Below are positions 1 through 64,000 of a DNA stretch of 64,000 nucleotides, one piece after another. This stretch comes from Sanyastnella coralliicola (GTDB taxonomy: Bacteria > Bacteroidota > Bacteroidia > Flavobacteriales_D > Sanyastnellaceae). How positions within the stretch are numbered: position 1 is the stretch's first letter; every line of letters starts with the position of its first letter. Under the pieces are notes generated by a model. The model was given only the letters and a program-made list of their open reading frames with translations, made no database searches and was not told the origin of the DNA. A program made the position numbers and the translations under genes. The DNA is taken from the NCBI RefSeq assembly GCF_030845195.1, contig NZ_CP132543.1, forward strand, positions 3,117,501-3,181,500. The letters are read 5' to 3'.

Positions 1-2393
1 CCCAAAGACATTCCGATTCCTAAATCAATCACACTGAGTTCATCAATGACCGTCAGCGATTCTTGCCATTGATCTACTGGTAAGCTCAGATCGGCTTGCA
101 CCAAATCGACAAACAACTCGCCAATCTGGAAGTAGGCTTTTGTCCCACCAAAAGAAAGGGCGTTCGAAAAGACCAGTTCCGTTTCAAAGGTGAACACGTG
201 TTCTGCTTCCCCCGTTGAGGGGTCAAAATTGTAAACGACAGGACCTTGCAATAGCAAGTCACCTGGACCATTCGCCTTCAGAGGGTAAATGTAACCCTGA
301 TCAATAGGGAAGGCAGGCACATCAGAGACTACAGGCGTGTCAGCTACACCGTTTTCATTGACCAAGTAACTCTTGATGGTGTTATCTTCTCCATCGTAGA
401 ACGCGACCCAGAAGTCAACGAGATTACAGTGACGTATAGTGGTAATGCTTTCCCAATCATTCGTTTCTATCAAGATGTTCTTCTCTCCTTCAATGACTCC
501 GCCTAAGCCACCATTCAGTGTCTCGTCAATCACGTGGTAGCGAATACCGTTGGCGAAGTTATTTTCTTCTGAATCACAGGTGAAAAGGTAGATCTCATGA
601 TCAGATCCCGGCTTGCGAATAAACACCGAACCCCAATGTGACGATTGGTTCGACAACAAGCCGCCACCGTTCTGAATCTCGTTTCCTTCAGGGTCAAAAA
701 TAGCTACCCCGTTGGTTGCATACATCAAGTTCCCTGCACCATCGCAGAAGGTTGATTTGTTATGCCCGAGTGGACCAGGCAATGGTGGTTGCTCTTCAAT
801 AAGGAAGTCTTCTCCGGGGTTAAATTCCAGACCAAAGAAATTCCCAGAGCTGTTCTGGAAGTACCAAACGTTGGCTTCACGTCCGGTAGCACAATTCCCA
901 ATCGCGACATTCAACACATAGGCATCGATGCAAAGTCCGTTGGTGACGTCCAATTGAATGGTGAATACCCCGCCTTGGTCGAAGGTATAGTTCAAGATCG
1001 CTTCGGATCCTACTTCTTCTCCGTTGATCGTCCAGGTATATTCTGTGACTCCTTCAGAATCGTTCACGAATTCCAAGGTGGTTCCCACCGGCCATGTTCC
1101 TCCTTCTCCGGAGAACACTGCAGAAACTCCACAAGTCACGGTAATCACGTACTCGAACTCTTGGGTACATCCTGGCTCGTCATTGAAGACCTCTGCCACC
1201 AACTCGAATTCCCCTTCCGCGCTAGCGTCAAAAATGAAGGTCGTCTCATCAGAAACAAACACATTATCGATATACCAATTGATACCCGTAAAGTCTGTGG
1301 CATCCAATACGAACGGCTCATTATCACCCACTTCCAACTCGGTACTTCCAGCCAAAATCTCAGCCGGGAAAGGCGTCTCACAAGGGGTTGAACAACGGTC
1401 ACCGTCAAGCAAAGAAAAACGCACCTCGAGCAACGCCGCGACCATACGATCGCTTTGTCCTTGCGTGAATTGATTGAAGCAGTAGAGGTTGGTGTAGTCC
1501 ATGTAATTATCGGCCTCATCGAGTTGATCTCCTAGTCCGCCAAGCTCTACCGCACGGAATGGATTATTCTCAGAAGTATCATCTTCATCGGTAGTACAGC
1601 TGTTCGTACCGTCGTAACAGAAGTAGTTGAAGCCCACTTGGTCTGGCGGGGTATCACAAACCCAATCGCCGCTAGTTTGACAATCGTCGTTCGGACAAAG
1701 ATCTTGGAAGGTGTGGTAGAGTCCGAGGTAATGTCCGATCTCGTGAATGTGCACCTTACTGTAATCTTCCTGCGGCGTTCCAAAGAACTCCGCCTCACAC
1801 ACGATGCCGTCAATATCCATTCCATGCGCATCCGGGAAGGTCGCATAACCGACCACACCGGAGTTATTCTCTTCACGGGTGATTTGCTTCACCAGCCAGA
1901 TATTTAAATACTGTTCTGGATTCCATCGGCTCAAATCCTTCAAGTCAAGGTCTTGCGAAGGCACCAACATGTCTGTCAATGGATCTTCCACACGATTGAT
2001 CCCAGTGGTAAACTCACCGTTTGGATCTGTCCCGGCCAAGCAAAAACGAATGGGCACTGGAATTCCATCGGGGTTCCCAAACGGTCCTTCTTCATTGGCA
2101 AAGGCCGCATTCAAATGCTCAATCGCCGTTTCAATTTGAAGGTCAGAAAGGTTCTCTGGTCCATTCTCATGAATGACATGCACCACACATGGAATGACAT
2201 ATTCGCCATCGCGTTCCGCATCAGATAACTGAAGCGAACGTTCCAAGATTTGGTAATTCATGTCGATAAGCTGCTGCTGATCCCCTTCATGGGTATGCAA
2301 CATCTCCATCAGTGGATCGAAGCCACAGAATTTTTGAGAATACAGCGAGCTACATAGCAAGATTGCTACGAGGAGGGTGGATAAGGATTTCAT
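1..2393 (-). CDS. Secreted M43-family (pappalysin/cytophagalysin-like) metalloprotease, 3' end beyond the window
   Basis: The frame is open from an ATG at 2393 to the left edge (about 797 codons), so the C-terminus is missing. Residues 1-20 form a signal peptide (MKSLSTLLVAILLCSS followed by LYSQ). The zinc motif HEIGHYLGLYH lies at residues 217-227, followed by the CDTPPD motif and a Met-turn NYMDYT with Met at about 298. This arrangement is that of M43 peptidases. A PKD-like domain (ending in a YTWTINGEE-type strand and a following VTNG) comes next, then a long region of repeated beta-rich, cell-surface-like sequence. Such enzymes in Bacteroidota are usually exported and often carry a T9SS sorting domain; whether this one does cannot be seen because the end is cut off. 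The gene carries one copy of the iterated 13-mer at 1215-1227. Confidence 0.88.
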   Translation of the reverse strand, partial: MKSLSTLLVAILLCSSLYSQKFCGFDPLMEMLHTHEGDQQQLIDMNYQILERSLQLSDAERDGEYVIPCVVHVIHENGPENLSDLQIETAIEHLNAAFANEEGPFGNPDGIPVPIRFCLAGTDPNGEFTTGINRVEDPLTDMLVPSQDLDLKDLSRWNPEQYLNIWLVKQITREENNSGVVGYATFPDAHGMDIDGIVCEAEFFGTPQEDYSKVHIHEIGHYLGLYHTFQDLCPNDDCQTSGDWVCDTPPDQVGFNYFCYDGTNSCTTDEDDTSENNPFRAVELGGLGDQLDEADNYMDYTNLYCFNQFTQGQSDRMVAALLEVRFSLLDGDRCSTPCETPFPAEILAGSTELEVGDNEPFVLDATDFTGINWYIDNVFVSDETTFIFDASAEGEFELVAEVFNDEPGCTQEFEYVITVTCGVSAVFSGEGGTWPVGTTLEFVNDSEGVTEYTWTINGEEVGSEAILNYTFDQGGVFTIQLDVTNGLCIDAYVLNVAIGNCATGREANVWYFQNSSGNFFGLEFNPGEDFLIEEQPPLPGPLGHNKSTFCDGAGNLMYATNGVAIFDPEGNEIQNGGGLLSNQSSHWGSVFIRKPGSDHEIYLFTCDSEENNFANGIRYHVIDETLNGGLGGVIEGEKNILIETNDWESITTIRHCNLVDFWVAFYDGEDNTIKSYLVNENGVADTPVVSDVPAFPIDQGYIYPLKANGPGDLLLQGPVVYNFDPSTGEAEHVFTFETELVFSNALSFGGTKAYFQIGELFVDLVQADLSLPVDQWQESLTVIDELSVIDLGIGMSL
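1215..1227 (+). repeat. Iterated 13-mer TTCCGCGCTAGCG, copy 1
   Basis: Exact match to TTCCGCGCTAGCG on the plus strand. It lies inside the M43 peptidase gene, where the coding strand reads GCT AGC GCG GAA (Ala-Ser-Ala-Glu). See the finding on the iterated 13-mer. Confidence 0.8.
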
Positions 2394-2436
2394 AGCTAGT
2401 ACGTTGGTATAGGTAAAGTACGAAAATGCTGCGATA

Positions 2437-2507
2437 GTTCGTGGTTCGTGGTTCGTGGTTCGTGGTTCGTGGTTCGTGGAACGAAGATCGCGGATTGCGG
2501 ATCGCAG
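2437..2507. repeat. Heptad tandem array (GTTCGTG x6, then degenerate ATCGCGG x3)
   Basis: Six perfect head-to-tail copies of GTTCGTG occupy 2437-2478. After a short junction, ATCGCGG, ATTGCGG and ATCGCAG follow at 2487-2507, again with a 7-bp period. The array lies between the start of the M43 peptidase gene and the end of queA. No protein or RNA is supported here. Confidence 0.9.
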
Positions 2508-2586
2508 GATTGGTATTTAGAGACTAATCATGCTAACCGCCGAAGGCAGACTAATCACACTAACCGCCAGAGGCAGACTAACCAAA

Positions 2587-2649
2587 CGGACGCCGGACGC
2601 CAGACGCCGGAAAAAAACAGCCTACCGCCTACCGCTTACCGCCTCCGCC
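2587..2649. repeat. Heptad tandem arrays (CGGACGC and CTACCGC types) entering the 3' end of queA
   Basis: CGGACGC, CGGACGC, CAGACGC stand at 2587-2607, followed by CTACCGC, CTACCGC, TTACCGC, CTCCGCC at 2622-2649. Both runs have a 7-bp period. The second run overlaps the queA stop codon (2636-2638) and encodes its last few arginines. Confidence 0.85.
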
Positions 2650-3805
2650 TCAACAACGAGCCATCCCCATAACTCAAAAACCGATACCCGTTCTCCAAGG
2701 CGTGCGTATATATTTTTCGCCAATCTTCTCCAACGAGAGCTGAAACCAAGAGCAAGAGCGTTGACTTCGGGAGGTGGAAGTTGGTAAACAAGCCGTCGAT
2801 GGATCGGATGGTATAACCTGGTCGGATCATGATGGAGGTTCTGAATACCAGGTGCGTCTCTGACATCTGGTCTAACAGGAACTGCATGGCCGCTTCGTAG
2901 GATGCAAAAGGATCATCATAACTGAAGGGCATCTCTTGATCTATCAATGCCGGCATGCTCCCCTCCTGCTTCCAAACTACTGCTAGCCAATACAAGCTTT
3001 CCAGGGTACGCAAGGAGGTAGTACCTATAGCCAATCGGAATTGCGGTTTAGCCAAAGAAGCAAGGGCTTCGCGCTTTACGACGCACTCTTCATCGTGCAT
3101 CTTATGTTCGCTGACCTTGTCGGTTGACACGGGACGAAAGGTACCTGCACCCACATGCAAGGTTAGGTGCACCCATTCAGCAGGGAGCGCTTGCATGATT
3201 TCTTCTGAGAAATGGAGTCCGGCCGTTGGGGCGGCGACACTCCCAGGGTGGCTGGCGTAACTGGTTTGGTAGCGGTCATTGTCTTCTTCTTCCGCATCGC
3301 GTTGCATGTAGGGAGGCAAGGGAATCTTACCCAAGTGATCAAGCAACTCGGCCAAAGGAAGATGGGGTGTCCAGCTTAGGTCGATTAAAAAAGCGGGGCC
3401 GTCTCGTCCTACCCGGCGAGCTTCCATAGCCAGCTCACCTTCTTGAATGATGACGGGTCCTTCTTTCCATTTCCTCGCCCCTCCTACCATACACCACCAT
3501 TGGCTAGCTCCGGTATGCGTCATCGCTTCTTCCACCGTAGCTCCTTCTGGGTTTAAGAGAAAGAGCTCCACTTTTCCGCCGGTAGGCTTCTGCATAAATA
3601 CCCGCGCATGAATCACCTTGGTATCATTTAAGACAATCTGTACGGGTTCCTTGAGAATGGAAGGCAGGTCTTTAAACGAATGGTCAGTGATGGTGCCCTG
3701 GTCGTAATGCAGCAGCTTAGCCGCATCGCGTTCTTCCGCAGGGAAATGAGGAATGCAATCTTCCGGAAGGGTGTAGTCGAAATCAGAAATGGAGATGTCT
3801 TCCAT
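2636..3805 (-). CDS. queA: S-adenosylmethionine:tRNA ribosyltransferase-isomerase
   Basis: QueA transfers and isomerises the ribose of SAM onto 7-aminomethyl-deazaguanine in tRNA to give epoxyqueuosine, a cytoplasmic step in queuosine synthesis. The protein (389 aa) begins MEDISISDFDYTLPEDCIP. It contains hallmark stretches such as HVGAGTFRPV, the AAPTAGLHF loop and the near-terminal FTNFHLPKSTLL. The frame is open upstream to 3835, but the start at 3805 fits the family N-terminus and sits 4 nt behind a TATTTTTG -7 box. The last residues are LLRRRR: the 3' end and stop codon lie inside a heptad repeat array, so the normal C-terminus appears to have been replaced by repeat-encoded residues. 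Confidence 0.96.
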   Translation of the reverse strand: MEDISISDFDYTLPEDCIPHFPAEERDAAKLLHYDQGTITDHSFKDLPSILKEPVQIVLNDTKVIHARVFMQKPTGGKVELFLLNPEGATVEEAMTHTGASQWWCMVGGARKWKEGPVIIQEGELAMEARRVGRDGPAFLIDLSWTPHLPLAELLDHLGKIPLPPYMQRDAEEEDNDRYQTSYASHPGSVAAPTAGLHFSEEIMQALPAEWVHLTLHVGAGTFRPVSTDKVSEHKMHDEECVVKREALASLAKPQFRLAIGTTSLRTLESLYWLAVVWKQEGSMPALIDQEMPFSYDDPFASYEAAMQFLLDQMSETHLVFRTSIMIRPGYTIRSIDGLFTNFHLPKSTLLLLVSALVGEDWRKIYTHALENGYRFLSYGDGSLLRRRR

Positions 3806-3809
3806 GCCG

Positions 3810-3817
3810 CAAAAATA
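3810..3817 (-). promoter_or_regulatory. -7 box TATTTTTG of queA, leaderless arrangement
   Basis: TATTTTTG matches the Bacteroidota -7 consensus TAnnTTTG. Only four bases (CGGC) separate it from the queA ATG at 3805, so the transcript probably starts at or next to the start codon. The same spacing is seen upstream of the genes starting at 5271 and 24874. Confidence 0.6.
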
Positions 3818-3822
3818 GGGCA

Positions 3823-3857
3823 CAAAAAAAGACATCCTCGAACGTTTTCGAGGATGC
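3823..3857 (-). terminator. Rho-independent terminator of the mer-type operon (hairpin element A)
   Basis: Read on the minus strand, a perfect 10-bp stem (3833-3842 with 3847-3856, loop AACG) is followed by a run of T (complement of 3823-3830). It lies downstream of the GDCCVxC gene and just ahead of the queA promoter. The loop and the 16 bases on its 5' side (TAGTTAAGGTTTAAGG-like) recur in the element at 5394-5443, while the stem sequence differs. Confidence 0.8.
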
Positions 3858-4085
3858 CTTAAACCTTAACTAATAATCTCCTTATCAATAATTACTTTGA
3901 GCCGCTGACCTATTTAAAGTCTCAATTCGCCATCCTCATTCGCATGTTCGTTGATTCTTAGCTGGGAGCGTTAAGAATAAGCCTCGATACTTAATTCAAA
4001 AGCAATCCTTGTCGACTGTGACAACAATTTTTGGAGAGTTTTTTTAGAATGGAATTCAACCTCTAGCAGAGATAGGTATGGAATT

Positions 4086-4310
4086 CTAGGCGCAACAACC
4101 AGAAGAACAAGAACCACTTTTTTGGATCGGCGGACATGGCACGCTGCCATAAGAACAATATACGCAGCAATCACCCTCTTTGGGTTTTAAAATTACATTA
4201 CAATTTTCGCACTGGTAAAACCAAGAACAGGCATCCGTTGGCATCTCTTCTCTTTTCTCATGTCCACATTCAGGACAAGTAAGGGTCGACATCAATTCAA
4301 CTTCTTTCAT
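4086..4310 (-). CDS. Small cysteine-rich GDCCVxC-domain protein
   Basis: This 74-residue protein has a CPECGH zinc-ribbon-like start, a second CENC pair, the family signature GDCCVYC followed by SYGSVPCPPIQ, and a Cys-rich tail ending SGCCA. Proteins with this signature (some contain selenocysteine) are found next to mercury and other thiophilic-metal genes. A role in metal binding or handling is inferred from the cysteines and the neighbours; the biochemical function is not known to me. The ATG at 4310 overlaps the merTP stop (ATGA); an internal ATG at 4292 (MSTLTCPEC) is also possible. It is the last gene of the arsR-merTP operon and is followed by a terminator. Confidence 0.82.
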   Translation of the reverse strand: MKEVELMSTLTCPECGHEKREEMPTDACSWFYQCENCNVILKPKEGDCCVYCSYGSVPCPPIQKSGSCSSGCCA

Positions 4311-4903
4311 TTCTCTGTGATTTGATCAACTGAGTACCCAGTGGAGTTTATGGCATCCTCTATTTCTTCAATTGTCGTTTTGTTCTTATCGAATTCAACC
4401 AAAGCAGTTCCTTCATCGTAAGAAACAACCGCTGATCCAATTCCTTCTAATTCTAAAATCTGGCTTGACACATGAATTTCACAACTTTCACATGTCATTC
4501 CATCAATCGCGTACTCCACCAATTGTGCATCTTCAGTGGCAATCGGCACGCCTGACGCGTCATTTTCTGAGTAAAAGACATGGGAATAATAGGGCAGCGT
4601 CAGCATCACAATCGCAAATGCCGTTACTATCCCCAAAAACAACTTTGTTTGAATGAACTTCTGCTTTTCTTTGGGCGCACAACAATCTACTTCTTTCTGA
4701 GGCTTAAGTTTCTGATACCACGCAAAACCAAGCGTAGCCAAAGTCAAGCCAATGAGATATGGTCTTGCTGGCTCCAACCATGACATTGAAGACGCTGCAC
4801 CGCTTGTCCCAGCAATTAAAGCTACAATAGGTGTTATACAACACATAGAAGCTGCAATCGCTGTTAGCAACCCTAAACCTGCAAATTTCCCATCTGATTT
4901 CAT
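4307..4903 (-). CDS. merTP: MerTP: mercuric transport membrane protein fused to a periplasmic-type HMA domain
   Basis: The first part (residues 1-110) is MerT-like, with three hydrophobic segments. It has the vicinal Cys pair C21-C22 in MCCITP inside the first one, and a second pair C74-C75 on the loop. Residues about 128-198 form a heavy-metal-associated domain with GMTCESC (C138, C141). Such fusions pass Hg(II) across the inner membrane. The gene overlaps arsR upstream and the GDCCVxC gene downstream by 4 nt (ATGA), so the three are translationally coupled. No mercuric reductase (merA) or lyase lies in the window, so detoxification after uptake must rely on another locus or on the GDCCVxC protein. 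Base composition is AT-richer than the flanking queA and fecR regions. Confidence 0.9.
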   Translation of the reverse strand: MKSDGKFAGLGLLTAIAASMCCITPIVALIAGTSGAASSMSWLEPARPYLIGLTLATLGFAWYQKLKPQKEVDCCAPKEKQKFIQTKLFLGIVTAFAIVMLTLPYYSHVFYSENDASGVPIATEDAQLVEYAIDGMTCESCEIHVSSQILELEGIGSAVVSYDEGTALVEFDKNKTTIEEIEDAINSTGYSVDQITEK

Positions 4904-5271
4904 ACCACTTCTAAATTTGATTTCTTATCGAGAATCGCTAGGGTCGGAGACAATACCTCAGAATGATCTGGATTCAATGAATAGAATATAGTTTGCCCCT
5001 CTTTTCTGGAATAGATCAAGTCTTTGTCTTTCATTTTTCTCAGATGTTGAGAAATAGCCGAGACTGAAACCTCAAGCATATCGCTTAAATCACATGGACA
5101 TAAGTTTTCTTCCTTGTGAAGGAGGTATAGAATTGAAAGACGAGTTTCGTTGCCTGCAAGATTTAAAATCCGAGATATCGTCTCTAAATGCACAGATACA
5201 CCAGCAATAAGATGCCTGCTCCTCTCAATCTGTTCTAAATCGGCTTTGAGCCTTTGACACGAATTAACCAT
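4900..5271 (-). CDS. ArsR/SmtB-family metal-responsive repressor of the mer-type operon
   Basis: The protein (123 aa) has a winged-helix ArsR fold: NETRLSILYLL, then the metal-site motif LCPCDL (C58, C60), then the recognition helix region SVSAISQHLRKM and a beta wing RKEGQTIFYSL. The Cys-x-Cys at the start of the HTH helix is the classical thiol metal site of this family; Cys5 could contribute. It is the first gene of the operon and overlaps merTP by 4 nt. A perfect inverted repeat directly behind the -7 box (5291-5310) is the likely operator. The inferred job is derepression of merTP and the GDCCVxC gene when Hg(II) or a similar soft metal is present. Confidence 0.9.
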   Translation of the reverse strand: MVNSCQRLKADLEQIERSRHLIAGVSVHLETISRILNLAGNETRLSILYLLHKEENLCPCDLSDMLEVSVSAISQHLRKMKDKDLIYSRKEGQTIFYSLNPDHSEVLSPTLAILDKKSNLEVV

Positions 5272-5275
5272 GATA

Positions 5276-5283
5276 CAAAGTTA
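5276..5283 (-). promoter_or_regulatory. -7 box TAACTTTG of the arsR-merTP operon
   Basis: TAACTTTG is an exact TAnnTTTG match with four bases (TATC) before the arsR ATG at 5271, which suggests a leaderless transcript. Confidence 0.65.
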
Positions 5284-5290
5284 TTTCATT

Positions 5291-5310
5291 ATTTTAGAAA
5301 GTTCTAAAAT
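5291..5310. promoter_or_regulatory. Predicted ArsR operator (perfect 9-2-9 inverted repeat)
   Basis: ATTTTAGAA, two bases, TTCTAAAAT. The palindrome lies 7 bp upstream of the -7 box, across the spacer and the expected -33 region, so binding of the ArsR protein there would block RNA polymerase. AT-rich imperfect or perfect palindromes are typical ArsR/SmtB sites; assignment to this regulator is inferred from position. Confidence 0.7.
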
Positions 5311-5583
5311 ATCCCACCTTTTTCTCGGCTATTGCCCCCTATTTGTCCCCTACATTCTATCAGATAAGAAGGCACACTTAGCGAAACACCAATAAAAAAA
5401 GCCGCTCTGAACGTTTTCAAAGCGGCTCTTAAACCTTAACTAAAACTAACTATACTATTGATGACGATTCAGAGCGAATCGTACTTCATGTGGTACAAAA
5501 ATCATAAATGATACAGTTGAATCTAGCGTTACCCTACCCAAGTTTTCACAATTCTTGGTCAGCAACTGCTTTTAATTCCTAAG
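5311..5583. other. Intergenic region between the arsR operon and fecR: terminator and 3' UTR only
   Basis: Together with the arsR promoter and operator this forms a gap of about 310 bp. It contains the terminator element at 5394-5443. The remaining roughly 140 bp on the fecR side (5444-5583) show no coding potential that I can support; they would be the fecR 3' untranslated region. No small RNA or repeat other than the terminator element was recognised. Confidence 0.5.
5394..5443 (-). terminator. Rho-independent terminator downstream of fecR (hairpin element B)
   Basis: On the minus strand an 11-bp stem with one mismatch (5400-5411 with 5416-5427, loop AACG) is followed by a T run (complement of 5394-5400). 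The bases ahead of the stem read TTAGTTAAGGTTTAAG and the apex reads GAAAACGTTC, both shared with element A at 3823-3872, whereas the outer stem sequence is different but still pairs. Confidence 0.8.
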
Positions 5584-6393
5584 CTACTGTACCTGAACAG
5601 CTAACGGCTGTCCGTAGTTGTTCTCTACGTAAAGAGAAACTACTTTTAGTGCTTCTTCAGCACCTACTTCAGGAATAGAACCCGTGTATTCAACACCAGC
5701 TATCTCTGAATTAACGGCGATTTCCACGTTGTAGTACGCGGCGATGTCGTCAATAACACGCGATAAGTCTGCGCTGTAATACTGGAATCCTGAGCTCATC
5801 CAGTTTGGTTCCTGACGAACAAATTCGAAAGGCTGGCTTAGCTCTCCATTCTGAACTTTCACTGATTGACCTGGAGTGATGATGTGCGACACGCCATTGT
5901 GTGACACTTTCACTTTTCCAGTGTAACAGTCAACATGGTAAAGATCTCCGTTCTCATATACATTAAATGATGTACCGAGTACTTCAACTACTCCTTGTTC
6001 TGTTACTACAGAGAACTTCTCTCCTTTCGTTACCTCAAAGAAAGCCTCTCCTTGCAATTTCACTTCGCGGTTATCCCAATCGCCATCGTAAGCGAGGGTA
6101 GCGCCATTGTTGAGGTGGGCTACTGAACCATCAGGAAGTGCAACCTCCTGCTTTACGTCAGCAACAACCTCTTCTGTTCCTGAAGGACCAAGGACGAGGA
6201 TAGAGGCAACAAGTACCACCACCGCGGCAGCCGCCACCCAACCAAAGTTGCGTCGGCGATTGATCGATACCACCGGCGTATCTTCCATCTGGGAGATCTT
6301 CGCCTGGATAGCATTCCAGGATTCTTCTTCTGTGTGTGTCGCAGGAACTTTCCAGGACTGCAACACGTCATTCAACATCTTTTCTTTCTTCAC
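5584..6393 (-). CDS. FecR-family anti-sigma factor / sigma regulator
   Basis: Residues 1-45 are cytoplasmic with a conserved ESWNAI segment. One membrane span (about 50-68, WVAAAAVVVLVASILVLG) follows. The periplasmic FecR domain then has the typical strings VALPDGSVAHLNNG, LQGEAFFEV and VVEVLGTSFNVY, and a C-terminal STN-like end. FecR proteins hold an ECF sigma factor until the cognate TonB-dependent receptor signals occupancy. Here it is separated from the sigma gene by the receptor and a DUF4249 lipoprotein. The start is a GTG at 6393; ATG at 6378 is an alternative. Confidence 0.92.
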   Translation of the reverse strand: MKKEKMLNDVLQSWKVPATHTEEESWNAIQAKISQMEDTPVVSINRRRNFGWVAAAAVVVLVASILVLGPSGTEEVVADVKQEVALPDGSVAHLNNGATLAYDGDWDNREVKLQGEAFFEVTKGEKFSVVTEQGVVEVLGTSFNVYENGDLYHVDCYTGKVKVSHNGVSHIITPGQSVKVQNGELSQPFEFVRQEPNWMSSGFQYYSADLSRVIDDIAAYYNVEIAVNSEIAGVEYTGSIPEVGAEEALKVVSLYVENNYGQPLAVQVQ

Positions 6394-6467
6394 AACAGTC
6401 TAATTGTAGCGTTGATCGGCAATGAATACAAGCAACTTTCTTCTTCCCCTACCACTTTATCACATTT

Positions 6468-7217
6468 TTATTGCAAAAGTTCCAGATCGATCGAATTTAG
6501 GCAGGCTCCTGTCAGGTAACCAACACCCCCATCAATATTCTCTGGCCCGCCATCTATAATGTTTCCAGCGTCTCCGGGTTGGTAAAAATACAGCGCATCG
6601 TACGCGGCATCAATCGTGTAAATTTCTAGCGTATGGTTTCCGTAATAGGTGAAATCGGTATCAAATAAGGTCACCCCATTACTAGTGACCGGCACCGAGT
6701 ATTGACTCGCAAAGAACCCAGAGTTCACATCAAAAGGAATCTCCAAGGGCGTCTCTTCATTCACGCGTAAAACCAATACATGGGTCAGGTCCTCTTCATT
6801 GCTCCAAAGTACCGAGAAGATCGGTTGCCCCGAAGAGCCCGAATCAATCGGAATCGTGGTACTACTCAACTGATCAATACTCGTTTGTACAGGGATCACC
6901 GTTTCCGCGCTAGCGAAAAAAGAATCATAAGTCACCTCTAAACGATAACGAGCCCCCGCACTAATCACAAAGTTCCCATCAAGGTCAGCATAGCTACCAG
7001 CCGTAGCTTCACTCAGCTGCACGCTTTCACCTGCCTCATTGAATAAGCGAACCGTAGCTCCTGAAACAGGTACCTGCCCTGACTCGCTGATCACCGCCAC
7101 TTGCACACCGCTCACCGCTTCGCCTTCAATCAACACCGCCTGCACAAACAGCGACTGCTCGTCGTTGGCCTTTTCGCAAGACACGAACAAGATGAGTGCT
7201 ATGACGAAGAAGCGCAT
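6468..7217 (-). CDS. DUF4249-type outer-membrane-associated lipoprotein
   Basis: The N-terminus MRFFVIALILFVSCEK is a lipoprotein signal with lipobox Cys. It is followed by a beta-rich region with a carboxypeptidase-like motif (VSGATVRLFNEAGE, then LDGNFVISAG). The layout and the position directly behind a TonB-dependent receptor match DUF4249 proteins, which accompany such receptors in Bacteroidota. Function is unknown; a role as surface partner of the receptor is inferred. The ATG at 7217 overlaps the receptor stop as TAATG; an ATG at 7223 is also possible. An exact copy of the iterated 13-mer lies at 6903-6915 and encodes Ala-Ser-Ala-Glu. Confidence 0.78.
   Translation of the reverse strand: MRFFVIALILFVSCEKANDEQSLFVQAVLIEGEAVSGVQVAVISESGQVPVSGATVRLFNEAGESVQLSEATAGSYADLDGNFVISAGARYRLEVTYDSFFASAETVIPVQTSIDQLSSTTIPIDSGSSGQPIFSVLWSNEEDLTHVLVLRVNEETPLEIPFDVNSGFFASQYSVPVTSNGVTLFDTDFTYYGNHTLEIYTIDAAYDALYFYQPGDAGNIIDGGPENIDGGVGYLTGACLNSIDLELLQ
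6903..6915 (+). repeat. Iterated 13-mer TTCCGCGCTAGCG, copy 2
   Basis: Exact match on the plus strand inside the DUF4249 lipoprotein gene; the coding strand reads GCT AGC GCG GAA (Ala-Ser-Ala-Glu). Confidence 0.8.
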
Positions 7218-9862
7218 TACCATTCGAAACTGAATTGAATTGACGGAACCGTGCCTAAGAACAATTGATCACGCAAGGCGACCTCAATTGATTCTTCCTG
7301 GGTTCCTAACAAATAATAATAACGATTGCGGACGTTCGTACGGTTATATACATTGTACAAAGAGAAGCCGATACTTGCATTCCCTTCTCCTAAAGTGAAG
7401 TCATAGAAGCCGCTGAGATCAAGACGATGATAGTCTGGTAATCGTCCGGAATGAATCTCGGCAAAGGCCAACAGCTGTTCAGTCTCACCATTGATCAAGG
7501 TGATATCATACACCCCAGCTGCCGGGGTATACGGCAAACCAGTCGCATAAACGAATACAGCATTGACACGGAATCGTCCCGGACGGAACTGATACACGGT
7601 CTTCAGCTCATGACTGCGGTCATACCATGCGGGAATCTGATCTCCTTGCAATTCATTGAAGGTGTTTTCTGTAGAACTCAAAGTGTAGGCGATCCATCCG
7701 CTATGCACCCCTAATTCTTTGCGCGCGAGCAATTCGATACCACGCGATTTACCATCACCATTCAACAGGTTCTGTTCGAAAGTACCTGCGGGCAAGGAGG
7801 TAAAGCGCAAGGCATCCTCTGTCACACCGGATGCGGTCTTATACCAAGCATCCGCACTGAAAGAGAAGAGTCCTTTGGTGATGGAGAATCCGGCCGTGAG
7901 CTGTTCGGTCTGCAAGACAGGAATGCGCGACTCCCCCGCCAAACGCCACTCATCGCTGGTATTCAGGAACAGGTCTTGACGACGCACATTGCGAATGAAT
8001 TGGTGGTTGGCTCCAGCTCCTACATGTAAGGTTAACGACGGAGTGGCTTTAAAATCCATCAAAAAGCGCGGCTCCGGATAAAGTGACCGGTTGCGATCAA
8101 AATACACCGCACGGAAACCAGCCTCGAAGAAGAAACGTTCGTTCAATTTCCATTGGTCACCTACATACACCGCAGCAATACTCGCTGCTGCCGTATCTGA
8201 ATCGTTCTCGCCATTGCTCGCCAACTGACTGTTCGATACATTGATCGCCGTGAGCTCAGCCCCCATATTAATTAGGTGTCCTGGTAAACTGATTTCGTGA
8301 TCAAGGCGCAAAGTACCATCAGCGATGCGTGTATCGCGATCGAAGAAAAGCGTATCGGTAGTTCCAATCAACAAGTTCTCTCGGCTATCAAAACCAAAGA
8401 GCTCAGAAGAGAAGACGGACCGACCAAAGGTCACGCTCGAGAAATGTTGGGCATTCCATTGGTTGGTCCATTTCGCACCGTAACCCAAATTACCCCACTC
8501 GCTGCGATCATTGTAGCCCACGAAGAATCTTCCGTCAGTCGTGCTATCTGAATAGGCAATCGACAAACGATCTCTACCTGAATAAAGTGAGAACGACAAG
8601 TCGCCGCGCTCGCCCACCTCGAGGGCTAACTTTCCAGTGATGTCATAGAAATGAAAATCAGGAGAGCTCTCATTGGTGAAGGCATTGACCTCATCATTGG
8701 CTCCTGGCAAGACGCTGTTATTGAAGACGCCATTGAAGAGTTCTTGATAGGCCGGACTAAACACCACATCCGTAAATGAACGTCGGGCAGACAACATAAG
8801 CGTAGCGCGGTCTGCGAGAATCGGGGATTCAATATGCGCCGCAGCACTAAGCAAGTTCAAGTCGGTTTTGATTACCGGTTTATTCTTGTTTCCTGTGCGT
8901 CCGGTAATCTCTAAAACCGACGACCCTCTTCCTCCAAACTTCGGACTGAACACGCCTTTGTGCAGACGCACGCTTTGAATGGAGTTCGTATTAAAGGCCG
9001 AGAACAACCCGTAGAAGTGATCGAGGTAATAGATGGTGAATCCATCATAGGTCACCAGGTTTTCGTCTCCAGCCCCTCCCCTCACGTGAATGAAGGCCGA
9101 GTTTTCGAGCGCCCCACTTACTCCGGGCAGCAGCTGAATGGTACGTACGATATCGGGTTCACCAATACTCGGAAGTTCGTTGGCCAGTTCACCATCCACT
9201 AAGGTGAGCGATGGCCGTTCTACTTTAATGGTAGATCCTTGGCGGTAGGTCGTGACTTGCGCGGTTGGTAGCAACGCCCGTGATCGCGAGAGGTAGATCT
9301 CTACGTTCTCCAGATCGGTGGAAGGTGTCAACTGCAAACGGAAGGGGTCGTACCCCACGTAAGTACAAACCAAGACCACGGTATCTGCCGTGACATTATT
9401 TAAGGTGAAATACCCCTGCAGGTTTGAGTTGTTCGCATTGCTGGTGCCCTCTTCGGCCACGGTAGCATAAGGTAAGGGCTCTCCATTGTCGAGGTCCATG
9501 ACACGCCCGAACACCGAGATTTCAAACCGAGTGGGTTTGTTTTGTGCCAGTCGTTCATTCTGTGGGTAGATCACAAAGGTGCCGTAGATCAACTCGTAGG
9601 TAAAACCAATAGGGATTAACCACTGACGTAGCAGGGCTTCGGGAGACATCCATTCACCTGTTCCCGTCACACGGTAATTGCGCAGCTGGCGGTTATCGTA
9701 GGCAAGTGGGAGATTAAATTCTTTTCGAAGATCAAGCAGCGCACGGTTGAGCTTCACTTCCTTACCATCAAAACGCACACTATCAGGGAGGTCTTGACCT
9801 TGGGTCGAAAGTGCCAGAAAGATCAGGGGTAGTATTAGGAAGATCTTGCTAAGGCGTTGCAT
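7217..9862 (-). CDS. TonB-dependent outer-membrane receptor with STN and carboxypeptidase-like domains
   Basis: The signal peptide (about residues 1-23) is followed by an STN (secretin/TonB short N-terminal) domain, at about 25-105, which is the signalling domain of sigma-coupled receptors. A carboxypeptidase-D regulatory-like domain comes next (VFGRVMDLDNGEPLPYATV). The plug follows (GEPDIVRTIQLLPGVSG, then FIHVRGGAGDENLVTYDG), and then a long beta-barrel ending in aromatic residues (FSFEW). It imports an unknown ligand across the outer membrane using TonB energy. The STN domain plus the upstream ECF sigma and downstream FecR imply cell-surface signalling that induces its own operon. The ATG overlaps the sigma stop as TGATG. 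Confidence 0.93.
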   Translation of the reverse strand: MQRLSKIFLILPLIFLALSTQGQDLPDSVRFDGKEVKLNRALLDLRKEFNLPLAYDNRQLRNYRVTGTGEWMSPEALLRQWLIPIGFTYELIYGTFVIYPQNERLAQNKPTRFEISVFGRVMDLDNGEPLPYATVAEEGTSNANNSNLQGYFTLNNVTADTVVLVCTYVGYDPFRLQLTPSTDLENVEIYLSRSRALLPTAQVTTYRQGSTIKVERPSLTLVDGELANELPSIGEPDIVRTIQLLPGVSGALENSAFIHVRGGAGDENLVTYDGFTIYYLDHFYGLFSAFNTNSIQSVRLHKGVFSPKFGGRGSSVLEITGRTGNKNKPVIKTDLNLLSAAAHIESPILADRATLMLSARRSFTDVVFSPAYQELFNGVFNNSVLPGANDEVNAFTNESSPDFHFYDITGKLALEVGERGDLSFSLYSGRDRLSIAYSDSTTDGRFFVGYNDRSEWGNLGYGAKWTNQWNAQHFSSVTFGRSVFSSELFGFDSRENLLIGTTDTLFFDRDTRIADGTLRLDHEISLPGHLINMGAELTAINVSNSQLASNGENDSDTAAASIAAVYVGDQWKLNERFFFEAGFRAVYFDRNRSLYPEPRFLMDFKATPSLTLHVGAGANHQFIRNVRRQDLFLNTSDEWRLAGESRIPVLQTEQLTAGFSITKGLFSFSADAWYKTASGVTEDALRFTSLPAGTFEQNLLNGDGKSRGIELLARKELGVHSGWIAYTLSSTENTFNELQGDQIPAWYDRSHELKTVYQFRPGRFRVNAVFVYATGLPYTPAAGVYDITLINGETEQLLAFAEIHSGRLPDYHRLDLSGFYDFTLGEGNASIGFSLYNVYNRTNVRNRYYYLLGTQEESIEVALRDQLFLGTVPSIQFSFEW

Positions 9863-10395
9863 CACACCTCAATATTCAGCTTTTCTCTGAGAATGTGAAG
9901 CGCTTTGCTCATTCGTTTTTCGACGGCCTTCACTGTGATTCCAAGACGTTCGGCAATTTCGCGGTACTTCAAATCCTCTAATCGGTTCATCAAGAAGACT
10001 TCACGGCTTCCTTCGGGCATTTCACCAATGACTTTCTGAAGCTTCGCTTCGAACTCTTTCATGGCCAGCAAGTAATCAGGATCGCGATTGTCTTGATGGA
10101 TCTCTACCTGATTCTGGAATTTGTATTGAAGTTGCTGTCTCTTCAGCTGATTGATCGCCAAATTCCCTGCAATGGTATAGAGGTATGATTTCACCGTCTT
10201 GCGTTCAATCTTATGACGGTTTTCCCACAACTTAATGAAGGTATCTTGGGCGATATCTTCGGCCATACCCTCATCTCCCGTCTTGAAATACAGGTAGTTA
10301 CGAATAGGCGTGAAGTACTGTTCGAAGTACGACCGGTATTCGTCTGGTGAGAGGGGTTGATCGCTCTTTCCGCTTCCTGAAAGGCTAAGGATCAC
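9862..10395 (-). CDS. ECF-type RNA polymerase sigma factor
   Basis: Sigma region 2 is visible as YLYFKTGDEGMAEDIAQDTFIKLWENR and region 4 as EVFLMNRLEDLKYREIAERLGITVKAVEKRMSKAL. The frame stays open up to 10515, but the extra 40 residues look non-coding and would overlap the opposite-strand promoter zone. A GTG at 10395 gives about 177 residues, the usual ECF size. It is the first gene of the sigma, receptor, DUF4249 and FecR set and presumably directs transcription of the receptor. A TACCTTCG sequence at 10418-10425 is a weak candidate for its own -7 box. Confidence 0.88.
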   Translation of the reverse strand: MILSLSGSGKSDQPLSPDEYRSYFEQYFTPIRNYLYFKTGDEGMAEDIAQDTFIKLWENRHKIERKTVKSYLYTIAGNLAINQLKRQQLQYKFQNQVEIHQDNRDPDYLLAMKEFEAKLQKVIGEMPEGSREVFLMNRLEDLKYREIAERLGITVKAVEKRMSKALHILREKLNIEV

Positions 10396-10520
10396 TGGCA
10401 GGTCATTTGTTGCGTCCGAAGGTAGAAAAAATGATGCGAACCTTCCGCTTGGCGTTGGCCGAGACCGCTCCCCATTTTCAACAATGGCAAAAAGTTGAGA
10501 TGAATTATCTTCCACCTGTC

Positions 10521-11930
10521 ATGAAATCGAACCTTATGCGCTCACTTCTTACCCTATTGGTGCTTGGCTTGACTTTTTCGTCGGCTAACGCTCAAGATAT
10601 CACTGGTTTCTGGAATGGAAAGGCCTCCTTAATGGGGCAGGTCATTCGCGCTGAATTCATTATTCAAGGAAACGACGACGCCCTCAAAGGCAAGTTCCAA
10701 AGCCCGGATCAAGGCGGTGGCAGCACTCCAATTACTGACGGACACTTTCGCAATGACTCGCTGGTACTCGAGGTCGAACAACTCAAGTTGACCTTCGAAG
10801 GAGTCTACATGAAAGAGCTCAATCAAATTGCCGGACGCATGCTCCAGCAAGGACAAGAATACCCGATCATTCTTCAACGGGAACAGCTTCAGAAAGAGGA
10901 GGCGCGTCGTCCGCAAGAACCGCTTCCTCCCTACCCTTACGCTATGGTGGAGAGTGAATTCAAAACCCCAACTGCAGGTTATACTTTGAAGGGTACGCAG
11001 TATCGTCCGTACAACGACATCAAAGCGGCCGTGATTCTCATCTCTGGTTCGGGTCCGCAAGACCGCAACAGCGAATTGCTTGGCCACAAGCCTTTCCTCG
11101 TCTGGGCAGATCACCTGGCACGTCAAGGCATTTCCTCATTGCGCTATGATGAGCGTGGCATTGGAGAATCAGAAGGAAACTTTGCCATGGCTACGAGCCG
11201 TGATTTTGCTGAAGATGCCTTGGCGGCACTCCGTTGGTTGCGCACGCAAGAGGGGTATGAAAATGTACCTATTGGTCTCATGGGACATAGCGAAGGAGGT
11301 CTCGTAGCGGCGATTGCTGCCGCAGGCAACGATGAAGTTGATTTCGTGGTTTCGCTTGCTGGTCTCGGCGTTTCAGGTAAAGAAGTATTGGTGACGCAGG
11401 CGGCTGATATCGCTATCGCGGAAGGGATGACACTTGAAGCGGCCATTGAGACCCAAGAGGTGATGGAGAACCACACCAACATCGTCATCGAAGCCAAAGG
11501 CGACAGCGTGTTGATTCGTAAGAACTTGACGGAATACACCGAAGAGCGCCTCAAAGGCCAAGCTACGGGCATGCCGGGTGAAGACATGGTCAAGTTGATC
11601 TGCGACCAATTCAGTCAGCGCTGGATGATAGAACTGATTGAACTCGACGCCCGCACTTTTTACGAGCAAGTAACCTGTCCGATCCTCGCCATCAATGGAG
11701 ATAAAGACGTTCAGGTTGACTTTGGAAACAACCTGCGCTCGATTGAATTTGCGGCACGTCGTGCAAACAACGAAGATGTAACCACCGTGACTCTGAAGAA
11801 CCACAACCACTTGTTGCAGGAGTCAGAAAGCGGAGCGGTTTCGCAATATGGAAGCATCGAACAAACAGTTTCACCTCAGGCCTTGAATACGGTGAGTGAA
11901 TGGATTAATGCACGCTATGGAACTGAGTGA
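10521..11930 (+). CDS. Exported alpha/beta hydrolase (acyl hydrolase/dienelactone-hydrolase-like)
   Basis: The ATG at 10521 begins a good signal peptide (MKSNLMRSLLTLLVLGLTF, cleaved after ANA); the frame is open from 10407 but those residues are not signal-like. A beta-rich N-terminal lipocalin-like region (ITGFWNGKASL) precedes the hydrolase domain, which has the oxyanion segment ISGSGPQDRN, the nucleophile elbow GHSEGG and a late NHNHLL segment that may carry the catalytic His, with Asp in INGDKD. The substrate is unknown. It overlaps the SdpI-like gene by 14 nt and leads an operon with the LytS/LytTR pair. Confidence 0.86.
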   Translation: MKSNLMRSLLTLLVLGLTFSSANAQDITGFWNGKASLMGQVIRAEFIIQGNDDALKGKFQSPDQGGGSTPITDGHFRNDSLVLEVEQLKLTFEGVYMKELNQIAGRMLQQGQEYPIILQREQLQKEEARRPQEPLPPYPYAMVESEFKTPTAGYTLKGTQYRPYNDIKAAVILISGSGPQDRNSELLGHKPFLVWADHLARQGISSLRYDERGIGESEGNFAMATSRDFAEDALAALRWLRTQEGYENVPIGLMGHSEGGLVAAIAAAGNDEVDFVVSLAGLGVSGKEVLVTQAADIAIAEGMTLEAAIETQEVMENHTNIVIEAKGDSVLIRKNLTEYTEERLKGQATGMPGEDMVKLICDQFSQRWMIELIELDARTFYEQVTCPILAINGDKDVQVDFGNNLRSIEFAARRANNEDVTTVTLKNHNHLLQESESGAVSQYGSIEQTVSPQALNTVSEWINARYGTE

Positions 11931-12255
11931 GCTCGGGCTAAATCTGATTCCGGCGGTCCTGAACTTGATCATTGTGGGGGTCATGATCAAATTTCCCCCG
12001 AAGAAGATCAACCATACTTATGGCTACCGCACCAAACGCTCCATGCGCGACCAAGCACATTGGGATTACGCGAATGCACGAAGTGAGTATTGGTTTAAGA
12101 TCGTCACCGCCCTCATGTTTGTAGCTGGTATTGCGGTTACCTTTTTGTTTGAATTGACCACTGCCCAACTCATCGTATACATCCTCTGGTGTGTACTTTT
12201 GGTGGCAGCCATACCGATGATCGAAAACGAATTGAAAAAGAAATTTGGCACCTGA
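11917..12255 (+). CDS. SdpI-family small membrane protein
   Basis: This protein of about 112 aa has three hydrophobic segments and the family signature YGYRTKRSMRDQAHWDYAN between the first two. SdpI is the immunity and signalling protein against the SdpC toxin in Bacillus; homologues in Bacteroidota have no established role. The ATG at 11917 (MELSELGLNL) is preferred over the GTG at 11896. It overlaps the hydrolase gene upstream and the sensor kinase downstream, so it probably works with the LytS-like kinase, as SdpI works with a regulator; that is inference. Confidence 0.8.
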   Translation: MELSELGLNLIPAVLNLIIVGVMIKFPPKKINHTYGYRTKRSMRDQAHWDYANARSEYWFKIVTALMFVAGIAVTFLFELTTAQLIVYILWCVLLVAAIPMIENELKKKFGT

Positions 12256-13300
12256 AGCAGTAGAAAATAGAAGTCCGTTCTGGGCCTTTCAACTCGGAGG
12301 ATGGAGTTTATTCTTCCTCATCCTCCTGGGGATGAATTTCTTCCGGTCAGATGTTGACTGGACGGTCGTTGTCATGGCCTTAAGCGTCTACGGTTTCGGC
12401 ATGTTCAGCACGGCCCTCTTCCGCTATTACGTCAAAAAGCGTGATTGGCTGAAGAGAGGTCCTTTCCGATTGATCCTCCCTGTAATGGTGGGAAGCGCAA
12501 TCACTTCTCTTGTTTGGGGAATGAGCTACACGGGCGTACGATGGATTGTATCGCTCTACGCCCCACAAGTGAGTATGGATCTTCAGACCAAGACCATCTT
12601 GGTCACGGCACTGAACAACTACTTCATCGTTTTACTCTGGAGCTTAATTTACTTTGCCTTCCACTACTTCCGCATTGCTCAGATTTCTAGGGTTGAGCGT
12701 TACCGCTCGGAAGCGGCCATGCGTGACGCCCAGTTGAACACCTTGAAGGGACAGATCAATCCGCACTTCATGTTCAACTCCCTGAATAACATCCGGGCTT
12801 TGATGTTGGAAGATGTTCCGCGATCGCGGGAAATGCTTACGAAGCTGAGTGACCTACTTCGCTACAGCATGACCATTTCGGAGCAACGCGACGTGGCCTT
12901 AAAACATGAGATTGAAGTCGTTCAAGACTTCCTTGATCTCTGCAAGGTTCAGTACGAAAGCAGGCTGAGCTATGAGATTAAGGTAGACGATGCCTTGCTG
13001 CATCACAAGATTCCGCCAATGGTGATTCAGATGTTGGTAGAGAACAGCGTCAAGCACGGTGTTTCTGCCAGTCGTGAAGGCGGCAAAGTCATGGTCACCG
13101 GAAGAGAAGAAAATAACCGCTTGATTCTAGAAATCAGCAACAGCGGACAATGGAATAACAACCCAAGAAAACAAGACAGCCACGGCATCGGACTGCCGAA
13201 CATTCGTCGTCGACTACAGTTGATGTACGGTGAAGAGGCTTCCTTACACCTGAGCGAGGAAGACGAATTCGTGGTCGCAAGAATACAACTCCCCTTATGA
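12245..13300 (+). CDS. LytS/YehU-type sensor histidine kinase
   Basis: Four predicted membrane segments cover residues 12-33, 40-60, 76-103 and 118-142. They are followed by a His_kinase domain whose phospho-accepting His174 stands in QINPHFMFNSLNNI, and by an HATPase region with VENSVKHG and GIGLPNIRRRL. The start is a TTG overlapping the preceding stop by 11 nt. The LytTR regulator starts inside its stop codon (ATGA), so the two form a classic LytS/LytTR two-component pair. The sensed signal is unknown. Confidence 0.93.
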   Translation: MAPEAVENRSPFWAFQLGGWSLFFLILLGMNFFRSDVDWTVVVMALSVYGFGMFSTALFRYYVKKRDWLKRGPFRLILPVMVGSAITSLVWGMSYTGVRWIVSLYAPQVSMDLQTKTILVTALNNYFIVLLWSLIYFAFHYFRIAQISRVERYRSEAAMRDAQLNTLKGQINPHFMFNSLNNIRALMLEDVPRSREMLTKLSDLLRYSMTISEQRDVALKHEIEVVQDFLDLCKVQYESRLSYEIKVDDALLHHKIPPMVIQMLVENSVKHGVSASREGGKVMVTGREENNRLILEISNSGQWNNNPRKQDSHGIGLPNIRRRLQLMYGEEASLHLSEEDEFVVARIQLPL

Positions 13301-14043
13301 GCAAGCACATTACCGCACTGATCGTTGAAGATTCACGTCTCGCACGGTTAGAATTAAAGAGCATGTTAGAGGAACACGATCACGTAGAGTTGATCGGTGA
13401 GGCAGACAATGTAGATGACGCACTGCAAATCTTGAGCGAACAAGATCCAGATGTCTTGTTCCTAGACATTCACATGCCCGGCAAAGACGGCTTCCAACTT
13501 CTCGAAGAACTGGAGGTGGTACCGCACGTGATTTTCACCACGGCCTACGACGAATACGCCATCAAATCATTCGAATACAACGCCTTCGATTACCTACTCA
13601 AGCCGCTCAAACCAGAGCGTCTAGGCAAAGCCATCGAAAAGGTAACCCAGGCCATCGCCGATGAAGAGCAGCGTGAAGTCAAACGTCAAGAAGCCAGCGG
13701 TGACCACCTCGACATCGAAAAACGCGTCTTCGTCAAAGACGGCGACAAATGCTGGCTTGTCCGCCTAGGAGACATCCGCATGTTCGAAGTCTACGGCAAC
13801 TACAGCCGCGTCTACTTCGAGAACTACAAGCCACTCATCCTCCGCTCCCTCAACCAACTCGAAGAACGCCTCGACCCCGAAGTATTCTTCCGTGCCAACC
13901 GCCAACAAATCATCAACGTCAACTCAGTAGACAAAGTAGACTCATGGTTCAACGGCCGCCTCAAAGTCACCATGCAAGGAGGCGCTGAAGTGGAGATTAG
14001 TAGGAGGCAAGCGGTGAGATTCAAAGAGATGTTGTCTCTGTAG
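13297..14043 (+). CDS. LytTR-family response regulator
   Basis: The receiver domain has the acidic pair E11-D12, phospho-acceptor D57 in VLFLDIHMPGKDG and the switch Lys in LLKPLKPERL. A LytTR DNA-binding domain follows (about 150-245: IRMFEVYGNYSRVYF, then FFRANRQQIINV). It is the partner of the upstream LytS-like kinase. The composition is odd: the second half of the gene is C-rich on the coding strand (22 C against 10 G at 13861-13920), and it flips to G-rich (23 G against 7 C at 13981-14040) just before the stop. A heptad array follows immediately. Confidence 0.95.
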   Translation: MSKHITALIVEDSRLARLELKSMLEEHDHVELIGEADNVDDALQILSEQDPDVLFLDIHMPGKDGFQLLEELEVVPHVIFTTAYDEYAIKSFEYNAFDYLLKPLKPERLGKAIEKVTQAIADEEQREVKRQEASGDHLDIEKRVFVKDGDKCWLVRLGDIRMFEVYGNYSRVYFENYKPLILRSLNQLEERLDPEVFFRANRQQIINVNSVDKVDSWFNGRLKVTMQGGAEVEISRRQAVRFKEMLSL

Positions 14044-14050
14044 TTTTTTT

Positions 14051-14078
14051 CCGGCGTCCGGCATCCGGCGTCCGTAGG
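14051..14078. repeat. Heptad tandem array (CCGGCGT type)
   Basis: CCGGCGT, CCGGCAT, CCGGCGT and a degenerate CCGTAGG follow one another with a 7-bp period, starting eight bases after the LytTR regulator stop codon. Confidence 0.85.
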
Positions 14079-14120
14079 GGTTACTTATCCATTGCACCCC
14101 CTACTCTTTAGGGATAGTTT

Positions 14121-14141
14121 TCTCCCCTCGTGGAGGGGAGA
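14121..14141. repeat. Perfect inverted repeat followed by a purine-rich tract
   Basis: TCTCCCCTC, GTG, GAGGGGAGA is a 9-bp hairpin without a T run. It is followed up to about 14174 by G-rich runs. It may end transcription of the LytTR gene, but without a U tract this is uncertain. Confidence 0.5.
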
Positions 14142-14186
14142 CCAAGAGGGGAGGCCAGGAGGGGTGGAGGAGGAGAAACGATTTCG

Positions 14187-14220
14187 TATATTCGCACCAC
14201 TACGAAAAATGACTTCGTAG
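14187..14220 (+). promoter_or_regulatory. Candidate promoter and operator of the threonine dehydrogenase gene
   Basis: TATATTCG at 14187-14194 is one mismatch from TAnnTTTG. It is followed by the inverted repeat CTACGAA (14200-14206) and TTCGTAG (14214-14220), which would overlap the transcription start and could bind a repressor. No regulator can be named. Confidence 0.4.
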
Positions 14221-14236
14221 GAAGAACCTAGCGGGA

Positions 14237-15208
14237 ATGCAACATACCATCGAACGATCACTTGTGATCGGAGCGTCGGGCCAAATTGGGGTCGAATTGC
14301 TCCTCGAGCTCGGAAGGATTCATGGTACCGAAAATGTGATCGGCGCCGATATTCGTCCTCCAGCACAAAAGGAACTCGAAGTATTCACTTTCGAGCACCT
14401 GAATATTCTGAATGAAGATCAACTCGAAGAAGTCCTTCGAAAGCATAACATTGATACCGTGTACAATCTAGCGGCTATGCTCAGCGCTACCGCGGAAAAG
14501 TACCCGGAGAAAGGATGGGACCTGAATATGACCGGACTGTTCAACACATTGAACGCGGCGAAGAAGGGTCTATTCAAGAAACTATTCTGGCCATCAAGCA
14601 TCGCGGTGTTTGGGCCAACCACTCCCAAAGAAAACGTACCACAATCAACCATTACGGAGCCTACGACCGTTTACGGTATCTCGAAGCTCGCTGGTGAGCA
14701 GTGGTGTGCGTACTACCAAAAGCAATACGGAGTTGATGTGCGCAGCATCCGCTACCCAGGGTTGATCGGTCACCGATCTGAACCAGGTGGAGGAACAACT
14801 GACTACGCTGTAGACATTTTCTTTAAAGCGGTTCAAGAAGGGAAGTACACATCGTTCCTGGCAGAAGACATGCGTCTACCGATGATGTACATGGAAGACG
14901 CGATTCGCGCAACCATCGAATTGATGCAGGCAGATGCCGAAAAGATTTCGGTGCGTACTTCGTACAATATTAATGGTGTTGACTTCACCCCGGCAGAATT
15001 GGCGGAACAGATTTGTCAGCGCATGCCTGAATTTGAAATCAGCTATGACCCAGACTTCCGTCAGCAAATTGCGGAATCTTGGCCGTCAAGCATTGATGAT
15101 AGCCAGGCTGCGAACGATTGGAACTGGCGCGCGAAGACCGATGTCAATTCCCTTGTGGACATCATGCTCACCGCAATTCAGAAAAAAAAAGAGCTAGCTG
15201 AAACCTGA
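14237..15208 (+). CDS. SDR-type L-threonine 3-dehydrogenase (NAD-dependent epimerase/dehydratase fold)
   Basis: The Rossmann motif is VIGASGQIGVEL near the N-terminus. The catalytic Ser region is FWPSSIAVFG and the YxxxK pair is in TVYGISKLAGE. The segments SIRYPGLIG, GGGTTDYAVDIFF and RLPMMYMEDA are characteristic of the short-chain type threonine dehydrogenase found in Flavobacterium and others, which oxidises threonine to 2-amino-3-ketobutyrate. The length (323 aa) fits. A different NAD-dependent sugar epimerase is possible but less likely. It stands alone, with its own promoter region upstream. Confidence 0.82.
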   Translation: MQHTIERSLVIGASGQIGVELLLELGRIHGTENVIGADIRPPAQKELEVFTFEHLNILNEDQLEEVLRKHNIDTVYNLAAMLSATAEKYPEKGWDLNMTGLFNTLNAAKKGLFKKLFWPSSIAVFGPTTPKENVPQSTITEPTTVYGISKLAGEQWCAYYQKQYGVDVRSIRYPGLIGHRSEPGGGTTDYAVDIFFKAVQEGKYTSFLAEDMRLPMMYMEDAIRATIELMQADAEKISVRTSYNINGVDFTPAELAEQICQRMPEFEISYDPDFRQQIAESWPSSIDDSQAANDWNWRAKTDVNSLVDIMLTAIQKKKELAET

Positions 15209-15259
15209 GAAGCATTTGCCCGTATACACACGTGTAGCTTAACCAGCAAAACACGGCAA

Positions 15260-16159
15260 ATGACTTCACTACATTCAACATTCAAGCTTTGGATCCTTCC
15301 GATCTTGCTGTTGGTCGCAACCGGCGCCACTGCAGGCGATGTGTCTGAACTCAACCAGGTCGACGATAAAGGCCTGCGTCAGGGGTATTGGATCATCAAA
15401 GGATACATGTCAGAAGAAATGGACTTCTCGGCGAATGCCACCGTTGAAGAAGGAAATTACATCAACAACTTTAAAGAAGGTCTCTGGAAGAAGTACTATC
15501 CAGATGGAACCATTCACAGTGAGATTACTTACGTGAATGATCGTCCGTACGGACCTTATACCATCTACTATGATAACGGACAAGTAGAAGAGAAAAGCAC
15601 CTGGCACCGTAATAAGAACGTAGGTGAGTTCAAACGATTCCACGAAAACGGAGAACCGCAACAAGAATTCTTCTTTGCTGATAGCGGAAAGCGAAATGGC
15701 GTTCAACGCTACTTCCACGAGAACGGACAGCTTGCGCTGGAAGTGAATATCGTGAATGGTAAAGAAGAAGGAGCGATGCGCCGTTACTACGAAAACGGAA
15801 AGCTGAAAGAAGTGAAGACCCTCAACAACGGAGCCGTGAAGAAAGGGTCAACACGCACCTTCGGTGGAAACGCACCAAGAGAGAAAAAGACAACCACTCC
15901 TGAACAGGAAGAAGAGGTGATCGTATCCGCTTCACCTGAGGAAGACGAGCACACCAACGAAGCTCATAAGTTCGAACCGAACGGTCACAACATTCTGTAC
16001 AACGCTTTACAACAGGTGACGCAGGTAGGTGACTTCAAGAACGGACGTCTATGGAACGGTAAGTGGTACCGTTACAACCAAGATGGAATTCTGGTTCGAA
16101 TCGAGATCTACAAGAATGGAAAGTACATCGGAACAGGTGTGATCGACGAAGAAGAATAA
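15260..16159 (+). CDS. Exported YwqK-like protein with MORN_2 repeats
   Basis: After a signal peptide (residues 1-25, ending GATAGD) come at least six repeats of the form G-x-W/Y-x-x-Y-Y-x-N/D-G-x-x-x (for example GLWKKYYPDGTIHSE, GPYTIYYDNGQVEEK, GVQRYFHENGQLALE). This is the MORN_2/YwqK pattern. A charged, Glu-rich linker (about 205-235) precedes a last repeat. Automatic pipelines often label such proteins toxin-antitoxin YwqK antitoxin, but nothing here supports a toxin partner; a structural or envelope role is as likely. A terminator follows. Confidence 0.8.
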   Translation: MTSLHSTFKLWILPILLLVATGATAGDVSELNQVDDKGLRQGYWIIKGYMSEEMDFSANATVEEGNYINNFKEGLWKKYYPDGTIHSEITYVNDRPYGPYTIYYDNGQVEEKSTWHRNKNVGEFKRFHENGEPQQEFFFADSGKRNGVQRYFHENGQLALEVNIVNGKEEGAMRRYYENGKLKEVKTLNNGAVKKGSTRTFGGNAPREKKTTTPEQEEEVIVSASPEEDEHTNEAHKFEPNGHNILYNALQQVTQVGDFKNGRLWNGKWYRYNQDGILVRIEIYKNGKYIGTGVIDEEE

Positions 16160-16198
16160 GATCGATATCAACTACAACTATAAATAACCATGCGCGAA

Positions 16199-16230
16199 GG
16201 AACTGTCGGAAACGGCGGTTCTTTCTTTTT
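16199..16230 (+). terminator. Rho-independent terminator after the MORN-repeat gene
   Basis: A 9-bp stem with two G-T pairs (16200-16208 with 16213-16221) and a GAAA tetraloop is followed by TTTCTTTTT. Confidence 0.8.
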
Positions 16231-16256
16231 ACCCCCTATTTCAACCCTAAATTCAT

Positions 16257-16264
16257 TTTCTTTG
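16257..16264 (+). promoter_or_regulatory. Candidate -7 box TTTCTTTG of cysS
   Basis: This is one mismatch from TAnnTTTG and again exactly four bases (CACC) ahead of the ATG, the same geometry as at queA, arsR and the gene starting at 24874. Confidence 0.45.
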
Positions 16265-16268
16265 CACC

Positions 16269-17762
16269 ATGGACAATCCACGTTATCAAGAGCAGAAGCT
16301 CCATTTGTACAATTGCTTGCATCGTGACAAGGAGCTCTTTGAACCGTTGAACGCACCCTACGTTGGAATGTATGTTTGTGGACCTACCGTTTACAGCAAC
16401 GTACACCTCGGAAACGTGCGTACCTTCCTTTCCTTTGATGTTGTTTACCGCTACCTCAGTTTCCTCGGATACAAGGTGCGTTATGTGCGCAACATTACGG
16501 ATGTAGGTCACCTCACCGATGACGCGGATAGCGGAGAAGATAAGATCAGCAAGAAAGCACGCCTCGAAAACCTCGAGCCGATGGAAATCGTGCAGAAGTA
16601 CACCAATGACTTCCACGATGTGATGCGCATCTTTGACATCCTCCCTCCTTCAATCGAACCCACAGCTACCGGACACATCATTGAGCAGATTGAAATGATC
16701 AAAAAGATCATTGAGAATGGCTTTGCTTATGAAGTGAATGGCTCTGTGTACTTCGATGTCAAGAAATTTAATGACGCTCACGGCTACGGCGAACTTTCAG
16801 GTAGAAAGATCGACGAGCTGATGAATAATACACGCGATCTCGACGGACAAAGCGAGAAGCGTGACCCACTCGACTTCGCCTTGTGGAAGAATGCAGACGC
16901 TAGTCACATCATGCGTTGGCCTTCACCTTGGGGCATCGGCTTCCCTGGATGGCACTTGGAGTGTTCAGTAATGAGCACCAAGTACCTCGGAGATAAATTC
17001 GACATCCACGGTGGTGGTATGGACTTGAAATTCCCGCACCACGAATGTGAGATCGCCCAGAACAAAGGCGCTCACGGACACGCTGCGGTGACCTACTGGA
17101 TGCATGGTAACATGCTCACAGTAAACGGCCGTAAGATGTCGAAGTCTGAAGGGAACGGATTTACACCGGAAGAACTGATTACAGGTAACCACAAGTTGCT
17201 AGACAAAGGATACTCACCAATGACGGTGCGTTTCTTCATGTTGCAAGGCCACTACGCGAGTACGCTCGATTTCTCAAATGAAGCGCTGCAAGCTTCAGAA
17301 CGAGGATTCAAGAAGCTCTCAAATGCCATGGTTGCGATGGGATCACTCACTGCTGGTGCAGCTGGAGACTTTGATGTGGCCGCTTGGCGCCAGCGTTGTT
17401 TTGACGCCATGAACGACGACTTCAACACACCGATTTTGATCTCTGTGTTGTTCGAAGGAGTGAAGCAAATCAACTCGATTACCGCTGGAACGGCTTCGAT
17501 GGATGAAGCACAGTTGGAAGCGTTCAAGACAACCATGAATGAATTCGTTGGTTTCGTCCTCGGCCTGAAAATCGAAGAAGAAGCTGCTGGCGGAGACAAT
17601 GACCTACTCGATGGTGTTATGGACCTTGTGATTGCATTGCGCGCTGATGCCAAAGCAGAAAAGAACTGGGGCATTGCCGATAAGATCAGAGACGAATTGA
17701 ACAAAATCAACGTTCAAATTAAGGACGCCAAAGAAGGTACTACCTGGACACATGAAGCATAA
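16269..17762 (+). CDS. cysS: Cysteinyl-tRNA synthetase
   Basis: CysRS charges tRNA-Cys with cysteine. The zinc-site Cys37 stands in MYVCGPTVY, with the HIGH motif as HLGN (46-49), the WHLECS segment, the HHECEIAQ zinc ligands and the KMSKS loop in [11 protein letters not shown]. The length is 497 residues, usual for the enzyme. It overlaps the following M28 peptidase gene by 11 nt. Confidence 0.97.
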
Positions 17763-18753
17763 GCTCCTCCACCTACTCTTTATTGCAACATTCCTTGTCA
17801 CTGGCTTCTGGGCTTGTCAGCCCGAAGAGAACAAGGATCATCGTACGATTCAAGACAGCAAGCCGAAAGTTGTTACCCCAGCATTCAATGCTGATTCAGC
17901 TTACGCTTACATTCAGAAGCAAGTTGATTTTGGTCCGCGTGTACCGAACACACCGGAACATGCTGCTTGTGCTGATTGGCTCGCTGCTCAGCTCACGACT
18001 TTCGGTGCTGACGTTATCGTACAAGAAGCCACAGTGGAAGCATGGGACGGTACGCCGCTCGCCATGAAAAACATCATTGGCCAATACGGAGTAGACAAGA
18101 AGAAGCGCATCATGCTCTACGCACACTGGGATACTCGTCCGTACGCTGACAAAGACAGCACGCGCAAAAACGAACCCATCGCCGGAGCCAACGACGGTGG
18201 TTCAGGTGTAGGCGTGCTCCTCGAAGTAGCTCGCCAACTCAACCAACAAATGACCGACGTCGGCATCGACATCATCTTCTTTGACACCGAAGACTACGGT
18301 GCCCCAGAATGGGTAGAAGACGACGAAGAAAGCTACCTCGACTGGTGTCTGGGCTCACAGTACTGGTCAGCCAACAAGCACAAAATCGGCTACCGCGCCA
18401 GCTACGGCATCCTCCTCGACATGGTCGGCGGAAAAGACGCAGTATTCAACCGCGAAGGAACCTCTGTACAACTATCACCAAACGTGGTAGACAAAGTATG
18501 GCGCACCGCCCGCAAACTCGGGCACACAAAGTACTTCCGCGCAGAAGAAACACCCATCACCATTGACGACAACTACTTCGTCACTTCAGAAGGAGGCGTC
18601 CCAAGCGCCAACATCGTGGAATACCACATTGACGTCCTACCCATGGGCTACGGCGCCTTCCACCACACCCACAAAGACGACATGAGCGTGATCGATAAGG
18701 AGACGCTTCAGGCGGTTGGGGAGACGGTGATGGAGGTGATCTACCAAGAGTAA
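17752..18753 (+). CDS. Lipoprotein M28-family peptidase / glutaminyl-peptide cyclotransferase-like
   Basis: A lipoprotein signal ([12 protein letters not shown]) precedes an M28 fold. The zinc ligands are visible in [37 protein letters not shown] and the late [11 protein letters not shown]. The combination is that of bacterial glutaminyl cyclases and related M28 aminopeptidases; which activity applies cannot be decided from sequence. The coding strand is strikingly C-rich between about 18100 and 18690 and flips to G-rich in the last 60 bases, just before a heptad array. Confidence 0.87.
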
Positions 18754-18760
18754 TAAATAA

Positions 18761-18788
18761 TGAATGGTGATTAGTGAATGATGAATGC
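18761..18788. repeat. Heptad tandem array (TGAATGG type)
   Basis: TGAATGG, TGATTAG, TGAATGA and TGAATGC follow head to tail with a 7-bp period, eight bases after the M28 stop codon. Confidence 0.7.
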
Positions 18789-18858
18789 TTTGCGTTTGTT
18801 ATTCAATGACCTGAGCTGCTGAGCGAAGCGAAGCCACAACTCAATAACGTTCGTAGAG

Positions 18859-18877
18859 ATTGCCCCTTGGGCAATCC
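18859..18877. repeat. Perfect 8-bp inverted repeat
   Basis: GATTGCCC, CTT, GGGCAATC. It could form a stable hairpin in either transcript but lacks a T run, so it is not called a terminator. Confidence 0.55.
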
Positions 18878-18946
18878 AACACAACCCTGCTGCCCCCTAC
18901 TGTCCCTTCTCAAAAACCCTCGTTCCACATTCCATGTCCCACCCCA

Positions 18947-19068
18947 CGGATGCCGGACGCCGGATGCCGGGTTCTCAACCTCCCACCCCCCGGATGCCGG
19001 ACGCCGGATGCCGGGTTCTCAACCTCCCACCCCCCGGATGCCGGACGCCGGACGCCGGGTTATCAACC
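18947..19068. repeat. Nested repeat: 44-bp unit x3 built from heptads
   Basis: Units start at 18947, 18991 and 19035, exactly 44 bp apart. Each begins with CGGATGC, CGGACGC, then CGGATGC or CGGACGC, then CGGGTTC or CGGGTTA, followed by a TCAACC and C-rich spacer. Heptads are thus nested in a larger tandem duplication. Confidence 0.9.
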
Positions 19069-19122
19069 ACCCCCCCTTTATATTCCCCCCCTTCCTCCCA
19101 CTCCAACGCCCAGCGTTACCCC

Positions 19123-19130
19123 TACATTTG
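19123..19130 (+). promoter_or_regulatory. -7 box TACATTTG of the M42 peptidase gene
   Basis: Exact TAnnTTTG match, 16 bases ahead of the ATG at 19147. Confidence 0.6.
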
Positions 19131-19146
19131 ATTAACCGGAAAACGC

Positions 19147-20181
19147 ATGCAGCTAAATACTTCACTTCTCGCTACGATTTGCGAGACTCCAGGAGCGCCA
19201 GGGCACGAAGACTTGGTGCGTGACCTTGTCATCAAAGAAATTACCCCTCATGTTGACCACGTGGAAGTGGATGCCATGGGGAATGTCACCGCGATTAAGA
19301 AAGGACGTTCGTCAAAGAAGGTCATGATCGCGGCGCACATGGATGAGATTGGGTTTATCGTGACCCATGTGGATGATAATGGCTTTTGCCGCATCCATAC
19401 CCTCGGTGGGTTTGATCCGAAAACCTTGACGGCGCAGCGAGTGATTGTGCACGGGAAGAAAGATGTGGTGGGTGTGATGGGCTCAAAGCCAATCCACATC
19501 ATGTCGCCAGAGGAGCGTAATAAGGCACCGAAGATTTCAGATTACTTCATTGACCTCGGCATGAGTGCGGAGGAAGTGCGCGAGTTGATTCCGATTGGAA
19601 GCACCGTGACACGTGAACGCGGCCTGATTGAAATGGGCGATTGCGTGAACTGTAAGTCGATCGATAACCGTGTGAGTGTCTTCATTTTGATCGAAGCACT
19701 GAAGCAGTTGAAAGATCCAGCGTACGATGTGTACGGTGTGTTCACCGTTCAAGAAGAAGTAGGGATTCGCGGAGCCATGGTTGCGGCACATGCCATCCAA
19801 CCAGATTTTGGTTTGGGATTAGACACCACCATTGCCTTCGATACGCCGGGAGCGCAAGCGCATGAGAAAGTCACTTCATTAGGAAAAGGAACAGCCATCA
19901 AGATCATGGACGCCAGTGCGATTTGTGATCCACGCATGGTGACGTTCTTGAAGAAGGTGGCCGATGAAAATGAAATTACGTGGCAGCCAGAAATCCTGAC
20001 TGCTGGGGGAACTGACACTTCTGGAATCCAGCGAATGACGGAAGGTGGCGTGATTAGCGGGGCGATTTCGATCCCTACTCGTCACATCCATAGTGTGATT
20101 GAAATGGCGCACAAGCAAGACATTCAAGGAAGCATCGACCTATTGAAAGTAGCGCTCGAGCGAATGGATGAGCTAGCGTAA
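19147..20181 (+). CDS. M42-family metallo-aminopeptidase (glutamyl aminopeptidase/endoglucanase-like)
   Basis: The family metal ligands and acid-base residues are visible in AAHMDEIGFIV, CKSIDNRVSVF, FTVQEEVGIRGA, GLGLDTTIAFD and the final PTRHIHSVIEM. The length (344 aa) and the absence of a signal peptide fit cytosolic M42 aminopeptidases, which form tetrahedral dodecamers and degrade short peptides. A -7 box lies 16 bp upstream, directly after the repeat region. Confidence 0.92.
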   Translation: MQLNTSLLATICETPGAPGHEDLVRDLVIKEITPHVDHVEVDAMGNVTAIKKGRSSKKVMIAAHMDEIGFIVTHVDDNGFCRIHTLGGFDPKTLTAQRVIVHGKKDVVGVMGSKPIHIMSPEERNKAPKISDYFIDLGMSAEEVRELIPIGSTVTRERGLIEMGDCVNCKSIDNRVSVFILIEALKQLKDPAYDVYGVFTVQEEVGIRGAMVAAHAIQPDFGLGLDTTIAFDTPGAQAHEKVTSLGKGTAIKIMDASAICDPRMVTFLKKVADENEITWQPEILTAGGTDTSGIQRMTEGGVISGAISIPTRHIHSVIEMAHKQDIQGSIDLLKVALERMDELA

Positions 20182-20251
20182 TCAATATCAGTCGATTCCT
20201 ACAACGAATGAAAACAACTAAGTGTAATTTGTACATGTCCTAGCTTCTACC

Positions 20252-22270
20252 GTGTATTTGAAAACTGTCTCCATACTAGTGGTATTGTTGTGTAGCGTTT
20301 CCGCGCTAGCGCAATCAAACACCTTGCAAGAACGTGCCGAAGAAGCATGGCAAGTTGGAGACCATTTGCGCTTCGTTGAAATGGTAGACTCCCTCGAAAC
20401 GAAGGGATTCCACGGCGAAGAAATGGCAGCCTACCTCCTCAAAAAAGGGAAGTCATTCATGCACCTCGACAAGCCGGTGCGCGCCATTCAAACCTTCAAC
20501 AGCGTTCCTTATCACACCACAGATCCTGAACTTCTAGGAGAGAGCAACTATTACGCCGGTGAAATCTATTTCGAGCAAAATAGCTACACCAAAGCCCTCG
20601 AATACTACGCCAGTTCGCTTCAACATTTCGAAGAGGCCGACAACCACGATCAAGCAGTCAACGCACGTTTCAAAACAGCCATCATTCATTCCCGCAGTGG
20701 ACAGGCGGAAATGGCGGAGACGCTGCTGAAAATGCTCATTGACGATCCAAGCATTGATGATATGCGCCGAGCAGTGGCCATTGAAGAACTTGGGGTCGTC
20801 TACTTCAACATTGCAGAGTTCGATTCAAGCCGTAAGTACCTTGAAGAAGCCAATGAAATCTATGTCAACTACGACATGGATGATGAGCGCTTGGAGAACT
20901 ACGAGTGGCTCATGCGCACCTACCAAGCAGAGCAAGACAATGCCGGTGCCAGAGCCGTAGCTGCTGAAGCTATGGAAGTGGCGGAGAACCTCGACAGTCC
21001 AAATCAAAGCGCCTTCTTCTTGCAGCGCCTAGCTGATTTCTTCAAGCGCAACCGAGACATCCGACAGGCCATCATCTACCAAGAAAAAGCAGCTGAATTC
21101 ATGGGTGGGTTGTCAGCGGCAGATGCCATTGACGTGCATTTCAGATTAGCAGATTTATACGCCATCGGAAACCGCGATGCAGATGCCTTGCTTGCTTTCC
21201 ACGACGCAGAAGGTTTGGCAGTGATTGAGAACGAGGTATTCTGGCAAGAACGCATCGCGCGCAGAAAAGCAGAGTTCTTCCAGAAACGCGATCGTTTCGA
21301 AGAAGCATACGTGGCCTTGGCTTTTGCCGACAGCATCTCTCTATTCAATCACAAGGCTGAAATTTCTGCCCTGAAGAGAGCGAGTGGAAGCAGCAAGTTC
21401 AACCCAGAACCATACGCTCGCGTTGAAACCGATACGCGCACGCAACATGAAGAGTCACGTTTCGCGCGAATGCGCAACATCATTATTATCGGGCTGGTCT
21501 TTTTCACGATTGTCATCTTCCTATTGCTTCGTGAATTCAGTCAGAAGCGCAAGCTGAGCAAGGTCTTAGAATGGAAAGTCTACAAGCGTACACGCGAACT
21601 GCGGAAGGCCAATAAGGAACTGAATACCTACATCTACAAGTCGTCACACGACCTTCGTACACCGCTGACAAGTATCAAGAGTCTCTTACGTCTGTTGGAG
21701 AAAGAAGAGCACAATGCCAGCACCAAGAAGTACCTCGGGTTGATCGCCTCATGTAGTGATCAAATGGACGACATCCTCGTGAATCTGTCGCGCGCGGTGG
21801 ATTACAAGAAGGTAGACATTAAGGTAGAGCAGATCGACTTCAACAAGCTGAAGTACCAGCTTCAAGAGAAGGAATTGGTAGGGGTTCAGGGCATTCGCAT
21901 GCTTTGGGACATTGAAGAGAACGGTGCCTTCTTCAGTGACTTCAAATTGATGAAGGTGATCTTGCAACAGACCATTCAAAATGCCATCTCTTACCGCAAG
22001 GGTACGCCTGAAGATTACTGTAAGATCTCTATCGTTACCGATTCAGACGGCGCGAAACTGCAGATAGAAGACAACGGTTTAGGTATCGCAGAAAAGGTGC
22101 GCGACAAAGTGTTCGACATGTTTGTCAAAGGAACACACAAGTCAACGGGCGCTGGATTAGGTTTGTACCTCGTCAAGATTGCCAGCGAAAAAATCCGCGC
22201 GAAGATTCACCTTGACTCTGAAGAGAATCACGGCTGCACCGTAGTATTCGATCTACCGAATCTTAACTAA
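20252..22270 (+). CDS. TPR-repeat sensor histidine kinase
   Basis: An export signal (about residues 1-20, ending SALAQS) is followed by tetratricopeptide repeats over about 20-370. One membrane span follows (about 408-427, IIIIGLVFFTIVIFLLL), then a coiled linker, HisKA with phospho-accepting His466 in SSHDLRTPLTSIKSLL, and an HATPase domain with VFDMFVKGTHKSTGAGLGLYL. This is a common Bacteroidota architecture with a periplasmic TPR sensor. No response regulator is adjacent. The start is a GTG at 20252. The signal-peptide cleavage region contains an exact copy of the iterated 13-mer (20299-20311). Its 3' end overlaps the convergent pheS by 8 nt. Confidence 0.9.
   Translation: MYLKTVSILVVLLCSVSALAQSNTLQERAEEAWQVGDHLRFVEMVDSLETKGFHGEEMAAYLLKKGKSFMHLDKPVRAIQTFNSVPYHTTDPELLGESNYYAGEIYFEQNSYTKALEYYASSLQHFEEADNHDQAVNARFKTAIIHSRSGQAEMAETLLKMLIDDPSIDDMRRAVAIEELGVVYFNIAEFDSSRKYLEEANEIYVNYDMDDERLENYEWLMRTYQAEQDNAGARAVAAEAMEVAENLDSPNQSAFFLQRLADFFKRNRDIRQAIIYQEKAAEFMGGLSAADAIDVHFRLADLYAIGNRDADALLAFHDAEGLAVIENEVFWQERIARRKAEFFQKRDRFEEAYVALAFADSISLFNHKAEISALKRASGSSKFNPEPYARVETDTRTQHEESRFARMRNIIIIGLVFFTIVIFLLLREFSQKRKLSKVLEWKVYKRTRELRKANKELNTYIYKSSHDLRTPLTSIKSLLRLLEKEEHNASTKKYLGLIASCSDQMDDILVNLSRAVDYKKVDIKVEQIDFNKLKYQLQEKELVGVQGIRMLWDIEENGAFFSDFKLMKVILQQTIQNAISYRKGTPEDYCKISIVTDSDGAKLQIEDNGLGIAEKVRDKVFDMFVKGTHKSTGAGLGLYLVKIASEKIRAKIHLDSEENHGCTVVFDLPNLN
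20299..20311 (+). repeat. Iterated 13-mer TTCCGCGCTAGCG, copy 3
   Basis: Exact match on the plus strand inside the TPR kinase gene; here it is read in the other orientation relative to the gene and encodes Ser-Ala-Leu-Ala at the signal-peptide cleavage region. Confidence 0.8.
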
Positions 22271-23279
22271 CCGAGGTAAACTGCGATAGGAAACGCATGT
22301 CGTTCTCAAAGAACATGCGAAGATCACCGATCTGGTAACGCAGCATCGTAATACGTTCGATACCCATTCCAAAAGCGAACCCACTGTACACTTCAGGATC
22401 AATTCCAGAAGCCTTCAATACGTTCGGGTCAACCATTCCACAGCCCAATACTTCAAGCCATCCGGTTCCCTTCGTAATACGGTAATCCGTTTCTGTTTCT
22501 AGTCCCCAGTACACATCCATCTCAGCGCTTGGCTCAGTGAATGGGAAGTACGACGGACGCAAACGGATCTTCGCTTTCCCGAAGAACTCTTGTGCGAAGT
22601 ACAACAAGGTCTGCTTCAAGTCAGCAAATGAGACGTCTTTATCGATGTACAGTCCTTCGATCTGGTGGAAGGCACAGTGCGAACGCGCAGACACCGCTTC
22701 GTTACGGAATACACGTCCTGGCATCACAATACGGAACGGAGGGTCTTTCTTTTCCATCTCACGCACCTGTACTGAAGAAGTGTGGGTACGCAACAGACGG
22801 TCATCGCCTTCAACGAAGAAGGTGTCCTGCATATCACGTGCTGGGTGTTCTGGCGGGAAGTTCAACCCAGAGAACACGTGCCAATCGTCTTCGATTTCTG
22901 GTCCTTCAGCCACCGTAAATCCAATTCGCGAGAAGATATCTAGTATCTCAGAACGCACAATGGAAATCGGGTGACGCGCACCAGGAAGTTCTTGTCCGTG
23001 CGGACGTGTCATATCTTCCCCAGAAGCATCTGCTGCTGGTCCGGAAGAAACGGCAGACTTCAACGTTTCAATCTTCTCTTGCACGTCTGTCTTGAGACGG
23101 TTCAGCAATTGTCCGATCTCACGCTTCTGCTCATTCGGCACGGCTTTGAATTCCGCAGCGAGGTCTTTGAGCAGCCCTTTACGTCCTAGGAATTCAATAC
23201 GGAACTTCTCGATCTCTTCTGCGCTATTCGGCGCAGCTTCCTTCACTTTCGCCAGAAGTCCTTCAATCTTATCTTTCAT
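22263..23279 (-). CDS. pheS: Phenylalanyl-tRNA synthetase alpha subunit
   Basis: PheS is the catalytic subunit of the tetrameric enzyme. An N-terminal coiled-coil (residues 1-80) precedes the class II core with RTHTSSVQVREME (motif 2 area), FRNEAVSARSHCAFHQIEG and motif 3 in GFAFGMGIERITML. The ATG at 23279 overlaps the stop of the upstream cyclophilin gene (TGATG), with a GTG one codon earlier. The partner pheT is 9.6 kb away on the other strand rather than adjacent. Confidence 0.97.
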   Translation of the reverse strand: MKDKIEGLLAKVKEAAPNSAEEIEKFRIEFLGRKGLLKDLAAEFKAVPNEQKREIGQLLNRLKTDVQEKIETLKSAVSSGPAADASGEDMTRPHGQELPGARHPISIVRSEILDIFSRIGFTVAEGPEIEDDWHVFSGLNFPPEHPARDMQDTFFVEGDDRLLRTHTSSVQVREMEKKDPPFRIVMPGRVFRNEAVSARSHCAFHQIEGLYIDKDVSFADLKQTLLYFAQEFFGKAKIRLRPSYFPFTEPSAEMDVYWGLETETDYRITKGTGWLEVLGCGMVDPNVLKASGIDPEVYSGFAFGMGIERITMLRYQIGDLRMFFENDMRFLSQFTSVS

Positions 23280-24079
23280 CACTTGACGATTTCCATGGTC
23301 ATCTTCACGTCTTCGAACGGACGGTTCGCACGATCAGTTTTCACCACAGCGATAGAATCAATTACATTCAATCCTTCGATCACTTGTCCGAATACAGTGT
23401 ATTCCTGATCGAGGTATGGGTAACCACCATTTTCCGTGTATGCCTTGATGATTTCATCAGAGTAACGGAACTGGTTTGTGCTATCACGACGCATGTTGAA
23501 GCGGTTTTCCATCTGCATCAACATCTCTTGTGGAATCTGTGGCTTCCCGTGTACGATGTAGAACTGGCTACCTGAAGAAGCTTTCTTCGGGTTTACCTGA
23601 TCTGGCTGACGTGCCGCAGCAAGCGCTCCTTTCACGTGAGCAAACTGATCATTGAATTCTGCCTCTACGGTGTATCCTGGTCCGCCTCGTCCGAGCTGAA
23701 CGTTTGGCGCCGCTCCACGAGAATCTGGATCACCACCTTGAATCATGAATTCATTCATCACACGGTGGAAGAGAAGGTCATTGTAGAATCCGTCTTCAAC
23801 TAGTTTGAGGAAATTGTCACGGTGCTTTGGTGTTTCATTGTAGAGTTCAACGATCATATCACCGTACTCGGTCATGATCTTCACCTGTGGTCTTTTCTTT
23901 TCCATAGTTGCATCAGGGGCTTGCTCGTCCCCACCTGTCATATCTGACTCGTTTCCAGCAACATTAACTGCTGAATCAACCTCGTTTCCGGTGCTTGAAT
24001 TTCCATCATTACAGCCAGAAGCACTTCCAAGAATAACACAAGTTAGGAGGCCTACAATCAATAAAAGTGGGGATCTCAT
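23279..24079 (-). CDS. Lipoprotein cyclophilin-type peptidyl-prolyl isomerase
   Basis: The ATG at 24079 begins a lipoprotein signal (LLTCVILGSASGCND), so the mature protein is probably tethered to the membrane. After an acidic Ser/Asn-rich linker comes the cyclophilin domain: MIVELYNETPKHRDNFLKLV, LLFHRVMNEFMIQGGDP, SSGSQFYIVHGKPQ and YTVFGQVIEGLNVIDSI. A roughly 45-residue insertion after the HGKPQ segment is typical of Bacteroidota members. It assists folding of exported proteins. The frame is open further upstream (24181), but those residues are not signal-like. Confidence 0.92.
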   Translation of the reverse strand: MRSPLLLIVGLLTCVILGSASGCNDGNSSTGNEVDSAVNVAGNESDMTGGDEQAPDATMEKKRPQVKIMTEYGDMIVELYNETPKHRDNFLKLVEDGFYNDLLFHRVMNEFMIQGGDPDSRGAAPNVQLGRGGPGYTVEAEFNDQFAHVKGALAAARQPDQVNPKKASSGSQFYIVHGKPQIPQEMLMQMENRFNMRRDSTNQFRYSDEIIKAYTENGGYPYLDQEYTVFGQVIEGLNVIDSIAVVKTDRANRPFEDVKMTMEIVK

Positions 24080-24147
24080 CGTAATTTTTTGTTTTTTTGT
24101 AATTGGCTCGGGTGTTTCCGAACCAGCGAAATTAAGAATTCTGACCC

Positions 24148-24531
24148 ATGAAGGAAAGACAAACGATAGGATTGGGAGCAATCATGGTAATGCTATTTAG
24201 CGTAGCCATTCTCTCGTGTAACAAAGTAGAGGAGACGATTGCAACTGTTCAGGTGGTGAATTCATTCGGATCAGCAGTATCTGGTGCTGAAGTACGTTTG
24301 TACGCGGTAGGTACTCCGAGTGATGATCAGATTGGTGAGATCCGTTTTGATACAACACAGACGACGAATGCTTCAGGGAAGGTTTCTTTCAACTTCACTG
24401 ACTTCTACAAGCAAGGTCAAGCTGGTTTCGTCGTACTAGACATCGAAGCTTCTAAAGGAACACTATACGGTCAAGGGATCATCAAGATCGAAGAAGAAGA
24501 AACAAACGAAGAGTCAGTAACGATCGAGTAG
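24148..24531 (+). CDS. Small lipoprotein with an Ig/CNA-B-like domain
   Basis: The lipobox is in LFSVAILSCNKVEE. The mature part (about 105 aa) is one beta-sandwich-like unit (ATVQVVNSFGSAVSGAEVRLY, later TNASGKVSFNF) that resembles carboxypeptidase-regulatory/CNA-B folds. Function is unknown. It ends one base before the stop of the convergent gene at 24533. Confidence 0.72.
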   Translation: MKERQTIGLGAIMVMLFSVAILSCNKVEETIATVQVVNSFGSAVSGAEVRLYAVGTPSDDQIGEIRFDTTQTTNASGKVSFNFTDFYKQGQAGFVVLDIEASKGTLYGQGIIKIEEEETNEESVTIE

Positions 24532-24532
24532 A

Positions 24533-24874
24533 TCAAATCTCTTCCAGTTCTTCGAAGTATTGTACAATCGCACGTTTCATTAACATTTCCTGATCCTCGG
24601 AATTTAAGCCGGGCAATGCTTTTATGCGCTTAAAATGCGGCCACCCGTCTTCATCCTTCCCAATCAGTTCATAGTATCCGTACGGCTCTAACAAGGTGCA
24701 GATTGCAATGTGCATCAAGTCTACCTTCTCGTCTTTCTTAAACTTTCGAAAGCCCTGTCCTAGCTCTTGCACACCTACCAGGTAAATGATCGATTGCAGG
24801 TCGATATCTTCTCCAAACTGCTCGGTCACGCGTTTCACTACCGACTGCCACTGCATTTCAAACTGGTAATCCAT
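24533..24874 (-). CDS. Conserved hypothetical protein, small and acidic
   Basis: The protein has 113 residues from MDYQFEMQWQSVVKRV. It is mainly helical by eye, with no signal peptide, membrane segment or metal motif. I recognise no domain; the segment DLMHIAICTLLEPYGYYELIGKDEDGWPHF looks conserved in style. The frame is open to 24904, but an exact -7 box four bases before the ATG at 24874 decides the start. Confidence 0.65.
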   Translation of the reverse strand: MDYQFEMQWQSVVKRVTEQFGEDIDLQSIIYLVGVQELGQGFRKFKKDEKVDLMHIAICTLLEPYGYYELIGKDEDGWPHFKRIKALPGLNSEDQEMLMKRAIVQYFEELEEI

Positions 24875-24878
24875 ACCG

Positions 24879-24886
24879 CAAAGATA
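24879..24886 (-). promoter_or_regulatory. -7 box TATCTTTG, leaderless arrangement
   Basis: Exact TAnnTTTG match with four bases (CGGT) before the ATG at 24874, the same geometry as at queA and arsR. Confidence 0.65.
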
Positions 24887-24931
24887 CGAGCTCTCTTCAC
24901 GCAAAAAACACCCACACCATTACCACTGGAT

Positions 24932-24962
24932 TGTTAATAACTAGGGTTAATCTGTTAATAAC
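24932..24962. promoter_or_regulatory. Direct repeat TGTTAATAAC x2 upstream of the TonB-like gene
   Basis: Two exact 10-bp copies begin at 24932 and 24953, 21 bp apart (two helical turns), just upstream of a TATTTTGC sequence (24979-24986) that may be a degenerate -7 box for the gene at 25012. They could be tandem binding sites of an activator; no factor can be named. Confidence 0.4.
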
Positions 24963-25011
24963 CGCAGTTTTAAGGTGCTATTTTGCCACTTGAGAACCTT
25001 TACTCCATCAC

Positions 25012-25752
25012 ATGTGGTTGATCCAACGCATACTGCTTCTGGTAGTGGTGATCTTTTTCGCTAGCGCGGAATCGTTCGCTCAGTCATCAGAACGCGAGTA
25101 CCTCAGTAGCACCTACGAGCCCGTGTCACACGACTCCATGGCGCAGTACTACCGCACCATTGTTTCCGAAGGCAACGGAGACAAAACCGTGCGCATGTAT
25201 TACATCTCAGGAAAACTGAAGATGCAAGGCACCTATGCCGACAAAGACCTATCCGTGGAAGACGGACAGTTCAGCTATTACTACCGCAACGGACAAATAG
25301 AGTCAGAAGGCTACTACTGCAAAGGACAGAAATGTGGCATCTGGAAACGTTGGGAATGGAACGGTCAATCAAAAGCTGACCGCGTATACCCTGATCCACA
25401 ATCGATCTACAACAACAAAGTCACGGATAAGCCTGCCCAGTTCCCTGGAGGTTATTTAGAACTCGTGACCTTTATTCAAGAGAACACCGTCTACCCAAAA
25501 GAAGCCCTTAAAAAAGACATCTCGGGAACGGTAAAAGTCTCATTCCGCATCGATGAAGGCGGATTGGTACGCGACGTCGCCGTATCTGAAAGCGCACACT
25601 ACTTCCTAGACCAAGCTGCTTTAGAATGCGTTTGGGACATGCCGCTATGGACTCCAGCCGAGCGCAACGAGCAATCCATTGGAAGCAACTTCATCTTACC
25701 TGTGACCTTCGCTATTGTGAATGGAGAAGGGCGTGTAAGAGTGGGGAATTAA
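25012..25752 (+). CDS. Exported protein with MORN_2 repeats and a TonB C-terminal domain
   Basis: A signal peptide (residues 1-24, ending ESFAQ) is followed by MORN-like segments (RMYYISGKLKMQGTY, GQFSYYYRNGQIESEGYY). A TonB C-terminal domain follows (about 145-240: FPGGYLELVTFIQENTVYPKEA, then GTVKVSFRIDEGG and the final FILPVTF). It lacks the N-terminal membrane anchor of a true TonB as well as a Pro-rich stretch, so it is more likely a periplasmic TonB-domain protein than the energy transducer. The signal region carries an exact 13-mer copy (25059-25071). Confidence 0.8.
   Translation: MWLIQRILLLVVVIFFASAESFAQSSEREYLSSTYEPVSHDSMAQYYRTIVSEGNGDKTVRMYYISGKLKMQGTYADKDLSVEDGQFSYYYRNGQIESEGYYCKGQKCGIWKRWEWNGQSKADRVYPDPQSIYNNKVTDKPAQFPGGYLELVTFIQENTVYPKEALKKDISGTVKVSFRIDEGGLVRDVAVSESAHYFLDQAALECVWDMPLWTPAERNEQSIGSNFILPVTFAIVNGEGRVRVGN
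25059..25071 (-). repeat. Iterated 13-mer, copy 4 (reverse orientation)
   Basis: CGCTAGCGCGGAA on the plus strand, the exact reverse complement of TTCCGCGCTAGCG; encodes Ala-Ser-Ala-Glu in the signal region of the TonB-domain protein. Confidence 0.8.
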
Positions 25753-25788
25753 AATCTTCACTTAGGCCATTCTAACCCCTCCAAAGAA

Positions 25789-26982
25789 CTATTCTGGTCT
25801 CGTATCTATCAAGTCTCCTTCCTCAACAAAAAACGGAAGTATAAAAACATCATCAGTTATTTCCATCCACCTATTAACAACTGACTGAAATTGAGTATAT
25901 ACGCTTATAAGACGATCTAAGTGTTCAATCACCGGAGTGTAAATCATAGTTAGTTCGTCATCTTTGACTTGTGCCGAAAACTCACCTCGATCAACAATTA
26001 CAGTACTGGAGTTTTCGAAATCATTTCTGACTAAATGGTAAAGTCTATACTCATAATAGGATTTTACGTTCAAAAAGTGATCGTGTCTAGCTAACCTGTA
26101 TAATTCGCTTCGGTTTTCACTTCGTTCAAACACTTTAACTCTTGAATTGATATTAAGCATCGAATATGATCGTTCGACAAGTGTTTTGAACTCCAAAATC
26201 AAAGAAATAACCTCCCTACTGAACAGACCTGAACTTAACATCAAATCTATCGCCTCTATTAAACCACGAACATGCTCTTTCTGAGATCTGAACAACTGAA
26301 AACCTAAAGATTCACATGACTTCAAACATTCAGTAATTTCACGAACCTCCATGTCCATTAAGTATGAGAATGAATTTGGACCTCCATTAACATCAACACC
26401 CCTCAGAATTCTATATAACCATTCGCCATATCCTAAAAACACCCGATCTATCTTGCCCTTGAAATAGTCATTTACGGGATCATGCCATTCGCTTGACTGC
26501 CTGAACTCACCAATGACACTTGCGATGATGGAACTCACTCTTTCCTTTTCCTCTGATTTCGACTTACCATTTAAACCATACTGTATCACTCTTCTTTGAG
26601 GAATATCAAACGGTAAATCATTCAAGTCACCAAAGTCAGAATTAAACAAACAAACAACCCTCTCCCACCCAAGGGCTCTGACAGCATATCCAGTTTCAAA
26701 CAAAACATTCGGATTAGGAGTTTTCCTTGTACTAGAATGAGGATTTATAATTGACATATCTGCAATAAATATTTTGCAGCTATTAATTTTCCGAAGAATA
26801 GTATTTAGAATCTCAGGACTACCAAGCTGCCCCCTAGTGTCATGATCAAGCTCAATTGGGAACTCACTTTTTGATGACTCTCGAAATCTCCTAATACTTT
26901 TCTCAATACAAGATTTTACAAAGCCACGATTCGAACTATTTGGCAAGTCAGATTGCCATGAATAAAAAATTGTATGACGCAA
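25789..26982 (-). CDS. TIR-like-domain protein, candidate anti-phage effector, probably acquired
   Basis: Residues 1-165 form a TIR-like/nucleotide-handling domain: IFYSWQSDLP at the start, RGQLGSPEI, CKIFIADMSIINP, then NPNVLFETGYA with Glu96 at the position of the catalytic Glu of NAD-cleaving TIR proteins, and LPFDIPQRRVIQY. The remaining about 230 residues are helical with no recognised domain and may sense a trigger. Proteins with this N-terminus occur in prokaryotic immune loci. Here no second component is visible. The start is TTG at 26982; no in-frame ATG fits. The gene is clearly AT-richer than both neighbours, which points to transfer. NADase activity and defence are inferences. Confidence 0.7.
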   Translation of the reverse strand: MRHTIFYSWQSDLPNSSNRGFVKSCIEKSIRRFRESSKSEFPIELDHDTRGQLGSPEILNTILRKINSCKIFIADMSIINPHSSTRKTPNPNVLFETGYAVRALGWERVVCLFNSDFGDLNDLPFDIPQRRVIQYGLNGKSKSEEKERVSSIIASVIGEFRQSSEWHDPVNDYFKGKIDRVFLGYGEWLYRILRGVDVNGGPNSFSYLMDMEVREITECLKSCESLGFQLFRSQKEHVRGLIEAIDLMLSSGLFSREVISLILEFKTLVERSYSMLNINSRVKVFERSENRSELYRLARHDHFLNVKSYYEYRLYHLVRNDFENSSTVIVDRGEFSAQVKDDELTMIYTPVIEHLDRLISVYTQFQSVVNRWMEITDDVFILPFFVEEGDLIDTRPE

Positions 26983-27133
26983 AAGCCTTTGTTTTTTTTA
27001 GTAATCAATTTCATCTAAGTTATAGCATCAAACCAAATGACACTAGCAATAATTGCCCTTTCCACGTTATAATTGATTGGTTTCGGCCACCCAAAATTTT
27101 ACCATTATTGAACACACCTGACTTTATTGAATT
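26983..27133. other. AT-rich spacer upstream of the TIR-like gene
   Basis: This stretch must hold the promoter of the TIR-like gene, but I see no clear TAnnTTTG match on the minus strand. Short open frames here on both strands have no features of real genes. Confidence 0.4.
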
Positions 27134-27156
27134 AAAAAGGAGGACTTTCGCCCTCC
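27134..27156 (-). terminator. Rho-independent terminator of the UspA operon
   Basis: On the minus strand GGAGGGC, loop GAAA, GTCCTCC is followed by TTTTT (complement of 27134-27138). It stands about 60 bp beyond the stop of the second UspA gene. Confidence 0.8.
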
Positions 27157-27217
27157 CCTTCTTGCTATTTGATACATAGGATGAATTGACAGCGCCAGCA
27201 GTCAATTCTCAAATAGA

Positions 27218-28021
27218 TCATCCTTCTGGAATGACCAATACTGGTTTATTGGTATACATGCTTAAAGAGCGACTCACACTCTTGTGGAAGATTCCTTCAA
27301 AGAAGCCGTAATCATGGCGGATCACCGCTAAGAGATCTACCTCATTGTCTTTCATGTAAGCGTCGATCCCTGACACCACATCATCAGCAACGAGCTGAAC
27401 CATCTCCGGCATATCTCCATTAAAAGGAGTTTGCCAAGTATCAGGTACGCCATTCGCTGTGACCGCCTCGCGCTGCACATTCACCGCATGAAACTTCGTG
27501 CGGAACTTGCGAACGATGCGACGCAAGATCATCGCTTGGTCTTCTTTGATATTCTCGAAATCAGTCGCCAACGACACCAAGGCTGGTGTGCTCAACTCCG
27601 TATCCAACGGAACCGCCAATACAGGGATGCGGGCTCCGCGAATGACATTCGATGTATTACTACCGAGAAGCTTTTTCTTTACGTCATCCGCGCCATGTGT
27701 ACCCATGACAATCAAGTCATAGTCTTCGGTGCGCATGATCGTCTTGATCACATCAATCACTCCTCCTTGGTGTACACGTCCGCTGAGTTTGATAGAATCA
27801 TGTAGTTCATCTCTTAAGGTCGCCACAGCTTCGGCCATGCCTTTTTCAGACTCATCGCGAAGTAGGTCATCAATGCTCACTAGCATTCCCGTACCTGTAT
27901 GAGGGACTTGCCATGTGTTGAGCAACACTACTTCTGGAGACTCGTCTCCAAAGAGTAACATAGCATAGCGCAGCGCCACCTTGGCGTTCTCACTAAAATC
28001 TATGGGGATCAATATCTTCAT
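27218..28021 (-). CDS. Universal stress protein, tandem UspA domains (second gene of pair)
   Basis: The ATG at 28021 gives MKILIPIDFSENAKVALRYA, the usual UspA start. The first UspA domain ends with the nucleotide-binding pattern MGTHGADDVKKKLLGSNTSNVI. The second half (about 150-267) is a degenerate UspA domain ending FHKSVSRSLSMYTNKPVLVIPE. Tandem UspA proteins are cytosolic and induced by growth arrest and redox or energy stress. It follows the other usp gene by 19 nt, and the pair shares the TGAC-N4-GTCA site at 28979. Confidence 0.93.
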   Translation of the reverse strand: MKILIPIDFSENAKVALRYAMLLFGDESPEVVLLNTWQVPHTGTGMLVSIDDLLRDESEKGMAEAVATLRDELHDSIKLSGRVHQGGVIDVIKTIMRTEDYDLIVMGTHGADDVKKKLLGSNTSNVIRGARIPVLAVPLDTELSTPALVSLATDFENIKEDQAMILRRIVRKFRTKFHAVNVQREAVTANGVPDTWQTPFNGDMPEMVQLVADDVVSGIDAYMKDNEVDLLAVIRHDYGFFEGIFHKSVSRSLSMYTNKPVLVIPEG

Positions 28022-28040
28022 CGTAGTAAGTAATAGTTCG

Positions 28041-28907
28041 TTACACTGGGAAGATGGCTCCTTTCGCCACCTCTTCTTTTTGCATCTTGACACTCAAGAC
28101 CGGACGGTCACTGTGATTGGTCACGTCTTCTGCCAGGCTCTGACGGAAGAAGTGTGAGAGACCTGTTCTTCCGTGTGTCTCAATACACACGAGGTCAGCA
28201 TCAATCTGAGCGGCGAACTCATGAATTCCCTTCTCCACGATCATTTCGTTGTAGGTATTCATGCTGAAGTTCTGGATGCCTGTATTTTCCACGAAGTCTT
28301 TCATCAACTTCATGCTGTAGTCTGTACTTTCAAAATTGGCTGGTGTAATCACCTTCAACAGGTGCGTCTCAGCCCCAAAGAGATCGATGAATGAGCGCAA
28401 CGCTCTGAATGAACGCGCAGATTCACCGAAGAAGTTCGATGCAAACACCACCTTCTCCACTCGGAAGTCTGGCATACGATCTTTCACGGTCAACACCGGA
28501 CAAGAAGCCGTGCGAACAATCTTCTCTGTGTTTGAGCCTACAAAGAACTCTTTCACTCCGCTCACGCCTTGAGAACCCATGACAATCAGGTCAATCTCAT
28601 GCTCTTTGGCTTTCTCTGAAATCGTCTCGTAAACGCTCTCCCATTGCAATACTTCCGCTACCTCTACCCCTTCAAAGAAAGGCTGGGAGATGAGTTTGTG
28701 GAATTCCTGTTTGGCCCGTTTCAGCATGAAGATGCCTTCAGCTGTATCTGGGGCGTCATCGAAACGATCATTCGTTCCGTAATGCGGAATATCAAGTGCG
28801 TGCAAAAGAAAGACGCGAGCGCCTGTTTGCTTCGCAATACCAGCTGCTACTTCAGCCGCGTAGTACGCGTACTTGGAAAAATCGGTGGGTACAAGAATTC
28901 TTTTCAT
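28041..28907 (-). CDS. Universal stress protein, tandem UspA domains (first gene of pair)
   Basis: MKRILVPTDFSKYAYYAAEVA opens the first UspA domain, which closes with IVMGSQGVSGVKEFFVGSNTEKIV. The second domain closes with CIETHGRTGLSHFFRQSLAEDV. Both halves thus keep the G-2x-G-9x-G-S/T ATP-binding type pattern in recognisable form. It is the first gene of a two-gene operon, preceded by a GAACTTTG -7 box (28926-28933) and a CRP/FNR-type palindrome. It is likely controlled by the CRP-domain response regulator encoded 1.2 kb upstream. Confidence 0.94.
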   Translation of the reverse strand: MKRILVPTDFSKYAYYAAEVAAGIAKQTGARVFLLHALDIPHYGTNDRFDDAPDTAEGIFMLKRAKQEFHKLISQPFFEGVEVAEVLQWESVYETISEKAKEHEIDLIVMGSQGVSGVKEFFVGSNTEKIVRTASCPVLTVKDRMPDFRVEKVVFASNFFGESARSFRALRSFIDLFGAETHLLKVITPANFESTDYSMKLMKDFVENTGIQNFSMNTYNEMIVEKGIHEFAAQIDADLVCIETHGRTGLSHFFRQSLAEDVTNHSDRPVLSVKMQKEEVAKGAIFPV

Positions 28908-28925
28908 AACGGAAAAGTTGGTTTA

Positions 28926-28933
28926 CAAAGTTC
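28926..28933 (-). promoter_or_regulatory. -7 box GAACTTTG of the usp operon
   Basis: One mismatch from TAnnTTTG. Its last G (28926) is 58.5 bp from the centre of the TGAC-N4-GTCA site, the same distance as at the 29962 gene. Confidence 0.5.
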
Positions 28934-28978
28934 GAGGGATAGATGCCGGGACACCATGATGTGCCCCAGTCATCTAAC

Positions 28979-28990
28979 TGACATTTGTCA
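28979..28990. promoter_or_regulatory. CRP/FNR-type palindrome TGACATTTGTCA upstream of usp operon
   Basis: Perfect TGAC-N4-GTCA, extended to CTGAC..GTCAG. It lies between the coiled-coil gene stop (28997) and the usp promoter, about 62 bp upstream of the predicted transcription start, a class I activator position. Confidence 0.75.
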
Positions 28991-28996
28991 GGTTTT

Positions 28997-29401
28997 TTAC
29001 ATCCACTTGCTAAGGAAGCGGTTGAAATCATTCTTCAACTCCTTCCATAACTCTTCAAATCGCTGCATGCGATCCGTGAGCTCAGTGTGGTCTCTGAAAT
29101 AGGTGTGTTCAACCGCCGCAGGGTGGTCTTTCGCGTATTCTACCAACACTTTTTCATGAGCGTTGATGTCGTGACGCAGGGTATCGATCACTTCAATCTC
29201 ACGCAAGAACTGATTCTGAAAGTGCTCTACGTCAGCACGCTCCTCAGGCTTGTTGTTTTTGATACTCACCTCACCAAGGCGGTTGCGGAAGATCTCCAAT
29301 TCTTCTTTGTAGAACTCCAACTCCTTTACCCATGTCTGGTGTTCTTCGTGGAGTTCGTTCATGTAGCGTCTTTCTGCTACGGGAATTTTATCGTGATTCA
29401 T
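28997..29401 (-). CDS. Small coiled-coil protein of the stress block, function unknown
   Basis: The protein has 134 residues, highly charged and helical throughout, with heptad-like hydrophobic spacing (WVKELEFYKEELEIFRNRL, REIEVIDTLRHDINAHEKVL). There is no signal peptide, membrane segment or cysteine. I do not recognise the family. It is the third gene of a tight operon with the two small genes upstream (3 nt and 12 nt gaps), which a CRP/FNR-type site precedes, so a stress-protective or scaffold role is possible but unproven. Confidence 0.7.
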   Translation of the reverse strand: MNHDKIPVAERRYMNELHEEHQTWVKELEFYKEELEIFRNRLGEVSIKNNKPEERADVEHFQNQFLREIEVIDTLRHDINAHEKVLVEYAKDHPAAVEHTYFRDHTELTDRMQRFEELWKELKNDFNRFLSKWM

Positions 29402-29404
29402 TGC

Positions 29405-29752
29405 TTAATAGGTTTCGTTGTTCACTTTTTCTAGACTCCAGCTATCAGTGCGGGTAGTCTCTAACCATAGGTTGCCAGATTTGCGGAAGACCTGGGCATG
29501 CAAACCGTGCTTCTCAAGTTCTGCCTCGAGCTCTGCCACACTCATACTGCCGTCGACCTCTACATTCTCATGTCCTGAGTCGGTCAGCCATTCGGCGAGC
29601 TTACGTGATTCATCCACTTTCTCCGCAGCGGGAGAACCTTCTCCAACCCCATGAGGCTGAGTGAATAGCTGAATGGATAGTCGAGGAAAGAGTTGATTGA
29701 ACTGCTCTCGAAAGTCCCCGATGGTCTGGTCTTTATTCAATGCGAGTTTCAT
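29405..29752 (-). CDS. Small conserved hypothetical protein of the stress block
   Basis: The protein has 115 residues and starts MKLALNKDQTIGDFREQFNQLFPRL. The middle is acidic (KVDESRKLAEWL), then MSVAELEAELEKHGLHAQVFRKSGNLWLETTRTDSWSLEKVN forms an alpha-beta unit. I recognise no named domain. It sits in the middle of a three-gene operon under the TGAC-N4-GTCA site at 30034. No signal peptide is visible, so it is probably cytosolic. Confidence 0.7.
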   Translation of the reverse strand: MKLALNKDQTIGDFREQFNQLFPRLSIQLFTQPHGVGEGSPAAEKVDESRKLAEWLTDSGHENVEVDGSMSVAELEAELEKHGLHAQVFRKSGNLWLETTRTDSWSLEKVNNETY

Positions 29753-29764
29753 ATTGAATCGGTA

Positions 29765-29962
29765 TTATTTTGTTCGAAGGAATCGATACGCCAGCCAAAT
29801 CATACCCACACCGATGACGGGAGCAAGCCAAAAAGCTTGATCGTTTACCCAGTTCGGGATCACTGCACCGAGCATCAACCCGAAACCAACCATGGTGAGT
29901 TTGAGAATGGCGAAGTCGATGACTTCCAATTGTTCGCTATGTCGTTTTAGCCACTTGAGCAT
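29765..29962 (-). CDS. Small two-span membrane protein of the stress block
   Basis: From the ATG at 29962 the protein has 65 residues: a basic N-terminus (MLKWLKRHSEQLE), two hydrophobic segments (about 20-37 and 43-60, FGLMLGAVIPNW and APVIGVGMIWLAYRF) and a basic C-terminus. A TTG at 29983 would add seven residues, but it lies inside the predicted -7 box (CATCTTTG, 29981-29988), so the internal ATG is preferred. It is the first gene of the operon with the two small soluble proteins. Function is unknown. Confidence 0.65.
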   Translation of the reverse strand: MLKWLKRHSEQLEVIDFAILKLTMVGFGLMLGAVIPNWVNDQAFWLAPVIGVGMIWLAYRFLRTK

Positions 29963-29980
29963 CTCTCTTTGTTTCTGTAT

Positions 29981-29988
29981 CAAAGATG
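29981..29988 (-). promoter_or_regulatory. -7 box CATCTTTG of the small-protein operon
   Basis: One mismatch from TAnnTTTG. Its last G (29981) is 58.5 bp from the centre of the palindrome at 30034-30045, identical to the geometry at the usp operon. Confidence 0.5.
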
Positions 29989-30033
29989 CCCCACGACAAG
30001 CGGAACTGCCCTGCGCTACGACAGCCAGGGAGC

Positions 30034-30045
30034 TGACTTCGGTCA
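30034..30045. promoter_or_regulatory. CRP/FNR-type palindrome TGACTTCGGTCA upstream of the small-protein operon
   Basis: TGAC-N4-GTCA, extended perfectly to AGCTGAC..GTCAGCT (30031-30048). It stands between the stop of the CRP-domain response regulator gene and the small membrane protein gene. Confidence 0.75.
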
Positions 30046-30065
30046 GCTTTCTAAATAAGAGGGGA

Positions 30066-31133
30066 TTAGCCTACTGGCTGGCCACAGTATTGGCTCAGTA
30101 CTTCAGGCTTGTTCACGGTGATCGATCTTCCTTGTACGGTAATCGTTCCGTCTTCTTTGAAATCACTCAAGGTCCGGATCAACGACTCTGTAGCCGTACC
30201 CACCATTGACGCTAGATCGTCACGAGAGATGCGAATCATCTCAGCGTTGCCTTCTTTGACGAAGCGGTTATAGAGCTCCAACAAAGCACACGCCGTGCGC
30301 TCGCGAACTGGTGCGTAAGCCAATTGAAGCAAACGAAGTTCTTGCTCGTGAATAGACCCCGCCAACATGCGAATGAAACGCACCGCTACATCACGGTTAC
30401 TTTCAATCAATGTCAAGAAATCAGCACGAGGAATCATCAGCACTTCGGCATTCTCTAATGCAATCGCTGTTTCCTGGTGGTCTTTTCCTTCTAGAATCGA
30501 CATGAATCCGAAATAGTCACCTTGAGCCACGAGTTGAACAACCAACTCCTTCCCATAGTGATCTGTCTTGATAATCTTCGCCTTTCCTTTGCGAAGGAGG
30601 TAGAGGTAATTCGGAAAATCCCCTTCACGGAAGATGACTTCTTTAGCCAAGTAGGTGCGTGACTTTCGATCATTGGAAAGCTCTTCCAAAGCAGCTACCC
30701 CACGTGCATCTGACAAGAAGGCGTCGAAACCTTCTTCTGAGGGATCGTATTCACGTTGAATCGACTCCACTTTTCGCAGGCGACTTTCTACCGCGCTCAA
30801 CAAGTCCATTTCTTCAAATGGTTTGGTCAGATAGTCGTCAGCCCCCATGTTCATCCCCTTACGCACTTCACTAGCTTCCGCTTTAGCGGTCAAGAAAATG
30901 AACGGAATCGCTGCTGTCGAAGGATCTTTACTTAGATAGTACAATACCCCGTACCCATCCAATTCAGGCATCATGATGTCGCAAATGATCAAGTCAGGAG
31001 AAACGCTCTTGGCTTTCTCCACACCTACCTTACCATTCTCTGCAGTCACCACTTCATAGTTCGCCAACTCCAGCATTTCTGCTGTGTTTTCGCGCATGGC
31101 CTCATTGTCTTCGATCAACAGTATCTTTTTCAT
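30066..31133 (-). CDS. Response regulator with CRP/FNR-type output (receiver + cNMP-binding-like + HTH)
   Basis: Residues 1-120 are a receiver domain with phospho-acceptor D52 (LIICDIMMPELDG) and the switch Lys in YLTKPFEEMD. Residues about 160-270 are a cyclic-nucleotide-binding-type fold (EVIFREGDFPNYLYLLRKGKAKI, then GDYFGFMSILEG). The C-terminal crp-type HTH has recognition-helix residues TESLIRTL, in which the Glu and the Arg four residues on match the spacing of the base-contacting pair in CRP/FNR proteins. It is translated from an ATGA overlap with the sensor kinase gene. The four TGAC-N4-GTCA sites nearby are its likely operators, though that is inferred. Confidence 0.92.
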   Translation of the reverse strand: MKKILLIEDNEAMRENTAEMLELANYEVVTAENGKVGVEKAKSVSPDLIICDIMMPELDGYGVLYYLSKDPSTAAIPFIFLTAKAEASEVRKGMNMGADDYLTKPFEEMDLLSAVESRLRKVESIQREYDPSEEGFDAFLSDARGVAALEELSNDRKSRTYLAKEVIFREGDFPNYLYLLRKGKAKIIKTDHYGKELVVQLVAQGDYFGFMSILEGKDHQETAIALENAEVLMIPRADFLTLIESNRDVAVRFIRMLAGSIHEQELRLLQLAYAPVRERTACALLELYNRFVKEGNAEMIRISRDDLASMVGTATESLIRTLSDFKEDGTITVQGRSITVNKPEVLSQYCGQPVG

Positions 31134-32668
31134 AGATCTCTTATAGGAAGGGTTATCGTGAATCGTGTTCCCGAATGCTCTTTACTTTCAAATGTTAGCT
31201 CTCCTGAGAGCAAATCTACGTAGCGTTTTACAATATGCAGCCCCAATCCGGTGCCTTGAATATTTGTCGCGTTGGTTGCTCTGAAAAAGCGAGAGAACAA
31301 GTGCTCCTGCTCTTCCTTTGGAATACCAATCCCTTGATCTTTGACTGACAAAGAGATATGATCTCCTTCACGCTTCAGATCCAACTTGATTTCGCTGTTT
31401 TCTGGAGAGTACTTGATGGCGTTCGATAACAAATTGATGGTCACATTTCGAATTATGTGTTCATCCGTAGTCAAGGTCACCTCATCAATAGAGGCACTCA
31501 CATATTGCCCCGGCTTTTGATGGTTCTCCATTTCTTCTATCACCTCACGCATCAAATGCGATAGATCAACTTCTGCAAATCGCGCTTCGATTCTACCCTC
31601 TTCCAGTTTATCCAATGACAAGAAATCATTCAAAATAGAAGTCAGGTTATGTACTGAACCCTGAATGCGATCCAAGTGCTTTGGCGTTTTATCGAGTTGC
31701 TCGTTTTCTATGTATCTGCGCACTAGCGTGGAACTGGTTAGGACCGTACTCAGCGGTGTGCGGAACTCATGCGAAGCCATACTTACAAAGCGCGATTTCA
31801 ACTCATTCAATTCACGCTCTTTGTGCAGTGCGTTTTTGATATCCTCTTGGGCTTTCTTCTGTTCGGTGATGTTTTGCTCTACCACCAAGACTTGGGTAAT
31901 CTTCCCATGACTATCGGGTAAGCCAACCGCGTTTAACTGGTAACTCTCCGTCTTAGAATCCACCTGAAACGAGGTGTTCTCACCGTGAAAAACAGCGCGT
32001 AACTTCGGTTCAATCATTTCCCGTGCATCTTCTGGAAGCCGGTCTAAGTAGGAAGTCCCCATCAAGTGATCACTGGTCAAGCCGTGACGGAACAACTCTT
32101 GTCCCTCAACAAAGACATATTCCAGATTTTCATCAAACACATTGATCGTACCGTTCGGGAAATTTCGAGCAATAATGCGGTAGAGGTTCTGGCTTTCCTT
32201 CAACTCTTGCGTGCGTTCTTCCACCTTTTCTTCTAGGGACGCGTTCAAGTCTTGAAGTGCAATTTCAGCGCGTTTTCGATCGCTGATATCGGTTACCAAG
32301 GCCATGACCACCAAGTCACCCTCTTCATTTCGCATGTAGTTCAAGCTGATCTCTACCGGAAACTCTTCCCCGTCTTTCTTTACCGCTAACAGATCCATCC
32401 CCTTCCCCATCGAGCGCTTGTGCGGGTTGGCGTGATAGGCGTCGCGATGACCAACGTGTTGCTTGCGAATGCGTTGCGGTACCAATGCTTCGATCTTTTC
32501 TCCGATCAATTCATTGCGTTCGTACCCGAACATATCTTCAAGCTGTTGATTAACGATCAAGATTTCACCTTCACCATTGACCAGCATCAATCCTTCCGCT
32601 GCGGTGTCAAAGAGAAGCTGACCAGCTCCTTCTTTTAAGGTGTCCTTTTTGTCGATATAACGATTCAT
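31130..32668 (-). CDS. Soluble PAS-domain sensor histidine kinase
   Basis: PAS domain 1 spans about 15-130 (LFDTAAEGLMLVNGEGEILIVN), with its PAC end MALVTDISDRKRAE. PAS 2 spans about 160-272 after a coiled linker. HisKA has phospho-accepting His300 in SMASHEFRTPLSTVL and is followed by HATPase_c (NLLSNAIKYS, DQGIGIPKEEQEHLFSRFFRA, GTGLGLHIVKRYV). No signal peptide or membrane span is present, so it probably senses a cytosolic cue such as redox state or a gas. No haem or flavin ligand can be assigned from the sequence. It is the first gene of the operon with the CRP-type regulator. Confidence 0.94.
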   Translation of the reverse strand: MNRYIDKKDTLKEGAGQLLFDTAAEGLMLVNGEGEILIVNQQLEDMFGYERNELIGEKIEALVPQRIRKQHVGHRDAYHANPHKRSMGKGMDLLAVKKDGEEFPVEISLNYMRNEEGDLVVMALVTDISDRKRAEIALQDLNASLEEKVEERTQELKESQNLYRIIARNFPNGTINVFDENLEYVFVEGQELFRHGLTSDHLMGTSYLDRLPEDAREMIEPKLRAVFHGENTSFQVDSKTESYQLNAVGLPDSHGKITQVLVVEQNITEQKKAQEDIKNALHKERELNELKSRFVSMASHEFRTPLSTVLTSSTLVRRYIENEQLDKTPKHLDRIQGSVHNLTSILNDFLSLDKLEEGRIEARFAEVDLSHLMREVIEEMENHQKPGQYVSASIDEVTLTTDEHIIRNVTINLLSNAIKYSPENSEIKLDLKREGDHISLSVKDQGIGIPKEEQEHLFSRFFRATNATNIQGTGLGLHIVKRYVDLLSGELTFESKEHSGTRFTITLPIRDL

Positions 32669-32713
32669 CCTACGGTCTGTATAAGGCTAAGGTAGGAGAT
32701 TTGCGCATTGATT

Positions 32714-32725
32714 TGACTACTGTCA
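32714..32725. promoter_or_regulatory. CRP/FNR-type palindrome TGACTACTGTCA upstream of the PAS kinase
   Basis: Perfect TGAC-N4-GTCA centred about 32 bp upstream of the last base of a weak -7 candidate (TACCTTAG, complement of 32687-32694), so near the -33 region. This fits autoregulation of the kinase-regulator operon. Confidence 0.7.
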
Positions 32726-32840
32726 GGCTAAGTGATTGGCCTTGTGATCACAGCGTATTTCCTCTAAGTTTCTCGCCTCGTTGAGCACAAATTTGAGGTA
32801 CGAATAGCAATTCGTCTGGAACATTCATCACATTGGCAAC

Positions 32841-32852
32841 TGACCTTCGTCA
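32841..32852. promoter_or_regulatory. CRP/FNR-type palindrome TGACCTTCGTCA between the PAS kinase and pheT
   Basis: Perfect TGAC-N4-GTCA extended to CTGAC..GTCAG. It is 72 bp ahead of the pheT ATG and 172 bp from the kinase start, so it could serve either direction. Confidence 0.65.
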
Positions 32853-32855
32853 GGA

Positions 32856-32868
32856 TTCCGCGCTAGCG
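32856..32868 (+). repeat. Iterated 13-mer TTCCGCGCTAGCG, copy 5 (intergenic)
   Basis: Exact match, the only copy outside a gene, three bases after the palindrome at 32841-32852 and upstream of pheT. Confidence 0.8.
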
Positions 32869-32923
32869 AGGCCTCTCAGCCAGTTGAAATTAGTACTTTA
32901 GCAGACTTAAAAATTCAAGGTCG

Positions 32924-35368
32924 ATGAAGATCTCGTACAAGTGGCTTAACGAACTTTTCGATTCAGGGCTGAACCCTGAAAAAACCAGTGAAATTCTAAC
33001 CAACACCGGATTGGAAGTAGAGGGCTTAGATGCCTTTGAAAGCATTCCCGGCGGACTCGAAGGATTGGTGATTGGTGAGGTCAAAGAAAAATGGCAACAC
33101 CCAAACGCTGATCGCTTGAGCTTGACGAAGGTTGATGTAGGCGGAGAAGAACTACTGCAGATTGTATGTGGTGCTCCCAACGTTGACGCTGGACAGAAAG
33201 TAGTGGTAGCTACGGTAGGTGCGAAGCTCTACCCATCTGAAGGGGAGCCTTTCGTCATCAAAAAAGGGAAGATTCGCGGTGAAATGAGCTTGGGAATGAT
33301 CTGTGCTGAAGATGAGATTGGCCTCGGTCAATCGCATGATGGGATTATGGTTCTTGACGCTAGCGCGGAAGTGGGAACTCCTGCGGCGAGCTACTTCAAC
33401 ATTGAAAACGACCACACAATTGAAATCGGACTGACACCTAACCGTACCGATGCGATTTCGCATTACGGTGTAGCTCGTGACCTGCGTGCTTCGATGATCC
33501 ACACCGAAGACATTCGCATGAGCAATGTGGCCCCAATAAGTCTTCCAGACGTTTCCGCGTTTAGCGAAGGATCAGAAAACGGAAGCGCCATTGATGTAGT
33601 CGCATTAGCCGCATGTCCGCGCTACGCTGGGGTGAACATTTCTGGTGTTACCGTAGCAGACTCTCCGGAGTGGCTACAAAATCGTTTGAAAGCCATCGGA
33701 CTGGCACCGATCAACAATATTGTAGACATCACAAACTACGTGATGCACGAAATCGGACAACCACTGCACGCCTTTGATCGCGATCAAATTGCAGGTGACA
33801 AGGTGGTGGTTCGCATGGCCACTGAAGGCGAGAAATTCGTCACACTAGACGGAGAAGAACGCGAGCTAAGTGCCGAAGACCTCATGATTTGCGATACCGA
33901 GAAGCCCATGTGTATCGCTGGAGTATTCGGTGGAGAAAAGAGTGGAATCACCGAAGGAACCAAGAATGTATTCCTTGAAAGCGCCGTGTTCGACGCGGTG
34001 CATGTGCGCAAGACCTCAAAGCGCCACCTTCTCCACACTGACGCCGCATACCGTTTTGAGCGTGGAGTTGACCCAACGACAACGATCTACGCACTTCAGC
34101 GTGCTGCGTTGTTGATCGCAGAACTAGCCGGCGGAACGATTTCAAGCAAAGTCAATGACTACTACCCAGTAGCTATGGAACAGGCGACGATTGAAGTTGA
34201 CCTGAACCGCGCCAACAAGTTGATCGGAAAAGAGATTCCGCGTGAGCGAGTAATCGAAATCCTGAAAGACCTCGATTTTGACGTGAACGATTCCGGCGAT
34301 AGCCAGATCAACGTTACCGCCCCTCTTTATAGAAAAGACGTAACCCGTGAAGCAGATGTGGTTGAAGAGATTCTGCGCATCTACGGGTACAACAATATTG
34401 AACTGCCGGAGCGTTTGAACAGCACGCTGTCTTACGCACCCAACCCGGATCCTGAGAAATTGGTCAACAAGCTTTCTTCAGCCTTCGTTGCGAGAGGAAT
34501 GCAAGAGATCATGAACAACTCGCTGACGAAATTGAGCTACACGGAGGTTCTTGACTTGCCAGAACTCAACGCGAGCACAGCAGTTCGCATGAAGAATCCG
34601 TTGAGTCAAGACTTGGCTCAAATGCGTCAAACGCTGCTTTACCAAGGACTTGAGGTGATCTCTCGAAACATCAATTTCCGTTACACAGATCAAAAGCTCT
34701 TCGAATTTGGTCGTGTCTACCATGTAGATGGAGAAGGAACGCGCGAAACGCCGATGTTGGGTATTTGGATCACCGGGAAGAAGCTACCTGAAAGCTGGAA
34801 TAACTCTGGCGACATGGTTGACTTCACTGACCTGCGTGTTGCTATTGATACTTTAGCAGCGTGCACTGGTCTCAACTTCAGCCATAAGGCGAATGAATAC
34901 GACTTCTTCTCAGGCTCATTGAGCATTGAGACGAAGAAGAATAAACTTGGTCAGTTCGGAGCAGTTTCTTCAGCGCTGTTGAAGAAGTTCGACATCGATC
35001 AGCCGGTTTACTTTGCGGAGATTGATTTCAACGGGTTGCTTGAGGCGAGCGCTCGCGTTTCAGTGAGCTTCAAAGAAATTTCGAAATACCCTGCGGTACG
35101 TCGTGACCTCTCCATGGTGCTTGATCAAGGAGTGACCTTTGACTCGATTGAGAAGATTGCATTCCACACGGAGCGCAAGCTGTTGACAGAGGTTGATCTC
35201 TTCGACGTATACGAAGGAAAGAACATTGGAGCTGGCAAGAAGAGCTATGCAGTATCATTCACATTGCAGGATCCAAATTCGACCTTGACCGATAAAAAGA
35301 TCGACAAGACCATGCAACGTATTCAAGAAGCCCTGTCTAAAGAATTGGGTGCTGAACTACGCAGCTAA
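32924..35368 (+). CDS. pheT: Phenylalanyl-tRNA synthetase beta subunit
   Basis: The 814 residues contain, in order, an EMAP/tRNA-binding domain (about 40-150), B3/4 editing domain (PRYAGVNISGV, then NNIVDITNYVMHEIGQPLHAFD), B5 domain (LNRANKLIGKEIP), the catalytic-like core and the C-terminal anticodon-recognition domain (SFKEISKYPAVRRDLSMVL). It pairs with pheS at 22263. A TACTTTAG sequence at 32894-32901 is a weak -7 candidate. The gene holds an exact 13-mer copy at 33358-33370. Confidence 0.97.
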   Translation: MKISYKWLNELFDSGLNPEKTSEILTNTGLEVEGLDAFESIPGGLEGLVIGEVKEKWQHPNADRLSLTKVDVGGEELLQIVCGAPNVDAGQKVVVATVGAKLYPSEGEPFVIKKGKIRGEMSLGMICAEDEIGLGQSHDGIMVLDASAEVGTPAASYFNIENDHTIEIGLTPNRTDAISHYGVARDLRASMIHTEDIRMSNVAPISLPDVSAFSEGSENGSAIDVVALAACPRYAGVNISGVTVADSPEWLQNRLKAIGLAPINNIVDITNYVMHEIGQPLHAFDRDQIAGDKVVVRMATEGEKFVTLDGEERELSAEDLMICDTEKPMCIAGVFGGEKSGITEGTKNVFLESAVFDAVHVRKTSKRHLLHTDAAYRFERGVDPTTTIYALQRAALLIAELAGGTISSKVNDYYPVAMEQATIEVDLNRANKLIGKEIPRERVIEILKDLDFDVNDSGDSQINVTAPLYRKDVTREADVVEEILRIYGYNNIELPERLNSTLSYAPNPDPEKLVNKLSSAFVARGMQEIMNNSLTKLSYTEVLDLPELNASTAVRMKNPLSQDLAQMRQTLLYQGLEVISRNINFRYTDQKLFEFGRVYHVDGEGTRETPMLGIWITGKKLPESWNNSGDMVDFTDLRVAIDTLAACTGLNFSHKANEYDFFSGSLSIETKKNKLGQFGAVSSALLKKFDIDQPVYFAEIDFNGLLEASARVSVSFKEISKYPAVRRDLSMVLDQGVTFDSIEKIAFHTERKLLTEVDLFDVYEGKNIGAGKKSYAVSFTLQDPNSTLTDKKIDKTMQRIQEALSKELGAELRS
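33358..33370 (-). repeat. Iterated 13-mer, copy 6 (reverse orientation)
   Basis: CGCTAGCGCGGAA inside pheT, encoding Ala-Ser-Ala-Glu (LDASAEVGT). Confidence 0.8.
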
Positions 35369-35374
35369 TCACCT

Positions 35375-36658
35375 ATGAAGGTTCGCAAACAGTCACTTCT
35401 GTACGGCATTTTAAAGCCGTTTGTCTACATCGCAGCTAGACTCCTTTACCGCCGCTGGTTGGTGATTGGTCGTCAGCGCTTCCCGATGAATGGTAAGCCC
35501 GTGGTGATTGTTTCCAACCACCAGAATGCCTTGATGGACCCCTTGCTATGCTGTCTAACGGCTCCAAGGCAAGTGCACTTTTTGACACGCGCTGACGTAT
35601 TCAAAAGCGCCTTGGCTCGTCCTTTCGTTTTCGCCCTTAACATGATGCCAGTGTATCGCTTCCGCGACAAGGTATCAGACATGGGTAAACGTAACGACAA
35701 GACCTTCCTGACTACCATTGGTCGCCTCAAACTAGGTGCTACCATCGGAATCTTCCCTGAAGGAAATCACGGTGCACGCAAGTTGCTTCGTCCGGTGAAG
35801 AAGGGAATCGCTTACCTCCTTGAATTGGGTGGGAATGAGCATGACCTTCGAGGGGTACAGATCGTCCCTGTAGGTGTTGATTATAGCCACTATCATATCG
35901 CTCGTGCTTCGCTGGTTGTTCACTACGGACAAGCGTTTGAGGTGGATGATCTCTTGTTCTCTGACGAAGACCGCATCACCCGCCACAAGGCGGTGATGGA
36001 GCGCATTCGCGAGAAGCTCTCTCGCGCCATGCTTGATCTTGGTCCGGCCAAACTCTACCCTGCTTTGCGCATTGCGGAGATGGTAATGATTGAAGGCAAA
36101 GGCTACAAAGAGTGGATTGGAATTCACCACAAATTGCATGCATATCGAGATGAGTTGAAATTGCGTGAGGTGGATCAATTGCTCGCTAACGCGGAAACGC
36201 TGATGGCCTGGACAGAAGAAGAAAAGGTAGACCCAAAAGCTTGCGTGCAACACACCATGGAGGTGGAGCCGAAGCACACCTTCGGAAGCATTCTTGCGGT
36301 GGTGTTAGGACTCCCTGCCATTCTGTTCTTCGCCCTGCCTTGGCAATTGGTATTGGCAACGGTGAAGAAGATTGTGATTGATCCTCACTTCAACCAGACC
36401 TTCAGACTGGTATTCGCCTTTTTGTACTTCCCTCTATTCTTAGCTGCTGCAGCCTGCACCCTTGGTTTCCTGACAGAAGGGAATTACTACCTCTACTTCT
36501 TGATTACCATGGTTGTCAGTGGTATTATTGCATTGCCTGGACTGGATGTAATAGCTGACATCCGGAGATACAAGAAAGCAAGAGCTGCGATTGACAAGGC
36601 ATCGAACCTAGCCATCTGGAAAAGCGTGGTATCGCATTTTCAAAAAGAGTTGTTATAG
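35375..36658 (+). CDS. PlsC-like glycerolipid acyltransferase
   Basis: The acyltransferase domain spans about residues 40-200. Its block I is SNHQNALMDPLL, in which His and Asp are six positions apart, where the classical family has five. Block III is FPEGNHG and block IV region IVPVGVDYS. Two or three hydrophobic segments at about 305-390 anchor the C-terminal half to the membrane. It likely acylates lysophospholipids or glycerol phosphate; the substrate is not determinable. It follows pheT by 6 nt and precedes the VOC gene by 5 nt, so the three are probably cotranscribed. Confidence 0.85.
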   Translation: MKVRKQSLLYGILKPFVYIAARLLYRRWLVIGRQRFPMNGKPVVIVSNHQNALMDPLLCCLTAPRQVHFLTRADVFKSALARPFVFALNMMPVYRFRDKVSDMGKRNDKTFLTTIGRLKLGATIGIFPEGNHGARKLLRPVKKGIAYLLELGGNEHDLRGVQIVPVGVDYSHYHIARASLVVHYGQAFEVDDLLFSDEDRITRHKAVMERIREKLSRAMLDLGPAKLYPALRIAEMVMIEGKGYKEWIGIHHKLHAYRDELKLREVDQLLANAETLMAWTEEEKVDPKACVQHTMEVEPKHTFGSILAVVLGLPAILFFALPWQLVLATVKKIVIDPHFNQTFRLVFAFLYFPLFLAAAACTLGFLTEGNYYLYFLITMVVSGIIALPGLDVIADIRRYKKARAAIDKASNLAIWKSVVSHFQKELL

Positions 36659-36663
36659 ACCAC

Positions 36664-37722
36664 ATGGATTATCGAATTAATGGCTTTCAGCACATTGGTG
36701 TAGCTGTGAGCGACATGGACGCTTCGTTGAAATTCTACCGAAAATACTTCGGCTTAGACATTCCCTTCTTTGATTCTGTGGCCGCTGCGCCCTTAATGCA
36801 AGATCACACCCGTGGTGATGTGATTACCAAGCGTGCCTCAATGATCCTCAACTTGGCAGGTGGATGCGCGATGGAAGTGATTCGCGCCACAAGCTTTGAG
36901 CCGGTAGGTCCGAAAGAGCGTCCTGAAATGGGCGACCTCGGTATCTACGTAACTCAAGTGAAATGTCCGGATGTGGAAGCAGCCTACAACTACTGCAAAT
37001 CACAAGATGGTCTGCGCATGAGTGATCTGCGCGACCGATTCGATGGTTCCAAGACCTTCTTCCTGCACGACCTTGATGACAATATCTTCCAATATGTAGC
37101 GGGAGGTGATTGGTACACACCAAGCAAGCACATCTCTGGTGGTGTGGTTGGATGTACCATCGGTGTTTCAGACATGGATAAAGCCATTCAGCTCTACTCT
37201 GATATTCTCGGTTACGACAAGGTAACGCTTGATGAAACTGGAGTACACACGGAGTGGAAAGACATTCCAGGTGGACAACGTGCTCATCGTCGTGTGGTGC
37301 TTGAACAGACGCAACCCCCAGGCGGAGGGTTTGCCAAGATTTCTGCGCGCAATTTCATCGAGTTGGTTCAAGACACAGAGCGCAAAGCTGAACGCATCTT
37401 CAAAGACCGTATCTGGGCTGACCTCGGATTCGTTCACCTCGGACTGGATGTTCGCGGAATGAAATCGTTGGGGGAAGCGCTATCGAAGAAAGGCTTTGCT
37501 TTCCGTTGTGACAGTAATGACGCCTTAGACATGGGGAACACCAAGGTACACTGCACATACATCGATGACCCGGATGAAACGTGGCTAGAGATGATCGAAG
37601 TACACAAAGTGCCGATTGTGGAAAAGTGGGGAATCTATCTGAATGTGGCGAAAAGAGATCCTGAAAAGCCGCTTCCTGACTTTATGTTGAAAGCTTTACG
37701 CTTCAGCAGAATCAAAGATTAG
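36664..37722 (+). CDS. Two-domain VOC-superfamily (glyoxalase/dioxygenase-like) protein
   Basis: Two vicinal-oxygen-chelate units are visible: FQHIGVAVSDMDASLKFYRKYFG at the N-terminus and GCTIGVSDMDKAIQLYSDILGY in the middle, with a further partial unit at about 255-330 (LGFVHLGLDVRGMKSLGEAL, YIDDPDETWLEMIEV). His and Glu residues in these strands could bind a divalent metal. The family includes glyoxalases, extradiol dioxygenases and resistance proteins; the reaction cannot be assigned. It is cotranscribed with the acyltransferase. Confidence 0.78.
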   Translation: MDYRINGFQHIGVAVSDMDASLKFYRKYFGLDIPFFDSVAAAPLMQDHTRGDVITKRASMILNLAGGCAMEVIRATSFEPVGPKERPEMGDLGIYVTQVKCPDVEAAYNYCKSQDGLRMSDLRDRFDGSKTFFLHDLDDNIFQYVAGGDWYTPSKHISGGVVGCTIGVSDMDKAIQLYSDILGYDKVTLDETGVHTEWKDIPGGQRAHRRVVLEQTQPPGGGFAKISARNFIELVQDTERKAERIFKDRIWADLGFVHLGLDVRGMKSLGEALSKKGFAFRCDSNDALDMGNTKVHCTYIDDPDETWLEMIEVHKVPIVEKWGIYLNVAKRDPEKPLPDFMLKALRFSRIKD

Positions 37723-37756
37723 CATAAGACTTCTTAGCTTAGACAAAGCGAATTTA

Positions 37757-37779
37757 AACGGGTTCCGTAAAAGCCCGTT
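37757..37779 (+). terminator. Possible weak terminator hairpin after the VOC gene
   Basis: AACGGG (37757-37762) can pair with CCCGTT (37774-37779) across an 11-base loop. No T run follows, so this is a weak call. Confidence 0.3.
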
Positions 37780-37799
37780 AACGTTCACTTAACGTCACC
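37778..37799 (+). promoter_or_regulatory. Pho-box-like 11-bp direct repeat ahead of the PhoB-like gene
   Basis: TTAACGTTCAC (37778-37788) is followed immediately by TTAACGTCACC (37789-37799). Eleven-bp direct repeats are how PhoB dimers bind DNA, and these end 4 bp before the -7 box, in the activator position. Binding by the encoded regulator (autoregulation) is inferred. Confidence 0.6.
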
Positions 37800-37803
37800 C
37801 TAG

Positions 37804-37811
37804 TAGTTTTG
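37804..37811 (+). promoter_or_regulatory. -7 box TAGTTTTG of the PhoB/PhoR-like operon
   Basis: Exact TAnnTTTG match, 23 bases ahead of the ATG at 37835. Confidence 0.6.
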
Positions 37812-37834
37812 AGGTGCATTTAGAAGGCATTCCT

Positions 37835-38512
37835 ATGGATAACGCGAAGATCCTACTTGTAGATGATGAACAAGACATCATCGATCTAGTCAAGTACAAC
37901 TTAGAGAAAGAAAACTTCGAGGTTCACACTGCGAACAACGGTAAAGAAGCTATTCGCATCGCACGAAAAGTGATGCCTGACCTCATCCTTCTCGATGTCA
38001 TGATGCCAGAAATGGATGGCATGGAAACATGTCAGCAGATTCGCGAAATCCCTGAATTGAAAGGCACTTTGATTTCCTTCCTCACAGCACGAGGTGAAGA
38101 CTACTCACAAATCGCAGGATTTGATGCCGGCGCCGATGATTACATCACGAAGCCAATCAAACCACGTGTTCTGATTTCGCGCATCAAAGCCACGTTACGC
38201 AGACGTGCAGCGATGGACGAAAACAAGAAAAAGAAGAAGTCAAAAGGAATCTCAATTGACAAGGAACGCTACATCGTAATGAAGAATGGCGATGAGCTCA
38301 CACTACCGAAAAAAGAGTTCGAATTGCTTTCATTGCTCATGTCTCAACCCGGACGTGTATTCACACGCGAAACGATTCTTTCAAGCGTTTGGGGTAATGA
38401 CGTAATTGTAGGAGATCGTACGATCGACGTTCATATCCGTAAATTGCGCGAGAAACTCGGTGACCATTACTTCAAAACAGTAAAGGGAGTCGGGTACAAG
38501 TTCAACGATTAA
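37835..38512 (+). CDS. OmpR/PhoB-family response regulator
   Basis: The receiver domain has D10-D11, phospho-acceptor D54 (LILLDVMMPEMDG) and the switch Lys in YITKPIKPRVL. The winged-helix output domain spans about 130-225 (LPKKEFELLSLLMSQPGRVFTRETIL, TIDVHIRKLREKLG, VKGVGYKF). It is followed after 12 nt by a PhoR-like kinase. The ATG at 37835 gives MDNAKILLVDDEQ; the GTG at 37814 would add residues unlike the family. The upstream 11-bp direct repeats and the overall pair suggest the phosphate-starvation system, but no pst/phoU genes are in view. Confidence 0.93.
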   Translation: MDNAKILLVDDEQDIIDLVKYNLEKENFEVHTANNGKEAIRIARKVMPDLILLDVMMPEMDGMETCQQIREIPELKGTLISFLTARGEDYSQIAGFDAGADDYITKPIKPRVLISRIKATLRRRAAMDENKKKKKSKGISIDKERYIVMKNGDELTLPKKEFELLSLLMSQPGRVFTRETILSSVWGNDVIVGDRTIDVHIRKLREKLGDHYFKTVKGVGYKFND

Positions 38513-38524
38513 TCAACTCAGCCC

Positions 38525-39568
38525 ATGGCTGTTCAAACACCGCGGGATGTCGCGGTGCGCATCAGTGTCTACATTACGCTGGTCGTCACCGTTATTCTCT
38601 TTCTATACGACCTAGCAAAAGGTGACGAGGCCAATTTTGGGCTCCTCGCAGTAGCGGCGGCTCTGACCTTCGCTAGTTCCTTTGTGCTTGCTTCATGGGC
38701 GGTGGAGAAATTCATCTATCAAAAGGTCAAAATCATCTACAAGACCATTCACCGATTCAAAAGTCAGCGCGAAAAACGCAAAGACATTTCGATGAATGAA
38801 GATGTCATGACCAAAGTGAACAACGAGGTGATGGTCTGGGCTGAAGATAAGATTGAAGAAATTTCGCAGCTCAAAGAGCAAGACTCATTCCGAAGAGATT
38901 TCATAGGTAACCTCGCTCACGAGATCAAGACTCCCGTCTTCAACATCCAGGGATATATCCTAACACTTTTGGAAGGCGCCTTGGAAGATGAAGAGAACAA
39001 CCGCAAGTTCTTGATGAAGGCGGCGCGCAACGTTGACCGAATCGTAACTCTTATAGAAGATCTCGATCAAATCACACGCATCGAGGGCGGTAGATACCAG
39101 TTGCATGAAACACGTTTCGACGTTGTTGAACTTGCAAAGGAGGTCATTGAATCACTTGAGCAAAAGGCCAAAAAGGCCAATATCCGTTTGCGTTTGAAGA
39201 ACGTCAATGAAAAACCTATTCAGGTGGTGGGCGACCGTCCGAAGATCGAGCAGGTATTCATCAACCTAGTAGCCAACAGTATCAACTACGGCGCCGAAGA
39301 TGGTGAAACCAGAATCCGTTTCTACGACATGGAAGACAACATTCTGGTAGAGGTAGCCGATAACGGAATTGGAATTTCTGAGGACCACCTTCCACGTATT
39401 TTCGAACGCTTCTACCGCGTTGACAAGTCGCGCTCACGCCACGGTGGTGGGTCTGGATTGGGACTTTCCATCGTCAAGCACATCATCGACGTACACGATC
39501 AAACGATCAATGTGCGTAGTAGCCCTGACCTAGGAACTACCTTCTCTTTTACTCTTGAAAAAGCCTAA
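38525..39568 (+). CDS. PhoR-like membrane sensor histidine kinase
   Basis: Two membrane spans (about 12-30 and 37-60) are separated by only a few residues, so there is almost no periplasmic domain. They are followed by a linker, HisKA with His132 (GNLAHEIKTPVFNIQGYIL) and HATPase_c (NLVANSINYG, ADNGIGISEDHLPRIFERFYRVDKS, GGGSGLGLSIVKHII). The minimal sensor part resembles PhoR, which reads phosphate status through partner proteins. It is the partner of the PhoB-like regulator just upstream. Its stop codon abuts the stop codon of the convergent MBL gene. Confidence 0.92.
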   Translation: MAVQTPRDVAVRISVYITLVVTVILFLYDLAKGDEANFGLLAVAAALTFASSFVLASWAVEKFIYQKVKIIYKTIHRFKSQREKRKDISMNEDVMTKVNNEVMVWAEDKIEEISQLKEQDSFRRDFIGNLAHEIKTPVFNIQGYILTLLEGALEDEENNRKFLMKAARNVDRIVTLIEDLDQITRIEGGRYQLHETRFDVVELAKEVIESLEQKAKKANIRLRLKNVNEKPIQVVGDRPKIEQVFINLVANSINYGAEDGETRIRFYDMEDNILVEVADNGIGISEDHLPRIFERFYRVDKSRSRHGGGSGLGLSIVKHIIDVHDQTINVRSSPDLGTTFSFTLEKA

Positions 39569-40225
39569 TTAGAAGGCACTGAATCCCGGACGAACAAAAG
39601 GATTACTCTGCTTTTCGATGCCAATCGTTGTTTCAGGACCATGTCCGCAGTAAACGATCATTTCATCTGGAAGGGCGTACATTTTCTCTTGAATGCTCTT
39701 AGCCAACAAAGGCGCATCGCCTCCTGGGAGATCTACGCGGCCTACAGAACCTTGGAATAAGACATCTCCAGCAATTACTTTTTTCCCGTCATGATCTACG
39801 AATGCGACGTGACCTGGGGCGTGGCCTGGAACGAAGAGCACATCCATGCTGCTGTTTCCAAAGGTGAGTTGTTCGCCCTCTTCAATAAATTCCGTGGGGT
39901 CAGGACAGGTTGTAAACGGCAACCCATACATGCGAGACACTTGTTCAGCCATTCCGATTGTTGGCAGCGCTTTTTTGTGAGACATCAACGGGATATCGAA
40001 TTTTTTCATGCAAAAATCGACACCCATAACGTGGTCAATGTGTCCGTGAGTGAGCACAACCTTCACCGGGTTTAACTCTTCTTCCGCGATAGCGTTCAAC
40101 AACAAACGCTCTTCGCTGTTATCCATCATACCAGGATCAATGATGATCGCCTGCTTCGTTTCATCGTAAAGCAAGTAGGTATTCTCTGCGAATGCATTGA
40201 AGGTGAATTTACGTAGGGAGATCAT
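39569..40225 (-). CDS. MBL-fold metallo-hydrolase (glyoxalase II-like)
   Basis: The metal motif HGHIDH is in VVLTHGHIDHVMG. Further ligands are in FVPGHAPGHVAFVD and VIAGDVLF, and a late His in YCGHGPETTIGIEK completes the glyoxalase II-like set of the beta-lactamase fold. The start at 40225 (MISLRKFTFNAFAENTYLL) matches the family; the frame is open to 40288. A one-mismatch copy of the iterated 13-mer (TTCCGCGATAGCG) lies at 40082-40094. Confidence 0.9.
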   Translation of the reverse strand: MISLRKFTFNAFAENTYLLYDETKQAIIIDPGMMDNSEERLLLNAIAEEELNPVKVVLTHGHIDHVMGVDFCMKKFDIPLMSHKKALPTIGMAEQVSRMYGLPFTTCPDPTEFIEEGEQLTFGNSSMDVLFVPGHAPGHVAFVDHDGKKVIAGDVLFQGSVGRVDLPGGDAPLLAKSIQEKMYALPDEMIVYCGHGPETTIGIEKQSNPFVRPGFSAF

Positions 40226-40325
40226 GGCTGAACCTGTATTAGTTTGGAATGCTAAAGATATACCGCAAATTCGGGGATTCCGGCACAATCTTCGCGGGTA
40301 CTTTTAGTTATATTTAAGCTTCACT

Positions 40326-43300
40326 TTGAAAAGCCTCTCCACATATCTGATCGCCTTGCTGGCTGTCTTATTGGCACCTCTTGCTGTTCAAGGTCAATTC
40401 TACACGGGTTCTCAACAAGAATTTGGGAAGAATCGCGTGCAGTATCGTGACTTCTTTTGGCAGTACTATCCAGGGGAGAATTTCGAAGTTTACTACTATC
40501 AAGGAGGCAAGGAACTCGCAGGCTACACTGTGCTTTCAGCGCAACAAAACCTCGAATCTTTGGAGACCTTGTTCGACTTTGCCTTGGAAGAGAAGATTCA
40601 AATCATTCTCTACAACAAGCAAAGCGAATTCCGTCAAAGCAATATTGGAATCACCGGGGATGAGACCTACAACATTGGAGGTTCCACACGCATCATTGGC
40701 TCCAAGATCTTCCTCTATTTCAAAGGAGACTACATTCAATTTGAACGACAACTACGCGAATCACTCGCCTTAGTACTGTTCAACCAAATGATGTTCTCCG
40801 GCGATTGGAAAGACGTCATCAAGAATTCTACGCTGTTGACTATTCCTGCATGGTATCAAGACGGGCTCTTGTCTTATGCCGCAGAACCATGGTCAGCAGA
40901 TAAGGCAGCATACATTCGCGATGGAATTCTCAGCGGAAGCTACGAGAAGTTCAACCGCTTAGAAGGTGATCAAGCCACCTATGCAGGACACGCGCTTTGG
41001 AAATACGTGGCTGATGTCTACGGTGAAAGTGTGATCCCAAACATCCTCTACATGACGAGGATTAGCCGCAGTATTGAAAGCGGTTTCCTTTTCGTACTAG
41101 GCACAAGTTTAGATACGATTACGGAAGAGTTCTTGGCTTATTACCAGCAGCAATTCGAACAAGACATGCGCCGCAAGGCCGGTCCGCAATTCGATCCACT
41201 ATTCTCGAAGAAACAGAACAAACTCAAAGACGAGTTCATGCTCTCTGATCGTGAAGGTCAGCAACTGTTCAAAGAGGAAAAGTGGAAACGCCGTATTGGG
41301 GAATTGCCTGTGAAGTGGAGAGGCAAGTACACTTACAGCGAGCTAGAATTAAGCCCGAACGGACAACAAGTCGCCTTCGTGACCAATGAGCTTGGTCAAT
41401 ACAAGATTTGGATCTACGACAAGACCACAGGAAAGAAGAAACGCATCTTGAAGCAAGACCACAAGCTCGACCGCATCGTCGATGACACCTACCCTATTCT
41501 GGCTTGGCACCCTTCAGGACAAATCCTGACTTACGTATTCGAAGATCGTGGACGTCCGTTCATAGGCAACTACAACACGATTGATAAGAAGCACACGGTC
41601 AAGGAGCTCTTCCGCATTGATAAGGTGGTAGACATGTCGTACTCACCGGATGGAAGAAAAATGATCTTCACCGGAGTGAAAGGCGGACGCTCTGACCTCT
41701 ACTTATACCAGGTGATTGGTAACAACCAAGAACAGTTGACCACAGACATCTACGATGACTTGAATCCGCAGTTCCTCGCTGATGGGAATCGAGTGATCTT
41801 CGCGAGTAACCGTCCAGATGATACGCTGCGAGTGGATGTTCCGAATGAACCATTCGAGCTTCAAACCGACATCTACATTCTCGATCTGAATTCACGAAAG
41901 CTAGAGCGTGTCACCAACTCACCTGACGTTTACGAGACGCATCCATACGCCTTTGATGACGAGCACTACACCTTCCTTGGAGAAGATGCTGGTTCGCGTA
42001 ATCGTTACATGGCCTCGATTGACAGTGTGATTTCGCGCATTGATACGGTCATTCACTACCGCTTTTTCACGGTATCGAAGCAGCTTTCTGACTTCCCGAA
42101 CCCTCCGGTAGATTATCAGTTTGACCATAAGACCGGCAATTGGCAATTGAGCTTCGTTGAAGATGGCAAGCTCGCTTATTATGAAGGCAACGGTGCACAA
42201 GAGGTTACTTCTTCGGCCCAGAGTTCTGGTAGTACGGCAACACCCGATGCTCCGAGTTCAAATCGCGCTGATGTACAGGTTTTTGAATACCGAGATGAAA
42301 AAGATCCGCAGGTCGATATCGATAACTACAAGTTCGAAGATGACCCTACCGACTTTGAATACGAGAAGGAGTCTATTCAATTAGATGAGAATACAGCTGT
42401 GGCTGAAAACGCTAGCGCGGAAGACAGCTTGGAGACACCATTCGTATTACCGAAGCCCCGGAATTACCGTCTCAACTTCGCAACTGATTACGTCTTGAGC
42501 CAGGTTGACAACACCTTCTCGAATCAGTTCTACCAGCCATTCACGGGTCCTACAACGATGTTCCCAGGAATCTCTGGTGTGATTAGACTTGGGGTAAGTG
42601 ATCTGTTCGAAGACTACAAGATCGTGGGTGGTTTCCGCTTGTCTGGTGGACTCGACAACAACGACTACGGACTTTCATTCGAAGACCTCTCTGGTAGAAT
42701 AGACAAGCGTTATGAATTCATGCGCCAATCTACGCGTCGCGTGATCAATAACCTTTCAATCGTTCAGGTACATACGCACACTTTTGAGTACGAATTAAAG
42801 TACCCGATCAACGAATTGACAAGTATCCGTGCAACGGCTATTTACCGTCAAGACCGCTCGGTATACTTGAGCACAGACCCAACAAACTTGGGTCGTCCGA
42901 ACGAATTCTTGCATAACGTTGGGGTGCGTGGTGAATACGTCTTCGACAACACCATTTCTCGCGGACTGAATCTTCGCTGGGGAACGCGTTATAAGCTTTG
43001 GGCTGAGGCCTACCTTGACGCCGAGGACCGCGTAAGCGACTTCATGGTATTCGGAGCTGACTTCAGACATTATGAGCGTATTCACCGAGATATGATTTTC
43101 GCATTCCGCGCTGCGGGAAGCACGAGTATTGGAGCTCGTCGATTGGTATACTACCTCGGTGGTGTAGACAACTGGCTATTCCAGCGCATCGACAACGATA
43201 CCCCGATTGCAGATGATCAGAATTACTTCTATCAAACGCTTGCAGCGCCAATGCGTGGTTTCTGGGTGAACGCACGAAACGGAAACAGCTTCGCTGGAAT

Positions 43301-43643
43301 CAATGCTGAAGTGCGCTGGCCGGTATTCAAGTACTTCTTGAACAAGCCGATCAAATCTGACTTCGTAGAGAACTTCCAATTTGTGCCTTTCACAGACGTC
43401 GGTTCTGCGTGGACTGGGCTCCATCCTTATTCAGATGACAACCGATTCAATCAGGTAGTCTACGAACAGAACCCGATTACTGTCACCGTAGACAACAACC
43501 GCGAACCAATTATTTGGTCGTACGGATTCGGTCTTCGTTCACGCGTTCTCGGTTACTTCGTCCGTGCTGATTGGGCATGGGGAGTTGATGATGGTATGAT
43601 TCAAGACCGCGTCTTCCACTTATCGCTCTCAATGGACTTCTAA
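40326..43643 (+). CDS. Very large exported TolB/WD40-like propeller protein with C-terminal beta-barrel-like region
   Basis: A signal peptide (residues 1-23) leads into a helical metalloprotease-like region without a visible HExxH motif (about 50-290). A TolB-type beta-propeller follows (YSELELSPNGQQVAFVTNELGQYKIWIYD, VVDMSYSPDGRKMIFTG, NPQFLADGNRVIFASNRPDDT). An acidic linker (about 640-700) comes next, and the last 380 residues look like an outer-membrane beta-barrel ending in aromatic/Phe (FHLSLSMDF). Similar proteins are widespread in Bacteroidota with no settled role. The start is a TTG at 40326. An exact 13-mer copy lies in the acidic linker (42410-42422). Confidence 0.78.
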   Translation: MKSLSTYLIALLAVLLAPLAVQGQFYTGSQQEFGKNRVQYRDFFWQYYPGENFEVYYYQGGKELAGYTVLSAQQNLESLETLFDFALEEKIQIILYNKQSEFRQSNIGITGDETYNIGGSTRIIGSKIFLYFKGDYIQFERQLRESLALVLFNQMMFSGDWKDVIKNSTLLTIPAWYQDGLLSYAAEPWSADKAAYIRDGILSGSYEKFNRLEGDQATYAGHALWKYVADVYGESVIPNILYMTRISRSIESGFLFVLGTSLDTITEEFLAYYQQQFEQDMRRKAGPQFDPLFSKKQNKLKDEFMLSDREGQQLFKEEKWKRRIGELPVKWRGKYTYSELELSPNGQQVAFVTNELGQYKIWIYDKTTGKKKRILKQDHKLDRIVDDTYPILAWHPSGQILTYVFEDRGRPFIGNYNTIDKKHTVKELFRIDKVVDMSYSPDGRKMIFTGVKGGRSDLYLYQVIGNNQEQLTTDIYDDLNPQFLADGNRVIFASNRPDDTLRVDVPNEPFELQTDIYILDLNSRKLERVTNSPDVYETHPYAFDDEHYTFLGEDAGSRNRYMASIDSVISRIDTVIHYRFFTVSKQLSDFPNPPVDYQFDHKTGNWQLSFVEDGKLAYYEGNGAQEVTSSAQSSGSTATPDAPSSNRADVQVFEYRDEKDPQVDIDNYKFEDDPTDFEYEKESIQLDENTAVAENASAEDSLETPFVLPKPRNYRLNFATDYVLSQVDNTFSNQFYQPFTGPTTMFPGISGVIRLGVSDLFEDYKIVGGFRLSGGLDNNDYGLSFEDLSGRIDKRYEFMRQSTRRVINNLSIVQVHTHTFEYELKYPINELTSIRATAIYRQDRSVYLSTDPTNLGRPNEFLHNVGVRGEYVFDNTISRGLNLRWGTRYKLWAEAYLDAEDRVSDFMVFGADFRHYERIHRDMIFAFRAAGSTSIGARRLVYYLGGVDNWLFQRIDNDTPIADDQNYFYQTLAAPMRGFWVNARNGNSFAGINAEVRWPVFKYFLNKPIKSDFVENFQFVPFTDVGSAWTGLHPYSDDNRFNQVVYEQNPITVTVDNNREPIIWSYGFGLRSRVLGYFVRADWAWGVDDGMIQDRVFHLSLSMDF
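42410..42422 (-). repeat. Iterated 13-mer, copy 7 (reverse orientation)
   Basis: CGCTAGCGCGGAA inside the large TolB-like gene, encoding Ala-Ser-Ala-Glu in a low-complexity acidic linker. Confidence 0.8.
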
Positions 43644-43689
43644 GGTCCTCTTCATAAGCACATGTTAATCGTTTCAAGTCAAGGGAGTC

Positions 43690-43697
43690 TATCTTTG
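43690..43697 (+). promoter_or_regulatory. -7 box TATCTTTG ahead of the TauE gene
   Basis: Exact TAnnTTTG match, 37 bases ahead of the ATG at 43735. Confidence 0.55.
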
Positions 43698-43734
43698 GCA
43701 AACATTCATCATCTTCGCTGTAAATGCTGAGCAA

Positions 43735-44133
43735 ATGGACATGTCGCAACTGATCATACTTATTGGAATCGGTCTTTGTGCCGGAATTCTAAGTGGATTC
43801 ATTGGAATCGGCGGTGGCGTTGTGATCGTTCCTGCCCTCATGTACTTCATGGGCATGAACCAATTAGGAGCACAAGGAACCAGCTTAGCGATCATGCTTC
43901 CACCGGTAGGTGTCTTGGCATTTATGAACTACTACAAGGCTGACCAGATGAATGTGAAATACGCGGCTGTCGTCGCCCTCACCTTCATTATTGGCGGTTA
44001 TCTCGGCTCAAAAGTCGCCCTGAAGATCAACCCGAATATTGTTCGATTCATCTTCGGAATCCTTATGCTTTACGTTTCAGCTCGTTTGATTTGGTCATCG
44101 GTATTTAAACTGTTCATCAACAATGGAGAGTAA
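43735..44133 (+). CDS. Half-length TauE/SafE-family (TSUP) membrane protein
   Basis: The protein (132 aa) has four hydrophobic segments and the TSUP glycine motif GFIGIGGGVVIVPAL near the N-terminus. Full TSUP transporters of about 250 residues have two such repeats; this is one repeat, as in other short Bacteroidota members, and would need to dimerise. The family exports sulfite, sulfonates or related anions; the substrate here is unknown. ATGs at 43735 and 43741 are both possible. It overlaps the M20 peptidase gene by 11 nt. Confidence 0.82.
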   Translation: MDMSQLIILIGIGLCAGILSGFIGIGGGVVIVPALMYFMGMNQLGAQGTSLAIMLPPVGVLAFMNYYKADQMNVKYAAVVALTFIIGGYLGSKVALKINPNIVRFIFGILMLYVSARLIWSSVFKLFINNGE

Positions 44134-45301
44134 GCGTATTAAAGACATTGCAGCGCGCATTGCGCCTGAGTTGATCGAGATTCGCCAGCATCTTCATCAG
44201 CATCCTGAGTTGAGCTTTAAAGAAGAGCAGACTTCGGCTTTTGTCAAGTCTAAACTCGCTGATCGCGGAATTGCTTTTGATGACGGCTACGCCGGAACGG
44301 GCATTGTAGCGAAGGTCAAAGGGAAAGCTGGAGGCAAACAATTCGCACTTCGTGGCGACATGGACGCCCTTCCCATTCAAGAGGTGAATGACGTAGCATA
44401 TCGCTCAACCAATCCGGGTGTCATGCACGCTTGTGGTCACGACGTGCATACTTCATGTGCCTTAGGAGCTGCCTTCATTTTGCATGAACTAAGAGATGAA
44501 TGGGCTGGTGAGGCTCACATCGTTTTCCAACCAGGAGAAGAAGTGCTACCTGGAGGAGCAAGTTTGATGATCAAAGAAGGAGCGCTTTCTAACGAACTTC
44601 AAGGAATCGTTGGTCAACACGTCTTCCCAGAACTAGAAGCCGGAAAAGTAGGATTCAGAAGCGGCATGTACATGGCGAGCTGCGACGAACTCTATTTCAC
44701 GGTCAAAGGAAAAGGTGGTCACGGTGCCTTGCCGCATAAGAACAATGACCCTGTTTATGCAACAGCCCAAATGGTGGTTGCGCTTCAGCAAATTGCCAGT
44801 CGGAATGCTCCGCCTGAAGTCCCAACGGTCCTCTCCATTGGTCGCATTATCGCTGAAGGAGCGACGAATGTGATCCCCAACGAAGTACAAGTAGCTGGAA
44901 CCTTCAGAACCTTGGATGAAGAATGGAGAAGTAAAGCTCATGGACTCATTGAACAGGTAGCCAAAAGCACCTGTGCAGCCAACGGTGTAGAAGTAGAGGT
45001 CGACATTCGAAAAGGATACCCTTTTTTGATCAACCAACCCGACCTCACAGCTAGAGCGAAAAAAGCAGCAGAAGATTACTTGGGCTCAGAGAACGTCATT
45101 GACCTCGACCTACGCATGACTGCTGAAGACTTTGCCTACTACAGCCAGCACATGGCCGGTTGTTTCTACAGACTAGGTACTGCTTCCGCCAACGGCGAAA
45201 ATAGATCAGCAGTGCACACGCCAACATTCAACATCGATGAATCGGCGATTGCAGTAGGAACAGGATTAATGGCTTGGATCGCGCTAACTGAGCTTAGTTA
45301 G
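44123..45301 (+). CDS. M20-family amidohydrolase / aminoacylase-like metallopeptidase
   Basis: Metal ligands are visible in RGDMDALPI, MHACGHDVHT, FQPGEEVLPGG and a late His in AVHTPTFNIDE, with the dimerisation lid domain between (GKGGHGALPHKNNDP). The length of 392 residues and the His-rich start (HQHPELSFKE) fit the IAA-amino-acid hydrolase/N-acyl-amino-acid hydrolase branch. It is cytosolic. It is coupled to the upstream TauE gene and overlaps the convergent recQ by 8 nt. Confidence 0.92.
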   Translation: MESKRIKDIAARIAPELIEIRQHLHQHPELSFKEEQTSAFVKSKLADRGIAFDDGYAGTGIVAKVKGKAGGKQFALRGDMDALPIQEVNDVAYRSTNPGVMHACGHDVHTSCALGAAFILHELRDEWAGEAHIVFQPGEEVLPGGASLMIKEGALSNELQGIVGQHVFPELEAGKVGFRSGMYMASCDELYFTVKGKGGHGALPHKNNDPVYATAQMVVALQQIASRNAPPEVPTVLSIGRIIAEGATNVIPNEVQVAGTFRTLDEEWRSKAHGLIEQVAKSTCAANGVEVEVDIRKGYPFLINQPDLTARAKKAAEDYLGSENVIDLDLRMTAEDFAYYSQHMAGCFYRLGTASANGENRSAVHTPTFNIDESAIAVGTGLMAWIALTELS

Positions 45302-47495
45302 CCACCTCACTCATAAACTTGATACGCATTAGGCGAAGTTCTTCCTCAGTGAAGTCATCTTCGAACTCCTCGGTAGCTTCCTCTAACGAGTCAGATTCTG
45401 CTTCCATGAAGTATTCGTAGATGTCTGCTTGAGAATCTTCATCTAGGATATCATTCAAGTAGTAGTCGATGTTCACCTTCGTTCCAGAAGCAACAATACG
45501 CTCTAGATCTTCGATGAGTTCATTCAACTCCTTCCCTACACCTTTCGCAATGTCATCCAGTGGAAGCTTGCGATCGATGTTCTGAATGATGTGGACTTTC
45601 GAACCACTCTTCTTCACCACAGACTTCACCACCATGTCTTGCGGACGATCGATGTTGTTGTCTTCAACATAACTCTTAATCAAGGAGATGAACGGCTGGC
45701 CAAACTTCATGGCTTTACCTCGACCTACCCCACTGATCATGGTTAGTTCGTCAATCGACGTTGGGTAATGTGTGGCGATCTCTTCCAACGAAGTGTCTTG
45801 GAAGATCACGTATGGTGGAAGGTTCTTCGCTTTTGATTGCTTCTTGCGTTCGTCTTTCAACATGCGTAGAAGCGTCTGATCCATGGCTCCGGAGCCCGCT
45901 TGACGTGTATTGGAAACAACTGCATCCTTATCGTCAACATCAGAGAAATCACGTTCCGCAATCAACGTCACACTGTGTGGATTGGCCATGAACTCCTCTC
46001 CTTTCGGAGTGACTTTCAATACCCCGTAAGACTCGATCTCTTTTCGCAAGTAGCCCATGACAACAGCTTGTCGCCCTACTGCATTCCAGAACTTTTCGTC
46101 TTTCTCCTCACCTGCTTTCCAGAACTCTGAGCTACTCGCTCGGTAAGTATCTGTTTCCGCAGATTCATGTCCGGTTAAGACGTTTGTGATGTATCTCCCT
46201 TTGTGGATCTCGTCGCATCCTTTCACTGCTTTGAGGTAAAGCTCAAGGAATGGCTTCCCTTCGTAGCGCTCTTTTGGATAGCGACTATTGTCGTCCATCT
46301 CTGCTCCTGGTCCGTTCACCTCATCAAACTCTTCACCGAAATAGTGAAGGATGAATTTGCGACGAGACATCGAAGTTTCCGCGTACGCGACTACTTCTTG
46401 GATGAGTTGAAGTCCGACTTCTTGCTCTGCCACTGGTTTCCCTTGAAGGAACTTGGCGAGCTTTTCAATGTCTTTATAGCTGTAGAATGCGATGCACACC
46501 CCTTCTCCGCCGTCACGTCCGGCTCTACCCGTTTCCTGGTAGTAGCTTTCCAGCGACTTCGGCATGTCGTAGTGAATCACGAAGCGTACATCCGGCTTAT
46601 CGATTCCCATACCGAAGGCAATCGTGGCCACGATCACATCCACATCTTGCATGAGGAATTGGTCTTGACCGCTTGAACGTTGATTGGCATCCATACCTGC
46701 GTGGTATGGGAGTGCCTTGATACCGTTCACCTGAAGCATTTGTGCCAGTTCTTCTACTTTCTTTCGAGAAAGGCAGTAGATGATTCCGCTTTTCCCTTCG
46801 TGATTGCGGATGTACTGGATGATTTGCTTGACGGCATCTTTCTTAGGGCGTACCTCATAAAAAAGGTTTGGTCGATTGAAGGAGCTCTTGTACACCTTCG
46901 CATCGACCATTCCTAAGTTCTTTTGAATATCCTGTTGCACCTTCGGAGTTGCAGTGGCGGTGAGGGCAATCACCGGTACATCTGCAATTTCTCGAATGAT
47001 GGGTTTGAGGCGTCGGTATTCCGGTCTGAAGTCATGACCCCACTCTGAAATACAGTGGGCTTCGTCAATGGCGACAAACGAAATGGTTACCGTGCGCAGG
47101 AAGTCAATATTATCTTGCTTCGTAAGTGACTCAGGCGCCACATAAAGCAGTTTTGTTCGTCCTTCTGTCAAGTCATTTTTGACTCGGGCGATCTCACTTT
47201 TATTGAGTGAAGAGTTGAGGAAATGGGCTACTCCCTCGTCTTCTGAGAATCCGCGAATCGCGTCTACCTGATTCTTCATCAGTGCGATAAGAGGAGAAAC
47301 TACGATAGCAGTTCCTTCGCTCATCAGGGCCGGTAATTGGTAGCATAAGCTTTTACCTCCGCCCGTAGGCATGATTACAAAGGTGTCGTGGCCGGCGAGC
47401 AGGCTATGAATTACTTTTTCCTGGTCACCCTTGAACCCACTGAACCCGAAGAACTTTTTGAGCGCGTCTTTCGGCTCAAGTTCCATTGTGGTCAT
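45294..47495 (-). CDS. recQ: ATP-dependent DNA helicase RecQ
   Basis: The helicase motifs are present: motif I MPTGGGKSLCYQLPAL, motif II IDEAHCISEWGHDFRPEY, motif III LTATATPKVQ, motif VI YYQETGRAGRDG. A RecQ-C-terminal winged helix and an HRDC domain (about 560-630) follow, and then an acidic tail. The zinc-binding part that follows motif VI lacks the usual four cysteines (SRRKFILHYFGEEFDE and DMDD-like residues stand there). RecQ unwinds DNA during recombination and fork repair. The start region overlaps the promoter zone of the divergent kpsF gene. Confidence 0.95.
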   Translation of the reverse strand: MTTMELEPKDALKKFFGFSGFKGDQEKVIHSLLAGHDTFVIMPTGGGKSLCYQLPALMSEGTAIVVSPLIALMKNQVDAIRGFSEDEGVAHFLNSSLNKSEIARVKNDLTEGRTKLLYVAPESLTKQDNIDFLRTVTISFVAIDEAHCISEWGHDFRPEYRRLKPIIREIADVPVIALTATATPKVQQDIQKNLGMVDAKVYKSSFNRPNLFYEVRPKKDAVKQIIQYIRNHEGKSGIIYCLSRKKVEELAQMLQVNGIKALPYHAGMDANQRSSGQDQFLMQDVDVIVATIAFGMGIDKPDVRFVIHYDMPKSLESYYQETGRAGRDGGEGVCIAFYSYKDIEKLAKFLQGKPVAEQEVGLQLIQEVVAYAETSMSRRKFILHYFGEEFDEVNGPGAEMDDNSRYPKERYEGKPFLELYLKAVKGCDEIHKGRYITNVLTGHESAETDTYRASSSEFWKAGEEKDEKFWNAVGRQAVVMGYLRKEIESYGVLKVTPKGEEFMANPHSVTLIAERDFSDVDDKDAVVSNTRQAGSGAMDQTLLRMLKDERKKQSKAKNLPPYVIFQDTSLEEIATHYPTSIDELTMISGVGRGKAMKFGQPFISLIKSYVEDNNIDRPQDMVVKSVVKKSGSKVHIIQNIDRKLPLDDIAKGVGKELNELIEDLERIVASGTKVNIDYYLNDILDEDSQADIYEYFMEAESDSLEEATEEFEDDFTEEELRLMRIKFMSEVAN

Positions 47496-47505
47496 CTGAT
47501 TTTTC

Positions 47506-47513
47506 TACTTTTG
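47506..47513 (+). promoter_or_regulatory. -7 box TACTTTTG of kpsF
   Basis: Exact TAnnTTTG match with a TTG 17 bp upstream as a possible -33 element; the untranslated leader to the preferred start would be about 70 nt. Confidence 0.5.
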
Positions 47514-47585
47514 CTATGTTAAATATAACGATTCTTTTCCTTGCAGAACGGGGAAAAACAGCGTTTCTGTCATTCATACCCGACC

Positions 47586-48551
47586 TTGAAAAATCACACG
47601 TCAATTACATCCTCTGCGAGAAAGACCCTACTTCTTGAAGCAGAAGCAGTAAGCGGACTTACAGCTTACATCAACGAAGCGTTCACGGAAGTCGTGAATT
47701 TGATCCTCTCTTCCCCGGGAAGGGTGGTGTTCACCGGAATAGGTAAGAGCGCAAATATCGCGAATAAGCTGGTAGCAACCTTCAATTCTACTGGAACACC
47801 CGCATTATTTATGCACGCAGCCGATGCCATCCATGGCGACCTCGGTATCGTGCAACCGGATGATGTGGTGATCTGCATTTCAAAAAGTGGAAACTCTCCG
47901 GAGATCAAAGCACTCGTCCCACTCGTAAAATCGATGGGAAACACCTTGATTGGAATGGTCGGGAATCTTGATTCGTTCTTAGCTCAACGTGCTGACCATA
48001 TCGTCAACACTACGGTAGACAAAGAAGCTTGTCCGAACAACCTCGCACCAACCACCAGTACCACAGCACAGCTCGCGATGGGAGACGCTATCGCAGTGGC
48101 CCTGATGGAAGAGCGCGGGTTCACGGCGAATGATTTTGCTCAATACCACCCTGGAGGAGCACTCGGAAAACGTCTGTACACAACGGTAGCGGATGTGATG
48201 TCAAAGGAAGAACCACCAGTGGTTAGTCCACAAACACCCGTGCGGGAAGTCATCATCGAGATTTCAGAGAAGCGATTAGGCGCTACTGCCGTAGTTGAAG
48301 GAGACGAGCTTCTAGGTATCGTAACTGACGGGGATGTACGACGCATGCTGCAAAAAGACCTTGATCTCAAGACCACGCTGGCTGCTGACATTATGAGTCG
48401 TTCACCGAAGACACTCGCGCATGACCAGCTTGCGGTTGATGCTTTCCACATGATGGAAGCAAATAGCATCACACAAGTCTTGGTTGTAGAGGACGGAAAA
48501 TACAAAGGCATCGTACATTTGCACGACATTCTGAGAGAAGGAATTTTCTGA
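47586..48551 (+). CDS. kpsF: Arabinose-5-phosphate isomerase (KpsF/GutQ family)
   Basis: The enzyme interconverts ribulose-5-phosphate and arabinose-5-phosphate, the first step toward KDO for lipopolysaccharide. A SIS domain (about 25-170) holds GIGKSANIANKLVATFNSTGTPALFMHAADAIHGDLG and ISKSGNSPEIK. Two CBS domains follow (about 200-320). No ATG is available; a TTG at 47586 (MKNHTSITSSARKTLLLEAEAV) matches the family N-terminus better than the TTG at 47541. TatC follows after 7 nt. Confidence 0.93.
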   Translation: MKNHTSITSSARKTLLLEAEAVSGLTAYINEAFTEVVNLILSSPGRVVFTGIGKSANIANKLVATFNSTGTPALFMHAADAIHGDLGIVQPDDVVICISKSGNSPEIKALVPLVKSMGNTLIGMVGNLDSFLAQRADHIVNTTVDKEACPNNLAPTTSTTAQLAMGDAIAVALMEERGFTANDFAQYHPGGALGKRLYTTVADVMSKEEPPVVSPQTPVREVIIEISEKRLGATAVVEGDELLGIVTDGDVRRMLQKDLDLKTTLAADIMSRSPKTLAHDQLAVDAFHMMEANSITQVLVVEDGKYKGIVHLHDILREGIF

Positions 48552-48558
48552 TCGCACC

Positions 48559-49377
48559 ATGAGCGAAGACAAAAATGACATGAGTTTCCTCGAGCACCTC
48601 GAGGAGTTACGATTTAGACTGATGCGCTCGGTGATCGCCATTTTCGTGATTGCGATCGTCTTCTTCATCTTCAAAGATTTTGTCTTCGATGAGATCATCT
48701 TTGGCCCAAGACAACTAGACTTTCCATCTTTTCGAGCTTGGTGCAAACTATCTGACCTTCTCGGACTCGGAGAGCGCCTTTGCGTTAAATCCATTGATTA
48801 TAAGATCATCAACACCACGATGCTCGGGAAATTTACAGCGCATATTATGGTGTCGTTGATTGGTGGATTTATTACTGCCTTCCCTTATGTTTTCTGGGAG
48901 TTCTGGCGATTCATCAAACCGGGATTACGCCAAACAGAGTCATCAGCAGTTCGTGGAGTTGTGTTCTACACAGCCCTCCTGTTTTTCAGCGGTGTACTCT
49001 TCGGATACTATGGAATTGTCCCTCTTTCGCTCCAATTCCTCGGAAACTACAAGCTTGCTGATGTAGAATCTACGATCACCATCATGTCGTACATGAAGCT
49101 GGTGGCATCAATCACCCTGGCTACCGGAATCATCTTCCAGTTGCCGATTGCTGTGTACTTCCTATCGAAGGCTGGAATTGTGACACCGGAACTATTGAAG
49201 AAGTTCCGCAGGCACGCGCTGGTAGCGGTACTTGTGCTTTCAGCTATTATCACACCTCCTGACCTCACAAGCCAAATCCTGGTAGCGATGCCAGTCTTGG
49301 TGCTCTACGAGTTGAGTATTGTGATTTCTCGTCGGGTTTGGAAAAAGGCCCGCGAACGCGATCAGGAATTCGCGTAG
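48559..49377 (+). CDS. tatC: Twin-arginine translocase subunit TatC
   Basis: TatC is the receptor core of the Tat pathway, which exports folded proteins carrying a twin-arginine signal. The protein starts MSEDKNDMSFLEHLEELRFRLM, the family hallmark, and contains GGFITAFPYVFWEFWRFIKPGL and the late SAIITPPDLTSQ. It has six predicted membrane spans. A loop of about 45 residues after the first span (LDFPSFRAWCKLSDLLG) is typical of Bacteroidota TatC. No tatA/tatB gene lies in the window. Confidence 0.96.
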   Translation: MSEDKNDMSFLEHLEELRFRLMRSVIAIFVIAIVFFIFKDFVFDEIIFGPRQLDFPSFRAWCKLSDLLGLGERLCVKSIDYKIINTTMLGKFTAHIMVSLIGGFITAFPYVFWEFWRFIKPGLRQTESSAVRGVVFYTALLFFSGVLFGYYGIVPLSLQFLGNYKLADVESTITIMSYMKLVASITLATGIIFQLPIAVYFLSKAGIVTPELLKKFRRHALVAVLVLSAIITPPDLTSQILVAMPVLVLYELSIVISRRVWKKARERDQEFA

Positions 49378-49460
49378 CAATTTGACTTTTACGGCATTTA
49401 ACACACCGATTTCGTTGGTAAGTGCGTTCTTTACTTGTGAACCAAAGCAAGGGAATCTCG

Positions 49461-49468
49461 TACATTCG
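49461..49468 (+). promoter_or_regulatory. Candidate -7 box TACATTCG of the DUF5686 gene
   Basis: One mismatch from TAnnTTTG, 24 bases ahead of the ATG at 49493, in a 115-bp gap after tatC. Confidence 0.35.
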
Positions 49469-49492
49469 TTATAAGACGAGGTTACTAGCCTA

Positions 49493-51967
49493 ATGAACCA
49501 CTTGCGGAACACATACCGCCCGTTACTCCTATTGCCATTACTTTGTTTGTTGGCCCTGTCTTCGTTCGCCCAAAAAACGGTGGTTTCAGGTAAGGTTACT
49601 GACGCTGAAACAGGAGAAGCCCTTCCCTATGTGAATATCAGCTTCGTAGGTACCAAAAGTGGTACGATTACCGACTTCAACGGGAATTATTTCCTAGAAA
49701 CATATTACGCCAGTGATAGCATCCGCGCTAGCTTTATTGGATATAAGCCAAGCACAAAAGCGGTCAAGCTTGACCAAACCCAAGTCATCAACTTCGAACT
49801 AAGTGTTTCAAGTATCGCCCTTGAAGTGGCTGAGGTTACTGCAGGAGACGAAGAGAATCCGGCACACCCCATCATTCGTGCCGTTCAGAAGAATCGAAAG
49901 ATCAATAACCGAGAGAAACTTGAGGCTTACGAGTACGAGCTCTACAACAAAGTAGAATTCGACCTCAACAACCTCACGGATGAATTCCGAGAGCGGAAAA
50001 TCATGAAGCCCTTTGAATTCGTGTTCGATAACATCGACAGCACGGAAGAGAAGATCTACCTCCCGATTTTCATGACTGAGAATATCTCTGAGTTCTACTA
50101 CCGAAAGAACCCAAAGACGGAAAAGGAAATCATCCTTGCCACCAAGATCTCAGGTATTGAGAACAAGAGTGTTTCGCAGTTCCTGGGGGACATGTACCAG
50201 AACGTTAACATCTACGACAATAACATTATCGTTTTCGGAAAGAGCTTTGTTTCGCCGATTTCCGGCCTTGGCTTCACTTTCTATGATTACTACCTGATGG
50301 ATAGCACCTATATCGAAGGCAAATGGTGTTACCAGATCAAATTCCAACCGAAGCGTAAACAAGAACTGACCTTCACAGGCGATATGTGGGTAAACGACAC
50401 TACCTACGCCGTGAAACAAGTTGAAGCAACGATTGCGGAAGACGCGAACATCAACTTCATCAATAAACTCAAGGTCCGCCAAGAGTACAACGAGGTACAA
50501 AAGGAGGTCTGGATGCTCACACGAGATGAGCTTCTAGTAGACTTCAACCTGACCGAGAAGACCATGGGCTTCTACGGAAGAAAAACTACGACCTACAGAG
50601 ACTTCCAGATCAACGAAGCCAGAGAAGACGACTTCTACAAGGGCATCTCTGATATCATCGTGGAAGAAAATGCGACGGAACAAGGCGAAGAATTCTGGGA
50701 CGACCGACGGCATATTGAACTGACGGATAACGAGAAGAGCGTCTATCAAATGGTTGACTCCATCAAGACGGTCCCCCAGTTCCGAACCATTGCTGATGTG
50801 ATTTCCCTCTTTGTCTCCGGCTACTACGTGCGCGGGAACTTTGAGTATGGACCTTACTTCACCTTGTACAGCTTCAACCCGGTTGAAGGACATCGCTTCA
50901 GAGTGGGTGGACGAACAAGCAACGACTTTTCTAAACGCGTATTGATTGAAGGATACACGGCCTACGGCTTGCGTGACCGTCGATTCAAGTACGGCGGAGG
51001 CATCACCTGGATGCTTTCCAAGCAACCGCGGATGGTCTTCGGTATCTCTGGAAAAGAAGATGTGGAACAGTTAGGACAAGCTCCTGGGGCCTTTCAACAA
51101 GACAACGTCCTCTCGAGTATCTTCCGGCGGAACCCTGCGAATAAGTTGACCAATGTGGTCGAAGCCAAGAGCTACTTCGAACGAGAGTGGTTCTATGGCT
51201 TGTCTAATAAGATTGTATTCACTCACCGCACGCTTTCTCCATTGGGTGCGCTGCGTTATGAGCGACTAAACGACATTCGACAAATAGAGCCAGTAGACAA
51301 TCTGACGACCGCAGAATTGACCTTCTATACACGATTCGCTTACAAGGAGAAATTCCTCAGTGGTGAATTCGACCGTGTTTCACTCGGCACGAAATACCCG
51401 ACGCTCGAGGTAGCGTATACCCTCGGACTAAAGGACGTGATCAATAGCGACTACGAATACCAAAAATTGGTAGTCCGAGTGAAAGACAAGGTCCGATTTG
51501 GTCCTCTTGGTTATGCTCGAATTTGGGCAGAGGCAGGACGCTACTGGGGACAGCTACCTTATCCGTTGTTGCAATTGCATCAGGGTAACGAGACCTTCTT
51601 TTACGACGAAACGGCATTCAACACGATGAACTTCTTCGAGTTCGTGAGTGACGAATGGGTGAGTGCTTCAATCACTTATCATGCGGATGGACTCTTCTTG
51701 AACCGGATTCCGTTGATGCGTAAACTAAAGTGGCGTGAGGTTGCTACTGTTAAAGGAGTTGTAGGTAATTTTGACCCGAGCAATCAGGAAGAAATGGTAC
51801 TTCCTCCTGAGACGAACGTGCTCACGAAACCCTACGTCGAAGCAGCCCTAGGGGTGGAGAATATTTTCAAGTTCCTCCGCGTTGATGGTCTGTGGCGATT
51901 GTCATACCTCGATAATCCGAACATTGTGAAGTTCGGTATTCGAGCCAAATTCCAGTTCGACTTCTAA
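49493..51967 (+). CDS. DUF5686 outer-membrane protein with carboxypeptidase-like N-terminal domain
   Basis: A signal peptide (about 1-26) is followed by a carboxypeptidase-D regulatory-like domain ([21 protein letters not shown]). The large DUF5686 region (about 115-824) is beta-strand rich with a final barrel-type strand ending KFQFDF. Such proteins are common in Bacteroidota and their role is unknown; an outer-membrane barrel is inferred. Its stop codon overlaps the lptB start (TAATG), tying it to the lipopolysaccharide export gene. A shortened 13-mer core (TCCGCGCTAGC) lies at 49732-49742. Confidence 0.87.
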
Positions 51968-52707
51968 TGCAGCTGAGAGCAGAGAATATTGTCAAACGAT
52001 ACGGGAAACGCACCGTTGTGAAAGGCGTTTCCATTGAAGTAAATCAAGGAGAGATCGTTGGTCTACTCGGACCAAATGGTGCCGGTAAAACGACGAGCTT
52101 CTATATGATCGTAGGCTTGATCAGACCCAACGAAGGCACGGTCTTCATGGACGATCAAGAGATCACCGACGAAGCGATGTACAAACGCGCCAAACTAGGG
52201 GTAGGTTACCTCCCGCAGGAAGCAAGTGTATTCCGTAAGCTGAGTGTTGAAGACAACATCATGGCCATCTTGGAGATGACTGAGCTCAACCGCCAAGAAC
52301 GCAAAGACCGACTGGAACAACTCCTCAATGAATTTGGTTTGCAGCACGTACGAAAGAACCGTGGTGACTTCCTTTCTGGAGGTGAGCGTCGTAGAACAGA
52401 GATCGCACGTGCATTAGCAACTGACCCTAAATTTATCCTTCTCGATGAGCCGTTTGCAGGGGTCGACCCGATTGCAGTTGAAGACATTCAGAAGATTGTT
52501 GCTCAGCTGAAAAGAAAGAACATCGGTATTCTGATTACAGACCACAACGTACAAGAAACGTTGTCAATCACAGATCGAGCTTACCTCCTTTTCGAAGGAA
52601 ACATCCTGAAAGCTGGAACTGCAGAAGAACTAGCTGCAGACGAGCAAGTAAGAAAGGTATATCTGGGTCAGAACTTCGAGCTTAGGAAGCCGAAGGTGTT
52701 TGATTGA
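51967..52707 (+). CDS. lptB: LPS export ABC transporter ATP-binding protein LptB
   Basis: LptB powers extraction of lipopolysaccharide from the inner membrane together with LptF/G. Walker A is [11 protein letters not shown], the signature is [16 protein letters not shown], Walker B is [10 protein letters not shown] and the switch His is in [11 protein letters not shown]. The segment [18 protein letters not shown] is typical of LptB. Length 246. The ATG overlaps the DUF5686 stop, and the gene's 3' end overlaps the convergent ribE gene by 26 nt. Confidence 0.96.
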
Positions 52708-53296
52708 TCGCAGCCATTCGTGCTACGTACTTCCCAATAATATCGAACTCTAGGTTCACTTTTGTTCCCGCCTTAAAGGTGTGGAAATTGGTGTGTTCCC
52801 ATGTGTAAGGAATGATCGCCACACTGAAATGACCAGGTGAAGAGTCTACCACTGTCAGAGACACTCCATTTACCGTAATACTCCCTTTAGGAACGGTAAC
52901 ATAGCCTTCGTCAACTTTAGTGACTTCGTGCTTCACATACACACGCCAGCTTCCATCTTCTTCCTTCACATCAGTCACCTCACCAACCATGTCAACGTGG
53001 CCTTGAACGATATGTCCGTCTAGGCGGCCGCCCATGATCATACAGCGTTCGAGGTTCACTTTATCACCAGAGGCTAATTCACCAACGTTCGTACGAATGA
53101 TGGTTTCATCAATCGCAGTCACTACGTATTCGTCTCCGTCGATTTTCACCACGGTCAAACACGTACCGTTATGGGCCACGCTTTGATCAATTTGCAGTTC
53201 GTCTGTGAAGGGAGATGAAATAGTGAAGTGAAGGTTATCACCTTCGCGTTCTACGCCCTTGACTTCGCCAAGGGCCTCGATAATTCCTGTGAACAT
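52682..53296 (-). CDS. ribE: Riboflavin synthase
   Basis: The enzyme dismutates two 6,7-dimethyl-8-ribityllumazines to riboflavin. It consists of two lumazine-binding halves: the first opens [12 protein letters not shown] and includes [11 protein letters not shown], the second opens [14 protein letters not shown] and includes [14 protein letters not shown]. The end GKYVARMAA is characteristic. Length 204 residues. It starts one base after the stop of the T9SS cargo gene on the same strand, so the two may be read together even though unrelated. Confidence 0.95.
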
Positions 53297-53297
53297 G

Positions 53298-56006
53298 TTA
53301 CTCTTTAACTGGATTCAAACCGTCGAGCAAGGTAATTGTTCCGGAGAGTTCTTCCACAACAATTCCTTCGAGTCTGATTGTATTGACCCGAGCTATGTAA
53401 TAATAGGTGCCGTCGGCACAAATCTCACCTGTTTCTTGATCAGTCCCATCCCAAGAAATGAGCGGATCCCTGGTCTCGAAGACTTGTGTTCCCCATCGAT
53501 TGAAGACGAAGAACTCAACACTTTCAACGAACTTGAACGGGAAGGCCGTGAAGACATCGTTTGAGCCGTCATTGTTTGGTGAGAATACATTCGGCAAGAA
53601 GTAAAGCGGACAATTATCGATGCACACGACATTACTAAACTCACTTTCATTGCGTCGGATATCTCCGTTGAGGTCAGGAGTCAAACTATCAAGTGCAGTC
53701 ACTGCATAGCAACCCGCGATGGAGTTCAAATCACCTTCTTCATTCCAGATATACTCCGTCAATTCAGCACCTGTCAAGGTAACCACGAATTCCAGATCTT
53801 GATCGGTGGTTGGAGCGTAATACAGGTTGTACAACTCTGTATCATCCGTCAACTCACATGACTCATTTGGATTCGTCCATGTCAAGAAGGCTTGTTCGAG
53901 TTCACAATCTGGTTCAATACTCAACTCAGGCGGACAAGGAGGTGTTAGATCTACTGCGAATCCACAAGCTTCTTGAGACTTGTTCAAGATTGGATCAATC
54001 GTTCCTGATTCTGGAACGGTGTACGCCCCTATGGATCGCACATAGTAACATATCTCGACGTTGTTCGGGAGTCCTGTGTCTTCATAGATTGGTTCATCGA
54101 CCGTTGCAATGAGTGCGAAGTCAGTTTCACCCGGATCCAATCGGTAAATCTCATATTGGGTATTTGTCCATGGAGTGAGGTCGTTGACGAATACGGTGAT
54201 GGTCTCATCACCTGACTCAAGCTCGAGGTAAAGGCTTGACGCCTGGAAGGCCGATCCAACGAAATCTTCTCCAGAGAAAAGATTCACACGGTAAGTGTGC
54301 GCTGTCGTTTCAGTATCAATTCCCGTGTGGACAAAAGTGGTATCCTCGTTAAAGAGGTTTGCGCTTGGGGTTGAAGTGAAAATCACATCGTTCGCGCCGC
54401 CATAACCTTCTCCGTGAAGAAGCTCGTAGTAGTAAGGCCCTGGGAAATTCTCTTGATCAAGCTGTGTAGCTGGTGACCATGCTACATAAATCTCTCCGTT
54501 AGTTGCATCGGTGACATTCACATCTGCATTGGTCATGACCGGTACTTCCTTGATGATTGAAGCACAGAACTCTTCACTTGCATAGCTTTCTGCGCCATCA
54601 GGGAAACAAGTGACAATCATGTAACAGAACTCACCACCGAAGAAGACTCCTTCAGTATCAATGTAGTTCGTGTTTTCTAGTCCTTCAACCGTATCAATCA
54701 ATTCGAAGCCGGTGTAATCAGGCACTCCTGTTTCACAGAAATCAGGCTCAAAACCATAGCTTCCTTGACGACGGTATATCTTATATCCGCTTTGCGATAC
54801 CTGTAAATCGGTCAGGTGATCGATGCAGATATTCGGCTCCCAGTTCAAGACGAAGCTATTTCCGTCAGGCTCTACCGTTGGGTTTTCTACCGCCGGTGCC
54901 ACCACCGTAATATTCACCGCCATGAAATCTGAGAGGTCAACGGTTGAACTGAAATCGGTGGCCTTGAAGGTCACCTGATAAGGATTCAATCGTACCTCTT
55001 CACATTCTGGTGTCCATGAGAAAACGCCTGTGCCGTCGTTGTTATCTGTAAAGAACGCTTGGTTCTCAACCTCAGTCATTGGTCCACCGAAAGCTTCCAA
55101 ATCAATTGGATCTCCATCGATGTCTGATGCTGCAATTTGGAGTGTCAAGTTCGTGAAAGCCTCAACACAGGTATCGAGCACTTCTTCAATCACCGGTGGG
55201 TTGTTAGGACACTGCTCTACAAGAATCTGCATGTCACGAATGACATGTCCTACTTTCACTAGCTGTCCAGCTACCTCACGCCACTCTTCGATGAGAATTG
55301 CAATATTGTATTCCCCTGGAGGCCACGAAGTCACGTCCCAAGTAACAGTACCGTCGTTCGGGTCGATGAAGAAAATATCGTCGGGACTCTCGGTATAATC
55401 ATCTGGTAGTTCATACCCGGGAACTGGATCGTTCCATCCGTCTTCGTCCAAATCTCTACCTAAGGGTGTGATCAGGCTGTAGGTAAGAATGTCACCATCG
55501 GGATCATACGCTCCGGGATTGTGTTGCCAAACACGCGCCAGACACGCTTCTTCTTTCGCTGGGTTCAAAAGTTGAACCGAGTTATTATGTCCGGCTTGCG
55601 GATTGATGATCAGAAGCGTTTGCACACAGAATTCCTCTTCTACACTGTTCGGAATGTTGTGTACTCCTTCGTTACGGTTCGGGTCAGCCATTTGGATCAA
55701 ATACTGCCCTGGCCCGCTATAGGTGTGGGTTCCACGGTAGATATTGATCTGGGCATCAGCGTCAGGAACAGGAGAAATAGACTCGCGTTCTAAGCTGTCA
55801 AGCGTTCCGCCGGTAGGCAAATCACCCCAGTTGATATTCAACCATTGACGGTCAGCAATAACCGAAGACTTCGTACATGTAGTAATGACAACCTCGTAAG
55901 TGAACCCGCTAATGTGCGTATAGGTAATCTCCCCTGCCCTGTTGTGAGTAGCCAGGGCGGCAATGCTGATGAAAGCAAAAATGAGGAGTGAAACGAGTTT
56001 TCGCAT
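53298..56006 (-). CDS. Secreted T9SS type B cargo protein with fibronectin-like domains
   Basis: The ATG at 56006 starts a signal peptide (MRKLVSLLIFAFISIAALA). The mature protein holds a PKD/Ig-like N-terminal part (AGEITYTHISGFTYEVVI), a cadherin-like segment (YDPDGDILTYSL, IDGDPIDLEAFGG) and several fibronectin-III-like repeats. The C-terminal about 90 residues are the gliding-motility-associated type B sorting domain (FLPNVFSPNNDGSNDVF, FFVFNRWGTQVFE, WDGTDQETGEICADGTYYY). It is therefore a surface or secreted adhesin-like protein exported by the Por/type IX system. The frame extends upstream to 56054, but the signal peptide fixes the start. Confidence 0.9.
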   Translation of the reverse strand: MRKLVSLLIFAFISIAALATHNRAGEITYTHISGFTYEVVITTCTKSSVIADRQWLNINWGDLPTGGTLDSLERESISPVPDADAQINIYRGTHTYSGPGQYLIQMADPNRNEGVHNIPNSVEEEFCVQTLLIINPQAGHNNSVQLLNPAKEEACLARVWQHNPGAYDPDGDILTYSLITPLGRDLDEDGWNDPVPGYELPDDYTESPDDIFFIDPNDGTVTWDVTSWPPGEYNIAILIEEWREVAGQLVKVGHVIRDMQILVEQCPNNPPVIEEVLDTCVEAFTNLTLQIAASDIDGDPIDLEAFGGPMTEVENQAFFTDNNDGTGVFSWTPECEEVRLNPYQVTFKATDFSSTVDLSDFMAVNITVVAPAVENPTVEPDGNSFVLNWEPNICIDHLTDLQVSQSGYKIYRRQGSYGFEPDFCETGVPDYTGFELIDTVEGLENTNYIDTEGVFFGGEFCYMIVTCFPDGAESYASEEFCASIIKEVPVMTNADVNVTDATNGEIYVAWSPATQLDQENFPGPYYYELLHGEGYGGANDVIFTSTPSANLFNEDTTFVHTGIDTETTAHTYRVNLFSGEDFVGSAFQASSLYLELESGDETITVFVNDLTPWTNTQYEIYRLDPGETDFALIATVDEPIYEDTGLPNNVEICYYVRSIGAYTVPESGTIDPILNKSQEACGFAVDLTPPCPPELSIEPDCELEQAFLTWTNPNESCELTDDTELYNLYYAPTTDQDLEFVVTLTGAELTEYIWNEEGDLNSIAGCYAVTALDSLTPDLNGDIRRNESEFSNVVCIDNCPLYFLPNVFSPNNDGSNDVFTAFPFKFVESVEFFVFNRWGTQVFETRDPLISWDGTDQETGEICADGTYYYIARVNTIRLEGIVVEELSGTITLLDGLNPVKE

Positions 56007-56204
56007 GAGTAAGATTAAAGGTACACTTTCACTTGGTAACGAACGAAAAGGCAATATGTTTAATTACCTATTTGTTTCAGTTCAAGCCACATAAACCTTG
56101 CCAATATTACAATCTCAAAAGGCTTTTCCCGAACAGTATAACGCAAGATTCTAGCAGATAGCTTATCGAATACAAAAGCTATCTTGCGCCACAAATCAAC
56201 GACC

Positions 56205-57638
56205 ATGGGAATTACGCTTAAAGTTTTGCGCAAAATTCCATCGAATGCGATGGTATTTCACCTCCTCGACGGGAAGTCAGTTCCGAAGGAATTCAGCAAG
56301 GAGGCGACAAAGCAAGTGAAGAACGGATTGAAGAAGAAGCAATCGATGATCACCTTCGTTGAAGACGGTGACGTTCGCTACGCTTTTTCAGTGGGGTCGA
56401 TTGATTCAGCGAATGAAAAAGAAGCCCTTCGTGTAGCAGGGAGTTCCGCTTCGGCGCTAGCCATCAAACAAAAAGCCTCAAAACTGACCTTCGTAAACCA
56501 CACAGGCGATGCCGAAGTATCATTGCTTCATGCCGAAGGTGCCAAATTGACGGCTTACCAATTCAATCAACTCCTTTCAGATCCGGGCAAAAAAGACCAT
56601 GGGTTCAGGGAGATTGGATTGATCGATGGCGATTTGAACAGCAAAGAAGTCAAAGACCTCAACACCCTTACAGATAATGTCTTCTGGACGCGTGACTTGG
56701 TCAACCGTCCGCTTTCGCATTTGACGGCGACAGACCTTGCGGATGCTGTAGAGCAAGCCGGTAAGGAGAGCGGATTTGACGTGAATGTATTGTCGAAGCG
56801 CAAGATTCAGTCGTTGAAAATGGGTGGTCTATTGGCCGTAAACAAAGGTTCGATTGACCCTCCAACCTTCACCATTGCTGAATACAAGCCGGCCAATGCC
56901 GTAAATAAGCAACCGATTGTTTTGGTTGGAAAAGGTGTGGTTTACGATACGGGTGGTATGAGCTTGAAGCCAACGCCAATGTCGATGGACTTTATGAAGA
57001 GTGATATGGCAGGGGCGGCTATGATGGCTGGTTCTATTAAGGCTATCGCCGAATTGGAACTCCCTGTTCATGTGATTGCTCTTCTACCTGCTACAGATAA
57101 CCGACCTGACGGAAACGCCTACGTACCTGGTGACGTGATCACGATGTACGACGGCACCACCGTAGAGGTGAAGAACACAGATGCAGAAGGACGTTTGCTA
57201 TTGGCAGATGCCTTGGCATATGCTAAGAAATACGATCCAGAATTGGTGATGAACGCAGCTACCCTGACAGGAGCTTCTGTTCGTGCCATTGGAACTTACG
57301 CTACAAGTGTGATGGGAACTGCAGACGACGGAGAGTTCAAGAAACTCGAAGCCGCTGCCTACGATACTTACGAGCGCGTTGTACGTTTCCCTTTGTGGGA
57401 TGAGTATGGGAAAGAGCTAGCCTCTGATGTGGCCGACATGTCGAACCTCGGTCGAGGAGAAGCAGGTCATATCTCTGCAGGGAAGTTCTTGCAGCACTTC
57501 ACTGACTACCCATGGATTCACTTTGACATTGCTGGTCCTTCATTCTTACACGCTCCTCAATCTTACCGCACCAAAGGCGGAACAGGAGTTGGGGTTCGCT
57601 TGTTAGTTGAATTCATTAAAGTGCGCTACGAGCTATGA
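56205..57638 (+). CDS. M17 leucyl aminopeptidase
   Basis: The family motif NTDAEGRLLLADAL is present, with metal and active-site residues in GKGVVYDTGGMSLKP and SDMAGAAMM. The N-terminal about 170 residues form the macrodomain-like half, ending in TRDLVNRPLSHLT. The start at 56205 (MGITLKVLRK) is preferred over an upstream TTG. It is a cytosolic hexameric Zn/Mn exopeptidase. The next gene, pdxA, starts inside its stop codon (ATGA). Confidence 0.93.
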   Translation: MGITLKVLRKIPSNAMVFHLLDGKSVPKEFSKEATKQVKNGLKKKQSMITFVEDGDVRYAFSVGSIDSANEKEALRVAGSSASALAIKQKASKLTFVNHTGDAEVSLLHAEGAKLTAYQFNQLLSDPGKKDHGFREIGLIDGDLNSKEVKDLNTLTDNVFWTRDLVNRPLSHLTATDLADAVEQAGKESGFDVNVLSKRKIQSLKMGGLLAVNKGSIDPPTFTIAEYKPANAVNKQPIVLVGKGVVYDTGGMSLKPTPMSMDFMKSDMAGAAMMAGSIKAIAELELPVHVIALLPATDNRPDGNAYVPGDVITMYDGTTVEVKNTDAEGRLLLADALAYAKKYDPELVMNAATLTGASVRAIGTYATSVMGTADDGEFKKLEAAAYDTYERVVRFPLWDEYGKELASDVADMSNLGRGEAGHISAGKFLQHFTDYPWIHFDIAGPSFLHAPQSYRTKGGTGVGVRLLVEFIKVRYEL

Positions 57639-58669
57639 GTAAAGTAGAGAATCAAGTACGTGTAGGGATTACGATCGGTGACCCGAATGGGATTGGAATT
57701 GAGACCATCCTAAAGGTCTTTGCTGATCAACGCATGAATGAAATCGTTCTTCCGATCATCTACGGAAACACGGACATCCTGCGTTTTCACCGCAAGGTGC
57801 TCGACATGGGTGATGTACGACTAAACAGCACTTCTTCAGCTGAAGAAGTCAACCCAAAGAAAATCAACGTTGTCAACGTTTGGGACGATAAATGGGAGCC
57901 AACCTTAGGTTCACCAGACAAAGAAGCAGGTGCCTACGCATTCAAAAGCTTAAAAGCCGCCGTTGACGATTTGGCCTCGAATAAAATCGACGTTTTGGTT
58001 ACCTGTCCGATCAATAAAGACACGATTCAAAGCGATGAATTCAACTTCCCAGGGCATACTGAGTACCTGGCGAGCATGGCGAATGTAGAGGAGAGCTTGA
58101 TGTTCCTTGTTTCAGACCGCATGCGTATTGGAGTGGCTACCGGACACGTACCATTGAAAGATGTCAGTGCGAACTTGACGAAGGAGTCTATCATCAAGAA
58201 GCTGCGCCTCATGCATGAAAGCTTGCAACGAGATTTCGGAGTGAATCGTCCGAAAATCGCGGTACTCGGCTTGAATCCGCACGCTGGTGACAATGGCTTA
58301 TTGGGAACAGAAGAGCTCGACATTATCCTTCCGGCGATTCGTGAAGTAGAGAATGAAATGTTCGTAAAAGGACCGTATGGCGCCGATGGATTCTTTGGTA
58401 CAGCAGCGTTCCAGCAGTTTGATGGAGTGTTGGCTATGTACCATGATCAAGGACTGGCGCCGTTTAAGGCCTTGGCTTTTGACAGTGGTGTGAATTACAC
58501 AGCCGGCTTGCCGATTGTACGCACAAGTCCGGACCACGGAACAGGATATGAGATCGCCGGAAAAGGACAAGCGAATGAAGGATCGTTACGCGCGGCCATC
58601 TTCACAGCGATTGATGTATATAAGTACCGCAAGGTATATCGAGAGATGACAGCAAATCCACTTCGCTAG
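57635..58669 (+). CDS. pdxA: 4-hydroxythreonine-4-phosphate dehydrogenase
   Basis: PdxA oxidises 4-phosphohydroxy-L-threonine in the DXP-dependent pyridoxal 5'-phosphate pathway. Markers are TIGDPNGIGIETILK at the start, TCPINKDTIQ, FPGHTEYLA, the metal His residues in LNPHAGDNGLLG and YHDQGLAPFK, and the final VRTSPDHGTGYEIAGKG. Length 344 residues. It is coupled to the aminopeptidase gene upstream; the yceD promoter follows 74 bp after its stop. Confidence 0.96.
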   Translation: MSKVENQVRVGITIGDPNGIGIETILKVFADQRMNEIVLPIIYGNTDILRFHRKVLDMGDVRLNSTSSAEEVNPKKINVVNVWDDKWEPTLGSPDKEAGAYAFKSLKAAVDDLASNKIDVLVTCPINKDTIQSDEFNFPGHTEYLASMANVEESLMFLVSDRMRIGVATGHVPLKDVSANLTKESIIKKLRLMHESLQRDFGVNRPKIAVLGLNPHAGDNGLLGTEELDIILPAIREVENEMFVKGPYGADGFFGTAAFQQFDGVLAMYHDQGLAPFKALAFDSGVNYTAGLPIVRTSPDHGTGYEIAGKGQANEGSLRAAIFTAIDVYKYRKVYREMTANPLR

Positions 58670-58742
58670 TGGATGTTTTTCCGACTTTACTTGGCCCAGC
58701 CAGAAAAGTCGTTGAAAACTTTTGATATCGAAGAGTTTCCAC

Positions 58743-58750
58743 TATCTTTG
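58743..58750 (+). promoter_or_regulatory. Promoter of the yceD-rpmF operon (-7 box TATCTTTG)
   Basis: Exact TAnnTTTG match. A TTTG at 58721-58724 stands 18 bp upstream, the spacing expected for a Bacteroidota -33 element. The ATG follows 20 bases later. Confidence 0.7.
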
Positions 58751-58770
58751 CACTCCTAATTTTTGAAGGT

Positions 58771-59280
58771 ATGAATCCTTTTACTGCCTATCATATTCCC
58801 TTCTTGGGTCTCAAGGCAGGTGTTCACACCTTTGATTTCGTGATAAACGAATCGTTCTTTGAAGAGTTTGAGTATTCTGAGATCAGTAAAGGAAACTTTA
58901 CGGTTGATCTAAAGCTAGAGAAGCAAAGCACCATGATGGTTCTCGACTTTTCACTAGAAGGTAAGGTAGAAGACACCTGCGATCGATGTGGAAAGCCTGT
59001 TACCCTTGAGGTGGCTCATGAAGATCGTTTAATTGTCAAGTATGGCGATGAAACGAAAATTACCGAAGATGAAATCTTAGTGGTGAGTCAAGCGGAGCAC
59101 ATTCTCGAATTAGAACAGTATCTCTATGAATACGCACACCTGGCCTTGCCTTCACGACGTGTACACGAAGATGAAGATGAGTGCGACCAGGACGCTCTTG
59201 ACCTCTTGGATGATCTCCATGAGGACGACGAAGACGATGACATTGACCCACGGTGGGAAGCATTAAAAGGATTGAAATAA
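58771..59280 (+). CDS. yceD: YceD/DUF177 family protein
   Basis: The protein has 169 residues, with the family Cys pair in DTCDRCGKPVTLEVAHEDRLIVKYG and a very acidic C-terminus (DEDECDQDALDLLDDLHEDDEDDD). Members lie almost always beside rpmF, as here (12-nt gap), and are linked to ribosome large-subunit or 23S rRNA maturation. It is probably cotranscribed with rpmF from the promoter at 58743. Confidence 0.92.
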   Translation: MNPFTAYHIPFLGLKAGVHTFDFVINESFFEEFEYSEISKGNFTVDLKLEKQSTMMVLDFSLEGKVEDTCDRCGKPVTLEVAHEDRLIVKYGDETKITEDEILVVSQAEHILELEQYLYEYAHLALPSRRVHEDEDECDQDALDLLDDLHEDDEDDDIDPRWEALKGLK

Positions 59281-59292
59281 AAAGGTTGAACG

Positions 59293-59478
59293 ATGGCACA
59301 TCCTAAACGAAAGCAATCGAAAGCACGTACGGCGAAGCGCCGCACACACTACAAGGCCGAAGCGCCTGAGATTTCAACTTGTCAAACGACAGGTCAACCA
59401 CACCTACGTCACCAGGCGCACTGGTACGAGGGTAAGCTCTATTACAAGGGCCGCGTGGTTATGGAAAAAGAAGATTAA
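59293..59478 (+). CDS. rpmF: 50S ribosomal protein L32
   Basis: The protein has 61 residues, with the canonical start [17 protein letters not shown]. The zinc-ribbon cysteines of the C+ form are absent apart from one Cys ([16 protein letters not shown]), which is the C-minus form usual for Flavobacteriia. It is followed by a strong terminator. Confidence 0.97.
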
Positions 59479-59504
59479 GAAAGATCTTTTCCCTCGAATA
59501 TATT

Positions 59505-59532
59505 GGGAGCCTCATTGGCTCCCATTTTTTTT
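59505..59532 (+). terminator. Rho-independent terminator after rpmF
   Basis: GGGAGCC (59505-59511), loop TCATT, GGCTCCC (59517-59523) followed by a run of eight T. Confidence 0.92.
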
Positions 59533-59597
59533 AAGCCATGATATCTGGAAAACCAAGAGCAGAAAGCTACGTTTTCTCCTTGCCAGTATTATCAAAA

Positions 59598-59610
59598 CGC
59601 TAACTTAGCG
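59598..59610. promoter_or_regulatory. Palindrome CGCTAACTTAGCG upstream of fabH
   Basis: A perfect 6-1-6 inverted repeat 31 bp ahead of the fabH ATG. It may be an operator controlling the fatty-acid initiation genes; no regulator is known to me for this site. Confidence 0.4.
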
Positions 59611-59641
59611 GCTTATCAATTAACCGACCAGTAGAAAACGC

Positions 59642-60652
59642 ATGGCTAAAAATCACGCGGCAATTACAGCGGTAGCAGGGTATGTACCAGATGACATCCT
59701 GACAAACGCTGACCTGGAAAAGATGGTAGACACTTCTGACGAATGGATCCGTACACGGACCGGAGTCGAAGAACGTCACATTCTAAAAGGAGAAGGAAAA
59801 GGAACCTCTGTGATGGCGATCGAAGCTGTCAACAAGCTCCTCAAGAAGCGCGGCATTTCTGCCGATGAGATCGACTTGCTGATCTGCGCAACAGTAACCC
59901 CTGACATGGTATTCCCGGCAACTGCCAATATCATCGCTAACCACGTTGGAGCCACCAACGCGTATAGCTTTGATATCATGGCCGCTTGTTCCGGGTTTAT
60001 TTATGCCCTAACCACAGGTGCTCAGTTCATTGAATCTGGCAAGCACAAAAAAGTAGTGGTTGTTGGTGCAGATAAAATGTCAGCAATCGTTGATTACGAA
60101 GACCGTAAAACGTGCGTCATCTTCGGTGACGGTGCTGGAGCAGTGCTGCTTGAACCAGATTCAGAAGGACATGGAGTGATTGACTCTATTCTTCGTTCTG
60201 ACGGTTCAGGTGAAGAGTTCTTGCACATGAAAGCAGGAGGTTCTCGTAAGCCAGCTAGCGCGGAATCAGTAGCGAACAAAGAACACTTTGTATACCAAGA
60301 TGGTCAACCTGTATTTAAGGCAGCTGTGACAAGCATGGCTGACGTATCTGCAGAAATCATGGAGAAGAACAATTTGCAATCAGAAGATGTTGCTTGGCTG
60401 GTTCCACACCAAGCTAACTTGCGCATCATCGATGCAACTGCTCGTCGCATGGGATTGACCAACGAAAGGGTGATGATCAACATTCAGCGCTACGGTAACA
60501 CTACCGCAGCTACAATTCCATTGTGCCTGAATGATTGGGAGACCAAATTGAAGAAAGGAGAAAACATCGTACTCTCAGCCTTTGGTGGCGGATTCACCTG
60601 GGGCGCGGTCTACTTGAAGTGGGCATACGACGGTGCGAGTGTAAACCAATAA
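59642..60652 (+). CDS. fabH: Beta-ketoacyl-ACP synthase III
   Basis: FabH condenses acetyl-CoA with malonyl-ACP to start fatty-acid synthesis. The catalytic triad is visible: Cys116 in [11 protein letters not shown], His in [13 protein letters not shown] and Asn in [12 protein letters not shown]. Length 336 residues. It is followed after 46 nt by accB and accC, the usual Bacteroidota cluster. A 12-base copy of the iterated motif lies at 60254-60265 and encodes PASAES. Confidence 0.97.
60254..60265 (-). repeat. Iterated motif, copy 8 (12 of 13 bases, reverse orientation)
   Basis: GCTAGCGCGGAA preceded by A instead of C, inside fabH and encoding Ala-Ser-Ala-Glu. Confidence 0.7.
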
Positions 60653-60698
60653 ATCCGCAAGGAATTTCTAACTTTTGACAACCAAAAAAAGCTTAGGT

Positions 60699-61229
60699 AT
60701 GAACCTTAACGAGATTCAAGACCTGATCAAGTTCGTCGCGAAAGCAGGCGTAACTGAAGTTGAAATCGAACAGAAAGACTTCAAGATCACGATCAAGTCA
60801 GACATGCCAAATAAGAAAGGCCGCAGACAAGACGTGGAAGCGCAGATCATGCCTGTACAGATGCCTGTACAAGGAATGCCAGCAATGGCAATGCCTGCCG
60901 CTCCAGTTCCACAACCTGTGGCTGCTGCCCCTGCTCCTGCAGCGGCGCCTGCTGCGGCTGAACCTGCAGCGGCTGAAGAGAATTCAAACTACATCACGAT
61001 CAAATCTCCAATGATCGGTACGTTCTACCGTCGTCCTTCACCGGACAAGGATAACTTCATTGAAGTTGGACAGACCATCAAGCCTGGAGATTGTGTGTGC
61101 ATCATCGAAGCGATGAAGCTCTTTAACGAGATCGAAGCTGAGGTTTCAGGTAAAGTAGTGAAGGTATTGGTAGATGATTCTACACCAGTAGAGTACGACC
61201 AGCCTTTGATCGTTATTGATCCTTCGTGA
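60699..61229 (+). CDS. accB: Biotin carboxyl carrier protein of acetyl-CoA carboxylase
   Basis: The protein (176 aa) starts MNLNEIQDLIKFVAKAGVTEVEI, the family N-terminus. A flexible Ala/Pro-rich linker spans about 65-98. The biotinyl domain carries the acceptor Lys140 in EAMKLFNEIE. The ATG at 60699 is preferred over a TTG at 60675. It is 24 nt ahead of accC, with which it forms the biotin carboxylase half-reaction. Confidence 0.97.
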   Translation: MNLNEIQDLIKFVAKAGVTEVEIEQKDFKITIKSDMPNKKGRRQDVEAQIMPVQMPVQGMPAMAMPAAPVPQPVAAAPAPAAAPAAAEPAAAEENSNYITIKSPMIGTFYRRPSPDKDNFIEVGQTIKPGDCVCIIEAMKLFNEIEAEVSGKVVKVLVDDSTPVEYDQPLIVIDPS

Positions 61230-61253
61230 TCATTTCACTGAAAACGCCACATC

Positions 61254-62588
61254 ATGTTTAACAAGATTCTGATCGCCAACCGCGGTGAGATTGCACTACG
61301 TGTAATCCGTACCTGCAAAGAGATGGGCATCAAGACCGTGGCAGTGTATTCAACTGCTGACGCTGATAGCCTTCACGTGCGCTTTGCAGACGAAGCTGTG
61401 TGTATTGGTCCAGCTCCAAGTGTGGATTCATACTTGAAGATCCCAAACATCATTGCTGCTGCAGAAATCACTAACTCGGATGCGATCCACCCAGGATACG
61501 GATTCCTTAGTGAGAACGCTACTTTCTCTCGCGCTTGTCAAGAGAACGGCATCAAATTCATCGGAGCCAGCCCTGAGAACATCGATTCAATGGGTGACAA
61601 AGCCTCGGCGAAGCAAACCATGAAAGATGCAGGTGTACCAACTATTCCTGGTTCTGAAGGACTACTCGCTGACCTCGAGCAAGCCATCAAGAACGGAAAT
61701 GAGATCGGTTACCCTGTCATCATGAAAGCTACTGCCGGTGGTGGTGGTAAAGGAATGCGTATTTGTCGTGATGATGATGAAGTAAAAGAAGCATGGGAAA
61801 CAACTCGTCGTGAAGCAGGCGCTGCCTTCGGTAACGACGGGATGTACATGGAGAAGTTCATTGAAGAACCTCGCCACATCGAAATCCAAATCGCTTCTGA
61901 CCAGACTGGAAAAGCATGTCACCTTTCTGAGCGTGACTGTTCTATCCAGCGTCGTCACCAGAAGCTGGTAGAAGAAACTCCTTCTCCTTTCATGACTGAT
62001 GAGCTTCGTGAGCAAATGGGTCAAGCTGCAATCCGCGCAGCGGAAGCAGTGAAGTACGAAGGAGTAGGTACCGTTGAGTTCTTGGTTGACAAGAACCGCA
62101 ACTTCTACTTCATGGAGATGAATACACGTATCCAGGTAGAGCACACGATTACTGAAGAGGTCGTGAACTACGATTTGATCAAAGAACAGATCAAACTCGC
62201 AGCCGGACACCCAATCAGTGGACGTAACTACTACCCGAAGATGCACTCTATCCAGTGCCGTATCAATGCGGAAGACCCAACGAAAGGATTTATCCCTTCA
62301 CCTGGTGGAATCACAGACTACCACGCTCCTAGCGGACACGGAGTTCGTGTTGATTCACACGCATACGCCGGATACCGTGTACCTCCATTCTACGATTCAA
62401 TGATCTCGAAATTGATCACTGTAGCGCAAACGCGTGAAGAAGCGATCAAGAAAATGCAACGCGCACTCGACGAGTACATCATTGAAGGAATCAAAACAAC
62501 GATTCCATTCCATCAGAAATTGATGAAAGACGAACAGTTCCGCGCCGGAAACTTCACCACGAAGTTCATGGACGATTTTGAGATCTGA
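61254..62588 (+). CDS. accC: Acetyl-CoA carboxylase, biotin carboxylase subunit
   Basis: AccC carboxylates biotin on AccB using ATP and bicarbonate. The ATP-grasp fold is clear: [30 protein letters not shown], the Gly-rich loop [29 protein letters not shown] and [14 protein letters not shown]. Length 444 residues, near the usual size. It ends the fabH-accB-accC run and is followed by a terminator. Confidence 0.98.
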
Positions 62589-62605
62589 TCTTTCTTAGGA
62601 TATGT

Positions 62606-62632
62606 AAAAAGGGGCGTTTGCCCCTTTTTTTT
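62606..62632 (+). terminator. Rho-independent terminator after accC
   Basis: AAAAAGGGGC, loop GTTT, GCCCCTTTTTTTT. The stem is flanked by A and T runs, so it could act in both directions. Confidence 0.92.
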
Positions 62633-62636
62633 GTTT

Positions 62637-62664
62637 AGAGACAAGGGTCTAGGGTCTAGAGACA
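62637..62664. repeat. Heptad tandem array (AGAGACA / AGGGTCT)
   Basis: AGAGACA, AGGGTCT, AGGGTCT, AGAGACA follow in phase with a 7-bp period directly after the accC terminator. Confidence 0.8.
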
Positions 62665-62712
62665 AACGGTTCTTTTATCAGGGGAATTTCCAGAAACCTA
62701 AGTGACACCCGC

Positions 62713-62782
62713 GGTCCACAGTCCCCCGTCAACCGTCCACCGTCCACCGTCCACCGTCCACCATCAACCATCAACCATCAAC
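62713..62782. repeat. Heptad tandem array (CGTCCAC to CATCAAC), ten in-phase units
   Basis: GGTCCAC, AGTCCCC, CGTCAAC, CGTCCAC x4, CATCAAC x3. The unit drifts along the array while the 7-bp phase is kept. It ends 22 bp before the YdeI-like gene. Confidence 0.92.
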
Positions 62783-62804
62783 CCAAAACACCTAACTTCC
62801 CTTC

Positions 62805-63428
62805 ATGAACCCAGCTGTTGACCAATACCTCCTTCAGGGATGCGGAAGATGCGATTTGTACGGCACTCCGGAATGCAAGGTTCACTTGTGGACGAATGAG
62901 CTCATTCGGCTTCGTGCAGTGGTACTAGACACACAACTCGTAGAGGAACATAAGTGGGGTGTTGCTTGCTACACGTATCAAGGAAAAAACGTTGCGATCA
63001 TGAGCGCCTTGAAAGGCTATGTAGCATTGAGTTTTTTTAAGGGCAGTCTTCTTGACGATAAATTAGCGCTTCTTTCAGCACCTGGTCCAAATTCTCAAGC
63101 TGCACGAATGTTCAAGTTCACGACCTCTTCGCAAATTGCTGAACATGAGACTTCCATTCGAAGCTATGTCAAGGAAGCGATCGAATTAGAAAAAAATGGA
63201 GTCAGCGTTCCCTTTAAAAAAGTAACCGAAGACGACTTCCCTTCCGAACTCTATGATTATTTCCTAGAAGACCCCACCTACGAAAGTGCCTTCCGCTCGC
63301 TCACTCCCGGACGTCAACGTGGATGGCTACTTCACTTTAATGGTGCGAAACAAACTGCAACCATCATTCGACGAATTGAGAAAAGTGCCGAGAAAGTTCT
63401 GAATGGAAAAGGCTGGAACGAACGCTAA
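62805..63428 (+). CDS. YdeI/OmpD-associated family (DUF1801-type) protein
   Basis: The protein has 207 residues. The first half is a DUF1801/YdhG-like fold (RAVVLDTQLVEEHKWGVACYTYQGKNVAIMSAL). The C-terminal part is the bacteriocin-protection/YdeI-type region (DYFLEDPTYESAFRSLTPGRQRGWLLHFNGAKQTATIIRRIEKSAEKVLNGKG). Function is unknown. The gene is flanked on both sides by arrays of the same CGTCCAC heptad, which may mark it as an insertion or as a recombination-prone segment. Confidence 0.82.
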   Translation: MNPAVDQYLLQGCGRCDLYGTPECKVHLWTNELIRLRAVVLDTQLVEEHKWGVACYTYQGKNVAIMSALKGYVALSFFKGSLLDDKLALLSAPGPNSQAARMFKFTTSSQIAEHETSIRSYVKEAIELEKNGVSVPFKKVTEDDFPSELYDYFLEDPTYESAFRSLTPGRQRGWLLHFNGAKQTATIIRRIEKSAEKVLNGKGWNER

Positions 63429-63448
63429 GTTCAGCACCAAAGAAACAC

Positions 63449-63518
63449 CGTCCACCGTCTACAGTCCACGGTCAACCGTCCACCGTCCACCGTCCACCGT
63501 CTACCGTCTACCGTCTAC
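63449..63518. repeat. Heptad tandem array (CGTCCAC / CGTCTAC), ten in-phase units
   Basis: CGTCCAC, CGTCTAC, AGTCCAC, GGTCAAC, CGTCCAC x3, CGTCTAC x3. The last unit contains the stop codon of the minus-strand rfaE2 gene (63515-63517). Confidence 0.92.
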
Positions 63519-64000
63519 CGTGAAGCCCTCATCTTCGAAACAATCCCCGTAGTAGAAAACCCTTCAACGAGAGGTATGGAAGCCACCGTTCCGCCTTTGG
63601 CGCGAACGATATCAGAACCTACCATATAACGCTTATCAGACGCGTCAGTACAGTCTGGATCATAATCCCCGCCTTTGACTAAGACATCGGGTTGGATGAG
63701 CTGTATGAGCTCGTAAGGAGTGTCTTCACCGAAAATAACCGCGTGATCTACACTCTTAAGTGAAGCAATGACTTTGGCGCGTGCATCTTCGGGGTTGATC
63801 GGACGTTCTGGTCCTTTATTCAAACGACGAACACTGTCATCGTCATTGACGCCAACGATGAGCACATCCCCATGCTCTGCAGCTTTTTCGAGGTAGGTCA
63901 CGTGGCCTACGTGAAGAATATCAAAGACACCGTTGGTGAAGACAATCTTCTTTCCGCTTTCGCGGCAAGAATCAAGAAAGCTTTCGAGACTATTCTGCGG
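63515..64000 (-). CDS. rfaE2: D-glycero-beta-D-manno-heptose 1-phosphate adenylyltransferase (RfaE2/HldE C-terminal type), 5' end beyond the window
   Basis: The frame is open to the right edge. The nucleotidyltransferase motif is seen as FTNGVFDILHVGHVTYLEKA, with the HxGH-type residues HVGH (63902-63913), so a GTG at 63901 is internal and not the start. Further family segments are VGVNDDDSVRRLNKGPERPI, LIQPDVLVKGGDY and the C-terminal VEGFSTTGIVSKM. It makes ADP-heptose for the LPS core. The stop codon lies inside the last heptad of the adjacent repeat array. Confidence 0.93.
   Translation of the reverse strand, partial: PQNSLESFLDSCRESGKKIVFTNGVFDILHVGHVTYLEKAAEHGDVLIVGVNDDDSVRRLNKGPERPINPEDARAKVIASLKSVDHAVIFGEDTPYELIQLIQPDVLVKGGDYDPDCTDASDKRYMVGSDIVRAKGGTVASIPLVEGFSTTGIVSKMRASR

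Follow-up and report, generated by a model that had tools for sequence, protein, structure and literature searches.

The kinase-regulator locus

The window analysed here is a 64,000-nucleotide stretch of the Sanyastnella coralliicola genome. It carries genes for a PAS kinase, a receiver-cNMP-HTH regulator, two universal stress proteins (Usp) and three small proteins (Table 1). A preliminary description made from the sequence alone had listed the same genes, and Pfam confirms the domains. The regulator contains Response_reg, cNMP_binding (3.2e-24) and HTH_Crp_2 (1.8e-14) domains, the latter two above cut-off, and this single 355-aa protein holds both a receiver and an FNR-like output. PAS, HisKA and HATPase_c domains make up the kinase, in which no hydrophobic segment was found, in keeping with its earlier assignment as soluble; two Usp proteins adjoin. 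The kinase and regulator genes share a 4-bp overlap, and across the family 75 of 81 regulator genes directly follow a kinase gene of the same orientation.

Table 1. Genes and predicted operators at the locus, in window coordinates
Feature	Position	Strand	Remarks
Operator CTGAC-N4-GTCAG	32840..32853		Between kinase and divergent pheT (named by eye); centre ~179 bp and ~77 bp from the respective starts
Operator TTGAC-N4-GTCAG	32713..32726		~50 bp upstream of kinase start
PAS-PAS-HisKA-HATPase_c histidine kinase, soluble, cysteine-free	31130..32668	-	Pfam domains, sequence
REC-FNR regulator	30066..31133	-	Receiver (D9, D52, T82, K104), cNMP-fold, HTH_Crp (E316, R320)
Operator CTGAC-N4-GTCAG	30033..30046		After regulator, 57 bp upstream of 72-aa gene
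72-aa protein	29765..29983	-	Single hydrophobic segment
115-aa protein	29405..29752	-	Homologues at related loci
134-aa helical protein	28997..29401	-	Five invariant His across three aligned homologues
Operator CTGAC-N4-GTCAG	28978..28991		78 bp upstream of first Usp gene
Tandem-domain universal stress protein 1 (Usp1)	28041..28907	-	
Tandem-domain universal stress protein 2 (Usp2)	27218..28093	-	

The listed GTG start of Usp2 runs into Usp1, and translation more probably begins at the ATG at 28021. None of the three small genes (72, 115 and 134 aa) has a Pfam family, and structure models and fold searches gave no match at E <= 0.001. The 72-aa protein has no tblastn match at E <= 0.01 among the 84 related loci searched. 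A hemerythrin-like identity was considered for the 134-aa protein and is unproven, with no Pfam match above its cut-off.

Representatives of the regulator family occur in 98 of the 197 genomes sampled from the class. The Glu and Arg of the HTH, whose CRP/FNR-type spacing had been noted, are invariant (E316 and R320, each in 78 of 78 aligned members), and I319 is kept in 76. The receiver is intact, with its acidic pair, phospho-acceptor Asp, Thr/Ser and Lys all conserved (D9, D52 and K104 in 78 of 78; T82 is Thr in 74 and Ser in 4). Signatures of known ligands are missing, in line with the earlier prediction of a switch controlled by phosphorylation and not by a ligand. Four columns that match FNR-like cysteines hold 0, 0, 0 and 10 Cys among the 78 proteins, and the window's own regulator has zero N-terminal cysteines of this type. 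Positions 210 and 221, which we take to be those of the cAMP-contacting Glu and Arg of CRP from columns matched by eye, are aromatic and acidic instead (Tyr 60, Phe 13 and His 4 at 210; Glu 58 and Asp 19 at 221). Column 211, the neighbour of 210, is Glu in 14 of 78.

The kinase PAS resembles that of FixL. HMMER aligns H71 of PAS1 with the FixL His that is presumably its heme ligand, and this residue is His in 71 of 75 aligned kinases, the others having three gaps and one Gln. The distal Arg of FixL, by contrast, is not conserved in the kinase. Among other PAS_9 domains of the genome, none of 16 readable in a loose MAFFT alignment has His in the H71 column (one gap; a 17th was left out). PAS1 may perhaps use heme as an oxygen sensor.

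A promoter palindrome and its probable target genes

The palindromes TGAC-N4-GTCA at 28979, 30034, 32714 and 32841 lie exactly where they had been placed. Each had been thought to precede one transcription unit; all four sites are present, but 32714 and 32841 share one 255-bp gap between the kinase and pheT. A near-identical locus (L013) leaves the ten half-site bases of the 32713 operator unchanged and differs in three of its four spacer bases. Aligning kinase promoters across relatives gave nothing informative beyond L013. In one relative of the same family (genome G059, locus L235), the 28978 operator stands at the same place with one spacer base changed, and the kinase-promoter site is absent.

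De novo analysis of 80 related loci returned TGAC-N4-GTCA, TGAT-N4-ATCA and ATGA-N6-TCAT as the top palindromes enriched in intergenic sequence. These are a single motif, TGAY-N4-RTCA, in most cases preceded by A or C. At related loci, it was sought within 250 bp upstream of genes, and control spacers of 3, 5 and 6 gave 0-2 matches. It precedes the kinase in 21 of 72 cases, the Usp genes in 19 of 39 and 14 of 14, HemN in 17 of 24, FixI in 5 of 12 and CcoN in 3 of 4, as well as the 115-aa gene in 4 of 4 clustered relatives. Operon-internal genes rarely have it (CcoG 0/23, CcoH 0/25, SulE-like 2/27, and the regulator itself 2/80). Recovered independently and positioned at promoters, the palindrome is by these sequence criteria a real operator, as originally predicted.

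In the genome itself, CTGACAATTGTCAG stands before ccoN with a second palindrome 22 bp away, and CTGACCTAGATCAG stands before hemN of hemN-fixI. Across the class, the motif occurs in 103 of 113 ccoN promoters; when the spacer was varied from 0 to 12, the other lengths gave 2-12. The regulon is therefore not self-contained, contrary to the earlier supposition. Nor does it look primarily like a universal-stress response; since the motif precedes hemN-fixI, the cbb3 operon and ccoN class-wide, the Usp genes are better read as probable members of a microaerobic-respiration regulon.

The signal lies in the position of the motif and not in its number. Within the window, TGAC-N4-GTCA occurs five times against 1.43 expected from dinucleotide shuffles (0 of 100 reached 5), and CTGAC-N4-GTCAG, which accounts for three of the four locus palindromes, three times against 0.03. 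The fifth TGAC-N4-GTCA, at 7611, is within a coding ORF. A search of the genome for the motif near promoters, which had been suggested at the outset, finds the ccoN and hemN sites, but the overall counts (84 against 52 for the reversed TGAC-N4-GTCA; 95 against 29 for MTGAY-N4-RTCAK) exceed the reversed patterns and not the scaled-up shuffle rates of the window (~90 and ~110). CTGAC-N4-GTCAG occurs only 8 times in 4.10 Mb (reversed control 5). Across the 197 genomes, MTGAC-N4-GTCAK shows no general excess over its reversed control, and motif excess was dropped as a test of the operator. Among the 71 MTGAY-N4-RTCAK sites listed out of 95, 15 are intergenic, although such sequence makes up 7.1% of the bases in the stretches examined (p 1.2e-4); setting aside the five sites of the studied locus and cbb3 operon leaves 10 of 66.

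These data also bear on two simpler accounts of the palindromes. Chance clustering of short palindromes might be entertained because TGAC-N4-GTCA is not rare in the genome and the looser MTGAY-N4-RTCAK is unremarkable in the window (4 against 1.75 expected; 6 of 100 shuffles reach 4). When 84 sites were placed randomly on the genome, however, four fell within 3,863 bp in only 135 of 20,000 trials, and three of 8 strict sites did so in 28 of 200,000. With the strict count and the cross-species conservation, this makes chance a negligible explanation, and the class-wide ccoN promoters already refute it. The palindromes could instead be RNA hairpins or terminators, given that two sites directly follow a stop codon, the arms at 30034 reach 7 bp and a T-run adjoins 28979. 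This account is very improbable and was rejected: in the various species, the motif precedes first genes and divergently transcribed ones, its spacer is fixed at 4 bases with variable sequence, its halves are often non-identical, and sites 32714 and 32841 are away from gene ends.

Alternation with a receiver-less FNR relative

Matches to ccoN are found in 74 of 98 genomes with the receiver-bearing (REC) regulator and in 40 of 99 without it, with no correction for kinship. The 24 regulator-bearing genomes with no ccoN match imply that the regulator has other targets there. The operator also marks ccoN in 32 of 39 genomes that lack the REC regulator, so that the operator alone does not point to this protein.

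A receiver-less relative fills much of this gap. Among the matches listed, which reach down to about E 2e-45 and may hide weaker homologues, it occurs in 35 of 40 ccoN genomes without the REC regulator and in at least 25 of 74 with it, uncorrected for kinship. Genomes classed as having the REC form only include 26 of 49 with a single match at E <= 1e-20. Within families, the two forms co-occur 25 times against 30.5 expected, a value as low in 2 of 20,000 shuffles. Thus the two forms tend, on these distributions, to replace each other, also within families. In 30 receiver-less proteins inspected, the E, I and R of the recognition helix are each present in 30, the same as in the REC form, and the four cysteine columns are filled in 28, 28, 28 and 29. 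One receiver-less Bacteroidota homologue tested gave its best score, below cut-off, with NCBIfam Fnr.

The shared operator, the alternating forms and the identical helix suggest one low-oxygen operator read by two inputs. These would be a Cys-bearing FNR, presumably with an Fe-S cluster, and a receiver-fused FNR-like output driven by a PAS kinase. A tree without outgroup puts each form on one side of a single branch, which supports one origin of the split. The direction of the swap is not supported: in a quick tree, the REC clade falls inside the receiver-less form, but the outgroup branches are very long and a tree with the receiver-less form constrained to one clade is equally good (p-AU 0.525).

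A tentative extension, which we place somewhat below even odds, is that, on a single occasion, an FNR-like activator gave up its Fe-S oxygen sensor and gained a phosphoreceiver, or that the change ran the other way. A FixL-like heme PAS kinase would have taken over oxygen sensing, with operator and regulon kept. Lineages of this Bacteroidota class would then have turned a one-component oxygen switch into a two-component one in situ, with one operator code and two interchangeable inputs. The alternation itself is a natural experiment in which a regulatory network swaps its sensor and keeps its wiring, promoter boxes staying constant between sister genomes while the reader alternates between the Cys-bearing FNR and the receiver-fused form.

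A predicted microaerobic switch and its known counterparts

Most likely, the kinase-regulator pair switches on the high-affinity cbb3 oxidase and stress proteins at low oxygen. The soluble PAS kinase would respond to low oxygen, or to a redox cue connected with it, by phosphorylating the receiver of the regulator, whose FNR-like output would then bind TGAY-N4-RTCA operators. Phosphorylation is presumably the trigger, and binding would activate, rather than repress, the cbb3 genes from ccoN onwards, hemN-fixI, the Usp genes, the small genes and the kinase-regulator operon itself. Where the Cys-bearing FNR of sister lineages has its N-terminal cysteines, the regulator has a receiver, which would give the same operator and targets a different sensor. 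We give this two-component microaerobic switch a probability of roughly 0.7. It is built on features read from the sequences: the architecture, the kinase pairing, the operator motif and its promoter position, the alternating distribution and the matching recognition helix.

Low oxygen is the probable signal, and a general or nitrosative/redox stress switch with cbb3 genes as only some of its targets is unlikely. Usp genes are frequent targets, 24 of 98 regulator-bearing genomes have no ccoN match and a different ligand is conceivable for the kinase PAS; on the other side, cbb3 and HemN are among the constant targets, and it is a Cys-bearing FNR homologue that takes turns with the regulator. 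A different objection is that the operators are bound by a second FNR-type protein in the cell, as the preliminary description had already foreseen, and that the REC regulator acts elsewhere or only modulates that protein. Outside this genome, the receiver-less homologue does usually appear to substitute under the same operator: the ccoN promoter retains the motif in 30 of the 35 genomes with only that form, and at least 25 genomes carry both. The genome studied here also encodes a second HTH_Crp protein that passes the Pfam cut-off, and it shows two further, weaker HTH matches. At E <= 1e-20, however, the only protein in it that matches the receiver-less family is the REC regulator itself. 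The additional HTH_Crp protein above the cut-off (L120, 224 aa) differs in its recognition helix, and its neighbours are rhodanese- and metallo-hydrolase-like genes (judged by eye); among the matches listed the ccoN motif is present in 48 of 49 genomes with the REC form only. Binding by another protein is thus rather improbable.

The predicted switch resembles the rhizobial FixL-FixJ-FixK cascade, in which an FNR-like protein free of Fe-S cysteines drives cbb3 (fixNOQP) and hem genes at low oxygen, and the boxes recognised by FnrN (Fe-S) and by FixK are of one type (PMC4999443, PMC7888657). That cascade and its hFixL-FxkR-FixK variant share with it a sensor kinase, phosphotransfer (predicted here) and an FNR-like protein lacking Fe-S cysteines. 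In rhizobia, a different phylum, the receiver and FNR-like proteins are separate and linked by fixK transcription, whereas here they are fused, which saves one step, and the box is TGAY-N4-RTCA. By this analogy, the system would be a FixL-FixJ-FixK-like one shortened to two proteins, a convergence that makes the choice between one- and two-component oxygen sensing testable. No publication on a fusion of a receiver to a CRP/FNR protein, or on how Bacteroidota control cbb3, was found among open-licence PMC articles, searched by title and start of abstract, and little on oxygen control of Bacteroidota respiration. The gain is a regulator family present in about half of the sampled class genomes (98 of 197), together with its operator and core targets.

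FNR, FnrN and ANR belong to the same superfamily, with the recognition-helix Glu and Arg and with cbb3 and hemN as targets, but they are Fe-S oxygen sensors, whereas the regulator studied here lacks the N-terminal cysteines and has a receiver. CRP has the cNMP-binding fold and HTH_Crp in common with it; its cAMP-contacting Glu and Arg are, by the columns matched by eye, replaced in the REC family, and its box, TGTGA-N6-TCACA, is found in 0 of 113 ccoN promoters. The DosR/DevR dormancy regulon is a two-component, low-oxygen system rich in universal stress proteins, but DosR is a NarL/LuxR-type regulator and its sensors are GAF-heme kinases.

Locus layout and operator motif

Between 32668 and 27218 the minus strand carries, in this order, the kinase, the regulator, three small genes and two Usp genes. 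The kinase sequence contains neither a hydrophobic segment nor a cysteine. The 134-aa protein yields a confident helical-bundle model (pLDDT 89), and it carries an H-x4-D pair and five histidines that are invariant across three homologues. This protein may have a metal- or hemerythrin-like role, but neither a family nor a fold match was found in support. The 397-aa protein beside the Usp genes matches the CAP12/Pycsar TIR effector domain weakly, below the threshold, and is possibly a defence gene. Locus L013 (5460-7930, against window 32210-27130), from a near-identical MAG (97% aa), has internal deletions in the kinase, all three small genes and the Usp genes; the alignment is gap-free over the regulator and operators and over 5-6 kb to either side. 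These deletions are either real regulon decay or an assembly chimera.

Features of the locus (window coordinates)
Feature	Position	Strand	Size	Domains or remarks
Histidine kinase	31130..32668	-	512 aa	PAS, PAS, HisKA, HATPase_c
Regulator	30066..31133	-	355 aa	receiver, cNMP-binding fold, HTH_Crp
Small gene	29765..29983	-	72 aa	
Small gene	29405..29752	-	115 aa	
Small gene	28997..29401	-	134 aa	
Usp gene	28041..28907	-		tandem-domain
Usp gene	27218..28093	-		tandem-domain
397-aa protein	25789-26982		397 aa	
pheT	from 32924			named by eye; opposite direction to kinase
TGAC-N4-GTCA palindromes	28979, 30034, 32714, 32841			

All four palindromes reported in the preliminary description are present. 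Three of them have the strict form CTGAC-N4-GTCAG, of which the whole 4.10 Mb genome holds only eight copies. The window contains five TGAC-N4-GTCA sites (1.43 expected), three strict sites (0.03 expected) and four of the looser MTGAY-N4-RTCAK (1.75 expected); for the last, 6 of 100 shuffles do as well. When the genome's 84 sites are scattered at random, a four-site cluster this tight arises in 135 of 20,000 trials; with the eight strict sites, a three-site cluster arises in 28 of 200,000. Genome-wide counts exceed those of the reversed pattern (84 versus 52 for TGAC-N4-GTCA, 95 versus 29 for MTGAY-N4-RTCAK); they are not above the window's shuffle rate, and counts across 197 genomes reveal no general excess. 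Only four strict sites are placed at promoters, three at the locus and one before ccoN; three others lie inside coding sequence and one between convergent genes. Elsewhere in this genome (locus L121, 994-1007), TTGACGAACGTCAA occupies the gap before a quinone-oxidoreductase-like gene, immediately past which lies a cNMP-type regulator gene. With its T/A flanks, this variant may be the site of a different Crp-type protein.

Related loci were collected by a regulator scan of genome contigs. The best 80 of 567 relatives are nearest kin, many from Dyadobacter, and are not independent. All 4-base palindromes with spacers of 3 to 8 were ranked by intergenic versus coding counts in these loci, where about 8% of bases are intergenic. 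The top ranks are ATGA-N6-TCAT (48 intergenic, 25 coding), then TGAC-N4-GTCA (29, 13) and TGAT-N4-ATCA (49, 37). The three are one motif, TGAY-N4-RTCA, with mostly A or C in front.

Within these 80 loci, the motif stands no more than 250 bp upstream of many putative targets: Usp (19/39 and 14/14), HemN (17/24), the kinase (21/72), FixI (5/12), CcoN (3/4) and the 115-aa gene (4/4). Control patterns with spacers of 3, 5 or 6, or reversed, occur there 0 to 2 times each. Operon-internal genes are rarely preceded by it (CcoG 0/23, CcoH 0/25, SulE-like 2/27, regulator 2/80), and all other genes give 83/510, against 3 to 7 for controls.

Predicted regulon content and the ccoN promoters

Genes recurring near the regulator in the best 80 loci include SulE-like (29), CcoH-like (25), HemN (24), CcoG (23), FixI (12) and CcoN (11). 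These names are our reading of clustered proteins, with a family search for CcoN alone (PF00115, in the window's own genome). In that genome these genes lie away from the locus, at about 1.4495-1.4596 Mb, with CTGACAATTGTCAG and GTGACGGCAGTCAC, 22 bp apart, upstream of ccoN and CTGACCTAGATCAG upstream of hemN. The system is therefore not self-contained, as had been proposed, and a universal-stress response fits some members and not others. From its gene content, the predicted regulon is one of microaerobic respiration. Operator pairs exactly 22 bp (two helical turns) apart recur upstream of ccoN in 34 of 113 promoters, for example at 11795-11830 of locus L115, which suggests cooperative dimers.

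The class sampled, which we take from the named kin of the related loci to be GTDB Bacteroidia, is represented by 197 genomes. The regulator (E <= 1e-40) is found in 98 and ccoN (E <= 1e-100) in 114; the two co-occur in 74, while 24 have the regulator without ccoN, 40 have ccoN without the regulator and 59 lack both. Promoters of 500 bp were taken from 113 of the 114 ccoN genomes, leaving out G178, whose match starts at a contig end, and a second copy in G020; that of G157, also at a contig end, is shorter. TGAY-N4-RTCA occurs in 103 of these 113, and other spacers from 0 to 12 in 2 to 12. The box is present in 71 of 74 genomes with the regulator and in 32 of 39 without it. The latter figure goes against a simple one-reader view, and on this sequence evidence there must be another reader where the regulator is missing.

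Exchange between two regulator forms

The cNMP-HTH half of the regulator finds a homologue (E <= 1e-8) in 38 of the 40 ccoN genomes that lack it. Their open frames are mostly near 240 aa, and thus without a receiver; in 18 of these genomes one is no more than 10 kb away from ccoN and on its contig (coordinates read by eye). For 30 of these genomes, the best homologue was placed in one alignment with 78 regulators. Recognition-helix residues E316, I319 and R320 are each kept in 30/30 receiver-less proteins and in 78/78, 76/78 and 78/78 regulators. Four cysteine columns are occupied in 28, 28, 28 and 29 of 30 receiver-less proteins versus 0, 0, 0 and 10 of 78 regulators, and a fifth in 22 versus 0. 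NCBIfam Fnr is the best family, at a sub-threshold score, for the single member tested. The receiver-less homologue thus looks like an Fe-S FNR, with its cluster predicted from these cysteines.

One receiver-less protein was used as query against the 197 genomes. Among the matches listed, which reach down to about E 2e-45, one form or both are present in 109 of the 114 ccoN genomes: 49 have the receiver (REC) form only, 35 the receiver-less form only, 25 both and 5 neither (p 2.1e-8, kinship ignored). Counting only hits with the cysteine segment gives 23/51 versus 33/7 (p 1.6e-7, kinship ignored). When REC status is shuffled within families, of which 12 of 38 are mixed, the mean is 30.5 co-occurrences versus 25 observed, a value as low arising in 2 of 20,000 shuffles. 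With forms assigned from the matches listed, the ccoN operator is present in 48/49 REC-only, 30/35 receiver-less-only and 23/25 dual genomes and in 2/4 with neither form. Of the 49 REC-only genomes, 26 have just one match at E <= 1e-20 (among the matches listed, the REC protein), and the box is absent from only one of these 26 (G181); another REC-only genome, G151, has no match at that threshold. Three genomes of one family differ in this respect. The ccoN operon of G172 ends beside the REC regulator, with a Usp and the kinase; that of G148 continues into the Cys form, which in G193 is a neighbour of hemN. In G054 a stop splits the receiver part off the REC protein.

Across a phylum sample, the REC form occurs in 23 of 148 genomes, all 23 within this class. 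In quick trees its members group as a single clade, fully supported by SH-aLRT. Derivation from the Cys form and a sister origin both fit the sequences (p-AU 0.525).

Proposed mechanism and signal

The overall scheme is probably as follows. Low oxygen would activate the kinase. Phosphorylation of the receiver would allow the FNR-like output to form dimers on TGAY-N4-RTCA and to turn on its own operon along with cbb3, hemN-fixI and usp. The regulator is not an FNR, since it lacks the FNR cysteines, nor a CRP, since it has no cAMP signature. Its working would be closest to FixL-FixJ-FixK, but here the receiver of FixJ is fused to FixK. Two papers describe a rhizobial parallel, with an Fe-S FnrN and a cluster-less FixK under FixLJ (PMC4999443), both acting on fixNOQP (PMC7888657). 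Titles and the starts of abstracts in open-licence PMC revealed neither a receiver-CRP/FNR fusion nor such a regulon. The REC-cNMP-HTH_Crp architecture itself is surely in databases already, so what we claim as new is limited to the regulon with its operator and to the exchange between REC and Cys forms.

In 75 of 81 cases the kinase gene is the same-strand neighbour directly upstream of the regulator. The structures closest to its first PAS domain include the heme PAS domains of FixL (E 4.5e-11) and DosP; the best match (E 5.2e-16) is the PAS of a multi-sensor kinase. H71 of the first PAS domain, found in 71 of the 75 kinases, lines up with what we take to be the heme-ligand histidine of FixL, and the residue at the presumed position of the FixL distal arginine is not Arg. 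None of 16 readable PAS_9 domains elsewhere in the genome has an equivalent histidine in a loose alignment. A heme-based oxygen sensor is thus a fair guess, at slightly under even odds, and not a result. Receiver catalytic residues are kept in 78/78 regulators, with Ser at T82 in four. Residue 51, beside the phospho-acceptor Asp, is a cysteine in all 78.
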